Of a DNA stretch of 64,000 nucleotides, positions 1 through 64,000 are shown piece by piece. A program made the position numbers and the translations under genes. The notes beneath the pieces were generated by a model, which saw only the letters and a program-made list of their open reading frames with translations, was not told the DNA's origin and did not search any database. The stretch's first letter is position 1, and every line of letters begins with the position of its first letter. The stretch comes from Acidobacteriaceae bacterium (GTDB lineage: Bacteria > Acidobacteriota > Terriglobia > Terriglobales > Acidobacteriaceae). The stretch spans positions 9,690 to 73,689 of the forward strand of contig PLIO01000086.1 of the NCBI GenBank assembly GCA_003140075.1, in the 5' to 3' direction.

Positions 1-717
1 TCACTTCTTCAACGCGACCGCCAAGCCGTCGCGAATCGGCAGGATCGTCGTGAAGAAATCCGCGGAATTATAGAGCAGACGATTGAACTCAAGGATGGCC
101 TTGGTTCGCGCCTCCTTAGGATTCTTCTCCGCGACTCGGCCGCTCCACAGAACATTGTCGGTAATGAACAAGCCGCCCTTGCGTAGGCGTGGTGAAACCA
201 GGCGCAGCACGCGCGGGTAGTCCTCTTTATCGACATCGTTGAAGATGATGTCATATTGCTCCTTCTGCTCGGAAAGAACTTCAAGGGCATCGCCGGTGTG
301 CAGCGTGATGCGATTGGAAACGCCGGCTCGATCGAAGTAACCGCGAGCCCGCTCGGCATTTCTGGAATCGCCGTCCGTGTAGATGACGCGGCCCTTTTCG
401 CCGACCGCCTGCGCCCACCAGATGGTCGAGTATCCAATCGCGGAACCCAACTCGAAAACCGTCTTGGCGTTGATCGTCAACGCGAGTTGTTGCAGCACCC
501 GCGCTACTGCCGGGCCAACGATCGGAATGTCATGCTTGGTCGCGTAGTCTTCCATCTCCGCCAAGACTTCATCGCGCTTGGGAAGTAAGGAGTACAGGTA
601 ATCGTCGACCGGCCCGGCGGTGGCCAGGTCATAATGTCGCCAGTTGGGCTTGCGTTCTTTTTTCGGTTTATTTGAGGCCACGCATATCTCCCTTGCAGTT
701 TCGTTTGTAATTCGCAA
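1..717 (-). CDS. SAM-dependent O-methyltransferase (catechol-OMT-like family)
   Basis: Complete 238-residue protein whose stop codon is the first three bases of the window. It reads as a class I SAM-dependent O-methyltransferase of the bacterial caffeoyl-CoA/catechol OMT-like family. Motif I is FELGSAIGYSTIWWAQ at about residues 88-103. An acidic cofactor-binding D lies near 115 (YTDGD). The metal and substrate region FNDVDKEDYP falls near 159-168 and TDNVLWSGRV near 186-195, giving the D...DN set expected of cation-dependent members. The first ~25 residues are basic and poorly conserved, so translation may begin a little downstream. It probably methylates a hydroxyl on a small aromatic or lipid-like substrate, but the sequence does not say which. 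It is codirectional with the UPF0173 gene upstream, 23 bp away. Confidence 0.85.
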   Translation of the reverse strand: MRITNETAREICVASNKPKKERKPNWRHYDLATAGPVDDYLYSLLPKRDEVLAEMEDYATKHDIPIVGPAVARVLQQLALTINAKTVFELGSAIGYSTIWWAQAVGEKGRVIYTDGDSRNAERARGYFDRAGVSNRITLHTGDALEVLSEQKEQYDIIFNDVDKEDYPRVLRLVSPRLRKGGLFITDNVLWSGRVAEKNPKEARTKAILEFNRLLYNSADFFTTILPIRDGLAVALKK

Positions 718-740
718 CGTAACAATTCAATCGCCGATTC

Positions 741-1445
741 TCAATTGCTGACGGTCTCGCCGGGTTTCAAGGCAACAACCTTGACGCCAGGCACCAATTT
801 TTGCAGTTCGCCCGGCGTTCCGGTCAACACCGGGAAAGTGCCGAAATGCATGGGAATGACGGCCTTCGGCTTGAGCAGGTTGCAGGCGTAGGCCGCCTCG
901 CGCGGCCCCATAGTGAAGTGGTCGCCGATGGGCAGCATCACGATTTCAGGCGCGTACAGCTCGCGAATGATTGCCATGTCGCCGAACACGTTGGTGTCGC
1001 CGGCGTGGTAGATCTTAACGCCATTCTCGAACTCAACAACGTAACCGCAGGCTTCGCCGCCGTAAATCAGCTGGTCGCCATCCTGGATGCCGCAGGAATG
1101 ATCGGCGTGCACCATGGTGACTTTGACGTCGCCAAGCTTCTGAGTGCCTCCCTTGTTCATCATGGCGATCTTCTTGGCACCTTTTTTCTCCAGCCATCCG
1201 CACAATTCCGGAATGCCTACGACCTGCGGATTGTGCTGTTTGATGACCTCGACTGCATCCCCGATGTGGTCGCCGTGACCGTGGGTGCACAAGAGAATAT
1301 CTACGCCCTTCACCTTTTTCTCGGACGCCGGGCACATCGGATTATTCATGATCCAGGGATCGATAATCACGATTGTGCCGCCGGGGGTGACGATGCGAAA
1401 CGTAGCGTGGCCCAGCCACGTAAGTTGAACACCTTTGAGATTCAT
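741..1445 (-). CDS. UPF0173 family metal-dependent hydrolase (MBL fold)
   Basis: 234 residues, the normal length of UPF0173 metallo-beta-lactamase-fold hydrolases. The zinc-binding HxHxDH motif is CTHGHGDHIGD at about residues 53-63. A second ligand region YHAGDTNVFGD follows near 145-155, and a conserved PMHFGTFP segment near 198-205. The N-terminus MNLKGVQLTWLGHATFRI matches the family start, so the ATG at 1445 is well supported. No signal peptide is visible, so the protein is likely cytoplasmic. The true substrate of the family is not established. It is divergent from hpt across only 38 bp, so both promoters must sit in or near this short gap. Confidence 0.85.
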   Translation of the reverse strand: MNLKGVQLTWLGHATFRIVTPGGTIVIIDPWIMNNPMCPASEKKVKGVDILLCTHGHGDHIGDAVEVIKQHNPQVVGIPELCGWLEKKGAKKIAMMNKGGTQKLGDVKVTMVHADHSCGIQDGDQLIYGGEACGYVVEFENGVKIYHAGDTNVFGDMAIIRELYAPEIVMLPIGDHFTMGPREAAYACNLLKPKAVIPMHFGTFPVLTGTPGELQKLVPGVKVVALKPGETVSN

Positions 1446-1483
1446 AAGTAAAAGCTCCGGATGGTAGTTTAATATGAAACGCC

Positions 1484-2035
1484 ATGACAGAACTGAAGGT
1501 GCTGATTTCGCGGGATGAGATATCGAAACGAGTCGCCGAATTGGGTGCGGAGATCACGCGCGACTTCGCGGGCCAGCCGGTAATCCTCGTCGGCGTGTTG
1601 AAGGGCTCAGCCATATTTCTCGCCGACCTGGCGCGGCAGGTGAGCCTCGATGCAACCTTTGATTTCATAGGGGTCTCCAGCTATGGAAACCGTCCCAGCC
1701 CCAGCCAGGAGCTGAAGAGCGGATGGGACTCCACGGGCGAAGTGAAGTTGACGAAGGACGTCGACCAGTCCATGAAGGATAAGAACGTGATCGTGGTGGA
1801 AGATATTCTGGATACAGGATTGACCCTCACGGTCCTGAAAAAATTGTTGATGGCCCACCAGCCACGATCGCTAAAAATCGCGGCTCTTCTCGATAAGCCC
1901 TCGCGGCGCAAACTTCCTCTGCAGGGCGACTACGTCGGCTTCACGATTCCCGATGAATTCGTCGTGGGCTACGGGCTCGACTACGCCGAACGCTATCGCA
2001 ACCTGGCCGACATCTGCATCGTGCCGCGGGAGTAA
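1484..2035 (+). CDS. hpt: Hypoxanthine phosphoribosyltransferase
   Basis: 183-residue purine salvage enzyme transferring phosphoribose from PRPP to hypoxanthine or guanine. The PRPP-binding signature VVEDILDTGLTL lies at about residues 104-115 with the paired acidic residues ED. The pyrophosphate-loop LKGS sits near 39-42, and the flexible-loop SSYGN near 65-69. The C-terminal FVVGYGLDYAERYRNL is typical of bacterial Hpt. Length and ends match the family. A tRNA(Ile)-lysidine synthase or ftsH neighbour, common for hpt in other phyla, is not present. A heptad-repeat array begins five bases after the stop codon. Confidence 0.93.
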   Translation: MTELKVLISRDEISKRVAELGAEITRDFAGQPVILVGVLKGSAIFLADLARQVSLDATFDFIGVSSYGNRPSPSQELKSGWDSTGEVKLTKDVDQSMKDKNVIVVEDILDTGLTLTVLKKLLMAHQPRSLKIAALLDKPSRRKLPLQGDYVGFTIPDEFVVGYGLDYAERYRNLADICIVPRE

Positions 2036-2039
2036 AGCT

Positions 2040-2144
2040 AGTACCGAGTACCTAGTACCCAGCAATCGCCCAACAAGCTAAATCACTGCAGTATTCGCAA
2101 CTCGGTACTAGGTACTGGGTACTAGGTACTGGGTACTGGGTACT
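2040..2144. repeat. Heptamer array with inverted arms (GGTACT words)
   Basis: The right arm 2103-2144 is six perfectly contiguous 7-bp words of form NGGTACT: CGGTACT, AGGTACT, GGGTACT, AGGTACT, GGGTACT, GGGTACT. The left arm 2040-2060 has three words in the opposite orientation (AGTACCG, AGTACCT, AGTACCC). About 40 bp of ordinary sequence separates the arms, so a transcript could fold into a long hairpin. The array fills most of the space between the hpt stop and the phosphatase start. Confidence 0.85.
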
Positions 2145-2174
2145 GAAAGCGCGGCTGCTATCATAGAAAAACAA

Positions 2175-3947
2175 ATGGGATCTGTTCTGAGCAAGCCTGC
2201 AAAATATCTTCCTGTTGAGCCGCTGTTGCTGGAGGTAGCTGATGTACTGGCGACATCGCTCGATCTGGATACGACCCTGCGCCGGGTCGCAGAGGTGGTG
2301 CGCAAAGTCATCGACTACGAAATCTTCGCCATTCTTCTTCTTAACGAGAAGACGCAGGAATTGCGCTTTCGCTTCCAGATAGGCTATCCGCCGGACTTCG
2401 CCCAGCGCGCCCGGGTGAAAGTGGGCGAAGGCGTGACCGGACAAGCGGCGCAGTTGCGGCAGGCGGTTCTGGTGGACGATGTGACGCGGGACCCCAGGTA
2501 TATCGCTGCTATTCCCAATGTTCGTTCGGAATTGGCGGTGCCTCTCATCACCAAGAACCGGGTCATCGGCGTCATCGATTTGGAAGGCCGAGTCCCGGGT
2601 TATTTCAAGGAAGAGCACAGCCGCCTGCTGACGCTGGTGGCTTCGCGGATCGCGGGCGGGATCGAGAATGCACAGCTCTATACGCGTACGACGCGGCAGG
2701 CCCGCATCCTGGTGCTGCTCAACGAAATTGCGCGCGAGTTGTCGTCGATTCTAAATCTGGACGAATTGTTGAGCCGGGTTGCGGAACTGCTCCGGAAGCT
2801 GATCGACTACCAGATGTTCAGCATTCTCTTGCTCGATTCTTCCGGTGAGAAGCTGCAACATCGTTTCTCTCTGCGCTTTCACGAAAATATTCATCTCAAG
2901 CACGAGGTGCCGGTGGGGCGCGGGCTGGTCGGTTATGCGGCGCAAAGCAAGCAGGCGGTATTGGTGCCGGACGTAAGCAAAGATCCGCGCTATATCGAGG
3001 GCAACCCGGAAACCCGCTCGGAATTGGCCGTCCCGCTGATCTATAAAGACAAAGTGATTGGAGTCCTCGATTTGGAGCACACCCGCCGCGGATTTTTTAC
3101 CGACGATCACCGGCGCACCATGATGACTCTGGCGGCGCAAGTGGCGATCGCGATTGAAAACGCGCGCCTGTATGAGGAGATCGCGCGGCAGGAGCGGCGA
3201 CTGGAGCGAGATTTAGGGCTCGCCCGGGAATTGCAGATGCGGTTGCTTCCGCAAACGCTTCCTAAGCAGGCGCATCTGGAGTTGGCAGCAAAGTTTGTGC
3301 CCGCGCGAGCTATCGGCGGAGATTTGTACGACTTCATTCCCTACTCGCTTTCGCGGCTGGGAATTGTGATTGGCGACGTCAGCGGAAAAGGCGCGCCGGC
3401 CGCGATTTACGCCGCATTGGTGAGCGGAATCCTGCGCTCGCATGCGCCCATTGAACCCGGCCCCGCGGAGATGCTCAAAGCGGTAAACATGTCTCTGGCG
3501 GAGCGGCGCATCGAAGCCCAATTCGTTTCACTCATCTATGCGGTTTGGGACGATCAGCACCGGCTCCTCACCGTGGCCAACTCGGGCCTGCCGCGCCCCA
3601 TTCACGTACACGAGGGCAAAAACCGTGTGATTGAGGCAACGGGTTTGCCGCTGGGGCTTTTTGACGATGCCGATTACGATGAGTTTCGATTCAAGATGAA
3701 GCCTGGAGATATGTTTGTGTTCTTCAGTGACGGCATTCTCGACGCGCGCAACCGCAATGGCGTGATGTTTGGCCGGGGGCGGGTGGAGCAAATCGTAGCG
3801 GAATGCAAGGGCGGAACCGCCGACTGCGTTGTGGACTCGCTCTTCAAAGCTGCGGCCGAGCATTCCGCGGGGGTTGAGACCTTCGACGATCAAACCGTGG
3901 TGGCGATCAAGGTCAAGGACAGCGTAGGACACTCCAAACGGAAATGA
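2175..3947 (+). CDS. GAF-GAF-SpoIIE/PP2C serine phosphatase (RsbU-like)
   Basis: 590 residues with three domains: a first GAF domain at about 22-165, a second at about 190-335, and a SpoIIE-type PP2C phosphatase at about 365-580. Both GAF domains share the closing pattern ELAVPLI...VIGVxDLE and are clearly related to each other. Metal-binding motifs of the phosphatase are present: AIGGDLYDF, GDVSGKGAPAA, FFSDGILDARN and FDDQTVVAI. There is no signal peptide or membrane segment. The family dephosphorylates anti-anti-sigma (STAS) partners in partner-switching stress or envelope pathways, with GAF domains sensing small ligands or redox state. No STAS or anti-sigma gene is adjacent. The stop overlaps the lysA start by 4 bp (ATGA), implying translational coupling. 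Confidence 0.9.
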   Translation: MGSVLSKPAKYLPVEPLLLEVADVLATSLDLDTTLRRVAEVVRKVIDYEIFAILLLNEKTQELRFRFQIGYPPDFAQRARVKVGEGVTGQAAQLRQAVLVDDVTRDPRYIAAIPNVRSELAVPLITKNRVIGVIDLEGRVPGYFKEEHSRLLTLVASRIAGGIENAQLYTRTTRQARILVLLNEIARELSSILNLDELLSRVAELLRKLIDYQMFSILLLDSSGEKLQHRFSLRFHENIHLKHEVPVGRGLVGYAAQSKQAVLVPDVSKDPRYIEGNPETRSELAVPLIYKDKVIGVLDLEHTRRGFFTDDHRRTMMTLAAQVAIAIENARLYEEIARQERRLERDLGLARELQMRLLPQTLPKQAHLELAAKFVPARAIGGDLYDFIPYSLSRLGIVIGDVSGKGAPAAIYAALVSGILRSHAPIEPGPAEMLKAVNMSLAERRIEAQFVSLIYAVWDDQHRLLTVANSGLPRPIHVHEGKNRVIEATGLPLGLFDDADYDEFRFKMKPGDMFVFFSDGILDARNRNGVMFGRGRVEQIVAECKGGTADCVVDSLFKAAAEHSAGVETFDDQTVVAIKVKDSVGHSKRK

Positions 3948-5266
3948 TGCGGCGCAACGAGCTTGCGGGGCCTTTCCAAGTCAACTCCCAGCGTCCTCCG
4001 GGGTTCGTTCTTCGCGAGCGTGGTCAGGATTTCGTCTTGCACTGCGAAGATATTCCGCTCCCCAAGCTGGCAGAGCGCTACGGAACGCCTCTTTACGTTT
4101 ATTCTGCGACGGCTATTCGCGAGCGGCTGGCCACCTTTAACCACGCGTTTCGCCGAGTTCGCCATACCATCTGCTATTCCGTTAAAGCGAATTCCAACAT
4201 AAACATTCTGCGTCTGCTGGCGCGGCAGGGATGCGGGTTCGATGTGGTTTCCGGCGGAGAACTCGAGCGCGTGCTGGTCGCCGGCCGCAGCGCCGCCAGT
4301 AAAGTCGTTTTTTCTGGTGTGGGCAAGTCTCGCGACGAGATAACGGCGGCGCTGAAAGCCCGGATCCTGTTGTTCAATGTGGAAAGTGAATCGGAACTGA
4401 GGGTTCTGGCAGAGTGTGCGAAGCGGCTACGCATGGTCGCACGCGTGGCTCTTCGCGTGAATCCGGATGTGGCGGCCGATACGCATCCTTATATTTCTAC
4501 TGGCCTGCGTAAACACAAGTTCGGAGTGCCGATCAACAGCGCCCGTACGCTCTACGCCGAGGCCGCTGGATCACGATCCTTGAAGGTTGCGGGGGTTAGC
4601 GTACACATCGGGTCGCAGATCACCGACGCTGCGCCTTTTGCAGAAGCCATCGCTCGAGTGGCTGATCTGATTCGCGAATTACGTTCCAACGGGCACAAAA
4701 TTGACTACGTGGACGTCGGTGGCGGACTCGGCATCGACTATCAAGAACCGCGGTTGAAGTTTCCCGACTATGTGGCGAAATATGCTCAAGCCGTGACCAA
4801 GCCCTTGCGCGGTTTGAAGGTGCATCTGCTGCTCGAACCGGGACGTTCTATCGTGGGGCCGGCCGGCACATTGCTCACTTCCGTTCTTTACAGAAAAGAA
4901 AACGATGGCAAGCACTTTCTGGTTGTCGATGCGGCCATGAACGACTTGATCCGGCCGGCGCTCTATGGCGCTTACCACGAGATCGTTCCCGTGGTGCAGT
5001 TCGGGGACTTGGCAGCCAAGAAAGAAACCGTCGACGTGGTGGGACCGGTGTGCGAATCCGGCGACTTCTTCGCCCGTGATCGGGAACTGTCTCGAGTGGA
5101 AGAGGGCGACCTGCTTGCCATTCTGGACGCCGGAGCCTATGGAATGGCATTGGCCTCGAATTACAATACGCGTCCGCGGCCCGCGGAAATCCTGATTCGA
5201 GGAAAATCAGCCAAAGTCATCCGGCGGAGAGAAAAAGTGCGCGAACTGTATTCGGCGGAGTTATGA
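3944..5266 (+). CDS. lysA: Diaminopimelate decarboxylase
   Basis: 440-residue fold-type III PLP enzyme converting meso-diaminopimelate to lysine and CO2, the last step of lysine biosynthesis. The PLP lysine is in CYSVKANSN at about residues 80-88. Conserved VHIGSQI (about 223-229), the glycine-rich DVGGGLGIDY loop, LEPGRSIVGPAG and the dimer-interface cysteine motif GPVCESGDFF are all present. The start is ATG ATG overlapping the upstream phosphatase stop (ATGA). The first ~25 residues are an extension before the usual PLPKLAERYGTPLYVY start of the fold. It stands apart from other lysine genes, and coupling to a regulatory phosphatase is unusual. A heptad repeat starts right after the stop codon. 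Confidence 0.93.
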   Translation: MMRRNELAGPFQVNSQRPPGFVLRERGQDFVLHCEDIPLPKLAERYGTPLYVYSATAIRERLATFNHAFRRVRHTICYSVKANSNINILRLLARQGCGFDVVSGGELERVLVAGRSAASKVVFSGVGKSRDEITAALKARILLFNVESESELRVLAECAKRLRMVARVALRVNPDVAADTHPYISTGLRKHKFGVPINSARTLYAEAAGSRSLKVAGVSVHIGSQITDAAPFAEAIARVADLIRELRSNGHKIDYVDVGGGLGIDYQEPRLKFPDYVAKYAQAVTKPLRGLKVHLLLEPGRSIVGPAGTLLTSVLYRKENDGKHFLVVDAAMNDLIRPALYGAYHEIVPVVQFGDLAAKKETVDVVGPVCESGDFFARDRELSRVEEGDLLAILDAGAYGMALASNYNTRPRPAEILIRGKSAKVIRRREKVRELYSAEL

Positions 5267-5361
5267 ATTGCTGATTGCTGATTGTTGATTGCTGATTGAA
5301 ACAATCGAAGCGCTAAGGACTTCAACCAACAATCGGCAATCCACAATCAACAATCAGCAAT
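5267..5361. repeat. Heptamer array with inverted arms (ATTGCTG words)
   Basis: The left arm 5267-5298 is ATTGCTG, ATTGCTG, ATTGTTG, ATTGCTG, ATTG. The right arm 5327-5361 is five contiguous 7-bp words on the opposite strand (CAACAAT, CGGCAAT, CCACAAT, CAACAAT, CAGCAAT). It occupies almost the whole gap between the convergent stops of lysA (ends 5266) and nadK (ends 5365). The arms are complementary and could act as a bidirectional hairpin or terminator. Confidence 0.85.
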
Positions 5362-5364
5362 GGC

Positions 5365-6243
5365 CTAGCGCTCTCCCCACTTCAGCTTGGTGCGGAGAAC
5401 GTGAAAGAAATCGGTATCGGTGCGATACAAGCTGACTCGGTGCTCGGAGCGCCGGCACCGAACTCGATCCCCATCCCGCAGATCGAGGCCGGGCTGGCCG
5501 TCCAGGCTGAGGTAGGCCACTTCCTCATCGCTGCGCAGGACAATTTCGACCGCCGCCGAATCCGGCACAACCAGCGGACGGTGCGTGAGCGAATGCGGAG
5601 CCACCGGAGTAATCACAAAAGCATTGACCGTTGGCATAACCACTGGCCCGCCTGCCGAAAGCGAGTAGGCAGTCGATCCCGTAGGCGTGGCCACGATCAT
5701 TCCATCGGCCCGGAAACTGGAGACGAACACCTTGTCCACGAAAAGGTCGTAGGTATTCAACCGAGCCAGCGCTGTCTTGTTGACCACGGCGTCGTTGAAC
5801 ACCAGGTAGCTTCCCAGAACATCCTCTACGCGAAGCAAATCACACTGCATCAGCGAGCGTTGCTCCACGGGAGAACGGCCTTGCGCGATCGCATCCAGCA
5901 TCGAGAAGAGCGACGAAAGCGGAACGTCGGTGAGGAAGCCGAGCGAACCCAGGTTCACGCCGAGCAACGGAGCTTCGGTCGCGGCCGTTGCCCGGACCGC
6001 CGAGAGTAGCGTCCCGTCGCCGCCCAGCACCACAACCAGGTCCAGGGACCGCGCAGACATCTGCGAGCGCTGCACCTCTTCCTCGCCGTTGGAATACTTC
6101 GCCGTCTCCGGATCGACGATGATTTGGTAGCCGTGCGCGTGAAGCCAGGTCAGCAATTCCGGAACCGTACTCGCAACCTCTGGTCGGGTTGGGCGGGAGA
6201 TGATGGCCGCGACTTTGGATTGAGAAGAGGACTTGCTTGCCAT
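5365..6243 (-). CDS. nadK: NAD kinase
   Basis: 292 residues from the ATG at 6243 (MASKSSSQSK). A longer in-frame opening to 6384 exists but would overlap tlyA and lacks homology, so it was not used. The enzyme phosphorylates NAD to NADP. The diagnostic GGDGT motif is at about residues 74-78 (VVLGGDGTLL). Other family elements are GVNLGSLGFLTD, FNDAVVNK, and SGSTAYSLSAGGPVV with the conserved GGP. It follows tlyA on the same strand with 73 bp between. tlyA-nadK is a common pair, often with recN, which is absent here. Confidence 0.93.
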   Translation of the reverse strand: MASKSSSQSKVAAIISRPTRPEVASTVPELLTWLHAHGYQIIVDPETAKYSNGEEEVQRSQMSARSLDLVVVLGGDGTLLSAVRATAATEAPLLGVNLGSLGFLTDVPLSSLFSMLDAIAQGRSPVEQRSLMQCDLLRVEDVLGSYLVFNDAVVNKTALARLNTYDLFVDKVFVSSFRADGMIVATPTGSTAYSLSAGGPVVMPTVNAFVITPVAPHSLTHRPLVVPDSAAVEIVLRSDEEVAYLSLDGQPGLDLRDGDRVRCRRSEHRVSLYRTDTDFFHVLRTKLKWGER

Positions 6244-6316
6244 GTTCGAAAGAGTGAAAGAAGGATTGTACAGAATTCGAGCAAAAACTTTTAACTGCCA
6301 GACAAGCGCCAGGAAA

Positions 6317-7180
6317 TTAAAACACTCCCCAGAGAAGGAACTCACGGTTCCCTTCGGCGCCGAGGATGGGTGAGTCGATGACATCGGTGCGAGCGCAGGC
6401 GAGGTTCAGCAAGGCCCCCTTAACCTTCTCGACTGCGCCTAACTGAGCAGCCTCGTCGCGCACAATGCCCCCCTTCCCTACGAATTCCCGGCCCGCTTCG
6501 AATTGAGGTTTCACGAGGACGATCACCTGCCGGCCACGGCGTTCATCGACGGATGTTGGGAAGCCAGCGCTTACAACAGCCGGGAGAACCATGGTTGCGG
6601 AAATGAACGCTACATCGATCACGATAAGATCCGCCAGCTCCCCGATGAGTTCGCTGGTCACATAGCGGGCGTTGACGTTCTCCAGCAATCGAACACGAGG
6701 ATCCTGGCGCAGTTTGAAATCCATCTGCCCGTAACCGGTGTCGATTGCGATGACACGAGTCGCACCGTGTTGCAGCAGGCAATCGGTGAAGCCTCCGGTG
6801 GAAGCGCCAACATCGAGACAGACTTTGCCCACGACGTCGATCTGCCAGTGTTCAAGGGCACGCTCGAGTTTGAGTCCGCCGCGGCTGACATACTTCAGAT
6901 CTTCGCCGAGCACTCGGATTACGACATCGTCTGCGACTTGTGCGCCAGATTTATCGAGCTTCTGGTCGTTGACCAGTACTTTCCCCGCGAGAATCAGAGC
7001 CTGGGCGCGTTCTCGTGAGGCAGCTAGACCGCGAGCGAAGAGAAGTTTGTCGAGTCTCAGTTTCAAAGGCGGCTCATTACAAGATGGCTCAGCGACGGCC
7101 CGCGTTGGTTTGCCATCGCACCACGAAAGTGCCAGCCCCCGCTCCGGTGCAAAGTGCTGAAGCATCTCCCGCTGAATCAC
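6317..7180 (-). CDS. tlyA: TlyA family RNA 2'-O-methyltransferase / hemolysin-like protein
   Basis: As given, 287 residues. The conserved protein begins at LKLRLDKLLFARGLAASRE, so the true start may be the TTG at 7066, giving 249 residues, the usual length. The upstream ~38 residues have no family counterpart. An S4 RNA-binding domain covers about 40-95, and an FtsJ/RrmJ-like methyltransferase domain follows with SRGGLKLERAL, the SAM motif CLDVGASTGGFTDCLL, AIDTGYGQMDFKLR and VLVKPQFEAGRE. TlyA proteins methylate rRNA ribose in ribosomal subunits. The hemolysin name is historical. It lies upstream of nadK in an apparent two-gene operon. Confidence 0.9.
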   Translation of the reverse strand: MIQREMLQHFAPERGLALSWCDGKPTRAVAEPSCNEPPLKLRLDKLLFARGLAASRERAQALILAGKVLVNDQKLDKSGAQVADDVVIRVLGEDLKYVSRGGLKLERALEHWQIDVVGKVCLDVGASTGGFTDCLLQHGATRVIAIDTGYGQMDFKLRQDPRVRLLENVNARYVTSELIGELADLIVIDVAFISATMVLPAVVSAGFPTSVDERRGRQVIVLVKPQFEAGREFVGKGGIVRDEAAQLGAVEKVKGALLNLACARTDVIDSPILGAEGNREFLLWGVF

Positions 7181-7261
7181 TTACAAAGATACGGTCGTGC
7201 TTTTCCACAGCATTTTCCACGGATGTGTTGAAAACTTCTTGGACGCGGACCGCACTGTTGG

Positions 7262-7297
7262 AAGAAAAAAGAAGAGCCGCCCGAGAAAGGGCGGCCT
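7262..7297 (-). terminator. Rho-independent terminator of yebC
   Basis: A perfect 7-bp stem GCCGCCC/GGGCGGC (7276-7282 and 7289-7295) encloses the loop gagaaa. Read on the minus strand it is followed by a T-rich run (TCTTCTTTTTTCTTC). It lies about 25 bp beyond the yebC stop, so it terminates that transcript. Confidence 0.85.
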
Positions 7298-7320
7298 AAT
7301 TCGAATCTCGCGCCGCTCCA

Positions 7321-8070
7321 CTAGCCAGCCACTTCTTCCAGCAGCTTCTGGTCAATATCGAAGTTGGAGTGCACGTTCTGCACGTCGTCCTGATCTTCGA
7401 GCGCCTCCATCAGCCGGATCATGGTGTTGGCAGCCTGACCTTCCAGCTTGATGTAGTTCTGAGGAATCATGGCCACGCTGGAGGATGCGGGCTCAATCCC
7501 AGCTTTCTTCACAGCTTCGAGCACAGTCTCGTAGGCGGAGGGTTCGGTCAGGATCTCCCAGTTCTCGCCATCGTCGTTCAGATCGTCGCCACCGGCTTCG
7601 AGGACGATGTTCATCAAGTCGTCCTCTTTCGCGGCACTCTTCGGAATGATGATGTCGCCCTTCTTGTGGAACATCCAGGACACTGCGCCGGCCTCGGCCA
7701 TGTTGCCGCCGTTCTTGCCGAAACAGTGGCGAATTTCGCTGACGGTCCGGTTGCGATTGTCGGTGTTGATCTCGAGGAGGACCGCGACGCCGCCGGGGCC
7801 GTAACCTTCGAGAGAAAACTCCTCGTACGTGGCTCCGGGCAACTCCCCAGTGCCGCGCTGAATGGCCCGCTTGATGTTATCGGCGGGCATGTTCTCCGCC
7901 TTGGCCGCGACGATGGCGCCGCGCAGGCGTGGGTTCGAATCAGGGTCGCCGCCGCCGTTCTTCGCGGCAATGCTGATTTCCTTGATGAGACGGGTAAAAA
8001 TCTTACCGCGCTTGGCGTCGAGCGCGCCCTTCTTATGCTTGATTGTGGCCCATTTTGAATGGCCAGACAT
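7321..8070 (-). CDS. yebC: YebC/PmpR family DNA-binding or translation-associated regulator
   Basis: 249 residues, the standard length. The highly conserved N-terminus [20 protein letters not shown] fixes the start. Other signatures are [54 protein letters not shown] and the [10 protein letters not shown] segment. The family was long described as transcriptional regulators, and recent work links members to relief of ribosome stalling at proline-rich stretches. Which applies here cannot be decided. The gene is monocistronic by layout, with a clear terminator downstream and a TATAAT box on the minus strand at 8163-8168. Confidence 0.92.
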
Positions 8071-8162
8071 GGCTAGACCTCTGTCCGATAATTTCGTTTG
8101 ATCGCGGGATTCGCCCGTAGAAAGATCACAGACTGCCTCGTTAAGTTCGCAGGCGAAAACAG

Positions 8163-8168
8163 ATTATA
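8163..8168 (-). promoter_or_regulatory. TATAAT -10 box for yebC
   Basis: The minus strand reads CTATAATCTG, a perfect -10 hexamer about 95 bp before the yebC start. No good -35 is visible at 16-18 bp, so this is a partial promoter call. Confidence 0.4.
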
Positions 8169-8275
8169 GCACGACGCCCGATTTCGCCGATTACCTATTC
8201 CCCTCCAAAGGGCGAAACCATCGGCTGGAATCATTATCCCCCGATCAGGCAGTGCGCAGTGGCCCGATTCTGTTA

Positions 8276-8305
8276 TTGACTGCAATGGACGTGCACCCCT
8301 AACAT
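8276..8305 (+). promoter_or_regulatory. Predicted promoter of the Ser/Thr kinase gene
   Basis: TTGACT at 8276-8281, an 18-bp spacer, and TAACAT at 8300-8305. Start codons lie at 8321 (TTG) and 8327 (ATG), so the leader would be very short. A very similar block (TTATTGACT...CCCTAACATGC) occurs at 54957-54989. Confidence 0.45.
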
Positions 8306-8320
8306 GCCAGCGGGGCGTGC

Positions 8321-10879
8321 TTGCACATGAATGGCCGAGTTATAGGTCACTATAGAATCGTCGAAAAAATCGGTTCGGGAGCCATGGGTGAGGTGTTCCG
8401 GGCTCGGGACGAACGGTTAGGGCGCGATGTCGCTCTCAAGCTGATCCGTCCGGCTTCCAGCGACAACCCTGATCATCTCCGCCGCTTCGAATTGGAGGCT
8501 CGCGCTGCGGCGGCTCTGAATCATCCGAACATTGTGGCCATCTATGATGTCGGACTAGACGAAGGTTCTCCTTACATCGTTTGCGAATTGCTCGAGGGCA
8601 AGACCCTGCGCAAAAGCCTTTCGGAGGGACCGCTGCCGGCTCGCCTGGCGTTGGACTACTCGCTGCAAATCGTCCAAGGTCTCATCGCGGCTCATGATCG
8701 CCGCGTCATTCACCGTGACCTCAAGCCGGAAAACCTGTTTGTAACCACGGATGGCCGGCTCAAGATCCTCGACTTCGGAGTGGCCAAGCTGCAATCTGCG
8801 CTGGGAGAATCCGGACGCTCCGTCGAAGACTTGACGACGGTAACCAGGAGTGGAGCGGTCGTCGGCACTGTCGCGTATATGTCGCCCGAGCAACTGCGCG
8901 GCAAAACGGTGGACCATCGCAGCGACATCTTCAGCGTAGGCACGATTCTCTACGAAATGCTGGCCGGGCGGCGGCCTTTTCGCGGCGAGACCGAGGTCGA
9001 CACAATTACTGCCGTCCTGCGCGAGGATCCTCCCGAGGTCCCCTTGGAGCAGGCAGGCATTCCCGTACCGTTCCGGCAAATCGTTGGTCATAGTCTGGAG
9101 AAAGAGCCCGAAAAGCGCTTTCAGTCGGCGCGTGACCTGGCATTCGCGTTGGAAACTCTTTCAGACACTTCTGGCGGACGGGCAAAAGGCTTTGGGCCGC
9201 CAAAGCTGCGAGCGAAGGTCCTGCCGTGGGCCCTATCGGGAGCGCTCCTGATCGTGGCACTCCTGCTTCTGGGCAGACAGGCGCAGCAAAAAACAATGCC
9301 GCCCGTCTACCGCCGCCTGACCTTTGATGAGGGCACTGTCTACGCGGCCCGCTTTGCGCCCGACTTTCGCTCGGTCGTCTACGGGGCGGCGTGGAACGGC
9401 AAACCGCTGCAGTTGTTCGCGACCGTTGGGGACTCTATATCGACTCAAACGCTCAACGTCACGGATGCAAACTTGTTAGCCATTTCCAAGACTGGCGAAC
9501 TGGCGCTGGTGCTTCACGGCGCCCACATGGCGCATCTTAAAATTGAAAACGGCACGCTGGCTCGCGCTCCTCTCGCCGGAGGTTCTCCCAGAGAGGTTCT
9601 GGAAGGCGTTACTTGGGCGGATTGGGGCGCAAATGGCGAATTGGCGGTCGTGCACCACGCTGAGGGCCGTGACCGGATTGAATACCCGATTGGCCATGTT
9701 CTATACCAAAGCGATGGCTGGATCAGCCATGTCCGGCTTTCTCCGCGAGCCGATGAGATTGCTTTCATCAACCATCCGTCGCTGTGGGATGACCGCGGAC
9801 TGGTTTGCCTCTTGGATCATACCGGACATTTCAAGATACTCTCTCCGCAGTATGACTCCGCGGACGGCCTGGCTTGGAGTGGCGATGGAAAGGAAATCTG
9901 GTTTACGGCCGCTGAGAATGGTTATACGCGCGGCTTGCTCGCCGTGGATACCGCAGGGGCTGCCAGGACCGTTCTAAGAATTCCGGCGGGGATGACCTTG
10001 CAGGACATAGCTCCAGATGGCCGAGCGCTGGTGAGCCTGGATGCCGAACGCCTGGTCATGGCAACCTCCGCACAGAAAGGCAAGGCGGTCGACATTTCCT
10101 CGCATGATTGGGATGTTGCGAAAGACATCTCGCGGGACGGCCAGTCCGTGTTGTTCGAGGATGCAAGCGAGGCCGCTCCTACTAACTATTCGGTGGCCAT
10201 TCGTAAAATCGACGGTACTCCGCCCGTTGTTCTGGGAGAAGGGAGCGCAGGCGGGCTTTCGCCGGACGGCAAATGGGCGATCTCCATTATCACCGGCAGC
10301 CCGGGGCGCGTGATGTTGCTTCCCATCGGCCCGGGTCAGCCTCGCACGATTCCGGTGAGTGGGCTGGAGCGCATCGAAAACGGCAACTCCCGCTTCCTCG
10401 CGGACGGGAAAACAATCACCCTCAACGGCAATCAACCCGGCCATGGAGTGCGCTGCTATCTCGTAGGCGTGGACGATGGAAAATTAACACCGATCACACC
10501 GGAGGGAACTACCGGCGGTCTAGTTTCGCCCGACGGCAAATACATGCTTCGGGCCAATGAAACCGGCGGGGTCGTGGTCTATCCCGTCGCCGGAGGAGCC
10601 CCGCATCCCATCCCGGATCTCGGACAAAGCTTTGTTCCTGTCCAGTGGTCGGAGGATGATGCTTCCGTCTATGGCTATCGTCGGGGAGACGTTCCAACCA
10701 AGGTGTACCGGGTCAACCTGGTTACGGGCCAACAAACGGTCATCCAGGAATTGCAGCCCGAGACGCTCAAAGGTGTGGTTTCGATCGCTCCTGTGGTCAT
10801 GAGCCGCGATGGCTCGCGGTTTGCATATGGCTATTATCAGGTCTTTTCCGTGCTGTACGTGATTTCCGGCTTGCACTAG
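8321..10879 (+). CDS. Membrane Ser/Thr protein kinase with C-terminal beta-propeller
   Basis: 852 residues if translation begins at the TTG at 8321. An ATG two codons later (8327) may be the real start. An N-terminal Hanks-type kinase domain covers about 10-275: glycine loop KIGSGAMGEVF, catalytic lysine in VALKLI (about K40), HRDLKPEN (131-138) and DFG (151-153). A single transmembrane helix lies at about 297-315 (LPWALSGALLIVALLLLG). The rest is a WD40/PD40-like propeller with repeated SPDGKW/SPDGKY strands, expected outside the membrane. This kinase-TM-propeller layout is common in Acidobacteriota. The activating signal and substrates are unknown. The gene converges on the oxygenase pair downstream. 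Confidence 0.92.
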   Translation: MHMNGRVIGHYRIVEKIGSGAMGEVFRARDERLGRDVALKLIRPASSDNPDHLRRFELEARAAAALNHPNIVAIYDVGLDEGSPYIVCELLEGKTLRKSLSEGPLPARLALDYSLQIVQGLIAAHDRRVIHRDLKPENLFVTTDGRLKILDFGVAKLQSALGESGRSVEDLTTVTRSGAVVGTVAYMSPEQLRGKTVDHRSDIFSVGTILYEMLAGRRPFRGETEVDTITAVLREDPPEVPLEQAGIPVPFRQIVGHSLEKEPEKRFQSARDLAFALETLSDTSGGRAKGFGPPKLRAKVLPWALSGALLIVALLLLGRQAQQKTMPPVYRRLTFDEGTVYAARFAPDFRSVVYGAAWNGKPLQLFATVGDSISTQTLNVTDANLLAISKTGELALVLHGAHMAHLKIENGTLARAPLAGGSPREVLEGVTWADWGANGELAVVHHAEGRDRIEYPIGHVLYQSDGWISHVRLSPRADEIAFINHPSLWDDRGLVCLLDHTGHFKILSPQYDSADGLAWSGDGKEIWFTAAENGYTRGLLAVDTAGAARTVLRIPAGMTLQDIAPDGRALVSLDAERLVMATSAQKGKAVDISSHDWDVAKDISRDGQSVLFEDASEAAPTNYSVAIRKIDGTPPVVLGEGSAGGLSPDGKWAISIITGSPGRVMLLPIGPGQPRTIPVSGLERIENGNSRFLADGKTITLNGNQPGHGVRCYLVGVDDGKLTPITPEGTTGGLVSPDGKYMLRANETGGVVVYPVAGGAPHPIPDLGQSFVPVQWSEDDASVYGYRRGDVPTKVYRVNLVTGQQTVIQELQPETLKGVVSIAPVVMSRDGSRFAYGYYQVFSVLYVISGLH

Positions 10880-10903
10880 CGCCGCACGGAGGCAATGCAC
10901 AGC

Positions 10904-11950
10904 TTAGTTAAGCGGCCCGGCAAAATCCGCAGGCACGTAATGGAAGAAGATGGACGTTGAAGTGTGTCCCGCGCCGAGAACATCGCGGTAGTGCGGCACC
11001 CTCGTTCCCCGGTAGACTAAGCCGTCTCCCAGAGCCTGATAAACCGTCACCGTGCCTTCGGCGGTATCGAGGCGGATCGGCCACGATGTTTCCAACTCCG
11101 GTTCGGGAGAGAAATCCAGACACAACGTAACGCTGAACTCGCATTGCTCCCGGTCCGTGTGCTTCTTCAGCTCGGCGCCGCTCAAATAAGACGCCAGATA
11201 AACATAGGAAGGCTTGATCGCTTCGCCGGCGATGGCCTTGACCGCATTCGCAATCTGGTGGTGGAAGAAGCGCGCCACTTTCTCGTTGTGGGCTACATAT
11301 CGCCTCGAACTCTGCTCGTCACCGAGCTTAATTGTTCCCCGCCGCAGAGCGTGCCGGTAGTAGCGACGCAAGGCGGCAAGATTAAAAGGGTGAATCAAGT
11401 TTTCGAGCGGTACGTAACCTTTCTCTCGAAACACCGAAGCGCGCTTCCTGACGATTTCCGACCACTCCGAAAGACGGAGTTCGGCGTGGCCTTCCGGTAC
11501 CAAGATGCCGGCCTCGGCCAGTAAGAGTCGCTCTTTGTTCGGAAGTGAAGCGGGCGCGGGTTCGCCCGCCCGAAGGCGCAAAACATCCGCTTCAAGTCGC
11601 GGACCGAGCCAGAACGGATGCAGAGATTCGGTAGCCGGGTCACGCACCCAAGCCACCGCACTCTGCAAGTGGAAACCTTCCAGCAAATCCCGATGCGATT
11701 CCAGTCCTGCCGGCATCTGTCCCGCACTCAAAACTGAACACTGAGGGTTGAGGAATAGCGGCTGAGACAGGAAGCGCTTTCGATGTTGTGAATCGAGAGC
11801 GCGCCGCGGAATCAGGTGCAACGGCAACTCGTCGAGCAGACAATAGAATTGTTCTGGAGGCAAGGCCGCGGTAAGCGTTTGCCGCGACCCTGCCCCCATC
11901 AGGCTTGCAATCCACTCAAGCCACGCCGTGTCTCTTACTTGTGAAGCCAT
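10904..11950 (-). CDS. Putative Fe(II)/2-oxoglutarate-dependent oxygenase
   Basis: 348 residues from the ATG at 11950 (MASQVRDTAW). An in-frame start at 11995 is possible but would overlap the preceding gene by 61 bp instead of 16 bp. The N-terminal ~200 residues are not recognised. The C-terminal part has a double-stranded-beta-helix look: YLASYLSGAELKKHTDREQ gives HxD (about H264/D266), and VPHYRD gives a distal histidine (about H320), the full facial triad. It overlaps the upstream PPG-repeat oxygenase gene by 16 bp, so the two are almost certainly cotranslated and act in one process. Substrate unknown; the catalytic family call is from motif reading only. Confidence 0.65.
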   Translation of the reverse strand: MASQVRDTAWLEWIASLMGAGSRQTLTAALPPEQFYCLLDELPLHLIPRRALDSQHRKRFLSQPLFLNPQCSVLSAGQMPAGLESHRDLLEGFHLQSAVAWVRDPATESLHPFWLGPRLEADVLRLRAGEPAPASLPNKERLLLAEAGILVPEGHAELRLSEWSEIVRKRASVFREKGYVPLENLIHPFNLAALRRYYRHALRRGTIKLGDEQSSRRYVAHNEKVARFFHHQIANAVKAIAGEAIKPSYVYLASYLSGAELKKHTDREQCEFSVTLCLDFSPEPELETSWPIRLDTAEGTVTVYQALGDGLVYRGTRVPHYRDVLGAGHTSTSIFFHYVPADFAGPLN

Positions 11951-13149
11951 CCGTTTAGTGTGAAGCGGCTGTCGGCGAATGTCCGGGAGGCACACTCTAC
12001 CGCGGTTATCTCATGCTTGACCGAACACGGGAAAAACACGATCTGGTTCTGCCGCGGCACAATCGTCTGGTAACCACTTGTGCCAAAAGGGCGCTCACTT
12101 TCCCGGCGCGAGTCATGCAGGCGCAATTCTCCGCCGTCGAACTGCCGCGGTTCGCGATGGAAAAAGTAGACGAAGGTCATCCGCCGCGAAGCCACCCTCT
12201 CTTGCGCGTCATCACAGTGCACATGAAAGAAGTCTCCGTCATTGCTCGCCGTAATCTGCACCTCGGTCCGCGTGACCGGAAACTGGTCGATCCCTAACTG
12301 ATCCAGCACTGTCGGCAGCACGCCCCGTATCCGGTCCAGAATGACTTCCTCATGCGGTCCCATATCCATCAGCACTCGCGACCGGCGATGGCTGTAATCG
12401 GTTACCCCTGGGTTTCCGCTGGGAGAAATCACTTCGCTGCCCCGAAACTCCGCCTCGTGTTGCAGCGTGTATTGGATGAGTTCGTCCAGTTCTTGTGGAG
12501 CGAGGAACTCGTCCAAGACGACGCACTGTGCCGCAGCGATCACAGACGCATCCAGCACCGCAACGCCGTTACCCGAATCGAAACCTGGTTCCGCGCCTCG
12601 ATACGCCACTACGGTCGAACGATGCACGCCCGGGGGCTGCGGCCCACCCGGGGGTTGCGGTCCGCTCGGCGCGTCCTCCGGCGGGGGCTCATTCACTCGA
12701 AAAGATCGGATGCCTGGGGGCTGCGGTCCGCCCGGGGGTTGCGGTCCACCCGGCGCATCCTCCGGCGGGGGCTCATTCACCCGAAGGGATCGGATGCCCG
12801 GGGGCTGCGGTCCACCCGGGGGTTGCGGTCCGCTCGGCGCGTCCTCCGGCGGAGGCTCATACACGCCAGTGGCGAAAGCTTCTCGTCCGCCCTCCGATGT
12901 TGCAGCGCGCGCCACTATCCTCTCCACGATGCTGCCACCCAACAGTGAAAACGCGCGCTGCGCCACCGTCTCACCCACCGAGCGCGCTATGATCGCGGCT
13001 ACAGCGGATTGCGTCTCCGGACTGCCGCTGGATGCGGCCCTGGCATTTTGCAGCAGACTCGTCATCAATTCCCGCTCGCGCGGGCTCAAGATTCGGTCAT
13101 CCTGCATTAACGTTTCAGAAAAAGCGTCGAGGATCTGTTTCGCGGTCAT
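11935..13149 (-). CDS. Prolyl-4-hydroxylase-like oxygenase with N-terminal PPG-rich repeats
   Basis: 404 residues from the ATG at 13149, which has GGGAGGAG eight bases upstream. A GTG at 13158 is too close to that site. The layout is: an alpha-helical-looking N-terminus (about 1-95), three near-identical 28-residue proline-rich repeats (about 98-181), then a catalytic domain (about 205-404). The catalytic residues are visible: HVHCDD gives HxD (about H311/D313), FPCSVKHEI gives the distal His (about H379), and ADSRFTLNGW gives the 2-oxoglutarate-binding Arg (about R395). This matches the prolyl-4-hydroxylase-like 2OG-Fe(II) superfamily. Each repeat holds two QPPG units, the sequence context favoured by collagen prolyl hydroxylases, so self-hydroxylation is a plausible inference. 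Cotranslated with a second oxygenase. Confidence 0.8.
   Translation of the reverse strand: MTAKQILDAFSETLMQDDRILSPRERELMTSLLQNARAASSGSPETQSAVAAIIARSVGETVAQRAFSLLGGSIVERIVARAATSEGGREAFATGVYEPPPEDAPSGPQPPGGPQPPGIRSLRVNEPPPEDAPGGPQPPGGPQPPGIRSFRVNEPPPEDAPSGPQPPGGPQPPGVHRSTVVAYRGAEPGFDSGNGVAVLDASVIAAAQCVVLDEFLAPQELDELIQYTLQHEAEFRGSEVISPSGNPGVTDYSHRRSRVLMDMGPHEEVILDRIRGVLPTVLDQLGIDQFPVTRTEVQITASNDGDFFHVHCDDAQERVASRRMTFVYFFHREPRQFDGGELRLHDSRRESERPFGTSGYQTIVPRQNQIVFFPCSVKHEITAVECASRTFADSRFTLNGWLHK
12607..12858 (-). repeat. Three 84-bp coding repeats (PPG-rich)
   Basis: Tandem units at 12775-12858, 12691-12774 and 12607-12690 encode EPPPEDAPSGPQPPGGPQPP followed by G and a seven-residue tail (IRSLRVN, IRSFRVN, then the diverged VHRSTVV). 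The units are nearly identical at DNA level, indicating recent duplication or gene conversion. Confidence 0.9.
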
Positions 13150-13321
13150 TGAACACACTCCTCCCTTGTCGTGTCTCGGACGTTTAAGTTCCAGTTGGGA
13201 AATTGAGGAGCGCTCTGGCGGAGACAGTAGCAGGAAACCGCGGAATTATCAAACAGATTTTGCTGTGGATATCTGATTTTGTTGTGCAGAAATGTAGTGG
13301 CGCTTTTAAGAACCGAAAAAT

Positions 13322-14017
13322 CTACCTGCCGGCCATCGCTCCCACCATCGAGTGGAAAACCTTCATCCCGTCGATGCAGCCCAGTTCCGGTTCGGCCGAT
13401 CGTTCGGGATGGGGCATCATGCCCACGACATTGCCCCCGGCGCTGCAGATGCCGGCGATATTGTCCAGAGAGCCGTTCGGATTAGCGGACGGCGAAACCT
13501 CGCCGAAGGGTGTCGCATAACGAAACACTACACGGTGATCCCGGCGCAATTCCTCCAGCGTTTCCTGATCGCAGAAGTAGTTCCCCTCCATGTGACCGAT
13601 CGGGATGGTCAATACTTCCCCCACCAAACAAGCGTTGGTGAAGGGAGTCGCAGCATTCTCCACCCGCACCTGCACCGGTTTGCAAACATATTTCAATCCG
13701 GTGTTGCGCATGAGAGCCCCCGGCAACAGACCCGACTCGCACAGGATCTGAAAGCCATTGCAAATTCCCAGCACCAACCCTCCACCCCCGGCAAAGCGGC
13801 GCACCGATTCCATGACCGGGGAAAACTTCGCAATCGCGCCCGTCCGCAGGTAGTCCCCAAAGGCAAAACCTCCAGGAACAATAATGGCGTCGCAGTTTTC
13901 CAGATCGTGCGATTCGTGCCAGAGAAAAGTTACCGGCTGCCTGGCGACTTGCTGAATCGTCCAGAAGGCATCGTGGTCGCAGTTGGAACCTGGGAAGATG
14001 ATGACGCCAAATTTCAT
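13322..14017 (-). CDS. purQ: Phosphoribosylformylglycinamidine synthase, glutaminase subunit PurQ
   Basis: 231-residue class I glutamine amidotransferase subunit that supplies ammonia to PurL in de novo purine synthesis. The nucleophile is in [10 protein letters not shown] (about C86), and the His-Glu pair is in [11 protein letters not shown] (about H203 and E205). The N-terminus [16 protein letters not shown] is the family start. Length is normal for the small PurQ type that works with PurS and small PurL. Neither purS nor purL is in the window. The next gene on the same strand (the PPG-repeat oxygenase) starts 172 bp downstream. Confidence 0.93.
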
Positions 14018-14086
14018 CGCCTGTCCTTTGTCCTTGGTGTGGGATTTGAGGTCAGTTTAGCACGCCAGGTTTCCCGGCTATAGCGA

Positions 14087-14126
14087 AAAGCCCTGCATCA
14101 CGTTTGAAAGCCCTGCATCACGTTTG
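14087..14126. repeat. Perfect 20-bp tandem duplication
   Basis: The unit AAAGCCCTGCATCACGTTTG occurs twice back to back (14087-14106 and 14107-14126), just upstream of a GTCATTCCGAGCGAAGCGAG-type dispersed repeat fragment at 14125-14150. Confidence 0.9.
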
Positions 14127-14222
14127 TCATTCCGAGCGAAGCGAGGAACCTTGGTTTCGCCCGCAGCACCCCAACTCATGTGGAGACGGCCGCCTCGGCC
14201 GTCAGCGGAGCTAAGCGACGCC

Positions 14223-14277
14223 GGGTGCCCCATTTCTCGCGTTCTGTGCGAGAAGTGGGGCTTTTCCGCTGGCACCC
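14223..14277 (+). repeat. REP-like palindromic element, copy 1
   Basis: Starts GGGTGCCCCATTTCTCGCG, with a short loop, then CGAGAAGTGGGGCTTTT and a closing CACCC. It forms a strong hairpin. It lies just beyond the 3' end of the broken REP-associated transposase. Confidence 0.85.
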
Positions 14278-14286
14278 TCCCGACAC

Positions 14287-14808
14287 TCACCCTGCGCTCC
14301 TCCGAATCTTCTCCTCCCACCAAATCCAGTCGTTGATCCGAACCAGTCCAGCCTCTCCGTAGGCATAAGACCGGTAACTGCTCCACCGCCAATCCTCAGG
14401 ACTCGCCACCAGCCCGCGCACAACCGGATTGCGATGCATGTACTTCAGCTTCTCAACCTCTTTCCGTTGGCTCCACAGATTGAAATCGTAGAAACGACGT
14501 TGCCAGAAATGACCGGAAAATTCACCTCGCGTGGCCAGTCGCCGGGAGACGCCCAGCTTCACACCCTGAATCACCGTTGAGGGATTGCCAAGGATCAATG
14601 ATAGGCTCGGAAATCACCAGATGCACGTGCTCGGGCATGACCACGTATCCGATCACGGCAAAACGGTAGCGATCGCGCATCCGTTCCAGGACAGCAAGAA
14701 GCAGTCCCGGCGCGCGACAGCACCGAGCAACGGCCTACGCCCGTAGCAACTCCAAGTGACGTAATGGAGGCCTCCCGTGCCGTAATAACGCTTCAAGCCC
14801 CAAGGCAT
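14287..14808 (-). pseudogene. Broken REP-associated tyrosine transposase (RAYT, Y1/HUH family)
   Basis: The reading begins at an ATG at 14808 (MPWGLKRYYGTGGLHYVTW), typical of RAYT N-termini. It then shifts frame near RRD (about 14705-14715) to continue LLLAVLERMRDRYRFAVIGY and the HUH motif MPEHVHLVISEP. It shifts again near 14600 to the C-terminal segment (ILGNPSTVIQ ... FWQRRFYDFNLW ... LKYMHRNPVVRGLV ... DWRWSSYRSY). At least two frameshifts separate three homologous blocks, so no intact protein is possible. RAYTs are single-copy enzymes that mobilise REP palindromes, and such palindromes flank this relic. Confidence 0.85.
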
Positions 14809-14893
14809 GAAGAAACACTACACACGACTGCGGAACCATTTCTGCGACGAATGAACATCGGAGTGCGAATTCCGGCCAGCGTGACCTCTAAGC

Positions 14894-14937
14894 CAAAAGC
14901 CCCACTTCTCGCAAAGAACGCGAGAAATGGGGCACCC
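14894..14937 (-). repeat. REP-like palindromic element, copy 2 (inverted)
   Basis: The same palindrome in the opposite orientation: AAAAGCCCCACTTCTCGC, a loop, then GCGAGAAATGGGGCACCC. It lies on the 5' side of the RAYT relic, so the relic is bracketed by oppositely oriented copies. Confidence 0.85.
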
Positions 14938-15004
14938 GGCGGATTCGGCAGTCGAAATAAGAAAATGGAGTAGCCGTCGATTTTCGGTCTCCCGAACGAC
15001 CCAC

Positions 15005-15034
15005 TTGACACAATATATACACCACGCATAAGAT
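15005..15034 (+). promoter_or_regulatory. Predicted promoter of the 84-residue small gene
   Basis: A perfect TTGACA at 15005-15010, an 18-bp spacer, and TAAGAT at 15029-15034. A Shine-Dalgarno GTGGAGG follows at 15039-15045 with the ATG at 15053, so any leader is very short. Confidence 0.5.
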
Positions 15035-15052
15035 AACCGTGGAGGCAAGAAC

Positions 15053-15307
15053 ATGCGGAGCAAGAAGATATCGTCGGCAAGGATCGAGAGAAAGGCTCCG
15101 GTCACAATTCGAGCGTTGATGGCTCGCCTCAACCGTCGCGACGATGTTCGAGTCGAGAAGTATTATCAGCGAGAAGCGAAGGAAGATTTGTTTGTCCTTC
15201 ACCTCCGAGGTGAGGACAGAGAGCTGATTGCGCGTCAGGATTTGATCCTCTTCGCACTAGAGCACGACGTATTGGACCAGTTTGAGGAAGTGGTAGGCCC
15301 GAGCTGA
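15053..15307 (+). CDS. Unrecognised small protein (84 aa)
   Basis: 84 residues starting MRSKKISSARIERK. Coding status is supported by a good ribosome binding site (GTGGAGG, 8 bp from the ATG) and a consensus-like promoter just upstream. The N-terminus is basic (RSKK, RIERK, RLNRRDDVR), the middle is mixed (YYQREAKEDLFVLHLRGEDRE), and the C-terminus is acidic and leucine-rich (DLILFALEHDVLDQFEEVV). There is no signal peptide, membrane segment or metal motif. It lies in a repeat-rich accessory island between REP copies 2 and 3. I do not recognise the family. Confidence 0.55.
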   Translation: MRSKKISSARIERKAPVTIRALMARLNRRDDVRVEKYYQREAKEDLFVLHLRGEDRELIARQDLILFALEHDVLDQFEEVVGPS

Positions 15308-15409
15308 TCACCGACCAGCGCGGGAGCCTGTGCTGTGTACCGACCACCGACACGAACAGCCTTGTAGAGTCGTCGCCGGGGTTCTACAAAAGGGATGTTC
15401 TATAAAAGG

Positions 15410-15465
15410 GGATGTCAAGAAAAAACACTTCCCCCAATTCCCAGGAAGGTGTTTTTCTGACATCC
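15410..15465. repeat. Long imperfect inverted repeat
   Basis: Arms GGATGTCAAGAAAAAACACT and AGGTGTTTTTCTGACATCC, with CCTTCC-type pairing closing toward the loop, can form a stem of roughly 20 bp. It lies downstream of the 84-residue gene. It could serve as a terminator in either direction or be a mobile relic. Confidence 0.6.
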
Positions 15466-15533
15466 GGCCGGGTGCCCCTCGATAAGAGCGAAGGCGGTGT
15501 CAAGGACAAAAATATCCTGTCGGTGTTTTTGCC

Positions 15534-15587
15534 GGGTGCCCCATTTCTCGCGTTCTGTGCGAGAGGTGGGGCTTTTCGCTGACACCC
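15534..15587 (+). repeat. REP-like palindromic element, copy 3
   Basis: Same sequence as copy 1 with small changes (GGGTGCCCCATTTCTCGCG ... GCGAGAGGTGGGGCTTTT ... CACCC). It is followed at once by a 30-bp remnant of a RAYT 5' coding region (15591-15620). Confidence 0.85.
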
Positions 15588-15590
15588 TCC

Positions 15591-15620
15591 TCCAAGTGAT
15601 GTAATGGAGCCCTCCGTGCC
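15591..15620 (-). pseudogene. Short remnant of a second RAYT gene
   Basis: TCCAAGTGATGTAATGGAGC and the following CCTCCGTGCC closely match the segment of the RAYT relic at about 14750-14780 that encodes GTGGLHYVTW. Only about 30 bp survive next to REP copy 3. Confidence 0.6.
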
Positions 15621-15621
15621 C

Positions 15622-15975
15622 TTAACTTCCCAATCGCGGAAACATGCCGTACCAATCCAAGTATCGGCCCCTCTTCTGCTCATCGTCGGTGCTACACAAC
15701 CAATACTTGACATCGGGAGGCATAGGTAGATCGGTATGTTCCCCGTGTTTCCACGTGTGCGAATCGTAAATCATCCGGATAACCCGCTCCCCGTTCTCTT
15801 CATAAACGAAAACGACAACGCGCGGTTGACCGGGTTCTAATGCGACCATTCGGTCCCCCAGGATTTTGACCTTCGTTTCGTCGTCCGCCCAACCCTCATT
15901 GCTGTAGAGCGTCAAATGCGTTCCCTCAGGCAAACGGAGTTCGGCATCAGGGATTCGTTCTTTTTGGTTGGACAT
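15622..15975 (-). CDS. Unrecognised protein (117 aa)
   Basis: 117 residues, MSNQKERIPDAELRLPEGTH at the N-terminus, soluble, no signal peptide. It looks like a compact beta-rich protein: VKILGDRMVALEPGQPRVVV and FVYEENGERVIRMIYDS are alternating strands, followed by WKHGEHTDLPMPPDVKYWLC. Composition and codon use look genuinely coding. It sits in the accessory island, 76 bp from a divergent small gene. Family not recognised. The 3' end lies two bases from the second RAYT remnant, so the end of the gene may have been altered by insertion. Confidence 0.55.
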   Translation of the reverse strand: MSNQKERIPDAELRLPEGTHLTLYSNEGWADDETKVKILGDRMVALEPGQPRVVVFVYEENGERVIRMIYDSHTWKHGEHTDLPMPPDVKYWLCSTDDEQKRGRYLDWYGMFPRLGS

Positions 15976-16051
15976 TATGCCTCGAAAAAACCCTTGCGCT
16001 TCTCAATAGTATACTTGGCAAAAGGTAGCGATCCAATTTCAGAAGGTGACC

Positions 16052-16273
16052 ATGCGAAAGAGCAAAGGCAAGGCTGGACAAAAGGCGCGTAGCACATATC
16101 TGGAGGCGGCGTTCTGGCGCGACACTGGCGGGACTGCAATCCACCTTGCCACCAATGACCCCGATGCACCTTCCACGTTTCGCGTTCTAGTGCGAAAAGA
16201 TGGCACTAAAACTAGCGGCCACCCCTCGCTATGGAGGGAACTAGACAAATGTCTCAAGCTGAGTGGCATGTGA
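16052..16273 (+). CDS. Unrecognised small basic protein (73 aa)
   Basis: 73 residues from the ATG at 16052 (MRKSKGKAGQKARSTYLEAA), preceded by AGAAGG. A GTG two codons upstream (16046) is a weaker option. The sequence continues AFWRDTGGTAIHLATNDPDA and FRVLVRKDGTKTSGHPSLWR, resembling a small beta-hairpin-rich protein. No membrane or signal features. It lies in the accessory island and its 3' end abuts the integrase remnant on the other strand. Function unknown and coding status moderately uncertain. Confidence 0.45.
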   Translation: MRKSKGKAGQKARSTYLEAAFWRDTGGTAIHLATNDPDAPSTFRVLVRKDGTKTSGHPSLWRELDKCLKLSGM

Positions 16274-16275
16274 AG

Positions 16276-16428
16276 CGCGCTTTGGCCCTTGCGCTTCTTA
16301 GCCCACGCCGCGGTCACCAGACTGTCTAGCCGGTCCTGCCTACCCTTCATCCATTTCGAGTAATGGCATTCCGTGGTCTTAATGGACTCATGACCTAGCA
16401 ACTTTGACACTTCCTCCGAGTTTCCTAG
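16276..16428 (-). pseudogene. C-terminal remnant of a tyrosine recombinase (integrase)
   Basis: The minus strand encodes GNSEEVSKLLGHESIKTTEC followed by HYSKWMKGRQDRLDSLV. This is the box II end of a phage-type integrase: LGH...KTTxxHY with the conserved His and the nucleophilic Tyr. Nothing of the catalytic core upstream remains, since homology stops abruptly near 16428. The segment is a dead end of an integrated element and marks the island's mobile origin. Confidence 0.75.
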
Positions 16429-16439
16429 TGCTAGAATCG

Positions 16440-16470
16440 CCCTTCTGTTGAGCGGCTACGCTCAGAAGGG
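16440..16470 (+). promoter_or_regulatory. Hairpin enclosing the ribosome binding site
   Basis: CCCTTCTG (16440-16447) pairs with CAGAAGGG (16463-16470), extended by AGCG/CGCT inside. The 3' arm contains the AGAAGGG Shine-Dalgarno of the gene starting at 16477. Folding would mask the ribosome binding site. Confidence 0.5.
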
Positions 16471-16476
16471 AAATAA

Positions 16477-16794
16477 ATGAGAAAGGCACTTTCTCTAACG
16501 TTATCAATCGTTGCACTCGCTCTGCCAGCGGGTGCCCAAGACAAACCGGTCAAGCCGTGCGTGATAGTTCGCACAGGAAAAGGCTCAATGAAAATAGATG
16601 CTGGCGGAGAATGCCACGGCACGCGCTCTTGCTTTCTTTACATCGACTCCATGAATGTACCAACGTCGGATATCAAGGACCAGTACACAGCGAAGGACAT
16701 GCAAAAACTGGAAAAGAAAGCGACCAAGGTTGTTGTAGTGCCGAGCACCCAGACGGTCGATCTGCAAGCTGCAAAGGACTCCTGCCAGAAGTAA
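16477..16794 (+). CDS. Small secreted protein of unknown function (105 aa)
   Basis: 105 residues with a clear Sec signal peptide: MRKALSLTLSIVALALPAGA, predicted cleavage after AGA before QDKPVK. The mature part contains four cysteines (KPCVIV, GGECHGTRSC, KDSCQK), suggesting disulfides in the periplasm or outside. Ribosome binding site AGAAGGG lies 6 bp upstream, inside a hairpin. It is followed 20 bp later by another unrecognised gene on the same strand, so the two probably form an operon. No family recognised. Confidence 0.65.
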   Translation: MRKALSLTLSIVALALPAGAQDKPVKPCVIVRTGKGSMKIDAGGECHGTRSCFLYIDSMNVPTSDIKDQYTAKDMQKLEKKATKVVVVPSTQTVDLQAAKDSCQK

Positions 16795-16814
16795 CTTAAA
16801 AGGACCGACCCAAC

Positions 16815-17474
16815 ATGCCGATGATTCAGCCGCCCACAGTCAGCAAGCAACTACAGGACGAAATACACAAAGCCGAACTGATGCACGACTTCATTATTGC
16901 AACCATGCCCGACAAATTTGTTGGGGACACGGACCAAAAATTACTCGTTGCGGCAATCTACTCGCTTACATTGGAGCACCACGGCGCGATTCTCCACCTG
17001 TTCAAATCCGGTCGGTTCGATGGCAGCGCCTTTGCTCTCGTGCGGCCGCTGATAGACGGGGCTTATCGCGCTCACTGGATATATTCCTGTGCGAAGCCGG
17101 ATATTGTCGCACGCATCAAGAACGGCGAGAACGTGTATCCGGGGTTGAACAACATGGCGACCGAGATTGAAAAGAAGATTGATGCTGACGGGATGTTTGC
17201 CTCCATTGCGCCTTACATTAATGCGCTACACGGCTACACGCACGGGGGATTGGAACAACTTGGTCGCAGATTTGACGCAACCGGAACCGCTGTCAAACCG
17301 AACTATGATGATGGTGAGAAGCTGGAGGCCGTTAAAGCAACAACAGCGCATTTGACTGTATTGGCAATTGCGTGGTGTCAGATTGTCTCAACCGATCCGC
17401 CAGATAAGGAGCCACTATCCAAGAAAATCAGCGACCACTACGTGGCGGAGTATCCCATGCCTCCAAAAGCCTAG
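16815..17474 (+). CDS. Unrecognised helical protein (219 aa)
   Basis: 219 residues, soluble, predominantly alpha-helical by reading. Notable segments are HDFIIATMPDKFVGDTDQKL, LVAAIYSLTLEHHGAILHLF, RFDGSAFALVRPLIDGAYRA and INALHGYTHGGLEQLGRRFD. The EHH, RPLIDGAYRAHW and HGYTHGG patterns recall helical DUF families that carry conserved Arg/His residues, of the DUF5677/DUF6988 sort. I cannot assign it firmly. It follows the secreted 105-residue gene by 20 bp and ends just before REP copy 4. Island location suggests recent acquisition. Confidence 0.65.
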   Translation: MPMIQPPTVSKQLQDEIHKAELMHDFIIATMPDKFVGDTDQKLLVAAIYSLTLEHHGAILHLFKSGRFDGSAFALVRPLIDGAYRAHWIYSCAKPDIVARIKNGENVYPGLNNMATEIEKKIDADGMFASIAPYINALHGYTHGGLEQLGRRFDATGTAVKPNYDDGEKLEAVKATTAHLTVLAIAWCQIVSTDPPDKEPLSKKISDHYVAEYPMPPKA

Positions 17475-17480
17475 CGGCCC

Positions 17481-17535
17481 GGGTGCCCCATTTCTCGTGT
17501 TCTTCGCGAGAAGTGGGGCCCTTCGCGCATACCCC
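17481..17535 (+). repeat. REP-like palindromic element, copy 4
   Basis: GGGTGCCCCATTTCTCGTG with a short loop, then CGAGAAGTGGGGCCCTT. It is more diverged at the 3' edge than copies 1-3. It lies seven bases after the stop of the preceding gene. Confidence 0.8.
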
Positions 17536-17636
17536 CTCGCTTTCGGGTCTGTTCCCAGGCTACGTACTTTTCCACAGCCTTCCACACCCCCTCTGTGACA
17601 TCTGACCTTGCACCCACCCCCTAAACTAGTAGTAGT

Positions 17637-18449
17637 ATGCTCCTCCGCCAAATCATCTCCCAGAAACTCTTCGAAACTCCCGCCGGCACCAAATTCGACG
17701 TCCGTAACACCTTATTTTTCAATATTTTGTGCGCAAACCCTTTGCTTGCAAGATTTTACGCGGATCTCTTCCGCCGCCACGGCGCTAACCCCAGTCTTAT
17801 CAAAGATTTAGAAACTCGATCCGCAAATTTTTTCGCTCCAGATCAATCCCCCAGGAACGCAACACCCAAACCAGCGAAAGGCTCAAACCCCATGGCAGTC
17901 AACCCAAACACTCGTGTCTGTGCTCACATCAAGGTCAACGGAATCCGCTGCGGCTCGCCCGCCCTGCGCCAGGAAGTCTTCTGCTATTTCCATCAGCGCA
18001 TGATCCGCGGCGTGCGCACCCCGCCCAAGTCACGTCTCCATCCCATCGCCAATTTCGAGGACCCGCAAGCCATCCAGGCCTCGCTCATGGAAGTCGTCAA
18101 CGCCCTCGTCCGCAACCAGATCGATGTCCCCCGCGCGCGCCTCATCCTGCGCGCGCTCAGCATCGCAGCCAGAAACGCGACCAAGACTCATTTCGATTGT
18201 TGGCAAAGCGACATGGTCAAGGAAGTTCCCGAATACCCCGCAGCCCCGCCCGCCGCCGGATCATTCGCCATCTCCACCGCCCAGGCCGCAGCCCTCACCA
18301 ACGTCAGCACGCCGCAGGAAGACGCGTCCGGCCCAGACCGTCTCACCAGCGCCTTTCAGCCCGCACCGGAGAATATCCGCCGCAAACCACCGTCAAGTGT
18401 GAAGAGCGTGCCGCGACCCCGCTCCGCAAGAAGCAGCCGCACCGGATGA
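17637..18449 (+). CDS. Cys/His-motif protein, acidobacterial-type hypothetical
   Basis: 270 residues from the ATG at 17637. An internal ATG at 17892 (MAVNPNTRVCAHIKVNGIRC) may be the true start, because the recognisable part begins there. The upstream 85 codons still show GC-biased third positions, so they may be a genuine extension. Core motif: CAHIKVNGIRCGSPALRQEV followed by FCYFHQR, giving a C-x-H...C...C-x-x-H arrangement that looks metal-binding. This is followed by HPIANFEDPQAIQASLMEVV and a helical ARLILRALSIAARNA segment, then a low-complexity Ala/Pro-rich tail. I have seen this pattern in Acidobacteriota proteins. No function is known to me. Confidence 0.6.
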   Translation: MLLRQIISQKLFETPAGTKFDVRNTLFFNILCANPLLARFYADLFRRHGANPSLIKDLETRSANFFAPDQSPRNATPKPAKGSNPMAVNPNTRVCAHIKVNGIRCGSPALRQEVFCYFHQRMIRGVRTPPKSRLHPIANFEDPQAIQASLMEVVNALVRNQIDVPRARLILRALSIAARNATKTHFDCWQSDMVKEVPEYPAAPPAAGSFAISTAQAAALTNVSTPQEDASGPDRLTSAFQPAPENIRRKPPSSVKSVPRPRSARSSRTG

Positions 18450-18487
18450 CAACAAAGTCTGATTTCAGTGCGGCACCATCTCCGGAA

Positions 18488-19396
18488 CTACTGGAATTGG
18501 TTCGGCGGAGTCTGAGTCGGCGCTGCGGTCTTCGTGTTCGCGTCGGGTTGCGCAGCGGCAGGCTGGTCCGCGTTTCCCGGTTGCGTCATCGTCGTCGCCT
18601 CAGGCAAGGCTGGAGGCGGAATACCTTTCGCCTTCACGATCGCCCAGTGCCACTCCTGGTCGGGAAAGAGAGCGAAATTCAGCTGCGTCCGAAACAGCGC
18701 CGTCGTTGCCGGTGCGGCAGATCCTTTTACCCGCAACAGAACAGTTACATCGGGCTGCTTCTGGAACGAATCTGGCACTTCATGAGAGGAGTTGCCGGCG
18801 ACGGCGGGAACAATTCGCGCCGGTCCATAGTAAGAAGCGGCAGCGGAAGGATCGGGGCGTCTGACGATCGTGAGCCCGATCACGACCTCGCGCAACTCCC
18901 ATGAAGTTCCGTTGTGCATCGAGACCTGCAGCGAATCTCCATCGATGGTGGCCGGGCCGTCCAGCTTGGCCAGTTCGCTGCGCGGCAACTCGTCCAGCAG
19001 AATTGGATCGGTAACCAGCACACTTGTCTTCGCGCTAAAGGAAAGACTGCAGGTGACGTCGGGCGAAGAAATCTGAAAATTCTTTCCCGCGGGGTCGAGC
19101 GAAAACACCAGCGAAGTGCCGGCTGCGTGCTTGGCCTCAGCATCGTCCATTAGTTGGGAGAGGTTATCGTTATCGATGACCGCCTCGGACGGAGCAGGTT
19201 TCTTACGCAGACTGCGCGCCACATCTCCCAGTGGCGCGTCATTGGCATCCTCCTGCGCGCAAACGTACGGGGACACCGCTAATATCAGGAGTCCAGAGAC
19301 CAGCAGGGCCAGCCTCGTGCGGTTTGATGGAAGCACTCGCAAAGGGAATTCAGGAGATCCACGAACCTGCGATTCACCTGCATCGCAGAGGTTCAT
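18488..19396 (-). CDS. Secreted protein of unknown function (302 aa)
   Basis: 302 residues with a signal-peptide-like hydrophobic segment after a ~25-residue lead (LALLVSGLLILAVSPYVCAQ, ending AQ-ED). Translation may therefore start a little further in. The mature region has a short acidic helix (DNDNLSQLMDDAEAKHAA). A beta-rich domain follows, including LVFSLDPAGKNFQISSPDVT and GTSWELREVVIGLTIVRRPD. The tail is Pro/Ala/Thr-rich and likely unstructured. It is convergent with the Cys/His-motif gene. No family recognised, probably periplasmic. Confidence 0.6.
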   Translation of the reverse strand: MNLCDAGESQVRGSPEFPLRVLPSNRTRLALLVSGLLILAVSPYVCAQEDANDAPLGDVARSLRKKPAPSEAVIDNDNLSQLMDDAEAKHAAGTSLVFSLDPAGKNFQISSPDVTCSLSFSAKTSVLVTDPILLDELPRSELAKLDGPATIDGDSLQVSMHNGTSWELREVVIGLTIVRRPDPSAAASYYGPARIVPAVAGNSSHEVPDSFQKQPDVTVLLRVKGSAAPATTALFRTQLNFALFPDQEWHWAIVKAKGIPPPALPEATTMTQPGNADQPAAAQPDANTKTAAPTQTPPNQFQ

Positions 19397-19839
19397 CCAG
19401 AATTGTAGTAAGAATCAGGGACAAAGCAGAGATAACTCGGGCAAACCTAAGGGCTAGCACTTCCGCGCGGAAGGAAAGAAATGGGCGTGCGCTGACGAAA
19501 TGGAAGCGCAACGGGACGCACGCCCAAGACCCTGGCCTGAAACTTTCTACAGAAGGCCCGAAGACCGCAAACGCGAGACTGGATCAGCTACCGGCTGCCG
19601 CCGGAATACCCAGCGTGCCACCGCAAAGCCCAGCGCCGCGTAACACAGATGCATGAACCTCATAGACACCCCCAAGATCAATCGGCCATCACCTCAGGGG
19701 GAGGATCAGCATCACTATCGGCAACATAGCAGTGGACATGAGCTTGTACAAGGCACAACCGTGCCATCTCGGTGGCACGGAAGTAATAGGGCATAGCCCG
19801 CAAGTGCGTTACGCAGGAGTTAGCGGCCGGCATCCCTCT
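19397..19839. other. Gene-poor stretch with several palindromes
   Basis: About 440 bp without a convincing gene. It holds the perfect 14-bp palindrome CTTCCGCGCGGAAG (19460-19473), an inverted repeat GGGCGTGCG/CGCACGCCC (19483-19491 and 19517-19525), and a hairpin CCGTGCCA/TGGCACGG (19759-19780) near the 3' end of the BNR gene. One tiny open frame is listed separately. Confidence 0.6.
19547..19663 (-). CDS. Possible tiny membrane peptide (38 aa)
   Basis: An ATG at 19663 opens a 38-residue frame: MRFMHLCYAALGFAVARWVF then RRQPVADPVSRLRSSGLL. One short hydrophobic helix is followed by a basic tail, a layout seen in many real small membrane proteins. A G-rich run (TTGGGGGTG) precedes the start. 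There is no conservation evidence, so this could be chance. Confidence 0.25.
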   Translation of the reverse strand: MRFMHLCYAALGFAVARWVFRRQPVADPVSRLRSSGLL

Positions 19840-22800
19840 TCAATGAGCGTCCCTATCTTCCGTTTCTCCGGTTCGACCGGCGGGCGGGACCACAATGGTG
19901 GAAAGATTGCTTTCTGAGGTCAGCTTCCGAAAAGACGCCAGATCTTGACGCTGCAAGTCTTCCCAGCGGCTGAGAAACTCGCCGGCTTGCCGCTTCAGCT
20001 TCTCGAACTGAAGTTGCTCGGCCTCGGTTGGAGCCGAATCAGCGCTGCCCACGTCCATCGCAAGATAGGCCAGCTTCGCGTCAAGCTGCGGCGGGTAGGC
20101 CAGCGAATCTTCATCCGCGCTGATGGTCAAATTGACAAACTGATCGCGCGCGTCTGTCAACTTCCTATCCAGATCATCCGCGGAGGCGGCTATCGCTTTC
20201 GCGCTGGCGTTCTCCGGCAAACGCCGTTTGAGGCCGCTCACTTGCGAGCGCACATCCTGAATCTGATTGACTGCGTCGTAAACCCGGTTCAGTTCCTCAT
20301 GAATCTGAATCTGCATATTGAATTGCTGCGCCAGGTCTGCCGCGCTGACGTTGACCCGGGGATCCAGTTTCACTTCCAGAGGCACAACCTGGGTCTCCGC
20401 GCCCACCGTTAGCCGCACCTGATATTGTCCCGGCGCTGCCACCGGTCCCTTTGCGCCCGCGTTGTATTCCCACAGGTAATAGCCGGGAACGCGATGGGCT
20501 TCCTCATAACGCAAATCCCACGCGAAGCGGTTTAAGCCGGCCTCCACCTTGATCTCTTTTTCAGGCTTCTTGTCGTCCGGATCGAGGGGCTCATCGGGCA
20601 ACTGCGTTTCAGCACTCGAATACTTGTGAATCGGCGTTCCAGAAGCATCCAGGATTTCCAGTTTGGTTTCTGTACCGGCTTTGGGCGCATCTTTCAGGTA
20701 GAAATAAATCACCGCGCCGGCCGGCGGATTCTGTCCCGTCCGCTTGGAGGGGTGCATCTCCCCGCTCGCTCCCGCTTGCGTACGATATGCCGTCCCCGGC
20801 GTGTAGAGATGAACATCTTTCTTCGCGATGTCGTCATTGAATTGCCGCAACGGACTGACGTCATCCAGGATCCAGAACGCTCTGCCGTGCGTGGCCACGA
20901 CCAGATCGGTGCCTTTGATCACGAGGTCATGCACCGGAGTGGCCGGCAGATTCAGTTTGAGCGGGCGCCAATCCGCTCCGTCGTTGAACGAAACGTAGAC
21001 GCCATTCTCGGTTCCCGTATAGAGCAGACCGCGTTTCTTCGGATCTTCGCGAACGGCCCGCACGAACGAACCCTCGGGAATCCCGTTGGTGAGCTTCGTC
21101 CAGGTCTTGCCGTAATCGCTGGTCTTGTAAATGTACGGCTTAAGATCGTCGTTCTGATGGCGATCCACCGCCACATAGGCCGTGCCTGCGTCGTGGGGCG
21201 AAGCCTCGATCTGGCTGATGCGGCTCCATTCCGGCAAATCCTTGGGCGTGATGTTGGTCCAGTTTTTTCCTTCGTCCCGCGTAATCTGGATCAAGCCGTC
21301 ATCGGTGCCAACCCATAACAAACCCTTCGTGATCGGCGACTCGGCAAGCGCAAAGATGGTGTCGTAGTACTCGGTGCCGGAATCGTCGAGCGTGATATCG
21401 CCACCGGAAACGCGCTGTTTGCTTTTATCGTTGCGCGTAAGGTCGGGGCTTATCGCCTGCCAGTGCACACCACCGTCCGTGGTTTTGAACAGCCGTTCGC
21501 CGGCGTGATACAGCGTGTTGGGATCGTGCGGTGAAAGCAGCACGGGCGCGGTCCACTGGAAGCGATGCTCCAGGCTGGCGGCGCCATGCGCGTCGGAAAG
21601 TTCAGGCTGCTCGGTGATCGCTTTCACCTGCCCGATATGCTTGTCAAATCGCGTGATGTTCCCCTGATAATCGGCCGCATAAACAATGTTCGGATCCGGC
21701 GGATAAGGCGCGATGTAGCCCGCTTCGCCTCCACCCACGTCATACCAGTCGGAGCGATCAATGGAGCCGTCGTCGCTGCGGCTGGCGATGGCGACTGTGC
21801 CGCTATCCTGTTGCGCCCCGTAAACCCGGTAAGGCATAGCCGTGTCAGTGGTGACGTGATAGAACTGCGCCGTGGGCTGATTGTCTTCGCGCGTCCAGTT
21901 CTTGCCGCCATCCAACGTCACCGTGACCCCGCCGTCGTTGGCCGCGATCATGCGCCGCGTATCCCGGGGATCGATCCACAGCCCGTGGTTGTCACCGTGC
22001 GGAACTTTTATCTTATTGAACAGGTGACCGCCGTCCGTCGACTTGAAGCTCTCCACGTCCATGATGTACACGACATTTTCGTCTCGCGGGTCGGCGAAGA
22101 TGTGCATGTAGTACCAGGGACGCTGCCACAAGCTATGACTCGGGTTAGCGAAGTCCCAGGTCTCGCCGCCGTCGTCGGAGCGGTAGAGTCCGCCATCGGG
22201 ATTGTGCGCTTCAATCAGTGCATAAACCCGATCGGAGTTCGCTGCGACCGCAATGCCGATGCGTCCGTAAGGACCTTTGGGCAGACCATGCTCCTCCAGC
22301 CGCTTCCAGGTTGTGCCTCCATCGCCCGAGCGGTAGAGTCCGCTGCCCGGGCCGCCGCTGGTCATGCTCCACGCGGTTCGTCGCGCCTGCCACAGTGCGG
22401 CAAACAGAATATTCGGATTGTGCGGATCGAAGGCAACGTCGATGCCGCCCGTGTTCTCATCTTTATAGAGAACTTTCTCCCAGCTCTTGCCGCCATCGAC
22501 CGTGCGAAAAATGCCGCGCTCCGTATTCGGTCCGTAGGGATGTCCCAAGGCGGCTACGAAAACAATGTCTGGATTGTTGGGATTGACGATGACTTTGCCG
22601 ATGGCCCGGCTGTCGCGCAGACCAACATTCTTCCAGGTCTTGCCGCCGTCGAGCGACTTGTAGACTCCATCGCCCTGAGAGATATTGCCGCGAATGCAGG
22701 CTTCTCCCGTGCCTACGTAAATCGTGTTGTGATCGGAAGTGGCCACCGCCAGGCTGCCGATCGATCCAGTCGCTTCTTTATCGAAAACCGGCGACCAGGT

Positions 22801-23178
22801 CATGGCCCCGTCGGTCGACTTCCACACTCCGCCGCCGGTCGCGCCAAAATAATAAGTGGTAGGATCACCCGGAATTCCGGCCGCGGTCAGCGAGCGTCCG
22901 CCGCGGAAAGGTCCGATCAGGCGATACTTCATGCCCTTAAACAGTTTTTCTTCCGGCTTCTCTGGCTCGCTTTCGATCGCGGATTCTTGCTCGGCGGCGG
23001 TACCTGTGGATGTTGCAGGCTGCGTAGGCTTGGCAGCCTTCGATTGACGTTCCGGCGTGGTCTGAGCGAAAGCCGTGCCCTGCGCCCACAGTGCGAAGGT
23101 CGCGATAAACAGCGGCAGCCACCAGCTTATAGAAGTCCTTCCAGATTCGTTCCCGCGAGACGTGTTTCGCCCACCCAT
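19840..23178 (-). CDS. Secreted BNR/Asp-box beta-propeller protein (sortilin/VPS10-like)
   Basis: 1112 residues with a signal peptide (WWLPLFIATFALWAQGTAFA, cleavage before QTTPER). The body is a large beta-propeller with many Asp-box turns of the S/TxDGGxTW type (KSTDGAMTW, KSLDGGKTW, RTVDGGKSW, RSGDGGTTW, RSDDGGETW and more), as in sialidase/VPS10-sortilin superfamily proteins. After the propeller (about 60-750) come a beta-sandwich-like region (AGLNRFAWDLRYEEAHRVPG) and a helical C-terminal domain. No sialidase catalytic residues are evident, so a glycosidase activity should not be assumed. Large paralogous proteins of this type are frequent in Acidobacteriota. Probably exported; role unknown. 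It is monocistronic by spacing. Confidence 0.85.
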   Translation of the reverse strand: MGGRNTSRGNESGRTSISWWLPLFIATFALWAQGTAFAQTTPERQSKAAKPTQPATSTGTAAEQESAIESEPEKPEEKLFKGMKYRLIGPFRGGRSLTAAGIPGDPTTYYFGATGGGVWKSTDGAMTWSPVFDKEATGSIGSLAVATSDHNTIYVGTGEACIRGNISQGDGVYKSLDGGKTWKNVGLRDSRAIGKVIVNPNNPDIVFVAALGHPYGPNTERGIFRTVDGGKSWEKVLYKDENTGGIDVAFDPHNPNILFAALWQARRTAWSMTSGGPGSGLYRSGDGGTTWKRLEEHGLPKGPYGRIGIAVAANSDRVYALIEAHNPDGGLYRSDDGGETWDFANPSHSLWQRPWYYMHIFADPRDENVVYIMDVESFKSTDGGHLFNKIKVPHGDNHGLWIDPRDTRRMIAANDGGVTVTLDGGKNWTREDNQPTAQFYHVTTDTAMPYRVYGAQQDSGTVAIASRSDDGSIDRSDWYDVGGGEAGYIAPYPPDPNIVYAADYQGNITRFDKHIGQVKAITEQPELSDAHGAASLEHRFQWTAPVLLSPHDPNTLYHAGERLFKTTDGGVHWQAISPDLTRNDKSKQRVSGGDITLDDSGTEYYDTIFALAESPITKGLLWVGTDDGLIQITRDEGKNWTNITPKDLPEWSRISQIEASPHDAGTAYVAVDRHQNDDLKPYIYKTSDYGKTWTKLTNGIPEGSFVRAVREDPKKRGLLYTGTENGVYVSFNDGADWRPLKLNLPATPVHDLVIKGTDLVVATHGRAFWILDDVSPLRQFNDDIAKKDVHLYTPGTAYRTQAGASGEMHPSKRTGQNPPAGAVIYFYLKDAPKAGTETKLEILDASGTPIHKYSSAETQLPDEPLDPDDKKPEKEIKVEAGLNRFAWDLRYEEAHRVPGYYLWEYNAGAKGPVAAPGQYQVRLTVGAETQVVPLEVKLDPRVNVSAADLAQQFNMQIQIHEELNRVYDAVNQIQDVRSQVSGLKRRLPENASAKAIAASADDLDRKLTDARDQFVNLTISADEDSLAYPPQLDAKLAYLAMDVGSADSAPTEAEQLQFEKLKRQAGEFLSRWEDLQRQDLASFRKLTSESNLSTIVVPPAGRTGETEDRDAH

Positions 23179-23311
23179 GTTCGAATACCCCCCAGTGCCG
23201 AGAAGTGGAAAAGTACAGATGACAAATGCAGATCGTCGTTACGGCAAGACGCTATGCTCAGGCCGCACCACCCGAATGCAAAGCTCCGGCCACGTTGCTC
23301 ACCGGATCTCG

Positions 23312-24184
23312 CTACTTCTCAAGCATGCGGCGAGCCGCCTGGATTTCCTTGCGCTTCGCGGCATCCACCTTCGGGTAGGAAAGATCAAGTTCCTCCAGCG
23401 TTTCCACGATGGCCGCCGAAACCGCCAGGTGCGTAAACCATTTGTTGTCTGCGGGAATGATATACCACGGAGCGTGCCGGGTCGCGGTATGGCGGATCAT
23501 GTCTTCGAAGGCTGCTTGATAGTCGTCCCAGTATTCGCGTTCGTGAATGTCGGCGTCGGAGAACTTCCAGTTTTTCTCCGGTTCATCGAGCCGCGCCAGA
23601 AAGCGCAGCTTCTGCTCTTTCTTGGAGAGGTTCAGAAAAAACTTGCGGATGACCGTGCCGTTGCGCGCCATGTGCCGCTCAAAGCTGCGAATATCTTCAA
23701 AGCGTTCCTCCCAGATGTTCCTAGTCACGAGCTCCGGCGGCAGATTCTCGGCCTCGAGCACCTTGGGGTGCACCCGCACTATTAAAACCTCCTCGTAATA
23801 AGACCGGTTGAAAATTCCGATGTGCCCGCGCTCCGGCAGATGTTCGGTGGTGCGCCACAAGAAGTCATGCTGCAGTTCTGTGGCCGACGGCACCTTGAAC
23901 GAATACACCTGGCAGCCCTCCGGATTCACTCCCGACATGACGTGCTTGATGGTGCCGTCTTTCCCGGCCGCATCCATGGCCTGAAAAATCAGCAACAACG
24001 ACCAGCAGTCCTGCGCATAAAGCTTGGCCTGCAAGTCCGCCATGCGCGCAATGTCTTTTTCCAAGTGTTCCTTGGCTTGCTCGACGGAATGCCAGTGCCC
24101 GGTGTCGGCGGGATCGTAATCTTTCAGGCGGAAATGCTTGCCGTTGTCGATGCGGTAGGATTTGGCGAGTTTGGCAGTTTTCAT
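23312..24184 (-). CDS. ppk2: Polyphosphate kinase 2 family protein
   Basis: 290 residues of the PPK2 family, which transfers phosphate between polyphosphate and nucleotides. The Walker A motif is AMDAAGKDGT (about residues 69-78), the Walker B/lid region is FNRSYYEEVLIVRVHP (about 131-146), and conserved NLSKKEQKLRFLARLDEPEK and KWFTHLAVS segments follow. A single PPK2 domain of this length is usual for class I or class III enzymes acting on ADP/GDP or AMP/ADP. The class cannot be fixed by eye. No ppk1 or exopolyphosphatase gene is adjacent. Confidence 0.9.
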   Translation of the reverse strand: MKTAKLAKSYRIDNGKHFRLKDYDPADTGHWHSVEQAKEHLEKDIARMADLQAKLYAQDCWSLLLIFQAMDAAGKDGTIKHVMSGVNPEGCQVYSFKVPSATELQHDFLWRTTEHLPERGHIGIFNRSYYEEVLIVRVHPKVLEAENLPPELVTRNIWEERFEDIRSFERHMARNGTVIRKFFLNLSKKEQKLRFLARLDEPEKNWKFSDADIHEREYWDDYQAAFEDMIRHTATRHAPWYIIPADNKWFTHLAVSAAIVETLEELDLSYPKVDAAKRKEIQAARRMLEK

Positions 24185-24244
24185 TGTCAGTTGCTTCCAA
24201 GGCTTCGTTCGTAAGTCTACGAAGGTTCGGCCTCTTCGGCAACA

Positions 24245-24625
24245 TTATGCGCCTGAGGAAAACTGACGCTGAGCCTTTTCCCAAATTCGATTTCCAAGAA
24301 ACACCCCGCCCTTGACCAAGATCAAAAGTACAACGACTGTCCCGACGTAGTAACCGCTGCTGGACTGGATGGGCAGTAGGCGATCATACGCAATTAGACC
24401 GAGGAATATTGGACAGACGAACAGGAGGAACCCAGAAACGAAAATGCAGGTGCTTTTCGATCTCCCCTGCAGTGAAGTGATGAGATCACGTTCTCGTCGT
24501 TCGCTGCGGTGAAACGGAAACGAGAACGGAGTCGCCACCCCGCAGGTTCGTAGTATCCATATGCAAGCTAGGTTGCAGAGCACGAACGCCGCAGCAAATC
24601 CGAACACCGCTGTGAACACGCGCAT
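24245..24625 (-). CDS. Small membrane protein (126 aa)
   Basis: 126 residues from the ATG at 24625 (MRVFTAVFGFAAAFVLCNLA), chosen because GAGGTGG lies about 7 bp upstream. A GTG three codons earlier is less likely. Three hydrophobic segments are visible: VFTAVFGFAAAFVLCNLACI, CIFVSGFLLFVCPIFLGLIA and YYVGTVVVLLILVKGGVFLG. They are separated by a charged loop RSERRERDLITSLQGRSKST. Topology and function are unassigned. It precedes ppk2 on the same strand by 60 bp and may be cotranscribed. Confidence 0.6.
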   Translation of the reverse strand: MRVFTAVFGFAAAFVLCNLACIWILRTCGVATPFSFPFHRSERRERDLITSLQGRSKSTCIFVSGFLLFVCPIFLGLIAYDRLLPIQSSSGYYVGTVVVLLILVKGGVFLGNRIWEKAQRQFSSGA

Positions 24626-24727
24626 GGCAGCCACCTCGGATTCATATTGTACTTCGCTGATCGGCTACAGGCGACGTAAACGGGCCTTTACAATCGGAAC
24701 CCAGTTCGCGAAAGCGTCGCAACCAAT

Positions 24728-26149
24728 TCAAGCTCCGACCGGCTTCTCTACATCCACCGGAAGCTCCGCCCCCTGCCAAGCGTCAAACCCTCCCACGACA
24801 TTGATCACATTCTGAAACCCCGCCCGCAGCAGCAAGCTGCAAGCAATCATGCTGCGATACCCGCCTTTGCAATGCACGGCGACAGGAACCTCGCGATCGA
24901 TCTCCGGCGGTGCGACTTTGAAGTTATCGAGCGGCCACCACGTTGCGCCTGCAATGTGGCCGGTTTCCCACTCCGCCTCGCGACGCACGTCCAGCACTTG
25001 CACGTCCAGCACTTGCACGCCCAGCACTTGCACTCCCGCACCTTGCAAGCGTTCACTAAGAGCATCGACGCTAATCTGCGGCAGTGTGGCCAAAGGCAAT
25101 CCAGCTTCGCGCCACGCCGCAAAGCCTCCCCGCAGATATCCTCGCGCGTCTTCGAGACCGATGCGGGCCAGACGCATTCGCGCTTCCGACACCGTTTCCT
25201 GCGATTCCGCGATTAGCACCGGACGCGCCGCCAAACCGAGCAGCGCTCCCGCCCACGAAGCAAACTGCCCCGACAACGCTATGTTCACCGACCCCGGCAC
25301 GTGCCCCGGGGCATACTCATCGCCAGGACGCACATCGAGGGCAATTCCGCCCTCGGCAAGAATCGTTTGCAGTTCGGCAGGTTCGACCGGAGCCAACGCC
25401 GGCAAGTCGGCAAGAGACGGCGCTCCGCTGCGATTGATCTCCGCATCCTGCAAGAAATATTCCGGACGAGCCGGCAGGTTGCTGGTCAACTGCGCAACGA
25501 ACTCTTCCCTGCTCTTGATCTGCAACGCATAATTCGTAAACCGCTCCGTGCCGATCGTCGAACTGCGTTCGGCCCGCATGTTGCGCCCGCACAACGAGCC
25601 CGCTCCATGCGCCGGATACACCAGCACGTGGTCCGCAAGCTTGAGCACCTTATTGTGCAGGCTGTCGTAGAGCATTCCCGCCAACTGCGCGGGAGTGTAG
25701 CGCTTGGAAAGATCGGGCCGGCCCACGTCTCCCAGAAAAAGCGTGTCGCCGGTCAGCACAGCCCAGGGCGCAGAGGACTTCTCTTCGTCCGTGATCACCA
25801 GGCACATACTCTCCGGCGTATGCCCCGGCGTTTCGAGAGCGGTAATCCGCATCTGGCCAACTTGCAACTGAAAGCCATCACGCACCGCAATGTGCGGAAA
25901 TGTAGCTTCCGCTTCAACTCCGATGTAGATCTGCGCCCCGGTTCTCGCACCCAGCTCGCGATGCCCGGAAACAAAGTCGGCATGCAGGTGAGTTTCGAAG
26001 ATGTAGCGGATGGAAACCCGATTCGCCTCCGCCGCCTGCAGATAGATCTCGACATCGCGCTGCGGATCGACCACAACCGCCTCGCCCTCCGACGCCAGCA
26101 TGTACGATGCGTGCGCCAGACAGCCCAGATAAAACTGTTCAAAGTACAT
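24728..26149 (-). CDS. MBL-fold hydrolase with two rhodanese domains (persulfide dioxygenase-like)
   Basis: 473 residues. The MBL-fold domain occupies about 1-245, with metal motif ETHLHADFVSGHREL, the second ligand TPGHTPE and GDTLFLGDVGRPDL, as in ETHE1/BlhA-type persulfide dioxygenases. Two rhodanese modules follow (about 265-355 and 375-465). The first has no cysteine at the expected loop (VLIAESQETVSEARM) and is probably non-catalytic. The second keeps it (VAVHCKGGYRSM). Likely role: oxidation or transfer of sulfane sulfur in sulfide detoxification, cytoplasmic. The second rhodanese opens with a 5-residue repeat (VQVLG, VQVLD, VQVLD) encoded by 15-bp tandem units. It is 117 bp downstream of acsA. 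Confidence 0.88.
   Translation of the reverse strand: MYFEQFYLGCLAHASYMLASEGEAVVVDPQRDVEIYLQAAEANRVSIRYIFETHLHADFVSGHRELGARTGAQIYIGVEAEATFPHIAVRDGFQLQVGQMRITALETPGHTPESMCLVITDEEKSSAPWAVLTGDTLFLGDVGRPDLSKRYTPAQLAGMLYDSLHNKVLKLADHVLVYPAHGAGSLCGRNMRAERSSTIGTERFTNYALQIKSREEFVAQLTSNLPARPEYFLQDAEINRSGAPSLADLPALAPVEPAELQTILAEGGIALDVRPGDEYAPGHVPGSVNIALSGQFASWAGALLGLAARPVLIAESQETVSEARMRLARIGLEDARGYLRGGFAAWREAGLPLATLPQISVDALSERLQGAGVQVLGVQVLDVQVLDVRREAEWETGHIAGATWWPLDNFKVAPPEIDREVPVAVHCKGGYRSMIACSLLLRAGFQNVINVVGGFDAWQGAELPVDVEKPVGA
24986..25045 (-). repeat. 15-bp tandem repeat inside the MBL-rhodanese gene
   Basis: Four 15-bp units: CACGTCCAGCACTTG twice, CACGCCCAGCACTTG, then a diverged CACTCCCGCACCTTG. 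In protein they give repeated VQVL(D/G) strands directly before the second rhodanese domain. An in-frame minisatellite of this kind can change copy number. Confidence 0.9.
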
Positions 26150-26266
26150 CGCTCACTCCGATCGAGAAGCTCGGTCAATTCTACCCCGCGAGACCGGAGT
26201 CCAGCCCGTCAGTAAGTCGTTTGCTACCGCCAGTGCAGCACTGACACCGTGACTTTTCGAGAATCG

Positions 26267-28177
26267 TTAGCCCTCCATGGTGGAGACGTCTCCGGCATCG
26301 GCGCCGGTTTCTTTCGCCTTGAGAAAACGCCGCAGGATCTTCCCCGATCGTGTCTTGGGCAAGGACGCCACAAACTCCAACGCTGACGGGGTCGCAATCG
26401 GCCCCAGTTCCCTTCTCACATGTTCGATCAAGGCCTCGGCCAAAGCGTCGGAGGCCACATGGTCGCCACGAACTTGCACGAACACCTTGATCATCTCGCC
26501 CTTCAAGGGGTCGGGCACGCCAATCGCCGCCGCTTCCGCCACCGCGGGATGCGACACCAGTGCGCTTTCCACCTCCGCGGTGCCGATGCGGTGTCCGGCT
26601 ACGTTGAGCACGTCGTCATATCGGCCGAGAACGGCGATGTATCCGTCTTTGTCTTTCATCGCGACATCACCCGTCATATAACAACCGGGAATTACCTGCC
26701 AGTCCCGCTCATAGCGCGCCGGGTCGCGCCACACGGTGCGCAGCATGTGGGGAAAGGGCCGCTTGAGCACCAACCGGCCTCCCGCCCCAGGAGGCGCTGA
26801 TTTGCCGTTCTCATCCAACACGTCGGCCTCGGCTCCCGGGACCGCGACGCCCACTTTTCCGGGCCGCATCGCCATCGAGGGCGGCGTGCCCAGCGTGGGT
26901 CCGCCCAACTCCGTTTGCCACCAGTTGTCCGTCACGTAGCCCCATTTCCCGTCGCCCGCCAGGTGAGTCTGTGCCCAGCGCCAGGCTTCAGGATTCAGCG
27001 GTTCGCCGGCGCACGCGATCGCGCGCAACGTGGTTAGGTCATGCGCCGCCGGGTAGCTCTCGCCATAGCGCATGAACATTCGCAAGGCGGTGGGAGCGGT
27101 AAACATCTTCGTCACCGCGTAGCGTTCCACAATCTCCCACGCCACACCGGGATTCGGGTAGTCGATGGCCCCTTCGCGGAACAGCGTGGTCACACCCGCG
27201 CACAGTGGCGCATACACGATGTAGGAGTGGCCCACCACCCATCCGATATCCGACGTGCACCAGAAGATGTCGCGGTCGCCCACGTCGTAGAAGTTCTCTA
27301 AGTGATAAGTCGTGCCCACCATGTAGCCGCCGTGCACGTGCACCACGCCTTTCGGTTTGCCGGTCGAGCCCGAAGTGTAGAGCAGGAAGAGCGGATCTTC
27401 CGCGTCCATTTCCTCGGCGGGACAATCCGGAGAAAACTTGAGCAATTCATTGAAGTCGATCTCGCGGGGAGCGGAAAGTTCGGCTCCGCCTCTCGAATAC
27501 ACAATCACTTTCTCCACCAGTTCCAGGTTCTCCACAGCCTCATCGACAATCGCCTTAAGCGCCACGGTCTTGCCCCGCCGGAAGCCCACGTCGCCGGCAA
27601 TCACGACCTTGGCCTGGGCGTCGACGATGCGGTCGCGCAGCGCCGTGTGTCCCAGACCGGCGTATACCACCGAATGAATCGCACCGAGGCGCGCGCAAGC
27701 CAGCATGGCGACCGCGCCCTCAATCGTCAGCGGCATGTAAATGACGACCCGGTCGCCTTTCACCACCCCCAGCGATTTCAACCCGTTAGCGAAGCGGCAC
27801 ACCATGCGGTGAAGGTGTCCATAGGTAACGATGCGCTCGCTGCCATCTTCTCCCAGCCAGATGAAGGCGGCACGATTGCGCCGTTCCGAGTCGGCGTGCC
27901 GATCCAGCGCATTGATTGTGATGTTGGTCTTGGCGCCCGTGAACCACTTATGATGCACGCCATCCCACTCCAGGACGCGGTCCCACTTCCGCGACCACTT
28001 GAAGCGGGTCGCGTACTCCGCCCAGAAAAATTCCGGATCTTTCAGCGAGCGCGCACATTCCCCCAACCAATCCTTCTGGATCACCTTGTCGGCAACAATT
28101 TCTGGCGCAGGGTATTCCTGATCGATGACCAAAAGATTGGAGATGTTCTCCGGCTTGGAGCCGGCGAGAGGGTTCAT
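26267..28177 (-). CDS. acsA: Acetyl-CoA synthetase (AMP-forming)
   Basis: 636 residues, close to the usual ~650. Adenylate-forming motifs: LLYTSGSTGKPKGVVHVHGG (P-loop-like A3), YMTGDVAMKDKDGYIAVLGR (A7 region), YDDVLNVAGHRIGTAEVES (A8) and the C-terminal KTRSGKILRRFLKA with the regulatory acetylation lysine. The N-terminal ARSLKDPEFFWAEYATRFKW is the ACAS domain. It activates acetate to acetyl-CoA in the cytoplasm. It is divergent from a porin gene; the shared upstream region contains a GTGA-N6-TCAC palindrome, and acs genes in other bacteria are under CRP control. Confidence 0.94.
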   Translation of the reverse strand: MNPLAGSKPENISNLLVIDQEYPAPEIVADKVIQKDWLGECARSLKDPEFFWAEYATRFKWSRKWDRVLEWDGVHHKWFTGAKTNITINALDRHADSERRNRAAFIWLGEDGSERIVTYGHLHRMVCRFANGLKSLGVVKGDRVVIYMPLTIEGAVAMLACARLGAIHSVVYAGLGHTALRDRIVDAQAKVVIAGDVGFRRGKTVALKAIVDEAVENLELVEKVIVYSRGGAELSAPREIDFNELLKFSPDCPAEEMDAEDPLFLLYTSGSTGKPKGVVHVHGGYMVGTTYHLENFYDVGDRDIFWCTSDIGWVVGHSYIVYAPLCAGVTTLFREGAIDYPNPGVAWEIVERYAVTKMFTAPTALRMFMRYGESYPAAHDLTTLRAIACAGEPLNPEAWRWAQTHLAGDGKWGYVTDNWWQTELGGPTLGTPPSMAMRPGKVGVAVPGAEADVLDENGKSAPPGAGGRLVLKRPFPHMLRTVWRDPARYERDWQVIPGCYMTGDVAMKDKDGYIAVLGRYDDVLNVAGHRIGTAEVESALVSHPAVAEAAAIGVPDPLKGEMIKVFVQVRGDHVASDALAEALIEHVRRELGPIATPSALEFVASLPKTRSGKILRRFLKAKETGADAGDVSTMEG

Positions 28178-28250
28178 GCGGACCTCCAGAAAATGCGTCG
28201 AGATGTTAACAGACGGAGTCGATTGTGTTCCGCCCTATAGTGTGCCCGCC

Positions 28251-28264
28251 GTGACCCGGATCAC
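28251..28264. promoter_or_regulatory. CRP/FNR-type operator candidate
   Basis: GTGACCCGGATCAC, i.e. GTGA-N6-TCAC, matching the E. coli CRP core; with its flanks it matches 9 of 10 positions of TGTGA-N6-TCACA. It lies in the 211-bp divergent region between acsA and the porin gene. Confidence 0.5.
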
Positions 28265-28301
28265 AAGTGAATGTTTTTTCGCCCCGGTTTCCAATACCTT
28301 C

Positions 28302-28331
28302 TTGACATCGTTCATCCGTTTGGAGTACGGT
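28302..28331 (+). promoter_or_regulatory. Candidate promoter of the porin gene
   Basis: A perfect TTGACA at 28302-28307, an 18-bp spacer, then TACGGT at 28326-28331 as a weak -10. The start codon is at 28389. Confidence 0.35.
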
Positions 28332-28388
28332 TGCGCCCCATGTTTGGTGCACAGGCCTAAATCAGGCCGGAAAGAGAGTACACCGTCC

Positions 28389-30503
28389 ATGTCGACGCTC
28401 AAAAAGTTGTTGTCGAGCCTGTTTCTGTTGGTCATCGCGGTCGTGCCCGTCGCGGCTGAAAGCAACGAAGCGAAACCGGCAAAAGAAGCTGCAACCAGCG
28501 CAGCCTCCGGAGATCCCACACCGGCTGCGGCCAGCCCGAGCTTAACCTCGGCTGCAGGCGACGCCAATATCACGGCCTTGCTCGGTGTGCTCGTGATGAA
28601 AGGAGTTCTGGCACCCGCCGAAGCCAACTCCATTCGGAATGCAGATCCCAAAGCGGAATTTCAGCTTCTGGTGGAAGCGCTTAGTCGCAAAGGCGTGTTG
28701 AGCGCGGCGGATTTGTCCGCAGCGACGAAGCCCGCGGCGCAACCTTCTGCCCCGGCACAACCATCCGTTCCGGCAGCGGCTCCGGCTGCTGTCGAAGAAA
28801 CAGTTTCGGCAGCGCTCGCAAGTTCGGACGCCTCGCCGCAGCAACCCCAAACCCAGCCGCAGCCACCTTATCCCTCGCGGGTAGCGGGCGAGCTGAAGCC
28901 TCCCCCAGTTTCGGTGGTACCGGCGGTGACTCCGGTCCGCGTGTTCCCGATAGATCCGCCGAAGACTGGCGGTCTAGCTGGGATTAAGGCTGGCCCGATC
29001 ACGCTTGCGCCTTATGGCTTTATCAAGGCAACGGTCGTGCATGACAGCAGCGACCCCAATGGCGACGACTTCCCATTTCCCGGCATATGGTTGAGTGCCG
29101 GGCCCAACTCGACGTTCAACACCGGCCCAACGGCGGATCCCGAGGTCCACGTCAAGGCGCGCTCCACGCGTTTTGGGCTCAACCTCGAATGGCCCGACAT
29201 GTCGAAGAACCTGACGCTGACCGGCAAGATCGAGGGCGACTTCGAAGGCAACTTCAGCGAGGTCGACAACCGCGACGTTTCCTCGATCCGCAGCAATGAA
29301 CCGCAACTGCGTCTGGCCTTCGTCCGCATGGATTACCACGCCAGCGATTCCACCGACATTTTCTTCGTCGGCGGACAGGACTGGACGCTTTTCGGATCCG
29401 GCGCGCTGATGAATATCCTGGAAACCACCTTCAATGGCGCGTTTTGGGGCAATACTTACGAACGTTCGCCACAACTGCGCGGCGGCTTCATCCAGACGCT
29501 GAGCAAGGAGAACAACGTCAAGCTCGAGGGGCAATTTGGGATCATGATGCCGAGCACCGGTGAAATCCTGAAGCTCGGGGACGCGGCCGGTAACGGGCTT
29601 GGCGCTCAACTCGGGGAAGGCGAGCGCGAGGGCGCCGACGCCGACCGTCCCGAGTGGGAAGCCAGAGCGGCTTTGAGCTTCCAACTCGACAAGGCGAAGG
29701 GTGTGGCCCCGGCACAAATCGCTTTGGCTGGATTCCATTCCCGGCGCACGTCGATCGTTCCCAACTCGTCGTACTGCTTAGCGGCGCCTTGCGCCGCAAA
29801 CACAACTCTTCTTCCAGCCGGCTACGAAGCCGCCTTCCCGAACGGCTTTCAGGCTTCCAGCACGCAGTGGGGTGGCCAGATCGTGGCGCAATTGCCTACG
29901 CGATGGGCTACGTTGGTGGCGACCGCCTACAAGGGCGGCGACCTGCGCTTCTACTTCGGAGGCCAAATCAACGGCTTCTTCACTGACGTAAGTGGACTCA
30001 CGAATGTCGTAGGACCCTTCTCAACTGCCGATGGCGGTCCGCTGGCGGCTCAGGGTGGCACCGTCCTTGGAACGAATGGAGCCGGACAGGTCGTGGTTGC
30101 TCCGCAAAAGCCCGTGCAGGCCTTTGGCGGATTCATCCAGATCGGCTTGCCGCTTTCGCGGTGGTTCAATGCCAATCCGCAAGGCCACAACGCGGGCTGG
30201 CAGCTTCACTTCACCATCGGCAAGGACCAGGTGGTGGATAACGACCAGTTCCGCGCCAATGGCGTGGGCTGCGCCGCCGCCGACGGTAGCGCTACGTGCA
30301 ACGGGGGACTCCCGATGTCGATGGGCAAGAGTGCCATCGGAACCCTGTATTACAAATTCAACAACTGGTGCTCGTTCGGCTTCGAGCAGTCGGTCTATGC
30401 CACGCGTATATACAACCACATCCCGCTTTACGTAATTGCTGGACAGCCATCCAACGAATGGCAGGATCACCGCAGCGAATTCGGGCCGATCTTTACGTTC
30501 TAG
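28389..30503 (+). CDS. Outer-membrane porin-like beta-barrel protein
   Basis: 704 residues from the ATG at 28389, chosen because it opens a proper signal peptide (MSTLKKLLSSLFLLVIAVVP, cleavage after VAA). The frame open further upstream overlaps acsA and is not coding. After the signal come a low-complexity Ala/Pro linker, about 200 residues in all, and a C-terminal barrel beginning ITLAPYGFIKATVVHDSSDP. The barrel shows alternating amphipathic strands (LTLTGKIEGDFEGNFSE, FVRMDYHASDSTDIFFVGGQ) and ends in GPIFTF with a terminal Phe typical of porins. It is probably an acidobacterial porin for small organic solutes. The location beside acsA and an MHS transporter hints at carboxylate uptake, which is inference. 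Confidence 0.75.
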   Translation: MSTLKKLLSSLFLLVIAVVPVAAESNEAKPAKEAATSAASGDPTPAAASPSLTSAAGDANITALLGVLVMKGVLAPAEANSIRNADPKAEFQLLVEALSRKGVLSAADLSAATKPAAQPSAPAQPSVPAAAPAAVEETVSAALASSDASPQQPQTQPQPPYPSRVAGELKPPPVSVVPAVTPVRVFPIDPPKTGGLAGIKAGPITLAPYGFIKATVVHDSSDPNGDDFPFPGIWLSAGPNSTFNTGPTADPEVHVKARSTRFGLNLEWPDMSKNLTLTGKIEGDFEGNFSEVDNRDVSSIRSNEPQLRLAFVRMDYHASDSTDIFFVGGQDWTLFGSGALMNILETTFNGAFWGNTYERSPQLRGGFIQTLSKENNVKLEGQFGIMMPSTGEILKLGDAAGNGLGAQLGEGEREGADADRPEWEARAALSFQLDKAKGVAPAQIALAGFHSRRTSIVPNSSYCLAAPCAANTTLLPAGYEAAFPNGFQASSTQWGGQIVAQLPTRWATLVATAYKGGDLRFYFGGQINGFFTDVSGLTNVVGPFSTADGGPLAAQGGTVLGTNGAGQVVVAPQKPVQAFGGFIQIGLPLSRWFNANPQGHNAGWQLHFTIGKDQVVDNDQFRANGVGCAAADGSATCNGGLPMSMGKSAIGTLYYKFNNWCSFGFEQSVYATRIYNHIPLYVIAGQPSNEWQDHRSEFGPIFTF

Positions 30504-30814
30504 GTCAGCGTTCCAGAGCGACCCCCCAACCCCAGCGGGTCAAAACCCGGCCCGCCGGGGTTGCCGGTCGGATGACTGAAATGGCCGATGCAGATTGAGG
30601 GCACTGGCTACCAAAGAAAGGGGGACGGGCTCCATTCGGGCGATGGCCCGCGGGTGAGTCTGTCGTCCCAAACTTTCCGCAGCCGGAAAAGCCATTGTGC
30701 GAGACCGGCGACGGGGAGCAAAATGTACGGCAGCTGCGAGAGCGGTCTGCAGAATCGTTCGGGAAAATCAGCTACGCGCCGGATGCATCCGCGGTGTTTG
30801 GAGGAATTGGCTTG
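30504..30814 (+). other. Intergenic region with a possible terminator and structured leader
   Basis: 311 bp. Just after the porin stop, AACCCC (about 30526) and GGGGTT (about 30556) with inner GC pairing could form a terminator. Further on, GGGACG (30622-30627) pairs perfectly with CGTCCC (30664-30669) around an inner hairpin GGGC-gatg-GCCC. This is the 5' leader of the PEGA gene. It matches no riboswitch consensus that I know. Confidence 0.4.
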
Positions 30815-31588
30815 ATGAGTGTCCGTAGGATCGCAGCTTTGCCGGCGGGTTTCCTGTTGGCGGTCGTACTCGCGAACGCCTCGTCGCTGAAAGACACAGT
30901 ACGGATCACGGTTCTGGATTCTGTGACTCGAGCCTCGACCCCTGACAACAACAACGGCGTCCCGCAGAATTGCGAACAACTTACTTTCGACGCCTATTGC
31001 CGTTCCACTACAAACGTGCCGCTGGTGAGTACCTTGCTCGTGCAGGAAGACAACCAGCCGCCGTTCCGTATCACTTGCACCATCGAATCGAGATATTCCC
31101 GATGCATTCCTCTGCCCAAGGGAGAAACCTTCGACGCCAAAAGAGAGAAACGCGGCCTCACGGTGTACTACGAGGATGACAAGGGCAAGGCGCGAAAGCA
31201 GTTGTACACGCTGGTAGCGTCGAACGCGACGGAAAGTCGACCGGCGCCTGCGGCCTCAGCTGCGGCCGAGCCAGCGCCTGCCCCGCACCCTGCGCCAGCG
31301 GTGCAGAATTCGCCGGCACCGGCCCCGCCGCCCCCCGCCGCGCACGGCGATCTGGCGGAGAAAGCAGAAGAAAAGGTAAAGTGCAATTTCAGCTCGACAC
31401 CGCCTGGAGCGGAAATAACGCTGGACGGCAGGTACGTGGGCAGCACGCCGTCCGAAATCGGCCTCGGGCCCGGGACCCATGCCGTCGCATTGTTTATGCC
31501 GGGCTTTGCCCTGTGGAAGCGGGACCTTACCGTCATCCCCGGGTCGGCATTGACGGTCAGCGCAATTTTGCAGAAGCAACAGCCGTGA
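30815..31588 (+). CDS. Secreted protein with C-terminal PEGA domain
   Basis: 257 residues from the ATG at 30815, preceded by GGAGGA at 9 bp. An upstream in-frame extension lacks a binding site. The signal peptide is MSVRRIAALPAGFLLAVVLA, cleaved near NAS. The middle contains paired cysteines (NCEQLTFDAYC, ITCTIESRYSRC) within a beta-rich domain. A long Ala/Pro linker follows (APAPHPAPAVQNSPAPAPPP). The C-terminus is a PEGA domain: SSTPPGAEITLDGRYVGSTP and GPGTHAVALFMPGFALWKRD. PEGA domains occur on exported, wall- or surface-associated proteins. Function unknown. It lies between the porin and the MHS transporter on the same strand. Confidence 0.8.
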   Translation: MSVRRIAALPAGFLLAVVLANASSLKDTVRITVLDSVTRASTPDNNNGVPQNCEQLTFDAYCRSTTNVPLVSTLLVQEDNQPPFRITCTIESRYSRCIPLPKGETFDAKREKRGLTVYYEDDKGKARKQLYTLVASNATESRPAPAASAAAEPAPAPHPAPAVQNSPAPAPPPPAAHGDLAEKAEEKVKCNFSSTPPGAEITLDGRYVGSTPSEIGLGPGTHAVALFMPGFALWKRDLTVIPGSALTVSAILQKQQP

Positions 31589-31676
31589 CCACGGTGGGTT
31601 GGTCCGCTGGGAAGTGGGAGTGCAGCAGATCCGGATGTGAGTGCGGGAAAAATACTGCAGGGAAACGGAGGAAGGT

Positions 31677-33149
31677 ATGGCGAACGCCGCGGTGGCCGTA
31701 GCAGGAAGAAGTACCCCGGAATACAGCATCTGGCGCGTGATCATGGCCTCGTCGGTCGGCACCATGATCGAGTGGTACGACTTCTACATTTTCGGCAGTC
31801 TGACGGCTATCCTGGCGCTGAAGTTTTATCCACCGGGCAATGACACGTTCGCCTACCTCGCTTATCTCGCGACGTTTGCGGTCGGCTTTCTGGTGCGGCC
31901 GTTCGGCGCACTGTTCTTCGGCCGCATCGGCGATCTGGTCGGACGCAAGTATGCCTTTATCGTAACCCTCTCCATCATGGGCTTTTCGACGTTTGTCATC
32001 GGCCTACTGCCGTCCTACGCGACGGCCGGCTGGTTCGCGCCGATCGTGCTCCTCTTGATCCGCGTCTTACAAGGTTTGGCACTGGGCGGAGAGTACGGCG
32101 GCGCCGCGGTTTATGTCGGCGAGCACGTTCCCGACAACAAGCGCGGCTTCTACACCAGCTTCATCCAGATCACGGCCACGCTGGGCCTGTTTGTCTCGCT
32201 CATCGTGATTCTGCTTACGCAATACTCGATGTCGAAGGAAGACTTCTCCGCTTATGGCTGGCGCATTCCTTTCCTGGTTTCCATCATCCTGGTGCTCATC
32301 TCACTCTATATTCGCTTGAAGATGAAGGAATCGCCCATCTTCGCCGAACTCAAGGCCACGGGCATGACTTCCACGCAACCGCTGAAGGATGCCTTCACCA
32401 AATGGCCGAATCTGAAGAACGTCCTGATTTCGCTTTTCGGAGCCACTGCGGGGCAGGGTGTGGTCTGGTACACCGGGCAGTTTTACGCCCTGTTCTATAT
32501 GCAGACCGTCCTGAAAGTGAATGTCAAAAGTGCCAACATCGTGGTCGCGATCGCCCTGCTGATCGGCATGCCGTTCTTCACCGTAGTGGGCGCGCTCTCC
32601 GACAAGATCGGGCGGAAGAAGCTCATGATGGCGGGCTGCCTGCTCGGCGTCCTTTTCTACATTCCGATCTACAAAGCCATGGAACGCGCCGCGGGGAACA
32701 ACGTGGTCACGGTAAAGTCCACCCGCAACAAAGTGACCGGCGCGACCGGGCTCACAGCTATGACCACGGACGCGACCGGTACATTGGTGCCCGCCAAGGA
32801 AGCTCCGAATCCGAATCTCACCATGTTGGTGCTGCTGGTGTTTGTGCAGGTTCTCTTCGTATGCCTGGTTTACGGCCCCATCGCCGCCTACCTGATTGAA
32901 GCCTTCCCGGCAAGGATTCGTTACACGTCGCTTTCTCTGCCCTATCACATCGGGAACGGCGTCTTTGGCGGGATGCTGCCGCTGATCGGCCTCTGGTCCG
33001 TCGCGGCCACCGGCAACATTTACGCCGGACTCTATTACCCGATGATTGTGGCGGGCATGACCTTTATCGTGGGAAGCCTGCTGCTGAAAGAGACGCGCGC
33101 CACACGCATCTGGGATGAAGCCGGAGGCAAGGCATCGGCGGCGGATTGA
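31677..33149 (+). CDS. MFS transporter, metabolite:H+ symporter (MHS) family
   Basis: 490 residues from the ATG at 31677 with GGAGG just upstream. Twelve hydrophobic segments are expected. The MHS signature is clear: ASSVGTMIEWYDFYIFGSLT in TM1, FVRRPFGALFFGRIGDLVGRK-like loop 2-3 (here FLVRPFGALFFGRIGDLVGR), and RVLQGLALGGEYGGAAVYVG in TM4. Family members carry carboxylates, proline/betaine, shikimate or dicarboxylic acids with protons. An unusually long hydrophilic loop (about residues 340-385, rich in T, N and A) separates the TM9-10 region. With acsA and the porin nearby, an organic-acid substrate is plausible but unproven. Confidence 0.88.
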   Translation: MANAAVAVAGRSTPEYSIWRVIMASSVGTMIEWYDFYIFGSLTAILALKFYPPGNDTFAYLAYLATFAVGFLVRPFGALFFGRIGDLVGRKYAFIVTLSIMGFSTFVIGLLPSYATAGWFAPIVLLLIRVLQGLALGGEYGGAAVYVGEHVPDNKRGFYTSFIQITATLGLFVSLIVILLTQYSMSKEDFSAYGWRIPFLVSIILVLISLYIRLKMKESPIFAELKATGMTSTQPLKDAFTKWPNLKNVLISLFGATAGQGVVWYTGQFYALFYMQTVLKVNVKSANIVVAIALLIGMPFFTVVGALSDKIGRKKLMMAGCLLGVLFYIPIYKAMERAAGNNVVTVKSTRNKVTGATGLTAMTTDATGTLVPAKEAPNPNLTMLVLLVFVQVLFVCLVYGPIAAYLIEAFPARIRYTSLSLPYHIGNGVFGGMLPLIGLWSVAATGNIYAGLYYPMIVAGMTFIVGSLLLKETRATRIWDEAGGKASAAD

Positions 33150-33191
33150 TCGCCGCAGACTTGCCGCTCCGCGCTAACGTTCATCTCCAAC

Positions 33192-35177
33192 TTAATCGCC
33201 GGGGCCACCACTCGCCGGTCCCGGCAAGGGATTCATCCGCCAGGCTCCGTAGGGTGCTCCCGGCATATCCGCCAGCGGCGGGACGTCGTGCAGCGCGTTG
33301 CCCGGGAGCGGACGGAACGGCATCTTGCCCGCGTTCGGGTCGGGATCGCAATTCTCATAGGTGAATTGCGGTACGATTTCCTTGAGCCGGGCCAGGATCG
33401 AGCTGCGCTTGCCGAGCGACGTGGCCGCGTAGAGTTCGTCGAGGCCGCGCTTCAGCGCAGGCCAGGCGGGCCTTCCGCTTTCCGTGCAGCTTATCTTTTC
33501 GCACGCGCTGGTCCACACCCGCTCGTCGGGATAGAAGAGTTCCTCGAACAGCTTTTCGCCGGGCCGGAGGCCGATGAACTTGAATTCCGGGTTGGATTTG
33601 CCGGAGAGCCGAACCAGAGTTTTCGCTAGTTCCGCGACCCGAACCGGCTCCCCCATGTCGAGCACCAGAATGTCGCCATTCCGGCCGATGGCAAAGGCCT
33701 GCAGCACCAGGCTCACCGCCTCCGCGACCGTCATGAAAAAGCGGGTCATTTCCGGATGCGTGATGGTGATCGGCTGATTTTTCCGGATCTGCTCCTGGAA
33801 CAGCGGAATCACGCTGCCGTTCGATCCGAGGACGTTGCCGAACCGCACCGACACGCAGCGCAGCCGCTCCCCGGGCCAGGCGGCGAGCAGCAATTCTCCC
33901 ACCCGCTTGGTGCAGCCCATGACGTTGGTCGGATTCACCGCCTTGTCGGAGGAGATCATCACGAAGGCGCTGCAATTGGAATCCTGCGCCACGTTCAGCA
34001 GCCCCAGCACGCCGAACACGTTGTTGCCGACCGCTTCTTCCACGTTGGCTTCCATGACGGGTACGTGCTTGTAGGCGGCGGCGTGGAAAACGATCTCCAC
34101 GCCGTAGGCCTGGAATATTTTGCGCATGCGCTCCGGGTTGCAGAAGTCGGCGACGCAGAACACTTTGCGCTGGTCTTCGCCGCCCTGCTCCAGTTGATTC
34201 TGCAAGTGAAAGATCCCGGTTTCATTCCGGTCGAGGCAGACCAGAAGCTTCGGTTTGTAAATCCTGATCTGCCGGCATAGTTCGGAGCCGATGGATCCGG
34301 CGGCGCCGGTCACCATGACCACGCGGTCCCGAATATGTTCGCGCACCGATTCCAGATCGAGGTGGACCGGATTACGCCCCAGGAGGTCGGCGAGAGAAAC
34401 TTCGCGAGCCTGCTGCAGGGTCACCTGGCCCGCGATCAGTTCCGCCATTTCCGGGACGGTGCGGAAGGGCGCACCCGCCTGCTTGCAGGTCTCCACCAGG
34501 CGGCACATCTGGATCTGAGTCGCCGACGGAATCGCGATTAGGACTTCATCGATTCTTTGCTCGAGGACTGCTCGCGGCAGCGTCTCGACCGTACCAAGCA
34601 CCGGCACACCCAGAACCCGCAGCCCTTTCTTCAGAGGATCGTCGTCGACACAGCCGATGACCGAATAGCCGGTCTCGACTCCCTGGGTTTCGCGAATAAT
34701 CATCTGGGCGGCATGCCCGGCGCCTACCAGCAGTAAACGTTTCGAAGCGGAGTCGGCCCGCACGCTCTCCGCCAGCAGGCGCGACAGCACCCGGATACCG
34801 GTTAACAACGTCAGCGTGATCAGCCCCTCGAGTACATAGATCGACAGCGGGAAGGCCTCCAGTCCCAAGCCGTAGCGCACGATGACCAGGAAAGCGAAGG
34901 AACCTGTGAGCGTGGCTTTCAGCACGTCGACCGCATCGCTGATCCCGGTATAGCGCCACCACCCGTGCATGAGATTGAAGAAGGGCATGACCGCGAGGCG
35001 AACGATGACCAGCACGAAAGCCGCGGTCCGCAACAAACCCGGGTCCGGCACCTGGAACTCGAAGCGCAACAGCCAGGCACACACCAAGGAGCACAGGATC
35101 AGCCCCACTTGCAGGATCAGCACCAGCAGAGAACGGCAACGCAGCAGCGCCGAGGACTTCTTATCGATTTTTCCCAT
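33192..35177 (-). CDS. Membrane nucleotide-sugar 4,6-dehydratase (WbpM/CapD-like)
   Basis: 661 residues, full-length WbpM/CapD type. Four N-terminal transmembrane helices (about 15-135) are followed by a first Rossmann-like domain (LLVGAGHAAQMIIRE, about 150-164) and a catalytic SDR domain (VMVTGAAGSIGSELCRQIRI, about 293). The catalytic triad follows the WbpM variant: SSDKAVNPTNVMGCTKR has Met in place of the classical SDR Tyr, with the Lys kept. Such enzymes convert UDP-GlcNAc to the 4-keto-6-deoxy intermediate for aminosugars such as QuiNAc or FucNAc. It is the last gene of the polysaccharide locus, with a 153-bp gap from the sugar transferase. It converges on the MHS transporter. Confidence 0.9.
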   Translation of the reverse strand: MGKIDKKSSALLRCRSLLVLILQVGLILCSLVCAWLLRFEFQVPDPGLLRTAAFVLVIVRLAVMPFFNLMHGWWRYTGISDAVDVLKATLTGSFAFLVIVRYGLGLEAFPLSIYVLEGLITLTLLTGIRVLSRLLAESVRADSASKRLLLVGAGHAAQMIIRETQGVETGYSVIGCVDDDPLKKGLRVLGVPVLGTVETLPRAVLEQRIDEVLIAIPSATQIQMCRLVETCKQAGAPFRTVPEMAELIAGQVTLQQAREVSLADLLGRNPVHLDLESVREHIRDRVVMVTGAAGSIGSELCRQIRIYKPKLLVCLDRNETGIFHLQNQLEQGGEDQRKVFCVADFCNPERMRKIFQAYGVEIVFHAAAYKHVPVMEANVEEAVGNNVFGVLGLLNVAQDSNCSAFVMISSDKAVNPTNVMGCTKRVGELLLAAWPGERLRCVSVRFGNVLGSNGSVIPLFQEQIRKNQPITITHPEMTRFFMTVAEAVSLVLQAFAIGRNGDILVLDMGEPVRVAELAKTLVRLSGKSNPEFKFIGLRPGEKLFEELFYPDERVWTSACEKISCTESGRPAWPALKRGLDELYAATSLGKRSSILARLKEIVPQFTYENCDPDPNAGKMPFRPLPGNALHDVPPLADMPGAPYGAWRMNPLPGPASGGPGD

Positions 35178-35330
35178 AGTACGACCAGGTCACCTTGTTT
35201 CCCTCTGCTATTTATCGGCTGCGGCGGGACGCGACTTCATTGGCGCGGCCTAAAAGAGTGCAGGACCAAACTGGAGAGGCGATGGCGCGGCGGACCGAAA
35301 TGGGAGACGAAGGGGAGGAGAGGGGCAGAG

Positions 35331-35936
35331 TTAATGGCGCACGCCTTCCCCCCGGATCACTTTCCACAGGGTCAGCGCCAGGATCTTCAAGTCCAGGCCA
35401 AGCGACAGCCCGGCCATGTACTCGGCGTCGTAAGCTACCTTGCGGGGAATGTCCAATTCATCGCGGCCATTGACTTGCGCCCAGCCGGTAATGCCCGGCA
35501 CCATGCGATGCACGCCCCGCACCGTGCGCAGCGCGACCAGATCGTCCTGATTGAACAGCGCCGGACGCGGGCCCACCAGCGTCAGATCGCCCTTCCAGAC
35601 GCTGACCAGTTGCGGCAATTCATCCAGGCTGGTCTTGCGCAACCGGGCTCCGACCGGGGTCAGATAGCGCTCCGGGTCCCGCAGCAGATGGGTCGCCACC
35701 TGCGGCGTGTCCAAGCGCATGGTCCGAAATTTGGGCATGAGAAAAAGACGGTTGTCTTTTCCCACCCGCCGCGACCAGTACAGAGCGGGGCCGGGAGAGG
35801 TCAGCCGCACCGCGGCCCAGCACAAGGCCAGCAGAGGACTGCACAAGCCGAGCAGCAGGGTCGCGAAAATCAGATCCATGCCCCGCTTCCATGCCGGCAG
35901 GCGGCAGGCGCGGAGATCGAAGGTGGTCGTGACCAT
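35331..35936 (-). CDS. Initiating sugar-phosphate transferase (polyprenol-P)
   Basis: 201 residues, the short monotopic type (PglC-like size). Motifs of the bacterial sugar transferase family are in order: a [20 protein letters not shown] membrane-associated helix, [39 protein letters not shown] and [15 protein letters not shown]. It transfers a sugar-1-phosphate to undecaprenyl phosphate, the first membrane step of repeat-unit assembly. Position next to the WbpM-like dehydratase suggests the first sugar is the product of that enzyme (inference). It is 36 bp downstream of a GT2 gene. Confidence 0.9.
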
Positions 35937-35972
35937 GGTGAGCGTTTTGGAGTCGGTCAGGCTGCGCTGCGC

Positions 35973-36902
35973 TTACGACGAAGCCGAAGTCCGCGCCTTC
36001 GGGGGCGCGCCCGGCCCTTTGATCACGCGCTTGTCGGAACTCAGGCGGTGTTCGGCACGCTTGAAGCGGTCGCGCGCCTTTACCGCCAGACGAACCAGCA
36101 GCTTGCTGGCGCGGCTCTTGCCGAAGTAGTCGTAAGCTTCGTTGAACACGATCAGCGCGTCGTGCAACTCCTCGAGCGAGCCGTGCGGATCCTGATTGAC
36201 GCTTTGACTTCCATAGTGCACGATCTCCGCGCACGGCGTGTAGTGCACCGCATAGCCTTTTTGCTTCAACATGAAGTTGTAGGCCAGGTCGGAGACAAAC
36301 AGCCGGAAGCGTTCATCGAGCAGGCCGGCATTCTCCCAGGTCGAGCGCCGGATCACATAAGCGGTCGTGCCGATGCTGTCGACCGGCTGCGCTCGCGAGT
36401 AGTCGAAGCCGGTAGCGTAGTAGCGCTCCGTGAGCGGGCTGCGGGGAAACAGCATGTGCCAGTTGAGGGCCTGCAGCATCAGGGCGCCGGGTCCGGGAAA
36501 ATGGCGGATGCAGTGTTGCACCGAGCCGTCGGGATTCAGCAGCTTGGGACCGCAGGCGGCCACAAGAGGATTCTCGTCCATATAATCGATTAACGCTCGA
36601 AACGCGTTGCCGATCAGCCGGGTATCGCTGTTCAAATGGCAGGCAAGGCGCGCCCGCGACATCCGCATCCCCAGATTGGTGTTCCTCACATAGCCCTGGT
36701 TGACCTGGTTCCGGACCAGGATCACCTCCGGGAACGCTTCGGCCACCATCTCCGCGCTCGCGTCGGCAGAATTGTCGTCGATGCAGATCACTTCAAAAGC
36801 GACGCCGCGAGTATGCTCATAAATGGAAGCGATGCAGTCGCCGAGCAGTTGCCGGGTGTTGTAGCTCGGGATAATGACGGTAAGATCCAAGGTGTTGTCC
36901 AT
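35973..36902 (-). CDS. Glycosyltransferase family 2 (rhamnosyltransferase-like)
   Basis: 309 residues from the ATG at 36902 (MDNTLDLTVIIPSYNTRQLL), which has AGGAG six bases upstream. An alternative ATG at 36959 overlaps the preceding stop as ATGA and would add 19 residues without homology. GT-A fold features: TVIIPSYN at the N-terminus, VICIDDNSADAS, the DxD-like HLNSDTRL, and FDYSRAQPVDSIGTTAYVIR downstream. It is typical of inverting GT2 enzymes that add rhamnose or related sugars to lipid-linked intermediates. Cytoplasmic. Donor and acceptor are not determinable. Likely coupled to the methyltransferase gene upstream. Confidence 0.87.
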   Translation of the reverse strand: MDNTLDLTVIIPSYNTRQLLGDCIASIYEHTRGVAFEVICIDDNSADASAEMVAEAFPEVILVRNQVNQGYVRNTNLGMRMSRARLACHLNSDTRLIGNAFRALIDYMDENPLVAACGPKLLNPDGSVQHCIRHFPGPGALMLQALNWHMLFPRSPLTERYYATGFDYSRAQPVDSIGTTAYVIRRSTWENAGLLDERFRLFVSDLAYNFMLKQKGYAVHYTPCAEIVHYGSQSVNQDPHGSLEELHDALIVFNEAYDYFGKSRASKLLVRLAVKARDRFKRAEHRLSSDKRVIKGPGAPPKARTSASS

Positions 36903-36955
36903 CGACTTCTCCTGATTCTCCGGACGAGCAGATTCGACGCCCCATAAGCTTCCCT

Positions 36956-37573
36956 TCATCGTGCTCTCGCATAGCTTGCAACCAGACAGTATTGCCTCAC
37001 CGACGAGGAAAGCCTCCGGCTTCGGATGAGCGTGGGGATCGAAAACAGCGTTCGTAACGCCCATCGGTTATCCAGCCGTCGCAATTCATACTCTCCGTAG
37101 AACACCTTATGATCGGGATCTCGCGCAAAGCCACGGGATCCTGGCACAGCAATCACCAGCCCGCCCCCCGGACCCGTAATCCGCCAGCATTCGTCGAGGA
37201 CTCCCCGCGGATCGGCGATGTGTTCCAGTACGTTGTCCAGGACACATGCGTCAAACCGGCCGTTCCCGACTGGGAAGGACCCGCTTTCGTCGATTAAAGA
37301 AGCTCGCAGCCCCAGCTTTTTCGAGTACTCGACGGCCAAGGGATTGATATCCAGACCAACGACGCGCGACGGGAAAGCGCCCAGCACGCCGCCGCCGGTG
37401 CCCGAACCCACTTCGATCACCCGCGGCCCGAAAGTGCGGGCGCAAACAAACAATATCGGAGACGAGATGAATCTTTTGTAGAGACGCCCCTTGAAGCTGA
37501 TGCTCCTGAGGTGATCGAAGTACTCCTCAAACCCACCGCTGCCGCTCTTCGCGCTTGCCTCCCGCCTAGCCAT
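36956..37573 (-). CDS. SAM-dependent methyltransferase (class I)
   Basis: 205 residues. SAM motif I is VIEVGSGTGGGVLGAF (about 54-69). The motif II acid is in VVGLDINPLAVEYSKK. The post-motif FDACVLDNVLEHIADPRGVL is the usual Methyltransf_11 pattern, followed by GPGGGLVIAVPGS. It probably methylates a sugar or a terminal position of the polysaccharide, judging only by its position. Its ATG directly follows the stop of the WbsX-like gene (TGA then ATG, no gap), and its stop overlaps a possible start of the next GT2, indicating tight coupling. Confidence 0.85.
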   Translation of the reverse strand: MARREASAKSGSGGFEEYFDHLRSISFKGRLYKRFISSPILFVCARTFGPRVIEVGSGTGGGVLGAFPSRVVGLDINPLAVEYSKKLGLRASLIDESGSFPVGNGRFDACVLDNVLEHIADPRGVLDECWRITGPGGGLVIAVPGSRGFARDPDHKVFYGEYELRRLDNRWALRTLFSIPTLIRSRRLSSSVRQYCLVASYARAR

Positions 37574-38701
37574 TCACAAATCCAACCCCTCTCTGCGGAG
37601 ATAGTCTCGCAGCAGCCTTTCGCCCAGATAACTGCAGGGTTCGATGGCCGCGCCTTCCGACCATTCGTTCCACGCGTTGCATAACAGGGGAATCGTTTTA
37701 GAACAGCCATGCGCGCTGAGGGAGAGCTTGAGCATCCGCGCCGTTTGTTCGGAAGTGGGCACCTCAAGTCCGGTAAAGCGGTGCCGGTAGCGAGGCGCAT
37801 TGTTCCATCCGCAGGTCACAATATTCTGCACCGGGCAGGACGAAGACTGAATCAGGCGTCTGCGCTCCTGACTATCGAAATAGGTCAAAAACTCGGAAAA
37901 CGAATATCTCTTCGCTCCCCGGTTCAGCAGTCGGACGATGAGTTCGGACATCTTCTCTACGCTTTCGGGGGGCACCAGACGGGACAGCTGCCGGTATGCC
38001 CGGACCACTGCGGCCTTCTTTCGCACGCCGTGGGAGTTGAAGAACATGCGCGGCTCAAACAAATAGCAAAAGTCAAACAGGCTTGAGTACTCCATGTCCA
38101 AAACATTGCTGACAAACCATCCGATCGCCGGGTCGAGGCCAGCCCGCCTGAATTCTTCACGGTAAAGATTCACGGTGGCGCGACAGTCCAGAAACCGGTC
38201 TGGTCGATACACCACAAACGCCGGCCGGTCTTCGATCCGGGTGTAGGAATCGGACTCCATAAACGGGGCCAGATAGTGAACGTGTTCCGCGATCTGGCTG
38301 CGGCCGGGGGCCGGGGACAGGTGTTTCAGGATTTTGGCATCTTTCCCCATCCACCGGGTTGACCAGTTCTCGTTGGCCCAAATGTAGAAATACTGGAAGC
38401 CTTCCGGGGTTCGGCTTTGGCGCAGATAGCGCTCGACGGTCTCGAGTTCGGGGCCGTCGTCAAAGCGATAGTGATAAATGCCGAACCCGTCAATTCCGGC
38501 GCCGGCCGCCGTCTCAAAGCTGGCTTCGACGTCGAACGCCTTCGATAGATCGTAGAATCCGCGAGCCGGAGAGCGGCGTTTCCAATTGCCGAAGGCGTTT
38601 GCCGCAGCCACCAAGGCCCAATCTGTAAAGCCAACTCCCCAGGCCAGATCGTTCACCTGCACGCGATGAAATTGGGGGAAAAATATGGCGTACCTTTTCA
38701 T
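37574..38701 (-). CDS. WbsX-like / GH99-like polysaccharide biosynthesis protein
   Basis: 375 residues. The start MKRYAIFFPQFHRVQVNDLA and the early GVGFTDWALVAAA, followed by GIDGFGIYHYRFDDG and FYIWANENWSTRW, are characteristic of the WbsX family, which has a TIM-barrel fold related to glycoside hydrolase family 99. The C-terminal PLLCNAWNEWSEGAAIEPCS matches as well. WbsX-type proteins are found in O-antigen and capsule loci, sometimes as glycosyltransferase partners. Exact chemistry is not settled. Zero spacing to the methyltransferase downstream. Confidence 0.85.
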   Translation of the reverse strand: MKRYAIFFPQFHRVQVNDLAWGVGFTDWALVAAANAFGNWKRRSPARGFYDLSKAFDVEASFETAAGAGIDGFGIYHYRFDDGPELETVERYLRQSRTPEGFQYFYIWANENWSTRWMGKDAKILKHLSPAPGRSQIAEHVHYLAPFMESDSYTRIEDRPAFVVYRPDRFLDCRATVNLYREEFRRAGLDPAIGWFVSNVLDMEYSSLFDFCYLFEPRMFFNSHGVRKKAAVVRAYRQLSRLVPPESVEKMSELIVRLLNRGAKRYSFSEFLTYFDSQERRRLIQSSSCPVQNIVTCGWNNAPRYRHRFTGLEVPTSEQTARMLKLSLSAHGCSKTIPLLCNAWNEWSEGAAIEPCSYLGERLLRDYLRREGLDL

Positions 38702-38802
38702 TCCAGACAGCCCGGTGTTTCAAGAGGTGGAGGGTCGAGGCCAGCCAAGGCCGGCCGTGGGCCACCCAAACGGAAGACATCCTGCAACGACAACGTTCCG
38801 AC

Positions 38803-39549
38803 TCAACTTTTCTTCCTTCGGGAGCGCCCCTTGACCAGATCTGCAAGTTGCCGTTTGAGGAGAGCGACGATCCAGAAGAACCGGCCGTAGTAGGTGCGCA
38901 CCATGGCCGGCATGTCTTCGCGAAAAACCCAGTCGGGGACTCGGGAAGACAAACCGCCCGACGAGAAGTGGCAGATTACATCCTCGCAACGCCTGACCAC
39001 GGTGCGCGGATCGGAAACCAATTCCATGTTGAGCTTGTGATCCGCCTGCATGCGATATTTGCAGTCGAACCTGCGCGTGGTAAATACGTCGGTTCGGTAT
39101 AAGAGTCCCTGCTGGCACCAATTTCTAAAAATCAGCCCCCAGCGGAACCGGCTGGGGCCGCTGATTCCGATGCCTTGCATCAGGGTGCGGGCGGCCACGA
39201 TGTGGGGCCTCTCGCCGTCCGCGATCGAATCGACCGCCTCATCGAGTCCAGGCAGCAGCAGGTCGTCGCCTCCCATGACCATGACATAGGGGGTAGCGGC
39301 GTCGTCCAGCCCCCGGTTATAAGCTTGATAAATGCCCCGCGGCTCCTGCTCCACAATGCGAACCCGGTGCAGCCGGGCCTTGTAGGATTCGGCCAGGGTG
39401 GGCAGGCTTCCGCCGGTCACGATCACCAAATCGAAGCGCGGGGAATTGCGCAGCGCCGCAATCGCGGCGATGCAGGCGTCAAACTGCGCCGCGGGCGGGT
39501 CCTTCACGGCAAGAATAATGGTCAGCAGAGGAGAATCAGGCGGGTTCAT
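38803..39549 (-). CDS. Glycosyltransferase family 2
   Basis: 248 residues with the GT-A opening LTIILAVKDPPAAQFDACIA, a donor-binding VRIVEQEPRGIYQAYNRGLD, and the metal-binding segment YVMVMGGDDLL (GDD as the DxD equivalent). This resembles WcaA/WbbL-like small GT2 enzymes with the pattern QGIYDAMNKGI...LGSDD. Its start overlaps the 3' end of the Wzy-like gene by 14 bp. It is separated by 101 bp without features from the WbsX-like gene. Donor sugar unknown. Confidence 0.87.
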   Translation of the reverse strand: MNPPDSPLLTIILAVKDPPAAQFDACIAAIAALRNSPRFDLVIVTGGSLPTLAESYKARLHRVRIVEQEPRGIYQAYNRGLDDAATPYVMVMGGDDLLLPGLDEAVDSIADGERPHIVAARTLMQGIGISGPSRFRWGLIFRNWCQQGLLYRTDVFTTRRFDCKYRMQADHKLNMELVSDPRTVVRRCEDVICHFSSGGLSSRVPDWVFREDMPAMVRTYYGRFFWIVALLKRQLADLVKGRSRRKKS

Positions 39550-40795
39550 GGACGATGCTTACGCCTCTGCAAGCCAAGGTTGTGACACCGATCCATGCCA
39601 ACAGCAAAATTGCCGCAAGCATCAGCGTGACGTCGCTCATTCCCTGGTAATAATCCTGAAGAAAACCGTTTAGGGAAGCCACGGCAAAAGGCAGAAGCAG
39701 CACACCCCGCGCTCCTTGCCGATGGACGCAGTATTCAACAAACCACGTAACCACAGCCAAGTATCCGAAGATGGAGGCCAGGCCGATCAGGTTCTCCCAC
39801 CCCGAATAGTTGCACCGCATGTAACTGGAGATCTGCGCATTGGGCCCGGTAAAATCGTTGGCCCCATTATCTTCGCGGTTGAGGGCAAAGCCAAATGCGG
39901 TATCGATATCGGCCGCCGAGCCATCGCCGAGAAGCTTGGCGGCGCCGCGATGGACCTTGGCCAGGGTGGAAACACCGGACGCCGCCACGGAGGGGTCCTC
40001 TGCGTAATACACCAAAATGGTCGATTCCCCAAACCGGATAAAGCGTTCAGCCAGCGCCAGCAGGTTCACGTCCAACCGCTCCAGAGCGAACACGGCGGAA
40101 AGCGCCATCGCGACGAACAAGAACAATCCGAGTGCCCGAGGAATCACGAGCCGCGCACCCTTCAGGTCTTGGTAGAGCAGCAAGGCACCGATGACGCCGA
40201 AAACGAACGATGCTTTCGAGCCCGAGGCGATGTTGCTCATGACCGACGACGCCAGAATCGACAGGGGAAGCCAGCGATATCCGCAATCGAGAAGATAAAG
40301 CGGGAGCAAGAAACTAAGCGGCGTCAGGATCGACATGAGCGGCCTGCAAAAGGAAAACCAACCCTCGGCCATAAACTCGATTCGGGATGCGCCCTCATTC
40401 TGCACCACAAAACAGAAGAACAACCCAACCAGGGCAAGATTGAACGCCACCAGCAGGACCGAGACCGCCGTGACATTTAACTGACGGAGGCGCTCAAAGA
40501 TCCAGGCCCGGTTCCGCAGGATCCTGCGGTAGACCCAATAAATTCCGATCACCGCGGTCAGTTGATAGAAGAAAAAATGGGCAACGCGGTAAAGCGAGAG
40601 CGCACCGGAGGCCCAGCCAAACAAAATGATGGCGGTGTTGAAGACGAACGATATTTGCAGAAACATCAGGCCGCTGACATAGCGTCTTAGGAAAATGTAA
40701 TTGACTCCAATCCCCATCCCTCCGGCCAGGAGAAGGGATGCCAGGTAGACCAGCAAATGGTCGGCGATGGCCGTGAGGGTTCCAACTAGGAGCAT
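39536..40795 (-). CDS. O-antigen/EPS polymerase-like membrane protein (Wzy)
   Basis: 419 residues, highly hydrophobic, with about ten to eleven membrane segments by reading, for example HLLVYLASLLLAGGMGIGV and VSVLLVAFNLALVGLFFCFV. A large soluble loop near residues 255-330 (LAERFIRFGESTILVYYAED through DNGANDFTGPNAQISSYMRC) is typical of Wzy polymerases. Sequence identity in this family is always weak, so the call rests on topology, the loop and location among glycosyltransferases and a flippase. It would join lipid-linked repeat units in the periplasm. Confidence 0.75.
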   Translation of the reverse strand: MLLVGTLTAIADHLLVYLASLLLAGGMGIGVNYIFLRRYVSGLMFLQISFVFNTAIILFGWASGALSLYRVAHFFFYQLTAVIGIYWVYRRILRNRAWIFERLRQLNVTAVSVLLVAFNLALVGLFFCFVVQNEGASRIEFMAEGWFSFCRPLMSILTPLSFLLPLYLLDCGYRWLPLSILASSVMSNIASGSKASFVFGVIGALLLYQDLKGARLVIPRALGLFLFVAMALSAVFALERLDVNLLALAERFIRFGESTILVYYAEDPSVAASGVSTLAKVHRGAAKLLGDGSAADIDTAFGFALNREDNGANDFTGPNAQISSYMRCNYSGWENLIGLASIFGYLAVVTWFVEYCVHRQGARGVLLLPFAVASLNGFLQDYYQGMSDVTLMLAAILLLAWIGVTTLACRGVSIVHEPA

Positions 40796-40884
40796 GGTTG
40801 ACGCCGTCCCCTGCGATTTGCTGGCTCTTCTCCGTTCCTCCCGGTCAGGTTTGACCGGACGATTAAGAATGTGAGGATGACGCG

Positions 40885-42039
40885 TCAGCGTCCGGCTGCG
40901 GCGGATAGAGATCTTTGGGGCCGGCTGACTTCGAGGAAAAGCCGGCGCATCGCGCTCGAATACAACTTGTCCCAGGTATAGTCCCGCACGCTCTCGAAGG
41001 CCATGCCGGCCAAGCTCTCATAATGCGGCTGGCTGGAGGCGATCTCGGCGATGGCCGCGGCCACCGCTGCGGCGGACCTGGGGTCGACCACCCGGACGCT
41101 GGGATTGCCGCGCAACAATTCGACCGCGCCCACGCTCTCCGACAAAACCACCGGCAGCGACATGTTCAGCGCCTCGAACGCCGCCAAGCCCCAGCTCTGG
41201 TCGAGGTTTACAAAGACAAACACGTGGCTCCGAGCCATGGTCTGGCGCAGAACGTCTCCCGGCACTTCGCCGAGAAAGCGCGCTGCGATTCCCCGCTCCT
41301 CCGCCAACGCCTGCAGCTGGCGCGCGTACTGGGGGGTGAACTTCGTGGTTCCCACGATGGTGAGCTCCGCACGGATTCCTTTTTTCGCGAGCACGGCCAA
41401 CGACTCAATGACGGTCTCGTAGTTCCGGTAGTGGTAGAGCACTCCGATCGACAGGACCTGAAGCGGCACGGTCAGCGCCCGCACCGCCGGCATCGACGCA
41501 TCCTGGTCGACTCCCGGGTAAAGCACTCGAGCTTCCCTCCCCATATTCTCCTGCACCCGCCGGGCATTTTTTGTGACATTGACGGTCAACACCGTGCACC
41601 TGCGGGCGACCCAGCGGCCGAGCGATCGATGCACGGGTTGCAGCCAGTGCGCCTTCAGCCCGGCGCAGGGGCCAACCCGATAGGCGGGATGCAGGTCATT
41701 GATCTGCCACACGATGGGCAGCGACGGCCGCCGCAGGGAGGCTCGCAGTGCGGTCAGGTCGCAGCCCTGATCGTGCAGGTTCAGTACATCGCAATCCGGG
41801 GCAATCAGGCGGGCCAGCCGGACGGCCGCGGCGACTCTGCCGAGGCGTCCGTGACGCGGACGCGAGTCCGTTTTGATGACGAAATCCCGAAATTCCTCGT
41901 AGCACTGGTCGGGCTGGTATTCGCCGGTCACGATCTCCACCTGGTCGCCGCAGGACCGCAGGTACTCGGCCAGGCGGAGGACCTGTTTGTGCGTGCCTCC
42001 CCGCACGGAGAGGTTTTCGGTGAGCAGGGATATTTTCAT
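40885..42039 (-). CDS. Glycosyltransferase family 4
   Basis: 384 residues from the ATG at 42039 (MKISLLTENLSVRGGTHKQV), which overlaps the upstream stop as ATGA. A start ten codons earlier is not needed. GT-B fold, retaining: the N-terminal domain opens with RGGTHKQVLRLAEYL, and the C-terminal donor domain has LSIGVLYHYRNYETVIESLA, LTIVGTTKFTPQYARQL and the EX7E-type segment HVFVFVNLDQSWGLAAFEAL. Cytoplasmic transfer of a sugar to the growing lipid-linked unit is expected. The donor is not determinable. Confidence 0.88.
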   Translation of the reverse strand: MKISLLTENLSVRGGTHKQVLRLAEYLRSCGDQVEIVTGEYQPDQCYEEFRDFVIKTDSRPRHGRLGRVAAAVRLARLIAPDCDVLNLHDQGCDLTALRASLRRPSLPIVWQINDLHPAYRVGPCAGLKAHWLQPVHRSLGRWVARRCTVLTVNVTKNARRVQENMGREARVLYPGVDQDASMPAVRALTVPLQVLSIGVLYHYRNYETVIESLAVLAKKGIRAELTIVGTTKFTPQYARQLQALAEERGIAARFLGEVPGDVLRQTMARSHVFVFVNLDQSWGLAAFEALNMSLPVVLSESVGAVELLRGNPSVRVVDPRSAAAVAAAIAEIASSQPHYESLAGMAFESVRDYTWDKLYSSAMRRLFLEVSRPQRSLSAAAGR

Positions 42040-43034
42040 GCCGCCACGGACCTTAAACAGTCCAGCCACAAGTCCACCACCTCCAACTCTTTTTTAGGGA
42101 CGACCTCGAGGTCGATCAGCGATTGCCAGAAGCGGCGGGCCGTGGCCGGCAGGTCGCCTGCGGCGCTCTCCCCCGATGCCCGCCGCAGCGCGGCGGCAAT
42201 GCGGTCGTTCTCCAGATATCCCGGGATTTCGTCGGCAAAATCCCGCATCAGGTCGTGATCGTTGCGAAACTGCCGCATGGTAGCGCGATGGAACGACAAG
42301 CGGTAGCCGTGTTTCCACAAAGCGGCTTGGGCCACGAAGGAGCGCCAGATGTCGGTCATGCGGATGCTGACAAAACAAGGCAGGTACAGGAGCGCAAATG
42401 CCGGCTCGAAAAAGGCTGTGTTCTGCGAATTGAAGGGACTCCAGGCGCCGCGATTAAGGATCACCGGCGGCCGTTCCGCAAAGCTGGTTCGGGCCTTGTA
42501 GAGCAGGCGATAAATGGCGTCGACGTCGGGATCGTCGTCCGCCAGGTAGGATTGAATGGGGCACTCGTCCGACTCGACCGCGCCCAGCGGCGGCACCGAT
42601 GCAATTTCGGTCAGCGGCAGCCCCCGCGGCCAGATCAGCGCGTCGCTGAAATATTTGTAAACGTTCACCCACCCCTGGTGGGACACGGTCTCGCCCGTCA
42701 CCACGGCAGACAAACCAACGCCAAAATCCGCGCCCGCCACATTGTCGTCGTCGGTTTCCAGAATGAGCGTGGCGCCGTTCTGGATCGCAAACAGATAGCC
42801 GAGATTCTTGCGGGAGTAGTGCCGGACCGGGATCAGTTGAGAAATAGGGCCGAAGATCCGGTGCTGCTCTCGTATCGAGAGATAGGTAATGTTCTCCGCT
42901 TCCCAGTCGGCGGGTGTCTTGGTGTCGCCCACCACCACCACGGACCAGCCCTGGCCGGCCAGCCGGGAAAGCGCCGCAATCGACTCGGTCGGAGCCTGAA
43001 TGGTGGTTACCACAATCCACTTCTCGCTCTTCAT
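42036..43034 (-). CDS. STELLO-like glycosyltransferase
   Basis: 332 residues. The opening KWIVVTTIQAPTESIAALSR, then GDTKTPADW and NLGYLFAIQNGATLILETDD are diagnostic of the STELLO/DUF288 family, first known from plant Golgi proteins and also present in bacterial polysaccharide loci. The ETDDDN motif is the likely metal and nucleotide-sugar site. No membrane helices. It follows the flippase gene across a 33-bp gap made mostly of AAGGAT repeats and is coupled to the GT4 gene (ATGA overlap). Sugar specificity is unknown. Confidence 0.82.
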   Translation of the reverse strand: MKSEKWIVVTTIQAPTESIAALSRLAGQGWSVVVVGDTKTPADWEAENITYLSIREQHRIFGPISQLIPVRHYSRKNLGYLFAIQNGATLILETDDDNVAGADFGVGLSAVVTGETVSHQGWVNVYKYFSDALIWPRGLPLTEIASVPPLGAVESDECPIQSYLADDDPDVDAIYRLLYKARTSFAERPPVILNRGAWSPFNSQNTAFFEPAFALLYLPCFVSIRMTDIWRSFVAQAALWKHGYRLSFHRATMRQFRNDHDLMRDFADEIPGYLENDRIAAALRRASGESAAGDLPATARRFWQSLIDLEVVPKKELEVVDLWLDCLRSVAA

Positions 43035-43046
43035 TTTCTTGCCCTT

Positions 43047-43075
43047 CCTTATCCTTATCCTTAATCCTTATCCTT
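43047..43075 (-). repeat. AAGGAT hexamer array at the flippase stop / STELLO start
   Basis: On the minus strand: AAGGAT, AAGGAT, TAAGGAT-type, AAGGAT and AAGG units between the two genes. The flippase TAA stop (43068-43070) is part of the repeat. The purine-rich units each resemble a Shine-Dalgarno and end about 12 bp before the next ATG. Confidence 0.85.
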
Positions 43076-44486
43076 GCGCGGCGCCGTCGCCCGCGTGATT
43101 TCTACACACCGAATGAACGATTGCGGGCACGAACAGAACGCATGGAATCACGTGGCAGAGGCAGTACGTCATGGCCGCCGCCCAGGGAATCGCCGCCACG
43201 CCATATCTCCGGCAGCCGTAAAGCTTGGCCAGCACGCAGACCACGCCGAAGGCGCTGGCCACGATCACTTGAAACTTGATGATGGCGGCTCCGTTCAAAA
43301 ACATAGCCAGCGCGCTGCCCCCGGCTTCGAGGACGGCCCACACCGCAAACCCGGCCAGCAGCGCGGGTGCGGGATGCAGCAGGCCATGCACCCACACTTT
43401 AAGAATGAAACCGGCCGAGCGGAGCATCACCAGGGACAGGGCTGCGGCAATCGCGGTTGTCCCCAGCAGCGAATTGCGCAGCGTTCTCTTCACCCAGGAA
43501 AAGTCTCCTCGCGCCAGAGCCTCCCGGTAGGCCGGCCAAAGCGGAGTCGTAAACATGGCCAGGAACAGCGGAATGATCAGGAACATACGCTGCACCACGG
43601 CGTAATCGGCCACGGCGGCGGCGCCGAGAACGCGCGCGACGATGAGCGAATCGGAGTAAAACGCCGCGGCCACCACGATCTGCAGAAAGAAAAAAAATCC
43701 TCCGATCCGGGCCAGTTGGCGCGCCGCCGCCAGCGAGACTTGCCGTATCCGGGGCCGCAGGCCGGGGTGGAGCACGCCAAAAAACACCGCACCGTTGGCC
43801 GCAGCCGAAACCAAGGGCGCGGCGGAAACCATCAGGACCAGCCAGGGCAGCGCCAGCCGTAGATGAATGCCAACCAGCACGCCCCCCAGACCGCACAAGC
43901 TGCCGGCCAGCTGCCACAGATTCGCGTAATAGCCCTCCTGCAATCCCAGTTGGATCCGCTGCATCGCGCCCAGGGGCACATTCAAAGCAAAACACAGCAC
44001 GAAGACCAGCAATGCCGGCCCCGCCTCGCGCGCCGCTACCGCGGTCCGGACATTGAACACGCGCCCCCAGGAAACGTGCGGATAAAGGACCACAAACAGG
44101 GCGGCAATCGCCAGTCCCACCGCCGCGAGCATCGCCAGTCCACTGGAGATTGCCCGCTGCAGTGCGTCCTCATCCTGGCGGCCATGCAGGTCGGCAATGG
44201 AATTCATCAGACCGTTGCCCACGCCACAATCGGCGAAACTCAGAATCCCCAGGATCGAATTGATGGTCATCCACAGTCCGAAGCGCTCCGCCCCCAGGTA
44301 GCGCAGCGCCGCGGGAATCATCACCAGGCCAGTGGAAACCACCACGATTTTGGCCGACACTGCGGCCACGCCGGTGAGCGCGGCGCGGCGCTGCCTCTCC
44401 CGGGCACGCCCCTCCGCCGTCGCCGTCTCAAAGGCCGACCAGGGCATGCGGCTGACGAGTTTTCGGCGCAAGATTGCGGTGCTCAC
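43068..44486 (-). CDS. Polysaccharide flippase (Wzx/MATE-like)
   Basis: 472 residues if started at the GTG at 44486 (V/MSTAILRRKLVSRMPWSAFE). An ATG at 44447 (MPWSAFETATAEGRARERQR) is also possible, and the longer open frame to 44612 overlaps the epimerase gene and was rejected. About twelve to fourteen membrane helices, beginning VAAVSAKIVVVSTGLVMIPA, with LRYLGAERFGLWMTINSILG and DCGVGNGLMNSIAD typical of PST-family (polysaccharide_synt) flippases. It moves lipid-linked repeat units across the inner membrane. Its stop codon lies inside the hexamer repeat upstream of the STELLO-like gene. Confidence 0.88.
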   Translation of the reverse strand: MSTAILRRKLVSRMPWSAFETATAEGRARERQRRAALTGVAAVSAKIVVVSTGLVMIPAALRYLGAERFGLWMTINSILGILSFADCGVGNGLMNSIADLHGRQDEDALQRAISSGLAMLAAVGLAIAALFVVLYPHVSWGRVFNVRTAVAAREAGPALLVFVLCFALNVPLGAMQRIQLGLQEGYYANLWQLAGSLCGLGGVLVGIHLRLALPWLVLMVSAAPLVSAAANGAVFFGVLHPGLRPRIRQVSLAAARQLARIGGFFFFLQIVVAAAFYSDSLIVARVLGAAAVADYAVVQRMFLIIPLFLAMFTTPLWPAYREALARGDFSWVKRTLRNSLLGTTAIAAALSLVMLRSAGFILKVWVHGLLHPAPALLAGFAVWAVLEAGGSALAMFLNGAAIIKFQVIVASAFGVVCVLAKLYGCRRYGVAAIPWAAAMTYCLCHVIPCVLFVPAIVHSVCRNHAGDGAAQG

Positions 44487-44538
44487 GAGGATTGGGCGCA
44501 GGCTTTCATGTTTAGGGAACGGGCTTACGGGAACGGCC

Positions 44539-45555
44539 CTAGGGAACGGCCTCCAGAAACTTGCCGGAGTTGGCTCGCACCGGGCCGGCGGCGGACTGGG
44601 CCTGGGCCTCAATCCAGGCGTAGGTTGTGGTCAATCCTTGCTGCAGCCGCATCGCCGGCTCCCAGCCGAGTTGGGCGCGGATCAGCCCATTGTCGGAATT
44701 GCGCCCGCGCACCCCCGTCGGGCCCGGGACGTGTTTGATGGCCAGCTTCTTGCCCGCGGTCTCCATGATCATGGCGGCCATCTGGTTGATGGTCACCATC
44801 TCCTCGGAGCCGACGTTGACCGGGCCCGCGAAGGACGACTCCATCAGCCGGCGCACCGCCTCGACGCATTCGTCGATATAGAGGAAGGACCGCGTCTGCT
44901 GGCCATCGCCCCAGATCTCGATCTCGCCGCCGTCGCTCTGCTCGGCGATTTTGCGGCAGAGTGCGGCTGGCGCCTTCTCCCGACCTCCCCGCCAGGTGCC
45001 CTCCGGTCCGAAGATGTTGTGGAAGCGGGCCACCCGCACGTCCAATCCCTGGTTTCGGGAGAAGGCAGCGTAGAGGCGCTCGCTGAACAATTTCTCCCAT
45101 CCGTATTCGCTGTCCGGGGCGGCCGGGTAGGCGGTGGACTCTCCGCACTTCGGATTCCGCGGGTCCTCCTGGTTGTAGGCGGGATACATGCAGGCGGAGG
45201 AGGAGTAAAAGACCTTCCCGACGTTTTTCCTCACGCCGAAGTCGGCCATGTGCAGGTTGATCATCGCCGAATCGTGCATCACGTGCGAGTCGTTGTTCCC
45301 GGTAAAGATATAACCCGCCCCGCCCATGTCGGCCGCCAGTTGGTAGGCCTCGTCGAAGCCGCGGTCGAGAATTCTCTCCCAGCTTTCGCGCCGGCACAGA
45401 TCGGCAAGCACAAAATCGTCGGCGGCGGACGGGCTGAACTCCGGATATTTCAGATCCACCCCGCGCACCCAATAACCATCCCGCCGCAAGCGCTTCACCA
45501 GATGACTGCCGATGAAACCGCCCGCGCCGCAGACCAGCGCTCGCTTGCCTGACAT
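44539..45555 (-). CDS. GDP-mannose 3,5-epimerase-like SDR
   Basis: 338-residue extended SDR. NAD-binding GAGGFIGSHLVKRL (about 10-23). The segments ADMGGAGYIFTGNN, SSACMYPAYNQ, the YxxxK pair in SEYGWEKLFSE, and RFHNIFGPEGTWRGGREKAP match GDP-mannose 3,5-epimerases almost motif for motif. That enzyme makes GDP-L-galactose or GDP-L-gulose. It would supply an unusual sugar donor to the locus, though related UDP-sugar epimerases cannot be excluded. It lies between the Wzz-like gene (45 bp) and the flippase. Confidence 0.8.
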   Translation of the reverse strand: MSGKRALVCGAGGFIGSHLVKRLRRDGYWVRGVDLKYPEFSPSAADDFVLADLCRRESWERILDRGFDEAYQLAADMGGAGYIFTGNNDSHVMHDSAMINLHMADFGVRKNVGKVFYSSSACMYPAYNQEDPRNPKCGESTAYPAAPDSEYGWEKLFSERLYAAFSRNQGLDVRVARFHNIFGPEGTWRGGREKAPAALCRKIAEQSDGGEIEIWGDGQQTRSFLYIDECVEAVRRLMESSFAGPVNVGSEEMVTINQMAAMIMETAGKKLAIKHVPGPTGVRGRNSDNGLIRAQLGWEPAMRLQQGLTTTYAWIEAQAQSAAGPVRANSGKFLEAVP

Positions 45556-45600
45556 AAGCCTCCTTCGACAAGATTGAGAACCTTGATAATCAGTATCGGC

Positions 45601-46908
45601 TCACCGCGGCGATGGCTTCAGCAGCCGGCCCAGCGCCGCGAGACGGTGTTGCGTCTCCGGGTTCAGACGCATTTCAGCCCAGGCTGCGGCCGCTATGGTG
45701 TACCCCACAGCCCCCAGGAATCCCAGACTCATGGCGGCAAAGATAATCAGGCCGCGCTTGGGCGAAGACTTGCGGTCGGGCTCGATGGCGGGATCGAGCA
45801 CCTGGATGACCGCGGCCGTTCTGGCCTCATCCAGCCGGGCGGCTTCGTATTGTTTGGCCAGCATCTCGAAGAGGGTTTCGGCGTACTTCACCTCGCGCAA
45901 TTTGCGGACATACTGCAGGCCGGCTTCCGGCACGCTGCCGGTCGGGACCTCGACGTCGCCCGGAATCGCGCTTGCGCTCCGCTTTTCGAGCCGGGCCAGC
46001 TGCTCCCGCAGCCCGGAGAGCTGCTCTTCGCCCAGCCTGACGTCAGGATTTTCCTCGGTCGAGAACAGCCGCATGGCATGCAGTTCCACTTCCTTGGCGG
46101 CGATCAGCGCCCGCAGTTTGACCACCGCGTCGACGATGGCTTTGGCCTGGCCATCCAGCTGGATCAGGCCGGTTTTCTGCTCGGTCTCCTTCAGGGCCTG
46201 CTCGGCGTCGGCCAGATTGTCTTTGGCCTGCTCCAACTGGCCTTCGAAAAACAAGCGGCGCTGTCCGGCTTCGGTTACGGCCAGCGTCTGGGTCAGCTGG
46301 CGCAACTCGTCGACGTAGGCGTTGGCGATTTGCGGCGCGCGGACGCGCGACTTGTCCTCCACCGAAATGCGGATGAAGCCCTCTTTGCCGACCACGATGT
46401 CGCTGGCTTTTTCGAGGTCGCGGCGCGCATCCGACATTTTCCGGTCGTGATAGAGCCGCAGCAGATCGAAGCGCAGGATCAGCGCGTCCTTCGTGGTGCG
46501 GCTGCGCAGCATCCCCACATAAAGGTCGTTCGGATTCTTCAGCCCCAGATCTTTCTGGGCCATCGCCGCCACCGGTCCCAAAGCGCCCAGCTGCCCGATC
46601 ATGGAAGCAGCCAGGGACTGGCTTGGCTGCGGGGGCAGAATGGTGGCGGTGGCGGTGTAGCGATTGGGCAACAGCAGCGCCACCATGGTGCCCGCCGCCG
46701 CTGCTGCAAAAGTGGTCCGCAGGATGAGCCGCCGGCGCCGGGAGAGGACGATCAGCAAATCGAGCAGCCGGGGCTGCCCGCCGGCGGCCTGCGGCGGCGG
46801 CCGCAAACCGGCCCGCGCCGGCGGAACCGCGTCCTCATCGACGTCCACCGCGATCACCCCGCTGGCTATGGCTTCGGCGGTTTCGGCTTCTGCGATCCCG
46901 CGGTTCAT
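45601..46908 (-). CDS. Wzz/GNVR-domain chain-length protein
   Basis: 435 residues. A proline-rich cytoplasmic start, then TM1 (LILRTTFAAAAAGTMVALLL, about 62-81), a periplasmic coiled-coil domain with heptad-rich stretches (EGQLEQAKDNLADAEQALKE) and the GNVR-like region, and TM2 near the C-terminus (GLIIFAAMSLGFLGAVGYTI). Such proteins set polymer length and link to the Wza channel. The protein ends shortly after TM2, so the fused BY-kinase domain seen in Wzc is missing, and no separate kinase gene is in the locus. Ten bases separate it from the SLBB exporter gene. Confidence 0.88.
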   Translation of the reverse strand: MNRGIAEAETAEAIASGVIAVDVDEDAVPPARAGLRPPPQAAGGQPRLLDLLIVLSRRRRLILRTTFAAAAAGTMVALLLPNRYTATATILPPQPSQSLAASMIGQLGALGPVAAMAQKDLGLKNPNDLYVGMLRSRTTKDALILRFDLLRLYHDRKMSDARRDLEKASDIVVGKEGFIRISVEDKSRVRAPQIANAYVDELRQLTQTLAVTEAGQRRLFFEGQLEQAKDNLADAEQALKETEQKTGLIQLDGQAKAIVDAVVKLRALIAAKEVELHAMRLFSTEENPDVRLGEEQLSGLREQLARLEKRSASAIPGDVEVPTGSVPEAGLQYVRKLREVKYAETLFEMLAKQYEAARLDEARTAAVIQVLDPAIEPDRKSSPKRGLIIFAAMSLGFLGAVGYTIAAAAWAEMRLNPETQHRLAALGRLLKPSPR

Positions 46909-46918
46909 GGCATCCTCC

Positions 46919-49534
46919 TCACTGAATGACCCTCACGGCGGCGGCGCCCAGGGCAAATTGCGAGAACACCTGGCTCCAGTCTCGAAGCCCTTTGAGGAGG
47001 ACCCCCTGATTCAGGCGCTCCGGCACCACAATGGCGTCGCCCGGCATGAGCCGCAGCGCGCCGAAACCTCCGTTCCACAGACCCTTGACCGACTGCTTGC
47101 CGAGCACCGAGCCGTCGGCGCGGATGACGAACATGCGGCTGCGGTCGGCGTCGCGCGTGGGTCCGCCCGCCCGCCGCAGATAATCGTCCAGCCGCTCGTC
47201 GCGGCGGTAGAGAAACGAGGTTTTGTTGTAAACCGCTCCCAGCATCTCGACCGTCGACGGGCGGTAGGGGACGACGAAGCGGTCGCCATCCTCGACGGCG
47301 ATTTCCGGCAGCCCGTCCACTCCCGCAGAGGTCGCAGTCAGGTCGAGCACCACGCGCCCGGTCGCCTTCACTTCCCGGAGCTTGGCCACCAGCTGGCGCT
47401 GGGCTTCCAGTTTAGCGCGCTGGTCGGCCGCTTCATCCGGACTGGCTCCGGCGGGCGCCATGGCGTTGCGGGAAATGTCTTCCTCCAGTTTTTCGACCAG
47501 CTGATCGAGCCCCTTCTGCTGCTCGAGGCGCACCGATTCGCGGGTAAACTCGGCGCCGTAAAGATAGGCGTGGGTGGTGAAACCGCCGACCCGCGCGACC
47601 AGATGCCGGAGGGTCTCGCCGGCTTCCGCCTGATATACCCCGGCGGTTTGAAACTCCCCTTCGAGGCGCACGAACTTGCTCTGTTTTTCGAGCGGAACCG
47701 CCAGGTCGTTCTGCGAAAAAATGGTGATGACGTCGCCCGGCTCGAGCGCCAGGTTGCTCTGCTCGTCTCCCTGCAGCACCAGTTTCCCCAGGTTGAATGG
47801 GATCAGCCGGGTCGTCAGGTCCTGCGGATTCAGGCGCTGAATGACCGCGTACTCCCAGTTGATCTCGGGCGCATTGCGCGCGATCTGGTTTCTCAGCTTC
47901 GCGGTCGTGGTCTCGGTCGCCGCCTTGGCCGTTGCCGGCTCGCGGTCAGCCGGAGGGTTGTCGGGCTCGTTCATCCGGGCGTTGTCTCTCTCACTCGGGT
48001 TGGCCGCCGGATTGAGGTCGCGCCCGTCCTCGGGCGCAACCGCCGGACCGGTTTTCTTGTCCGGATTCGCCGGCGGACGGGTGGCCCGCCAGTAGTCGCG
48101 CGCCATCTTCTGGTCCCCGCGCTCCCCGGCGCCCGCCACCCAGTTGGTGGCGCGCCAGTAGTCGCGCGTGACCAGAGCCTCCTGGTTTGGGATCACATCC
48201 TTCAGGCGCATGCCCGGGCGCCATTCCACGCGCCCCGGATGGGCCACGTTTCCCCGCAGGGTCACGGCATTTTGGAAGCGGGGAGAGAGCGAAAAAATGC
48301 GGACCAGATCCCCATCCTGCAGCGCCCGCTCCAGGCCCGGTCCGTCCAAGGGAAATTCCTCGACCCGGCGGGTGTTGTGGTTCTCGATGCGTTCGACCAC
48401 CGCCTTTTGCCCGTCCGCCGTCGTCGCCAGACCGCCCGCCATCGCGATCGCGGCCGCCAGAGTCATGCCGTCCCGCAGTTCGTAAATCGCCGGCACATTC
48501 ACGCTGCCCGCCAGGGCAATGGAGGGCCCGATGGGCGGGATGTAGATCACATCCCCGGGCAGCAATCTCGCGTCTTTCGATTTGTCCCCCTGCAGCAGCA
48601 GGTCGTAGAAATCGAATTCCGTGACCACGCGGTTTTCCCGCTTCAGCTGGATGTGCCGCATGGAACCCGAGGCCGAGGGCCCGCCCGAGGCGAACAGCGC
48701 ATTCACCAGCGTGCACAGCGAGCTGACGGTGTAGCTACCCGGACGCCGCGCCTGGCCCACCACGAACACCTGAATGGATCGCAACTGTCCCATGCTGACC
48801 GTTAAATCGAAGTTGCGGAATACTCTCCCGATCGCGGTGCGGAAATAGCCGGGCAGTTGCTGGTATTTCAACCCGGCCACGGAAAGCGCGCCTACCTTGG
48901 GCAGAAAGACCTGGCCTCCCCGGTCCACCACCAGTTTGCCGTTTAAATCGATCTGTCCCCAGGCTCGGATCAGAATCTCGTCTCCCGGTCCGATCTCGTA
49001 GTCGTCGGTCACCGGAACCCGTTCCAGGGGAGCGAACGTGCTGGGCACGCGGTCAAACAGGCTGTGCCCATAGATCGGCAGCCGGCGGCCCACGGAGCTG
49101 GCGACAAACTCCTCAAATTCGCTGGGCGCAGGCTCCGCCATCGTTTCCCGATTCCAGGGAGGAACCCGCCTGCCACCGCGGCCGGGTTCCCCCGTCTGGT
49201 CTTCCTCCGCTTCATTGTTGTTACGATCATTCTTGTCCGGCAGCGCCCGGCCGGTACGCTGAGGCGGGGCCGCCTGATTCCCCGCCCCGCCCGTATCGGG
49301 ATAGTCGACTCCGGGATTGCGGGGCGAAGTCGTACAGTCGTCCCCCATACACTGTGCATCGTCTGCGGCGGGCGTGTTCACGGTCGACTGCGCGGCTCCG
49401 AACCCGGGCCATGCCAACACAGCGAGCAGAACCGCCGCCATTGGGCACAGTTTGCGCGGGGCGGGACATCTTTCCGGAGCCGGTTTTTCCTTGGCCGATC
49501 TTCCTCGCGCTCGCGTCGCTAGTTCCGGCCTCAT
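46919..49534 (-). CDS. SLBB-domain polysaccharide export protein (Wza-like)
   Basis: 871 residues from the ATG at 49534, overlapping the preceding stop as ATGA. A signal-peptide-like segment (MAAVLLAVLAWPGFGAAQ) lies about 30 residues in. After an acidic, disordered stretch, a polysaccharide export (Poly_export) domain starts at EILIRAWGQIDLNGKLVVDR. Several SLBB domains follow (VFVVGQARRPGSYTVSSL, IALAGSVNVPAIYELRDGMT, VTLRGNVAHPGRVEWRPGMR, VRLEGEFQTAGVYQAEAGET and LGAVYNKTSFLYRRDERL). It is longer than classical Wza (~380) because of the extra SLBB copies, a form common outside the Enterobacteria. It forms the outer-membrane/periplasmic conduit. An internal duplication repeats DYWRAT about 22 residues apart. 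Confidence 0.9.
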   Translation of the reverse strand: MRPELATRARGRSAKEKPAPERCPAPRKLCPMAAVLLAVLAWPGFGAAQSTVNTPAADDAQCMGDDCTTSPRNPGVDYPDTGGAGNQAAPPQRTGRALPDKNDRNNNEAEEDQTGEPGRGGRRVPPWNRETMAEPAPSEFEEFVASSVGRRLPIYGHSLFDRVPSTFAPLERVPVTDDYEIGPGDEILIRAWGQIDLNGKLVVDRGGQVFLPKVGALSVAGLKYQQLPGYFRTAIGRVFRNFDLTVSMGQLRSIQVFVVGQARRPGSYTVSSLCTLVNALFASGGPSASGSMRHIQLKRENRVVTEFDFYDLLLQGDKSKDARLLPGDVIYIPPIGPSIALAGSVNVPAIYELRDGMTLAAAIAMAGGLATTADGQKAVVERIENHNTRRVEEFPLDGPGLERALQDGDLVRIFSLSPRFQNAVTLRGNVAHPGRVEWRPGMRLKDVIPNQEALVTRDYWRATNWVAGAGERGDQKMARDYWRATRPPANPDKKTGPAVAPEDGRDLNPAANPSERDNARMNEPDNPPADREPATAKAATETTTAKLRNQIARNAPEINWEYAVIQRLNPQDLTTRLIPFNLGKLVLQGDEQSNLALEPGDVITIFSQNDLAVPLEKQSKFVRLEGEFQTAGVYQAEAGETLRHLVARVGGFTTHAYLYGAEFTRESVRLEQQKGLDQLVEKLEEDISRNAMAPAGASPDEAADQRAKLEAQRQLVAKLREVKATGRVVLDLTATSAGVDGLPEIAVEDGDRFVVPYRPSTVEMLGAVYNKTSFLYRRDERLDDYLRRAGGPTRDADRSRMFVIRADGSVLGKQSVKGLWNGGFGALRLMPGDAIVVPERLNQGVLLKGLRDWSQVFSQFALGAAAVRVIQ

Positions 49535-52083
49535 CGCAGGTCTCGCACCTTGCGCCACTTCGGATGGTAGGTGAGCTCAACCGAGGCCACGGTGTCCGGT
49601 CCGGCGAGAGGCAAAAGGACAGGAAAGCTCCAGCGTTCGTACTGGAGAAATGTGGACATTTCCACTGCGTGGCGCAGTTGCAGCGTCGCCCGCGCCGTGA
49701 AATCCTGAATATTGCCGCCTCCAGGAATGAAATTGCTGTCGACATGGGCTTTGCGATATCCGAGCTGCAGCGAACTGCGCGGAGAAAGCCAATACGTGGT
49801 CCACGCCTGCAGTCCGTGGCCCTCCCGGCCCACCCAGGATCCCAGCAATTGCCCCCCGTTGGTGTAGGCATCGTGGTAGGCGCCGTTGTAGTAGAAGAAT
49901 TGCCCCCCGCGATTCGCCACCGACGGTGGATCCGACCAGACCGCTTCGCCGCGGAAATCAAGTTTCGGGATCCGCGGAATCTGGGGCAGGTAAATGCCGG
50001 GATTCATCAGCGAGCGCTGCGGCGCCGACAGCGGCGACGGGTCGTCGTCGGTCAGCCCATCGTCATAGAGGACCATCCACTTCCGCAGACCGGGAATGCG
50101 ATAGCTGAAGTCAAATCCGCCCCGCCGGTCGCCCACGTCCGCCGGACTGCCGGGGATCGTCGTACTGTTGTCCCCGAAGCTGGTAAAGCCTCTCCAGAAC
50201 ATGCGGGCCGTAACCGGCTTGAAGATGATGGTGCGGGAGAAACCGAATTCCAGATTAGGCGTGGGCTTGAGGCTGATCTTCTGCCCGTCAATGGCCGGAT
50301 TCGGCGGGTAGTGGTGCCCGGCCATCAGTCCGGCGAAGAATTCCCAGCGCACCGGGCCCAGGCGGCTGAGAAAACCCGGCAGCCTCCAGGGAGAGGGATT
50401 GGTCACCCGCAGCATGTCCATGGGAATGGCGTTGTCGCTGTACATGGGCGGCCCGCTCTCCCCCGGACCCCACCACAGGCTCTGGTAGCCGAGCGAGGCC
50501 TGAATGCTCTTGACGTTCCAGGCCACGTAGGCGCCGAGTGGACGCGCCTGATCGATCACCGCCGTATGAATCGGAAGCTGCGGCGGGGTATCGTCGACGG
50601 TGCCGATCAGGTCCTGCACCGACTGGCTGTAGGCGGGAAGCGCCGCCGCGTGCTGATACTCGCCCCGGACATAGAACGCCACCGCCCCGGCCGCACCCCA
50701 CGCCGAAGCTCCGCTGATCAGGTTCGCGCCCTGCCCGTAGGGACGCCCATAGTCGTCGACGAGGGTCTGGCCAAAGTGATAACTGTCGTCGAGCGGCGTG
50801 CCCGCGATGCCCGTATAACGCGTATAAATGCTATCCAGCCGCATCTCGGACGTGCCCGAGCCGCGGAAGCGATTGAGTTCGGTCGAGAACTCCACGGCCA
50901 GCGCGGCGTAAATCTGGTGGGCCTGTAATTGATGCTTGCCGTCGGGGCCCGAATTGTCCTCGTCCAACTCCTCGCCCGCAGCCGCGACGATCCGGGCGCA
51001 CTCCATGCGGGTCCAGGGACGCAGGTTGGCGTAGGCGCTGGACGCGTAGCCCAGCCCGGCCAGGCGGTCAAACGCGGCGTAGACCCATGAGTCCAGCGGA
51101 ACATAAGGCGACGCGAAGCGCGACGGCTTCCGCGCCGGCGGCGGTTCTTTCTCAGTGAGTTGCTTCTTCTCGGGACTTTTATTGTCTCCGCCACTATCGT
51201 CTCCGAACTCGTTCCCGCTCGCACCCGGCAGTTCCCGGTCGTGATGCGCGCCATATACGTAGCGTCCAATCAGATAGCCGAGAGCGCCGCCCACGATCAC
51301 GTCCGAAGGAAAATGTTCCCGGGCCGCGACCCGCGCCCCGCTGATTCCCGAGGCCGCGCCGTAGGCCAGCAGTTTGGTCAACGGTCCGGGATACTCGTGC
51401 GCGACCACGCTGGCGATCGACCATGCAGCGAAGGCATGTTCGGAGGGAAACGAGGCGCCTCCCGCTCCAAAGCGGCCGGCGTTCGCGGAGTCAGGACGCG
51501 CCCTTCCAAAAGCCAGCTTCATGCTCTCCGCCACAATCAAACTGTTCACGGCCGCTTCCCCCGCGAGAAAGCCGGTCTCGCGCTCGTGCTCATCGTGGTT
51601 CGTTATCCCGCGCGGATACAAACTCGCAGCTCCGCCGACCATGGTCGCGAGGCCATAGTTGCTGAAGCTGTCGCTGTGGGCGACGGGAGTGCTTACGAAG
51701 TGCTGCATGATGTGGTTGTCCGCCGCCATCAGGCCGAACAGGCCCACTCCCACCGGCAGCAGCCAGTTGGTGTCCTGGGCATGAAGACGGAACGGACTGG
51801 TCCAGATGGTTTTCTGATCCTCGGCAAAACTCCGCGCCATCGGCGCCGGACAGAAACCGGCTGCACCCTTTTGCCGGATTTTTCCGGCCCGATTTCTTCC
51901 AGCCGCATCGGTTTCCGGCAGCACGGCGGAATGATTGCCGGCTCCCCGTCTGCTGCACGGTCTGTGAATCTCGCCCGGCGACGCCCAGCTCATGCTCCCC
52001 GCCCAAACCACGAGCACAGCCGCCGTCACCGTGCGGCAAGAGTAGAACCAAAGACGCTCGCTGAATTTCGCCCGCCAACGCAT
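49531..52083 (-). CDS. PAP2 phosphatase fused to Wzi-like capsule assembly barrel
   Basis: 850 residues. The N-terminal half carries a signal or anchor (TVTAAVLVVWAGSMSWA) and a PAP2 acid-phosphatase domain: the three conserved parts are KLAFGRARP, GGASFPSEHAFAAW and SGARVAAREHFPSDVIVGG. The C-terminal half, after a Glu/Lys/Pro linker, reads as a Wzi-type outer-membrane capsule assembly protein: PLDSWVYAAFDRLAGLGY, then alternating barrel strands ending in VASVELTYHPKW. Wzi tethers surface polysaccharide; a PAP2 domain could dephosphorylate undecaprenyl pyrophosphate released by polymerisation. The combination suggests carrier recycling coupled to surface assembly (inference). It overlaps the next gene by 4 bp and is 3 bp from the regulator. 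Confidence 0.85.
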   Translation of the reverse strand: MRWRAKFSERLWFYSCRTVTAAVLVVWAGSMSWASPGEIHRPCSRRGAGNHSAVLPETDAAGRNRAGKIRQKGAAGFCPAPMARSFAEDQKTIWTSPFRLHAQDTNWLLPVGVGLFGLMAADNHIMQHFVSTPVAHSDSFSNYGLATMVGGAASLYPRGITNHDEHERETGFLAGEAAVNSLIVAESMKLAFGRARPDSANAGRFGAGGASFPSEHAFAAWSIASVVAHEYPGPLTKLLAYGAASGISGARVAAREHFPSDVIVGGALGYLIGRYVYGAHHDRELPGASGNEFGDDSGGDNKSPEKKQLTEKEPPPARKPSRFASPYVPLDSWVYAAFDRLAGLGYASSAYANLRPWTRMECARIVAAAGEELDEDNSGPDGKHQLQAHQIYAALAVEFSTELNRFRGSGTSEMRLDSIYTRYTGIAGTPLDDSYHFGQTLVDDYGRPYGQGANLISGASAWGAAGAVAFYVRGEYQHAAALPAYSQSVQDLIGTVDDTPPQLPIHTAVIDQARPLGAYVAWNVKSIQASLGYQSLWWGPGESGPPMYSDNAIPMDMLRVTNPSPWRLPGFLSRLGPVRWEFFAGLMAGHHYPPNPAIDGQKISLKPTPNLEFGFSRTIIFKPVTARMFWRGFTSFGDNSTTIPGSPADVGDRRGGFDFSYRIPGLRKWMVLYDDGLTDDDPSPLSAPQRSLMNPGIYLPQIPRIPKLDFRGEAVWSDPPSVANRGGQFFYYNGAYHDAYTNGGQLLGSWVGREGHGLQAWTTYWLSPRSSLQLGYRKAHVDSNFIPGGGNIQDFTARATLQLRHAVEMSTFLQYERWSFPVLLPLAGPDTVASVELTYHPKWRKVRDLR

Positions 52084-52086
52084 GCT

Positions 52087-52731
52087 CTAGCGGGGCATCC
52101 ACTGTTTTTCCGGTGCGCGAGGCAGCCCCGCGACATCCAGCGGGATCACGCGGCCCGGCACCGTTCGCGCCGGCTCCAAATCGTCGGCATCCACCTCGAC
52201 CGCCACGCTCTGCATAATGGCATCCAGCGACAGCACCACCCGAAAGTTGTTCTTCTTGCGCACCAGTACGCCTTCCATCCCCGTCATGGGTCCGGCCTCG
52301 ATGCGAACCCGCTCCCCGACCACCAGATAGGGGTGAGGCTCGATTTTTCGCCGGCCCACGCCGCAGCGCAGCGCCTCGATTTCAAAATCCGGCAACGCAG
52401 CCGGAGTGCGTCCCACCCCGACCAGCGACAGCACACCCGGCACGGCGAGTACTCGCACCCGCTCCCGCGAAGCGATGCGAACAAATACGTAGTTCGGAAA
52501 CAGCGGCAGTTCGACGGTCCTCTCGCAACGATTTCTCCAACGATGGCGAGTAGAGTACAGCGGCAAGAACGATTCGATCTCCCGCTCGGCCAAGTGCAAA
52601 GCCACGCGTTTCTCGTGATGGGAATTGGTGTAAACCGCATACCAGTTCGCAAAAGAGACGGGCGCAGCCGACAACCCGTACATAACTTTTTCTTCTTCTG
52701 CCAAACTCGTCTGCATGATTTCCGCTTCCAT
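52087..52731 (-). CDS. NusG-like antiterminator of the UpxY/RfaH type
   Basis: 214 residues. The NGN domain spans about 27-130 (ANWYAVYTNSHHEKRVALHL; LPLYSTRHRWRNRCERTVEL; LFPNYVFVRI) and a KOW domain about 155-185 (GERVRIEAGPMTGMEGVLVR). The start residues are variable; ATGs at 52731 and 52716 are both possible. Specialised NusG paralogues at the head of polysaccharide operons (UpxY, RfaH, LoaP types) let RNA polymerase read through the long operon. Its position as first gene of a ~19.5-kb minus-strand locus, 3 bp from the next gene, fits that role. No RfaH ops element is visible in the leader. Confidence 0.9.
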   Translation of the reverse strand: MEAEIMQTSLAEEEKVMYGLSAAPVSFANWYAVYTNSHHEKRVALHLAEREIESFLPLYSTRHRWRNRCERTVELPLFPNYVFVRIASRERVRVLAVPGVLSLVGVGRTPAALPDFEIEALRCGVGRRKIEPHPYLVVGERVRIEAGPMTGMEGVLVRKKNNFRVVLSLDAIMQSVAVEVDADDLEPARTVPGRVIPLDVAGLPRAPEKQWMPR

Positions 52732-53224
52732 TTCGAGTGCGGCTTCGCCAGCCCCGCTTAGCGAAGTTCGGTTAGAATTTTCAAATCAGAGCGACTGCCT
52801 CTTCGTCTATTGCACTTACCCTGCCATCACCGTAGCGCTCTCGGCACGCGCGCCGGTCCGTCGTCTGCCCGGTCAAGTTACGAGTTCGTTGGGCCGGTAC
52901 GCTCTTGCGGTTTCCCGGTGCGGGAACCTGAATCGGGCTTTCGTTCTAAATCAGCACCCGTCGCGGTGCCATGCGCTCGAAGGCTGGAACCATAGAGCAC
53001 CACACGAAGATGGGCCGGAGGACGGGGAGAAAAATAACATCTTCCATCGCACTTGACGGAATCTACTGAAGACAAGACTGAGGGAAGGAACCCTGCTCAC
53101 TATTGCGGTGATCTTCCACCCGAACTAGAAGGAGCGCCCTGAGTCGATTGCGGATGCCGCTTAGATCGCCGGCGACCGAAAGGGATTCGCCAAATGCCGA
53201 TGGTCCCGGGCGTACCGTGTTGGT
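52732..53224 (-). other. Long leader of the polysaccharide operon, no gene
   Basis: About 490 bp between the tRNA-Leu and the antiterminator gene. I see no convincing coding sequence. On the minus strand a hairpin GGTTCCCG-cac-CGGGAAACC (about 52906-52925) is the clearest fold. The length is unusual for a simple promoter and fits a transcribed regulatory leader. Nothing matched a riboswitch consensus known to me. Confidence 0.5.
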
Positions 53225-53313
53225 TGGTGCCGGGAGGGGGAATCGAACCCCCACAGAGCTTTCGCCCCTGCGGATTTTAAGTCCGCTGCGTCTGCCAATT
53301 TCGCCATCCCGGC
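53225..53313 (-). tRNA. tRNA-Leu (anticodon UAA)
   Basis: The minus strand folds as a class II tRNA: acceptor stem GCCGGGA/TCCCGGC, anticodon arm GCGGA-CTTAAAA-TCCGC with anticodon TAA, a long variable arm (GGGGCGAAAGCTCT), T arm GGGGG-TTCGATT-CCCCC. The CCA end is encoded (53225-53227). A TAGAAT -10-like box lies just upstream at 53322-53327. Confidence 0.95.
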
Positions 53314-53540
53314 TCGCGTTCATTCTAGCTTACAGTCTTTGCCACGTGGCCGAGGATGCACGCGATCGAAGCAAATTCTTGCCGTCGCGCCAAGAATCTA
53401 CAGTGAGAGCCTGCCTTCGAACAGAGGGCGAGCGCGCGACGACCAACTGAAGAACGTCAGCGGACGGAGCCACGAGAAAACTTCAATGTGGGAGTGACGA
53501 GGACGTGGAGCGCGGAGAATCGTCTTAAACCCTCGTGCAA

Positions 53541-54680
53541 TCAGGCGGAAGCGCCCGCGGCCGCAACCGTTGCCCCGCGCTGCTTGCGGAGTTCCGTTAA
53601 AAACGAATCGGCTTCCAGTCCGCCTTGGTTGCGGAATAGGTCCAGCAACGGATCCGCGCTTTCGCCGGATCCCGCTGCCGTCCGCAAAGGCGGCCCGGAC
53701 TCGTTTTCCAAGCCCTCGGGCTCCACTAGCAACTCCGGCAGCACATTCGGATTCTCCGTCAATCTGCCCAGAAATTTTTCGAGCAAGCCCCGATGTTCCG
53801 GCGTAGTTTGGGTGAACTCCACGCCCATGCCTTTTTCCGGATGCATGATCCGAACCACCCCTTCGCTCCGCAGTTCCGCGCCCGCGGCGGTCATCGAGAG
53901 CGTCACGCGAGTCGAAACCGGAAAGGGAGAACTGATTTCAAGATAGCAGCCTCCCAAACTCAAATCCGTGAGCTGGCAGCGTACCGGAGGATCGTCCTTT
54001 TCGGCTTCCGGAGAATTGCGGCCCAGCCATTCCCGCAACTGACGCACAACTTCCGGAGATGGTTCCTGGAAACGCAATCCCGCCTGCATCCCGGTTCCTT
54101 CCCATGCGAACTCCGCGGCGACCTCCAGCCGATTCTCGGAACCCGGCAGCGTGAACATCAGTTTCCATCTGCCTCGCAGCTTGCTGCGCTGCGGCAGGCT
54201 CACCGCCAAACCACCTTCGCCCACATCGGTTGTATGCACCTTGAAACGATTATCAGAGTCGACGCTCGACATTTCGACGGGAAAGCGAACTTCGACCCTG
54301 GAGTTGCGCCGCCGTTCCCTCTTCATCAAGGCCCGCGCCGCACGAAAACTTGACTTGGCTTTCTCTACCGAGACTGGCTTATACAGAATGAAGTGGGCAC
54401 CGAGCTCGAATGCTGAACGCAGGCCGATTTCGGGATCCAGAATTGCTACCGCTACCGCCCGCTTGTTGCACGGCGCTGTCCGGGCGGCGCGCAGCACATC
54501 GGCTGCGCCCGGGCCGGCGCAATCCACGATGATTGCCTCAAATCGTCCTCGTGTCAGATGACGGAGAGCGTCTTCCGCGCCGGCGCAGTGTTCCACACCA
54601 ATATCCAAATCGCCCAGAGTGCGGCGCAACACGCGCACAATTTTCTCATCCGAACACAGCAGCATTGACTTCAGTTGCAT
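53541..54680 (-). CDS. Receiver-like protein with two PilZ domains
   Basis: 379 residues. An N-terminal response-regulator-like domain (about 1-118) has SDE at the acidic pocket, a possible phosphoacceptor in AIIVDCAG (about D53) and the conserved Lys-Pro (LYKPVS). Two PilZ-type domains follow. The first (about 123-222) has the arginine motif RERRRNSRVEV and TTDVGEGGLAV. The second (about 228-315) has TDLSLGGCYLEIS but lacks an obvious RxxxR in front. c-di-GMP binding is thus most likely in the first. The C-terminal 60 residues look disordered. Cytoplasmic; possible output for c-di-GMP control of motility or polysaccharide. Transcribed toward the tRNA. Confidence 0.82.
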   Translation of the reverse strand: MQLKSMLLCSDEKIVRVLRRTLGDLDIGVEHCAGAEDALRHLTRGRFEAIIVDCAGPGAADVLRAARTAPCNKRAVAVAILDPEIGLRSAFELGAHFILYKPVSVEKAKSSFRAARALMKRERRRNSRVEVRFPVEMSSVDSDNRFKVHTTDVGEGGLAVSLPQRSKLRGRWKLMFTLPGSENRLEVAAEFAWEGTGMQAGLRFQEPSPEVVRQLREWLGRNSPEAEKDDPPVRCQLTDLSLGGCYLEISSPFPVSTRVTLSMTAAGAELRSEGVVRIMHPEKGMGVEFTQTTPEHRGLLEKFLGRLTENPNVLPELLVEPEGLENESGPPLRTAAGSGESADPLLDLFRNQGGLEADSFLTELRKQRGATVAAAGASA

Positions 54681-55154
54681 AGCGAGGTCTTTTCCACGGT
54701 TGCTATCTCACTCCGCCTGGGTCGCAGCGCTGATTTCCTGCCGAACGGGAACAGAATGAGGTGGTGCCTTCAATCTAAACCTGCCTCAACCCCCGATCAA
54801 CAGCGTACTCACGCCGTGGGTTACGCCTGTAACCCCATACATCTCCAAACGTCAGGGTTGGCACTTCAGCAACGCTAGGCGGTCGCGCACTGGTGTAAGA
54901 GCTATTAATGCAATTAGGTTAGAAACTACTCATTGCGGCGGTCGAACCCAGATTATTATTGACTTCCCTGCGCCATTGCCCTAACATGCTGAGTCTCCAA
55001 TTAGCCTTTGGATCATTTAGGATGCCCGGTCGAGTCCAGCTGTCCGTTGCGGGGTATTGTTTCGGTGAATCCCTAGAGCCCACGGAGAATCATATAGTTA
55101 GGCGGTTTTGTTTAGTACGCAGTTTCATCCCTCATTTACTGAAAGGCATTGTGC
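54681..55154 (+). other. Intergenic region, no gene seen
   Basis: About 470 bp, noticeably less GC-rich than its surroundings. No open frame with coding character and no RNA gene recognised. It contains one promoter-like element (listed) facing the small gene at 55155. Confidence 0.5.
54959..54987 (+). promoter_or_regulatory. Predicted promoter, same type as that of the kinase gene
   Basis: TTGACT at 54959-54964, 17-bp spacer, TAACAT at 54982-54987. The surrounding TTATTGACT and CCCTAACATGC blocks are shared with 8274-8307. Downstream gene starts at 55155. Confidence 0.4.
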
Positions 55155-55382
55155 ATGGCAAAGCGACGCGGCAATCCAAACTGGGGTAAGCCTGAGCCGA
55201 TCGGGCCAGTCGTCCCCACTATCACGGAGTTCGAACAGGTGGTGCGCGAATATAAGCTCACCCCGGACCAATATTTGCGCTCAACTCGCTTGCGGGAGTG
55301 GGCGCGACGCAACAAGAACTCGAAATACATTCCGGAGCCTTTACTCGAGGCTTGGGGATTTGAGATCGAGTCCACACTGTAA
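55155..55382 (+). CDS. Small conserved-looking hypothetical protein (75 aa)
   Basis: 75 residues from the ATG at 55155 (MAKRRGNPNWGKPEPIGPVV), with GAAAGG about 8 bp upstream. A TTG two codons earlier is the other option. Basic, proline-containing N-terminus, then EFEQVVREYKLTPDQYLRST and RLREWARRNKNSKYIPEPLL, likely helical and possibly nucleic-acid binding. A strong rho-independent terminator lies 25 bp after the stop, which supports it as a real transcription unit. Similar short proteins occur in soil bacteria, as far as I recall; no function is known. Confidence 0.7.
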   Translation: MAKRRGNPNWGKPEPIGPVVPTITEFEQVVREYKLTPDQYLRSTRLREWARRNKNSKYIPEPLLEAWGFEIESTL

Positions 55383-55406
55383 ACGCCTGGCTAACAAAGA
55401 TTTCCA

Positions 55407-55437
55407 AGGGTCGCTTCCAGCGACCCTTTCCTTTTCC
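55407..55437 (+). terminator. Rho-independent terminator
   Basis: Perfect 9-bp stem AAGGGTCGC/GCGACCCTT (55407-55415 and 55421-55429) with loop ttcca, followed by TCCTTTTCC. It terminates the 75-residue gene. Confidence 0.85.
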
Positions 55438-55588
55438 CTCTCATTGTCCCGGCGGCACGGTGGGCGCCGGTTTTGGGTGGGTTGGTTTGGGTGGCGCAGC
55501 CCTTCCAGCGCTGTGATCGCTCCGTTATCATGATCGGGGCTTGGGCCCCCGAGGGACTTAACTCAGAACCAATCTCCCGATCCCGTCC

Positions 55589-56209
55589 ATGCTCAACTGG
55601 GTCCAAATCCCGCTCCCTGAGCTGTTTGCCATCCTGGCCGCCATCGCCTTCGCCGCGGGCTTGAATGTCTACGCCACCGTCGCCGCCCTCGGACTATTAG
55701 CCCGCTTCGGGCACGTGCCGCTGCCGCCAGCCCTGCAACTACTCGAGACCTGGCCTGTAATCACGGTCAGCGCCGTCCTTTTTGCCGTCGAATTCTTCGC
55801 CGATAAGGTCCCCGCATTCGACTTGGTCTGGAGCGCTCTGCACACTTTTGTCCGCGTGCCCGCGGCCGCCCTGCTCGCCTACGGAGCCACTCGCCAACTC
55901 ACCCCGGCGCAGCAATTATTCGCAGCCCTGCTCGGGGCAGCCGTAGCTCTCGCGGCTCACGGAGGAAAAACCGCCGTGCGCGCCGCCATCACGCCATCTC
56001 CCGAGCCTTTTTCCAACATCACTTTGAGTCTGGCAGAGGATGCCCTCGCGATCAGCCTGACATGGCTGGCCACGCGCCATCCCTACATTGCGGCGGTGAT
56101 TGTTCTTAGCCTCGTCTGCGTCATCATTTTGATGGCCCGCTTCGTAATCAGATCGCTACGAGCGCTCTTTCGAGGTGCGGAGAAGGAATTGGCCGGGCGC
56201 CCGGTATAG
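55589..56209 (+). CDS. DUF4126 family membrane protein
   Basis: 206 residues with about five hydrophobic segments: LFAILAAIAFAAGLNVYATV, WPVITVSAVLFAVEFFADKV, FAALLGAAVALAAHG, DALAISLTWLATRHPYIAAV and VIVLSLVCVIILMARFVI. The AGLNVYATVAALGLLARFG opening and EFFADKVPAFDLVWSALHTF with RVPAAALLAYGA are the recognisable DUF4126 signatures. Inner-membrane protein of unknown function. Stands alone between a terminated gene and a small hypothetical. Confidence 0.85.
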   Translation: MLNWVQIPLPELFAILAAIAFAAGLNVYATVAALGLLARFGHVPLPPALQLLETWPVITVSAVLFAVEFFADKVPAFDLVWSALHTFVRVPAAALLAYGATRQLTPAQQLFAALLGAAVALAAHGGKTAVRAAITPSPEPFSNITLSLAEDALAISLTWLATRHPYIAAVIVLSLVCVIILMARFVIRSLRALFRGAEKELAGRPV

Positions 56210-56332
56210 GACCCATTAGGCGAGCTACTCGTGGATTATTACCATTTTGGGAACTCGACCAAACATTGCTTGTCTGCAAGAATCGCGGATACCCGATTTC
56301 GCATCCAAGTTGCTAGGGAAAGAAATGTTGCT

Positions 56333-56524
56333 ATGTCCATCTTCGACGAGAAATACAGAGTTGTCGGCATCGAAAGTGATCGACTGCTGCTGCGTGGCAT
56401 TCATAGCGGCGAAGTGCTGACCATCGTCAACCCGGAGTCCGCGATACCTCTTTCAGAAGACGATTATCCCGTGGGCAAGCTGATTGCCCTCACCGATCCC
56501 TCCGCCAGCGCTGTCCTGAATTAA
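56333..56524 (+). CDS. Small hypothetical protein (63 aa)
   Basis: 63 residues from the ATG at 56333 (MSIFDEKYRVVGIESDRLLL). The frame stays open upstream to 56231, but that part looks non-coding. The sequence RGIHSGEVLTIVNPESAIPL and EDDYPVGKLIALTDPSA suggests a compact beta-strand domain. No membrane or signal features, weak ribosome binding site. Lies 123 bp after the DUF4126 gene and 138 bp before the tol cluster. No family recognised. Confidence 0.55.
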   Translation: MSIFDEKYRVVGIESDRLLLRGIHSGEVLTIVNPESAIPLSEDDYPVGKLIALTDPSASAVLN

Positions 56525-56633
56525 CTCGCCACAGTTCTAGGCCAATACACAAACTTCGGGAGAAAATCGAAACCCTACGCGCCACACGTTATCCTTCAGG
56601 GCACGTCCCGCCAAGTTCCCCGCATCGATCATC

Positions 56634-56639
56634 TATAAT
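56634..56639 (+). promoter_or_regulatory. TATAAT -10 box of the tol-pal cluster
   Basis: Perfect TATAAT within CATCTATAATCGC, 24 bp before the tolQ start. No clear -35 at standard distance. A similar CATCTACAAT precedes cpoB at 61434-61439. Confidence 0.45.
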
Positions 56640-56662
56640 CGCAGCTAAGGTACTCTTCCACG

Positions 56663-57385
56663 ATGCCATTGTTCGCGTACTCTGCATTTTTCGTCGGCGG
56701 CGAGATTCTCGATCTAGTTTCCAGCACGGGTGCGGTCGCCAAGTTCGTTCTTATCACGTTGCTGGCCTTCAGCGTCATCTCCTGGGCCATCATCCTCACC
56801 AAGTGGAGCCTGCTTCGCCGCGCCCGCATTCAGAGCGGACGTTTTCTTCGCGCCTTTCGCAAGGCCCAGCGCCTGCAGGACATCGCCGCCGTTTCGGAGC
56901 AGTTTCGCCCCAGCCCTCTGGTCGGCGTTTTCGAGGGCGGATTCCAGGAATACAAGCGCCAACTCACGGGACCCGGCGCCACTCTGCGCAGCCTGACCGC
57001 CGTTCAGCGCGGCATGCAGATCGGCGCCTCGGAAGAAATCAGCCGCCTCGAACGCAACGTCCCCTGGCTCGCTATCACCGCCGCCGTTACTCCGTTCATC
57101 GGTCTCTTCGGCACCGTCTGGGGCATCATCGACGCTTTCCACGGCCTCGGCACTGCCGGCGGCGCAACGCTGCGCGCCGTCGCCCCCGGCATCTCCGAAG
57201 CTCTCATCACCACCGCTGCCGGACTCGCCGCCGCCATCCCCGCCGTCATCGCCTACAACCTCATCGGCAATGCCATTCGCGTTTTCGCCGCTCGCAGCGA
57301 CGATTTCACTCTTGAAGTTCTGAACGCCGTCGAAAGCATTCAGCCGCAACCCGTGGCCGCATTCCCAGCCGAGGCCAGGCGCTGA
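56663..57385 (+). CDS. tolQ: TolQ, proton channel subunit
   Basis: 240 residues of the MotA/TolQ/ExbB family. TM1 is FVLITLLAFSVISWAIILTK (about 29-48), followed by the large cytoplasmic loop (SLLRRARIQSGRFLRAFRKA). TM2 begins WLAITAAVTPFIGLFGTVWG (about 133-152) with the family signature TPFIGLFGTVWGIIDAF. TM3 is ALITTAAGLAAAIPAVIAYN. With TolR it uses the proton motive force to drive TolA during outer-membrane constriction at division. It is the first gene of tolQ-tolR-TonB/TolA-tolB-pal-cpoB; context favours TolQ over ExbB. Confidence 0.92.
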   Translation: MPLFAYSAFFVGGEILDLVSSTGAVAKFVLITLLAFSVISWAIILTKWSLLRRARIQSGRFLRAFRKAQRLQDIAAVSEQFRPSPLVGVFEGGFQEYKRQLTGPGATLRSLTAVQRGMQIGASEEISRLERNVPWLAITAAVTPFIGLFGTVWGIIDAFHGLGTAGGATLRAVAPGISEALITTAAGLAAAIPAVIAYNLIGNAIRVFAARSDDFTLEVLNAVESIQPQPVAAFPAEARR

Positions 57386-57813
57386 TGGCCTTCACTTCCT
57401 CCAACGGCCGCACTCAAACCGCTCTCGCCGATATCAACATCACCCCTCTCGTCGATGTCGTTCTCGTCCTGCTCATCATCTTCATGGTCACCGCACCCAT
57501 CCTTCAATCCGGCATTGAAGTGAATGTGCCCAAGACGCGCACCGTCAAGGAAATCGCCGAAGAGCGCACCGTCATCACCATCAATAAGGATCAGCGTGTC
57601 TTCCTCGGCAACGACGCCGTCAACATCAACCAGATCGCCGCCAAGCTCCGCCAGAAGATTCGCGATCCCCACAACCAATTCATCTTCATCCGCGCCGATG
57701 AAAACGTTCCCTTCGGCGCCTTCGCCACCGTCATGGACGCCGTAAAACAATCGGGCATCACCAACGTCAGCATCGTCACGCAGCCTCTGGAAGAAAATGG
57801 CGCAAAACGCTGA
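57385..57813 (+). CDS. tolR: TolR, proton channel subunit
   Basis: 142 residues of the ExbD/TolR family. A short cytoplasmic N-terminus (NGRTQTALADINITPLVDVV), then one TM (VLVLLIIFMVTAPILQSG) carrying the conserved proton-relay aspartate in PLVDVVLVLLIIFMV, then a periplasmic domain. The start overlaps the tolQ stop (TGATG). The stop overlaps the next gene by 17 bp. Tight packing indicates one operon with coupled translation. Confidence 0.92.
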   Translation: MAFTSSNGRTQTALADINITPLVDVVLVLLIIFMVTAPILQSGIEVNVPKTRTVKEIAEERTVITINKDQRVFLGNDAVNINQIAAKLRQKIRDPHNQFIFIRADENVPFGAFATVMDAVKQSGITNVSIVTQPLEENGAKR

Positions 57814-58579
57814 AATCTTTTTCGAGCACGACAGCTGGCCGCGCGCTCTCGGCTGGTCCGCGAGTTTTCACGTCGCCCTCACTGCGCTCATCGTGCTCTA
57901 CTCCGTCGTATTCACCGGATCGACCGGCCAGGGTTGGGGCACCGGCGGTGGCGGCGACGCCATGGGCGTCACTCTGGTAAGTTCGGTTCCCTTGCCCACT
58001 CCAGCTGCGCCAACGCAAAATGTTCTGGCCAACGAATCCAAAGGCCTCACCAAGTCGGAACCTAAGGTTGAAGAGAAAGAGCCAGACGCCATCGAGATTC
58101 AGGGCAAGAACGCCAAGATCAAGAAGCAACCTCCCACCTCAACCAAAGCCAAGGCTGAGCCTCCACCCGAAGAAACTAACCAGGCGGCCTTCGGCGAAGG
58201 TGGCCCCGTCAGCGGACCCTATGGCACCTTCGCTGCCGGCGGCGCCAAGGGCGGCTTCGGCGTCACCGGTGGTGGCGGCGACTTCGGCACTCGCTACGGC
58301 TGGTACGTCCAGGTGATTCAGCGTAAAGTTTCTGAGAATTGGCTCAAGTACGAGGTCGACCCGAGCATCGCCGGCGCGGAACGCGTCTATATCACCTTTG
58401 ATGTGGCCCGTGACGGCCACCCCTTCAACGTGCAGGTCGAGCAATCCAGCGGCATCCCGTCACTCGATCAATCGGCCGTCCGCGCCCTGCAGCGTATCGA
58501 CACCTTTGGGACTCTACCCGCCGATTACAGCGGCAGCAAGATCTCCGTCGAGTACTGGTTTGACTACAGCAGGAAATAA
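57797..58579 (+). CDS. TonB/TolA-type energy transducer
   Basis: 260 residues. One N-terminal TM (WSASFHVALTALIVLYSVVF, about 16-35), then a Lys/Glu/Pro-rich periplasmic linker, a Gly-rich stretch (GGAKGGFGVTGGGGDFG) and a C-terminal TonB/TolA domain (IQRKVSENWLKYEVDPSIAG; VQVEQSSGIPSLDQSAVRAL; ISVEYWFDYSR). The TonB_C pattern SSGxPxLDxxAxxA is clear. Context between tolR and tolB says it does the TolA job, while the C-terminal sequence is more TonB-like. The linker is shorter than in E. coli TolA. Confidence 0.88.
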   Translation: MAQNAEIFFEHDSWPRALGWSASFHVALTALIVLYSVVFTGSTGQGWGTGGGGDAMGVTLVSSVPLPTPAAPTQNVLANESKGLTKSEPKVEEKEPDAIEIQGKNAKIKKQPPTSTKAKAEPPPEETNQAAFGEGGPVSGPYGTFAAGGAKGGFGVTGGGGDFGTRYGWYVQVIQRKVSENWLKYEVDPSIAGAERVYITFDVARDGHPFNVQVEQSSGIPSLDQSAVRALQRIDTFGTLPADYSGSKISVEYWFDYSRK

Positions 58580-58990
58580 TTTTGTGTACTTAGGGACCGG
58601 GAAACGCATCCATACGGAATACGCGGAAATGTCGATTTGCAAGAAAAGAAGATAGTGGCTCAATTTGAATATTCAGCTCTCCATTTCGGCGTCATCCTGA
58701 GCGGAGCCGTTCTTCAGGCGCAGCGAAGGATCTCAAGCTGGCTGGTATTTGCGGGAGATCCCTCACGCGGCTGAAGTACGCCGCGTTTCGGGATGACGGC
58801 CTCCATCATGGGAGGAAATTAATACTGAGGCACCCCCAAAAAGAAACCACGAACGCGTCTACCGGATTATTCTTAAGGTTCCATAATTCTGCACAGGAGC
58901 GATCACAGCTTGCCAAACAGAACGTATCGGCATACGATATTGTCGTACGAGGTGTGCTTTTCCCGGTACCGCGGTAACAGTTCCAATCGA
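58580..58990 (+). other. Intergenic region with dispersed repeat
   Basis: About 410 bp before tolB. It contains the 50-bp dispersed repeat (58685-58734) and a second half with opposite-facing GGGATGAC, so the whole 58690-58800 block is bounded by GTCATCC/GGATGAC inverted ends. No gene seen. Confidence 0.5.
58685..58734 (+). repeat. Dispersed 50-bp repeat, copy A
   Basis: TTCGGCGTCATCCTGAGCGG and following sequence up to GGATCTC. It matches 62351-62400 at nearly every position. Inverted ends (GTCATCC ... GGATGAC) close about 110 bp downstream. Confidence 0.85.
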
Positions 58991-60385
58991 ATGCTCGACA
59001 GCCGCAGAAAAATCAGCCCGGCGCTCTCTTTTCTAAGCGCCCCGTGGTGCCCGCGCCATCTCGGTAGTTTGTCTTCCCTTCTGCTGCTCCTCGTCGCGCT
59101 CACGTCAGTTTCCTTCGCCCAGGATTGGGTCCGCACCGGCTCGGGTCTGGGCGTCGACAAAGTCCGCCTCGCCGTTCCGGACTTCAAACCCTCCAGCGCC
59201 GACCCACAGAACGCCGCTCTCCTCAAGACTTTCAACGACACTTTCTGGAACGATCTCGATAATTCCGGCGTCGTCGAACTCGTCTCCAAGAGCTTTTATC
59301 CCTTAGCGGTGCCCGGCCAGCCCACCGAAGTCACCTTCGGGTTGTGGAATGCTCCTCCGCCCAACGCCGCCATGCTCGCCTTCGGCAATCTTGCCGTCGC
59401 CGCCGGTAAAGTCACCGTCCAGGGCTGGCTCTACGACGTCAAGAACACCGCCTCTCCTCAGGTTCTCGGCAAGCAATATTCGGACATCGCCACCGACGAT
59501 GCCGCCCGCCTCATCGCCCACAAATTCGCCGACGAAATCATCTATCGCCTCGGCGGCGGAATTACCGGCATCGCCGAAAGTAAAATATTTTTCGTTAGCG
59601 ATCGCGGCGGCCACAAAGAAGTCTGGATGATGGATTACGACGGCTCCAATCAGCGTCAACTCACCCATGAGGGATCGATCGCTCTTTCGCCGCGCATCTC
59701 CCCCGACGGTTCCCGCCTCGCCTTCAGCGCTTTAACCAAGAGCGGCTGGGACATCCTTATGTATTCCATGGATCTCAACCGTCCGGTCAGCTTCCCCCGC
59801 TTCGGCGCCACCAATCTATCTCCCGCGTGGTCTCCGGATGGAGCAAAGCTCGCCATCTCCTCCTCGCGCGGCGGCAATTCCCAGATTTATGTCTGCGATG
59901 CCTCCGGCTCCAACCTGCACCGCATGACTACAGGAAAAGGCCCCGACGTTTCTCCCGCGTGGAACCGCAAGACCGGCGCTCAGATCGCCTTCGTTAGCGG
60001 CAGCACCGGATTGCCCCAGGTCTACACCATGGAAGCCGACGGCACCAACCTGCAGCGCATGACCGACCAGGGTTACGCCGTCTCGCCCAACTGGTCACCC
60101 AACGGACAGTTCCTCACCCTGGCCTGGATTCGCAAATACGGCCCCGGTGAGCCCGGCTCCTCCGACATCTACCTGATGGATATCGCCAGCAAACAATGGG
60201 TCCAGCTCACCCACGACGGCGGACGCAACGATTTTCCTTCATGGTCGCCCGATGGCCGCCACATCGTTTTTCAGTCCGGCCGCTCCGGCAAGGAAGAAAT
60301 CTGGGAGATGCTCGCCGACGGCACCAAACTCCATCAGCTGACTTTTACTGGACGTAATTCGCAACCGAATTGGAGTTGGAAATAA
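58991..60385 (+). CDS. tolB: TolB, periplasmic beta-propeller
   Basis: 464 residues from the ATG at 58991 (MLDSRRKISPALSFLSAPWC). The frame is open back to 58910, but the signal peptide reads best from here (LSSLLLLLVALTSVSFAQ, cleavage before DW). The N-terminal TolB_N domain (VRLAVPDFKPSSADPQNAAL) is followed by a six-bladed propeller with repeated SPDGSRLAF, SPDGAKLAISS, SPNGQFLTLAW and SPDGRHIVFQS strands. TolB binds Pal in the periplasm. It is 411 bp from the TonB/TolA gene, so it may have its own promoter. Confidence 0.92.
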   Translation: MLDSRRKISPALSFLSAPWCPRHLGSLSSLLLLLVALTSVSFAQDWVRTGSGLGVDKVRLAVPDFKPSSADPQNAALLKTFNDTFWNDLDNSGVVELVSKSFYPLAVPGQPTEVTFGLWNAPPPNAAMLAFGNLAVAAGKVTVQGWLYDVKNTASPQVLGKQYSDIATDDAARLIAHKFADEIIYRLGGGITGIAESKIFFVSDRGGHKEVWMMDYDGSNQRQLTHEGSIALSPRISPDGSRLAFSALTKSGWDILMYSMDLNRPVSFPRFGATNLSPAWSPDGAKLAISSSRGGNSQIYVCDASGSNLHRMTTGKGPDVSPAWNRKTGAQIAFVSGSTGLPQVYTMEADGTNLQRMTDQGYAVSPNWSPNGQFLTLAWIRKYGPGEPGSSDIYLMDIASKQWVQLTHDGGRNDFPSWSPDGRHIVFQSGRSGKEEIWEMLADGTKLHQLTFTGRNSQPNWSWK

Positions 60386-60437
60386 AAACACTTCGTCTGG
60401 ACCACAAATCGATTTTCGGTCCGCAGGAGGATCAAAC

Positions 60438-61190
60438 GTGAAGAGGAACAATATGAAACATCAAACCTTAAAGGTAATCGCAACCGTTATCGCTCTGGCC
60501 GCTATTCTTATGCTAGGTGCTTGCGCGAAGAAAGCAGCTCCACCGCCGCCACCGCCGCCACCCCCAACAGCACCATCGCCCACGGCTTCCATTTCCGTCA
60601 GCCCAGATACCATCCAGCAGGGTCAATCGGCCACTCTGACCTGGCAGACCACGAACGCCACCGACGTCTCCATCGATGGCATCGGCGCGGTTCAAGCCAA
60701 CGGGTCGCAGCAGGTCAGCCCCACCGACTCCACCACCTATCACCTCACGGCCAAAGGCGCCGGCGGTACTCAAGATGCCACTACGCGTCTCACGGTCACG
60801 CCTCCGCCGGTCGTCCAAACTTCGACTCCTTTGCCTACGGATGAAGACCTGTTCGGCCAGACCGTCAAGGACGTTTATTTCGACTACGACAAGTCCGATG
60901 TTCGCGCCGATCAGCAGGCTGCCGTGCAGAGCGACGCGCAGTTCCTCACCCAGCACTCCAACATCAACTTCACCATAGAAGGGCACTGCGACGACCGCGG
61001 CTCCACCGAGTACAACCTGGCTCTGGGCGACCAGCGGGCCAACACGGTGAAGAATGCCTTGGTCACGGCTGGAATCGGCGCCGCTCGCATCAAGACCATC
61101 AGTTACGGCAAGGAAAAGCCGTTCTGCGTGGAAGACAACGAAGCCTGTTGGCAGCAGAACCGCCGCGGCCACTTCGTCTATCAGAAGTAG
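60438..61190 (+). CDS. pal: Pal, peptidoglycan-associated lipoprotein with an added Ig-like domain
   Basis: 250 residues from the GTG at 60438, which has AGGAGG seven bases upstream. An ATG at 60453 is also possible. Lipoprotein signal with lipobox LMLGAC (acylated Cys about 29), then a polyproline run, an Ig-like beta-sandwich (about 50-118: ISVSPDTIQQGQSATLTWQT ... YHLTAKGAG) and the OmpA-like peptidoglycan-binding domain (about 133-250: DVYFDYDKSDVRADQQAAV; IEGHCDDRGSTEYNLALGDQ with the conserved D and R). It anchors the outer membrane to the wall. The Ig-like insertion makes it longer than E. coli Pal (~170). Confidence 0.92.
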   Translation: MKRNNMKHQTLKVIATVIALAAILMLGACAKKAAPPPPPPPPPTAPSPTASISVSPDTIQQGQSATLTWQTTNATDVSIDGIGAVQANGSQQVSPTDSTTYHLTAKGAGGTQDATTRLTVTPPPVVQTSTPLPTDEDLFGQTVKDVYFDYDKSDVRADQQAAVQSDAQFLTQHSNINFTIEGHCDDRGSTEYNLALGDQRANTVKNALVTAGIGAARIKTISYGKEKPFCVEDNEACWQQNRRGHFVYQK

Positions 61191-61206
61191 TACTTGGTTT
61201 GGGAGT

Positions 61207-61260
61207 TGGGGCATCGCTTGCGCGATGCCCCAGTTCGTGTAGCGCCGCCGTCCCGGCGGC
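61207..61260 (+). terminator. Hairpins after pal (terminator-like / REP-like)
   Basis: An 11-bp perfect stem TGGGGCATCGC/GCGATGCCCCA (61207-61217 and 61222-61232) starts 16 bp after the pal stop. A second hairpin GCCGCC-gtccc-GGCGGC follows at 61244-61260. No T-run follows, so termination is uncertain; the second one resembles dispersed GC hairpins. Confidence 0.5.
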
Positions 61261-61433
61261 TGTAGTGTGGGCGTCCCCCCAGGCTGATAGCAGCCAGATC
61301 GGCGACGTAGGTTTTGCACAGTCTTCAACGAGGTCACCCGCGAATCCATGCGTACGCCGATTCCGGACCTTCCTCATGCCCTTTCAGGTTCCGTCGCCAA
61401 AATCTTCACAACCTATGGCACGCCTAATCCATC

Positions 61434-61439
61434 TACAAT
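61434..61439 (+). promoter_or_regulatory. TACAAT -10-like box of cpoB
   Basis: CATCTACAATAGG, 23 bp before the cpoB start. It has the same framing as CATCTATAAT before tolQ. No convincing -35. Confidence 0.35.
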
Positions 61440-61461
61440 AGGTCGTAGGATAATTGTGCTT

Positions 61462-62310
61462 ATGAACCCACAATTTCGCTCTGCCGTTTTCGCTTTGCTC
61501 TCGATGCTGTGTCTCGCCGTCGCCCCCGCATGGGGCGTCAACAAAGAAACGATCCAGCTCCAGACCCAGGTCCAGCAACTCCAGGAGCAGATGACCGCCA
61601 TGCAGCGCAGCTTTGACGAGCGCATGGGCGTCATGAAAAACCTGGTCGAGCAGGATACCGACGCCGTCAACAAAGTCGCCGCCGCCCTCACCAATCTGCA
61701 GGCCACGTTACAAAAGCAGCAAGGCGACTCCTCGAGCCATGTCGACCAACTCTCTGGCCAGATCCAGTCCCTCAACGACAGTCTCGACGAACTTAAGGCG
61801 CGTCTCGCCAAAGTCAGCAAGCAACTCGAGGACATGCAGGCCTCGCAGCAAAGCCAGGCCGCACAAACCGCCCAACAGCAGGCGCAGCAGCAGGCTCAGG
61901 CTCAGGCGCCTCCGCCCGATGTCCTCTACAACAACGCCCTGCGCGATTACAACGGCGCCAAGAACGATCTCGCGACTCAGGAATTTTCCGACTACATCAA
62001 GTTCTATCCCAACACCGATCTCGCCGGAAACTGCTACTTCTACCTCGGCGAAATTCAATTCCGCCAGGCCAACTACCAGCAAGCCGCGCAGAGCTACGAC
62101 CAGGTCCTGCAGAACTTTCCCACCGGAACCAAAGTCGCTTCCGCCCAGTTAAAAAAAGGTTTTGCGTTAATCGAACTCGGCAAACAGGAGGATGGCGTGC
62201 AAGAGTTGCGCCATCTCATCCAGCGCTATCCCCACTCCCCGGAAGCTCTGCAGGCGCGGGAACGCCTGCGCAAGCTCGGGGTTTCTTCCACGACTCGCCC
62301 CGGCGAATAA
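61462..62310 (+). CDS. cpoB: CpoB/YbgF, Tol-Pal accessory protein
   Basis: 282 residues from the ATG at 61462 (MNPQFRSAVFALLSMLCLAV), chosen for the signal peptide (cleavage near AWG-VN). An in-frame extension to 61348 is non-coding in character. An N-terminal coiled coil (about 28-145, QLQTQVQQLQEQMTAMQRSF) and Gln/Ala-rich linker are followed by a C-terminal TPR region (about 165-280: YNNALRDYNGAKNDLATQEF, NYQQAAQSYDQVLQNFPTGT and SPEALQARERLRKLG). CpoB coordinates Tol with peptidoglycan synthesis at the septum. Last gene of the tol cluster. Confidence 0.9.
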   Translation: MNPQFRSAVFALLSMLCLAVAPAWGVNKETIQLQTQVQQLQEQMTAMQRSFDERMGVMKNLVEQDTDAVNKVAAALTNLQATLQKQQGDSSSHVDQLSGQIQSLNDSLDELKARLAKVSKQLEDMQASQQSQAAQTAQQQAQQQAQAQAPPPDVLYNNALRDYNGAKNDLATQEFSDYIKFYPNTDLAGNCYFYLGEIQFRQANYQQAAQSYDQVLQNFPTGTKVASAQLKKGFALIELGKQEDGVQELRHLIQRYPHSPEALQARERLRKLGVSSTTRPGE

Positions 62311-62350
62311 TTTCGATGTTTGGAGTTTTGAGTATGACGATCTACATCCC

Positions 62351-62400
62351 TTCGGCGTCATCCCGAGCGAAGCCGTTCTCCAGGCGGAGCGAGGGATCTC
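62351..62400 (+). repeat. Dispersed 50-bp repeat, copy B
   Basis: TTCGGCGTCATCCCGAGCGA onward to GGATCTC. Near-identical to 58685-58734. A shorter relative is at 14125-14150. Confidence 0.85.
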
Positions 62401-62456
62401 GCGCGTATTGCCGACCTTCCAACCAACCACGCCACTCTAGATAAACGGAGGCCCTC

Positions 62457-62690
62457 ATGACCAAAATTTCTGACAACGATCCCGACGCCGCCAAAGGCGC
62501 CACCGAGGAAGAACACACTCATAACGGAAACGCCGGCCTAGCCGCACAACTCGGTCACCGCGACCAGGACTCCATCCTCAAAGACGCCGACACCGACTTC
62601 CCCGAGCCCGGCGGCAGCCCCGAACATTCCAGCGGCCGCCCCAAGCCGGCCAGTGTCAAGAACAAGAAAAAGAAACCAAGCGTCGCCTGA
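62457..62690 (+). CDS. Small hydrophilic protein (77 aa)
   Basis: 77 residues from the ATG at 62457 with CGGAGG at about 6 bp. Highly charged and probably disordered: MTKISDNDPDAAKGATEEEH, TDFPEPGGSPEHSSGRPKPA and a lysine-rich end (SVKNKKKKPSVA). The good ribosome binding site argues for real expression. No domain recognised. It lies 147 bp after cpoB and converges on the hydrolase gene. Confidence 0.6.
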   Translation: MTKISDNDPDAAKGATEEEHTHNGNAGLAAQLGHRDQDSILKDADTDFPEPGGSPEHSSGRPKPASVKNKKKKPSVA

Positions 62691-62747
62691 GAGCTCCAGA
62701 ATAGGCCGAGAAGCCGCGCTGAGGTTCCTCTGTGACCCCCGCTGTGT

Positions 62748-63524
62748 TCAGGCCTTTTTCGCGGCGTCCATCACCACTCGCTCCACATCCTTCCACGCAG
62801 CAGCCCGCGGGTCAACCACCTCAAAATGTCCCGCTCCCGCAATCTCCACCAACCGCGCATCTTCTTTCCTCTTCACCTTTGCGCGAACATAATCCTTGCT
62901 GAACGCCGCCGGCACCACGTCATCCTCCGCGCCATGCACCAGCCACTGGCGCGCCGCAATCACCAGCCGCATCGGGTCCGCCTCCCGATAATGATCTCCC
63001 ACCTCCGCTGGCGTCCCACCCAGAAACTCCACCACCGCATCGTTACTCAAATGCAATTCATATGCCCGCTGCAGATCCACCACCCCCGCCAGCGAGATCG
63101 CAGCCGTCACACCCGTTTCATGCGCCGCTAAGCACAGCGCCAGCTGCCCTCCGGCCGAATGCCCCATGACGAGGACCCGCTTCGCATCGAACTCATACTT
63201 ACGCGCATTCTGCAGCAGAAACTGATACGCCGCGCGAATATCGGCAAACGTTCCCGGCCATCCTCCGCCCGCATTGCCCACTCGCCGGTACTCCACATTC
63301 ACCGTCGCCACTCCCTTCGCGGTTAATGCCGCGCACAGATGACCCATATACCCCAGATCGTACTTGGCCCGCCAGTACCCGCCATGAACAATCATCGCCA
63401 GCGGATGCGGCCCCGTTCCCTTCGGCAGCCGCAAATCCACAAACTGATTCTCATCGCTGCCGTACGCCACCCGCGCATCAGCCTTCGGCGCCGCCAAACT
63501 CAAAATGTCATCGCCCTGTGTCAT
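62748..63524 (-). CDS. Alpha/beta hydrolase (BD-FAE/kynurenine formamidase-like)
   Basis: 258 residues. Oxyanion-hole motif MIVHGGYWRAKYD (about 44-56), nucleophile elbow MGHSAGGQLAL (Ser about 123), acid in VHGAEDDVVPA (Asp 201 or 202) and histidine in GAGHFEVVDP (His about 233). This full triad with HGGxW is typical of the BD-FAE/kynurenine formamidase group, an esterase of small acyl or amide substrates. No signal peptide. The ATG lies three bases from a heptad-repeat array that extends over the stop of the permease gene upstream. Confidence 0.87.
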   Translation of the reverse strand: MTQGDDILSLAAPKADARVAYGSDENQFVDLRLPKGTGPHPLAMIVHGGYWRAKYDLGYMGHLCAALTAKGVATVNVEYRRVGNAGGGWPGTFADIRAAYQFLLQNARKYEFDAKRVLVMGHSAGGQLALCLAAHETGVTAAISLAGVVDLQRAYELHLSNDAVVEFLGGTPAEVGDHYREADPMRLVIAARQWLVHGAEDDVVPAAFSKDYVRAKVKRKEDARLVEIAGAGHFEVVDPRAAAWKDVERVVMDAAKKA

Positions 63525-63527
63525 GCT

Positions 63528-63562
63528 CGGTACTAGCTACTAGGTACTGGGTACTAGCTACT
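63528..63562. repeat. Heptamer array (GGTACT/AGCTACT words)
   Basis: Five contiguous 7-bp words: CGGTACT, AGCTACT, AGGTACT, GGGTACT, AGCTACT. Same word family as 2103-2144. The TAG stop of the permease gene (63558-63560 on the minus strand) lies inside the last word. Confidence 0.85.
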
Positions 63563-64000
63563 CGTATCGCAACGCCTCAATCGGATCCAGCCTCGCCGCC
63601 CGCATCGCCGGAACCATCCCGCTCACCACTCCCACCACCGCCAATATCCCCGTCGCCACCAGTAAAATCATCGGCGACACAATCAGCCGGATGTCCCCCG
63701 CCTCCGCATGTTTCGCCATCGCGCTATAAAACGTCAGCCGCCCCACCGATACCGACACCACATACGACAGCCCAATGCCCAGCGCGCCGCCCACCGCCGT
63801 AATCGCCATCGCCTCCGCCAGAAACTGGAACATTACATCGCGCCGCCGCGCTCCCAGCGCCTTCTCCACTCCAATCTCGCGCGTCCGCTGCGTCACCGAC
63901 ACCAGCATCATATTCATCAGTCCCACTCCGCCAATGCCCAGCGTCAGCGTCCCAATAAACGCCAGCAGCACCTTCAACGCCAAAGAAATGATCCCGAACT
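63558..64000 (-). CDS. MacB/FtsX-type ABC permease, C-terminal part (partial)
   Basis: The reading frame runs off the right edge of the window, so only the last ~147 residues are visible. Three membrane segments of the FtsX domain can be read: LLAFIGTLTLGIGGVGLMNM, AMAITAVGGALGIGLSYVVS and ILLVATGILAVVGVVSGMVP. The conserved QRTREIGVEKALGARRRDVM and the C-terminal PAMRAARLDPIEALRYE are the standard end of MacB-like permeases. These export lipoproteins, toxins or other compounds, or act in mechanotransmission. The ATPase partner or domain is outside the window. The stop codon is embedded in a heptad repeat. Confidence 0.88.
   Translation of the reverse strand, partial: FGIISLALKVLLAFIGTLTLGIGGVGLMNMMLVSVTQRTREIGVEKALGARRRDVMFQFLAEAMAITAVGGALGIGLSYVVSVSVGRLTFYSAMAKHAEAGDIRLIVSPMILLVATGILAVVGVVSGMVPAMRAARLDPIEALRYE

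Follow-up and report, generated by a model that had tools for sequence, protein, structure and literature searches.

Collagen-type prolyl 4-hydroxylases act on repeated proline/glycine-rich (Gly-X-Y) substrates, while few bacterial enzymes of the PHD/P4H type have, to our knowledge, known substrates, and no prolyl hydroxylase with a repeated substrate in its own chain is known to us. PPHD, the prolyl hydroxylase of P. putida, is described, in the available text of PMC7864055, as hydroxylating EF-Tu, an outside protein. In the borosins (omphalotin family), the modifying enzyme and its own core peptide are contained in one protein, according to the available part of PMC7878506. In the accessible text of a 2025 RRE survey (PMC12710340), the terms 2OG, oxoglutarate, oxygenase and ketoglutarate are either confined to the reference list or absent. 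PPHD and borosin self-modification are thus known; a literature search of titles and abstract openings, with subscription literature mostly outside its scope, gave no account, among the matches listed, of the two-gene system described here.

We examined a 64,000-nucleotide stretch of an Acidobacteriaceae genome (the window), in which two overlapping genes, referred to here as A and B, were identified together with the following features.

11935-13149, minus strand: gene A, ATG at 13149, 404 aa; helical domain, proline-rich repeats and a 2OG-Fe(II) oxygenase of the prolyl-hydroxylase fold (both folds predicted)
12880-13149, minus strand: N-terminal domain of A, residues ~1-90; four predicted helices, no Pfam family above cut-off
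12628-12864, minus strand: tandem array in A, 84-bp units (28 aa) with GPQPPGGPQPPG within each; predicted disordered
11935-12537, minus strand: catalytic domain of A, residues ~205-404, with H311, D313, H379 and R395
10904-11950, minus strand: gene B, ATG at 11950, 348 aa; second oxygenase, 2OG type by fold, with its own N-terminal region
11935-11950, minus strand: overlap of the end of A and the start of B, 16 bp
13322-14017, minus strand: PurQ, upstream of A (Pfam GATase_5)
8321-10879, convergent, downstream of B: Ser/Thr kinase (Pfam Pkinase)
31641-33149: MFS-like transporter frame (by eye)

The initial annotation had reported three near-identical 28-residue units with six PPG tripeptides in total, and these are real by the reading frames and by TRF, which returned an array at 12628-12864 with a period of 84 bp (28 codons), 2.8 copies, 89% matches and a score of 397. 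The units had also been placed directly in front of the 2OG-Fe(II) domain; the order is right, but 30-35 residues intervene between the last repeat and the folded catalytic domain in the predicted structure. In the same prediction the helices occupy residues 3-87, and the middle part with the repeats has a pLDDT of about 35-50. A 269-aa open frame (12467-13276, plus strand) runs antisense to gene A over the GC-rich repeats; the codon-position bias within the array supports the sense frame of gene A over this antisense frame.

The C-terminal part of A matched 2OG-FeII_Oxy_3 (PF13640) over residues 298-403 with an E value of 3.9e-17 (63.4 bits, cut-off 27), and the window's own genome has one PF13640 match besides gene A. 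The HxD...H...R set reported for A is complete, as H311, D313, H379 and R395, the last of which we take to be the 2OG-binding Arg by comparison with PHD2, were invariant in 22 of 22 aligned rows. In a Foldseek search the model of A matched 4iw3_A, the P. putida prolyl hydroxylase (E 1.6e-10, TM by target length 0.72, identity 18%), and the best 50 matches listed were all 2OG-oxygenase-type enzymes by title. The second gene likewise has its own HxD...H (H264-x-D266 and H320, invariant in 22/22 rows) and the 16-bp overlap attributed to it. Gene B gave no match in Pfam, NCBIfam or PDB sequences up to an E value of 1; its AlphaFold model (mean pLDDT 89.5) is that of an oxygenase of the same kind as A, and it also matched 4iw3_A (E 6.3e-10, TM by target length 0.69, identity 15%). 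A second structure comparison of the B model returned SnoN (Z 18.8), PHD2 entries (up to 17.9) and PPHD 4j25 (17.8), which are roughly tied. Going by these models, the closest fold relative of either catalytic domain is PPHD, with PHD2 near it and, in the case of B, SnoN as well. The usual 2OG anchor is an Arg or Lys 9-11 residues after the second His. No invariant Arg or Lys was found 9-11 residues past H320 of B in the 22 aligned rows, in which R322 (+2 from H320), S331 and T332 are invariant; B is therefore classed as 2OG-type by fold only and its chemistry is uncertain.

Gene B was detected in 7 of 396 genomes sampled over the phylum and, by profile search, in 38 of 397 genomes of the order, where its occurrence outside the genus amounts to 9 genomes from 9 other genera. 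Within the genus, 29 of the 34 genomes listed have B, although just 20 residues of it were matched in G747, and 84, at a contig end, in G626. Of 300 genomes from the family, 26 gave the N-terminal domain of A, and the clear matches were all gene A, contig-cut pieces of it, or remnants. Weak matches in G521 and G496 were discarded, the former falling in a histidine-kinase-like frame (by eye) and the latter containing two stops. One genome, G404 (L054), seemed to have the N-terminal domain and repeats as a separate precursor with no oxygenase; this was rejected, since the sequence beyond the repeats is that of the convergent kinase gene and the locus, flanked by purQ and kinase pieces, is a decayed remnant. 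G642 (L058) holds a broken gene A, with B absent from the 14 kb covered. The five listed genus genomes without B and these two decayed loci indicate that the pair is dispensable. Two contigs of genome G614 (L012 and L069) apparently end within the array of gene A, leaving the repeat number unreadable.

Scanning a species collection with B returned 57 loci, with titles naming Acidobacteriaceae, Candidatus Sulfotelmatobacter, Acidiferrales, Pyrinomonadaceae, Nitrococcus, Planctomycetota, Streptomyces, Micromonospora, Actinomadura, Parerythrobacter, a Hyphomicrobiales plasmid and others; in viral contigs scanned with B, none of 12 pattern matches was confirmed. In 48 of these 57 loci, some of them from Actinomycetota, Pseudomonadota and Planctomycetota, the catalytic domain of A lies immediately 5' of B and shares its strand. 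Among the remaining nine, B is within 50 bases of the locus end in L085, L099, L105 and L122, and no A was found upstream of B by BLASTP in the 1 to 8 kb present at L114, L115, L120, L121 and L123. The overlap was 16 bp in all 30 relatives measured (those of the 48 pairs with a B alignment starting at residue 1), and pairwise distances of the A catalytic domain and of B were correlated (r 0.91 for 1,272 pairs from 51 loci). Judged from sequence, A and B are co-inherited.

Both catalytic domains having PPHD (4iw3, 4j25) as their best Foldseek match, the pair might, like PPHD, hydroxylate a housekeeping target, EF-Tu or a ribosomal protein for instance, with the proline-rich segment of A being incidental. 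We regard this as unlikely, as the patchy occurrence (7/396 in the phylum, 38/397 in the order) is ill-suited to a universal target, and both the selection on the segment and the sulfotransferase fusion described below would be left unexplained.

For the proline-rich middle segment, or tape, we compared 40 distinct full-length A proteins, counting identical proteins once; proteins that stop at a contig end or are divided between two frames (e.g. L038, L056, L058, L069, L073/L160 and L098) were left out, as was the truncated L054. The segment was present in all 40 and was hypervariable, with lengths from 62 to 214 residues and the catalytic domain and partner retained, which is the outcome hoped for from the homology check proposed in the initial annotation. 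Overall it consists of 29% proline and 11% glycine, the lowest proline share being 23%, with almost no Cys or Trp. Repeat units vary by lineage, e.g. APQPPSAPQPPSN, VPQPPSGPRPSI, RPPVKDEPPPGPQPPSGGPQPPSVR and FAPRPPSPGPPSPGVSCDLAETSAQS, with periods of 7-36 residues, and continuous Gly-X-Y triplets of the collagen type are absent from them.

The initial annotation had treated PPG as the key context, which is not supported, as only 20 of the 40 segments carry PPG. In comparison, PxPP was found in 38 segments (shuffled segments: mean 27.4, maximum 35 of 40 in 300 rounds) and PQPP in 32 (mean 6.0, maximum 13 of 40, also 300 rounds), the residue after PP being mainly G, S, T or A. The two segments without PxPP, in L101 and L103, have GPGPK units instead. 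When all occurrences were counted, PxPPx was found 214 times where 46 were expected, and 29 of the 40 segments fell below 0.01; since tandem copying inflates this total, we relied on presence per segment. As far as these segments indicate, it is not PPG that recurs in relatives but P-x-P-P, chiefly in the form PQPP. A DNA pattern for PQPP(G/S)(G/A)PQPP occurred three times in the 5.8-Mb assembly, once per gene A repeat, and in no other gene, the search covering this doubled pattern alone; a reversed control pattern gave zero occurrences in the same assembly.

Arrays were then called with TRF, which is blind to reading frame, keeping a period divisible by three, at least 18 bases, few indels and the best array per gene; an earlier choice of arrays by amino-acid identity (25 arrays, pN/pS 0.14) was biased. 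The filtered arrays came from 18 of the 40 A genes. Neighbouring copies differed at 49, 43 and 231 sites at codon positions 1, 2 and 3, with about 730 comparisons each, and a chi-square on these counts is nominal because array copies share ancestry. The pN/pS between copies was 0.17 over the 18 arrays, and the window array alone gave 4, 0 and 12 differences. Exceptions were L101 (12/13/15), with no third-position excess, and L049 (8/10/19), with a small one. Function-free slippage of a GC-rich microsatellite is ruled out by the third-position excess (231 vs 49 and 43), and together with the motif shuffles the codon-position result means that the repeat array is more than chance. The pattern indicates that the repeat peptide is under selection while array length turns over fast. 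Thus the peptide matters, although the excess is silent on whether it serves as a substrate or a linker.

The main rival to the reading preferred below, quite possible but in our view less likely than not, is that selection keeps the segment as a proline-rich linker or docking tape that stays unmodified, and that the oxygenases act on an outside substrate. It could then provide stiff polyproline spacing between the helical and catalytic domains, or serve as a tape to which B or some other protein binds. Proline-rich composition is typical of spacers, and the composition of the segment, its predicted disorder and its wide range of lengths (62-214 residues) all suit one, while purifying selection fits any functional linker. 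On the other hand, a spacer would not call for any particular hexapeptide, whereas 32 of the 40 segments retain PQPP.

Forms of A that lack the segment speak to the same question. In L063, L107 and L124, A has only 205-239 residues, with the segment absent and B adjacent. Homologues lacking the repeats and having the partner elsewhere had been named as one case against a self-modifying pair; repeat-less homologues do exist, and the partner still lies beside them. Their existence, which agrees with a linker, indicates that catalysis does not need the repeats; with B still beside a segment-less A, the pair can evidently have other targets. When small frames rich in Pro and Gly were filtered for, L063 gave none and L157 (the L107 locus) one that is ~2.3 kb away on the opposite strand, while those at L124 all overlap other genes or are set apart. 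Directly upstream of the repeat-less pair, L063:8289-12461 encodes a 1390-aa protein with no Pfam match, for which a role as outside substrate is possible. In the tree, the repeat forms and the long forms described below each need one change (support 61 and 100), L124, L064 and L107 being long branches and the deeper order and the placement of repeat-less forms unsure. A split form was seen in G121, where a separate frame of 68 aa, rich in Pro and Gly and with AAGGAG ahead of its ATG, is closed by a single in-frame stop 15 bases before the oxygenase frame starts. The other three genomes of the genus of G121 gave no homologue (the gene is in 1 of 4), and this single case may be a nonsense mutation.

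Nine distant A proteins (L110-L113, L116-L119 and L154; L110 and L112 are from one species) have a ~220-residue N-terminal domain, then, at the same place as the tape, a shared RGGH(A/Y)(S/G)KP(G/A)G(V/T)P(G/T)GTG peptide, and then the oxygenase. This RGGHxxKPxGxPxGTG form was found in four phyla (Actinomycetota, Pseudomonadota, Planctomycetota and, with one acidobacterium, Acidobacteriota), and distances of A and B among the nine were correlated with an r of 0.96. No Pfam family was found in the N-terminal domain of the three long forms scanned (L154, L113 and L116), and the label "GNAT-like", given to it by eye, was dropped. In L154, the single partner scanned, Sulfotransfer_3 (Pfam, 1.9e-28) is fused in front of B, and the other long-form B proteins resemble it by eye. 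An invariant peptide at the place of the segment is not what a spacer would need; a selected linker, the main rival reading, would account for everything except this peptide and the hexapeptide.

Of the distant forms, L154 and L112 have pyruvyl-transferase and DUF1826 genes, and L112 also an Asp/Asn hydroxylase. In L124, from a Hyphomicrobiales plasmid (6965-13843), A-like and B-like oxygenases have ATPgrasp_ST, Asn_synthase and PqqD genes beside them. At L008, which is the locus of L120, a lone B directly follows a PqqD-domain protein. Such neighbourhoods place the family with peptide-modifying gene sets in some lineages. L124 also has a sulfotransferase-like frame (by eye) and resembles a lasso-peptide cluster with two extra oxygenases. 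The PqqD-domain protein at L008:424-1023 has a membrane-like stretch and a Cys/Pro-rich tail, and the B-like oxygenase at L155:6913-7743 shows a weak C-terminal PqqD match (E 0.0079, below the cut-off). Five PqqD-type matches were obtained in the window's own genome (G000), perhaps from several peptide-modification clusters elsewhere in it.

Around the window pair, five neighbours were identified by Pfam (the kinase, PurQ, YebC, NAD kinase and a sortilin-like protein). In G084 and G121, too, a gene that resembles the window kinase in its C-terminal part is convergent (by eye). The window also has a perfect 20-bp tandem duplication at 14087-14126, and at 14287-14598 a short frame that is REP-associated-transposase-like by eye, with no Pfam match at 0.001. 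The initial annotation had noted that no protease or transporter is adjacent, in agreement with the five Pfam-identified neighbours, and had offered a cleavable, RiPP-like peptide as one option, which found no support at this locus: the five neighbours are of other kinds, and a RiPP recognition element in B, suggested by eye from the order of strands and helices, gained nothing from an hhalign comparison of B residues 62-178 (22 rows) with a profile of 21 PqqD sequences, which gave a probability of 0.6%.

A fusion of RiPP precursor and enzyme in A, from which a modified core would be cut out and exported, seems to us improbable. A conserved N-terminal domain followed by a hypervariable core is RiPP-like, a distant pair (L124) lies by PqqD and Asn_synthase genes, and G121 has its separate small frame. 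Against these stand the absence of a protease or transporter among the five neighbours, the result for the N-terminal region of B against the 21 PqqD sequences, and the position of the core, which is mid-protein and not terminal.

The reading we tentatively prefer, at somewhat less than even confidence, is that the tape is the own substrate of the A/B pair, i.e., that these are two peptide-modifying oxygenases whose peptide is carried by A. The tape is the nearest candidate substrate, being selected, proline-rich and on the same chain as a domain with the prolyl-hydroxylase fold. The suggestion that the enzyme carries its own substrate is thus upheld in part, through the selection on the repeat peptide, the retention of the motif, the doubled motif found in this gene only within the genome and the predicted fold, while for hydroxylation itself, its PQPP site, its action in cis or trans and the role of B we infer the following. 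The active site of A would hydroxylate prolines of P-Q-P-P-(G/S/T/A) units in its own segment, either in cis or on a neighbouring A molecule, the N-terminal helical domain may hold A molecules together or present the tape, and B, acting alongside A or following it, would oxidise this segment too. The tape would probably stay on protein A in a permanently modified form; its release as a free peptide is no more than a possibility. The regular pairing of A with B, the split frame of G121 and, in distant forms, the invariant peptide, the sulfotransferase fusion and the PqqD-type surroundings of L124 also speak for this reading. Against it count the exceptional arrays of L101 and L049, the segments of L101 and L103 with GPGPK in place of PxPP, the repeat-less pairs, the anchor residue missing from B, the dispensability of the pair and the outside target of PPHD.

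A wider view, which we hold to be less likely than not, is that such self-substrate oxygenase pairs form a widespread family, in which the partner oxidises the tape further and the sulfotransferase of the second branch decorates the new hydroxyl. It is equally conjectural that xPQPPx arrays would then be the tape of Acidobacteriota and RGGHxxKPxGxPxGTG that of the second branch. If the own-substrate reading is true, the self-carried repeated substrate would repeat the borosin arrangement in another chemistry and offer a scaffold on which hydroxyproline-rich peptides could easily be varied; the reading also suggests what bacterial enzymes of the PHD/P4H type might act on. Even for a mere linker, fast length turnover together with a hexapeptide under selection asks for an explanation.

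Compared with known systems, A matches the Fe2+-dependent dioxygenases of PRK05467 (NCBIfam; PKHD/YbiX type) weakly in its catalytic domain (E 0.00099, 18.7 bits vs a cut-off of 143) and is not a member. The pair at L124, by PqqD, Asn_synthase and ATPgrasp_ST genes, is like the 2OG oxygenases of RiPP clusters, whereas no precursor, protease, cyclase or transporter was recognised beside the window pair. With the collagen-type prolyl 4-hydroxylases the system shares the idea of a repeated proline/glycine-rich substrate; it differs in that the units of A have no Gly at every third residue (periods 7-36) and in that enzyme and tape are one chain. PPHD (4iw3, 4j25) and PHD2 resemble both catalytic domains in predicted fold and A in its HxD...H...R, but identity to 4iw3 is only 18% (A) and 15% (B), the A/B pair adds a repeat tape, a helical domain and a second oxygenase, and PPHD acts on EF-Tu (available text of PMC7864055). 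Borosins, as presented in the available part of PMC7878506, are N-methyltransferases with a C-terminal core, whereas A has an oxygenase fold and a repeated core in its middle, with release unsupported; the likeness is that the enzyme and, by the own-substrate reading, its core peptide share one chain.
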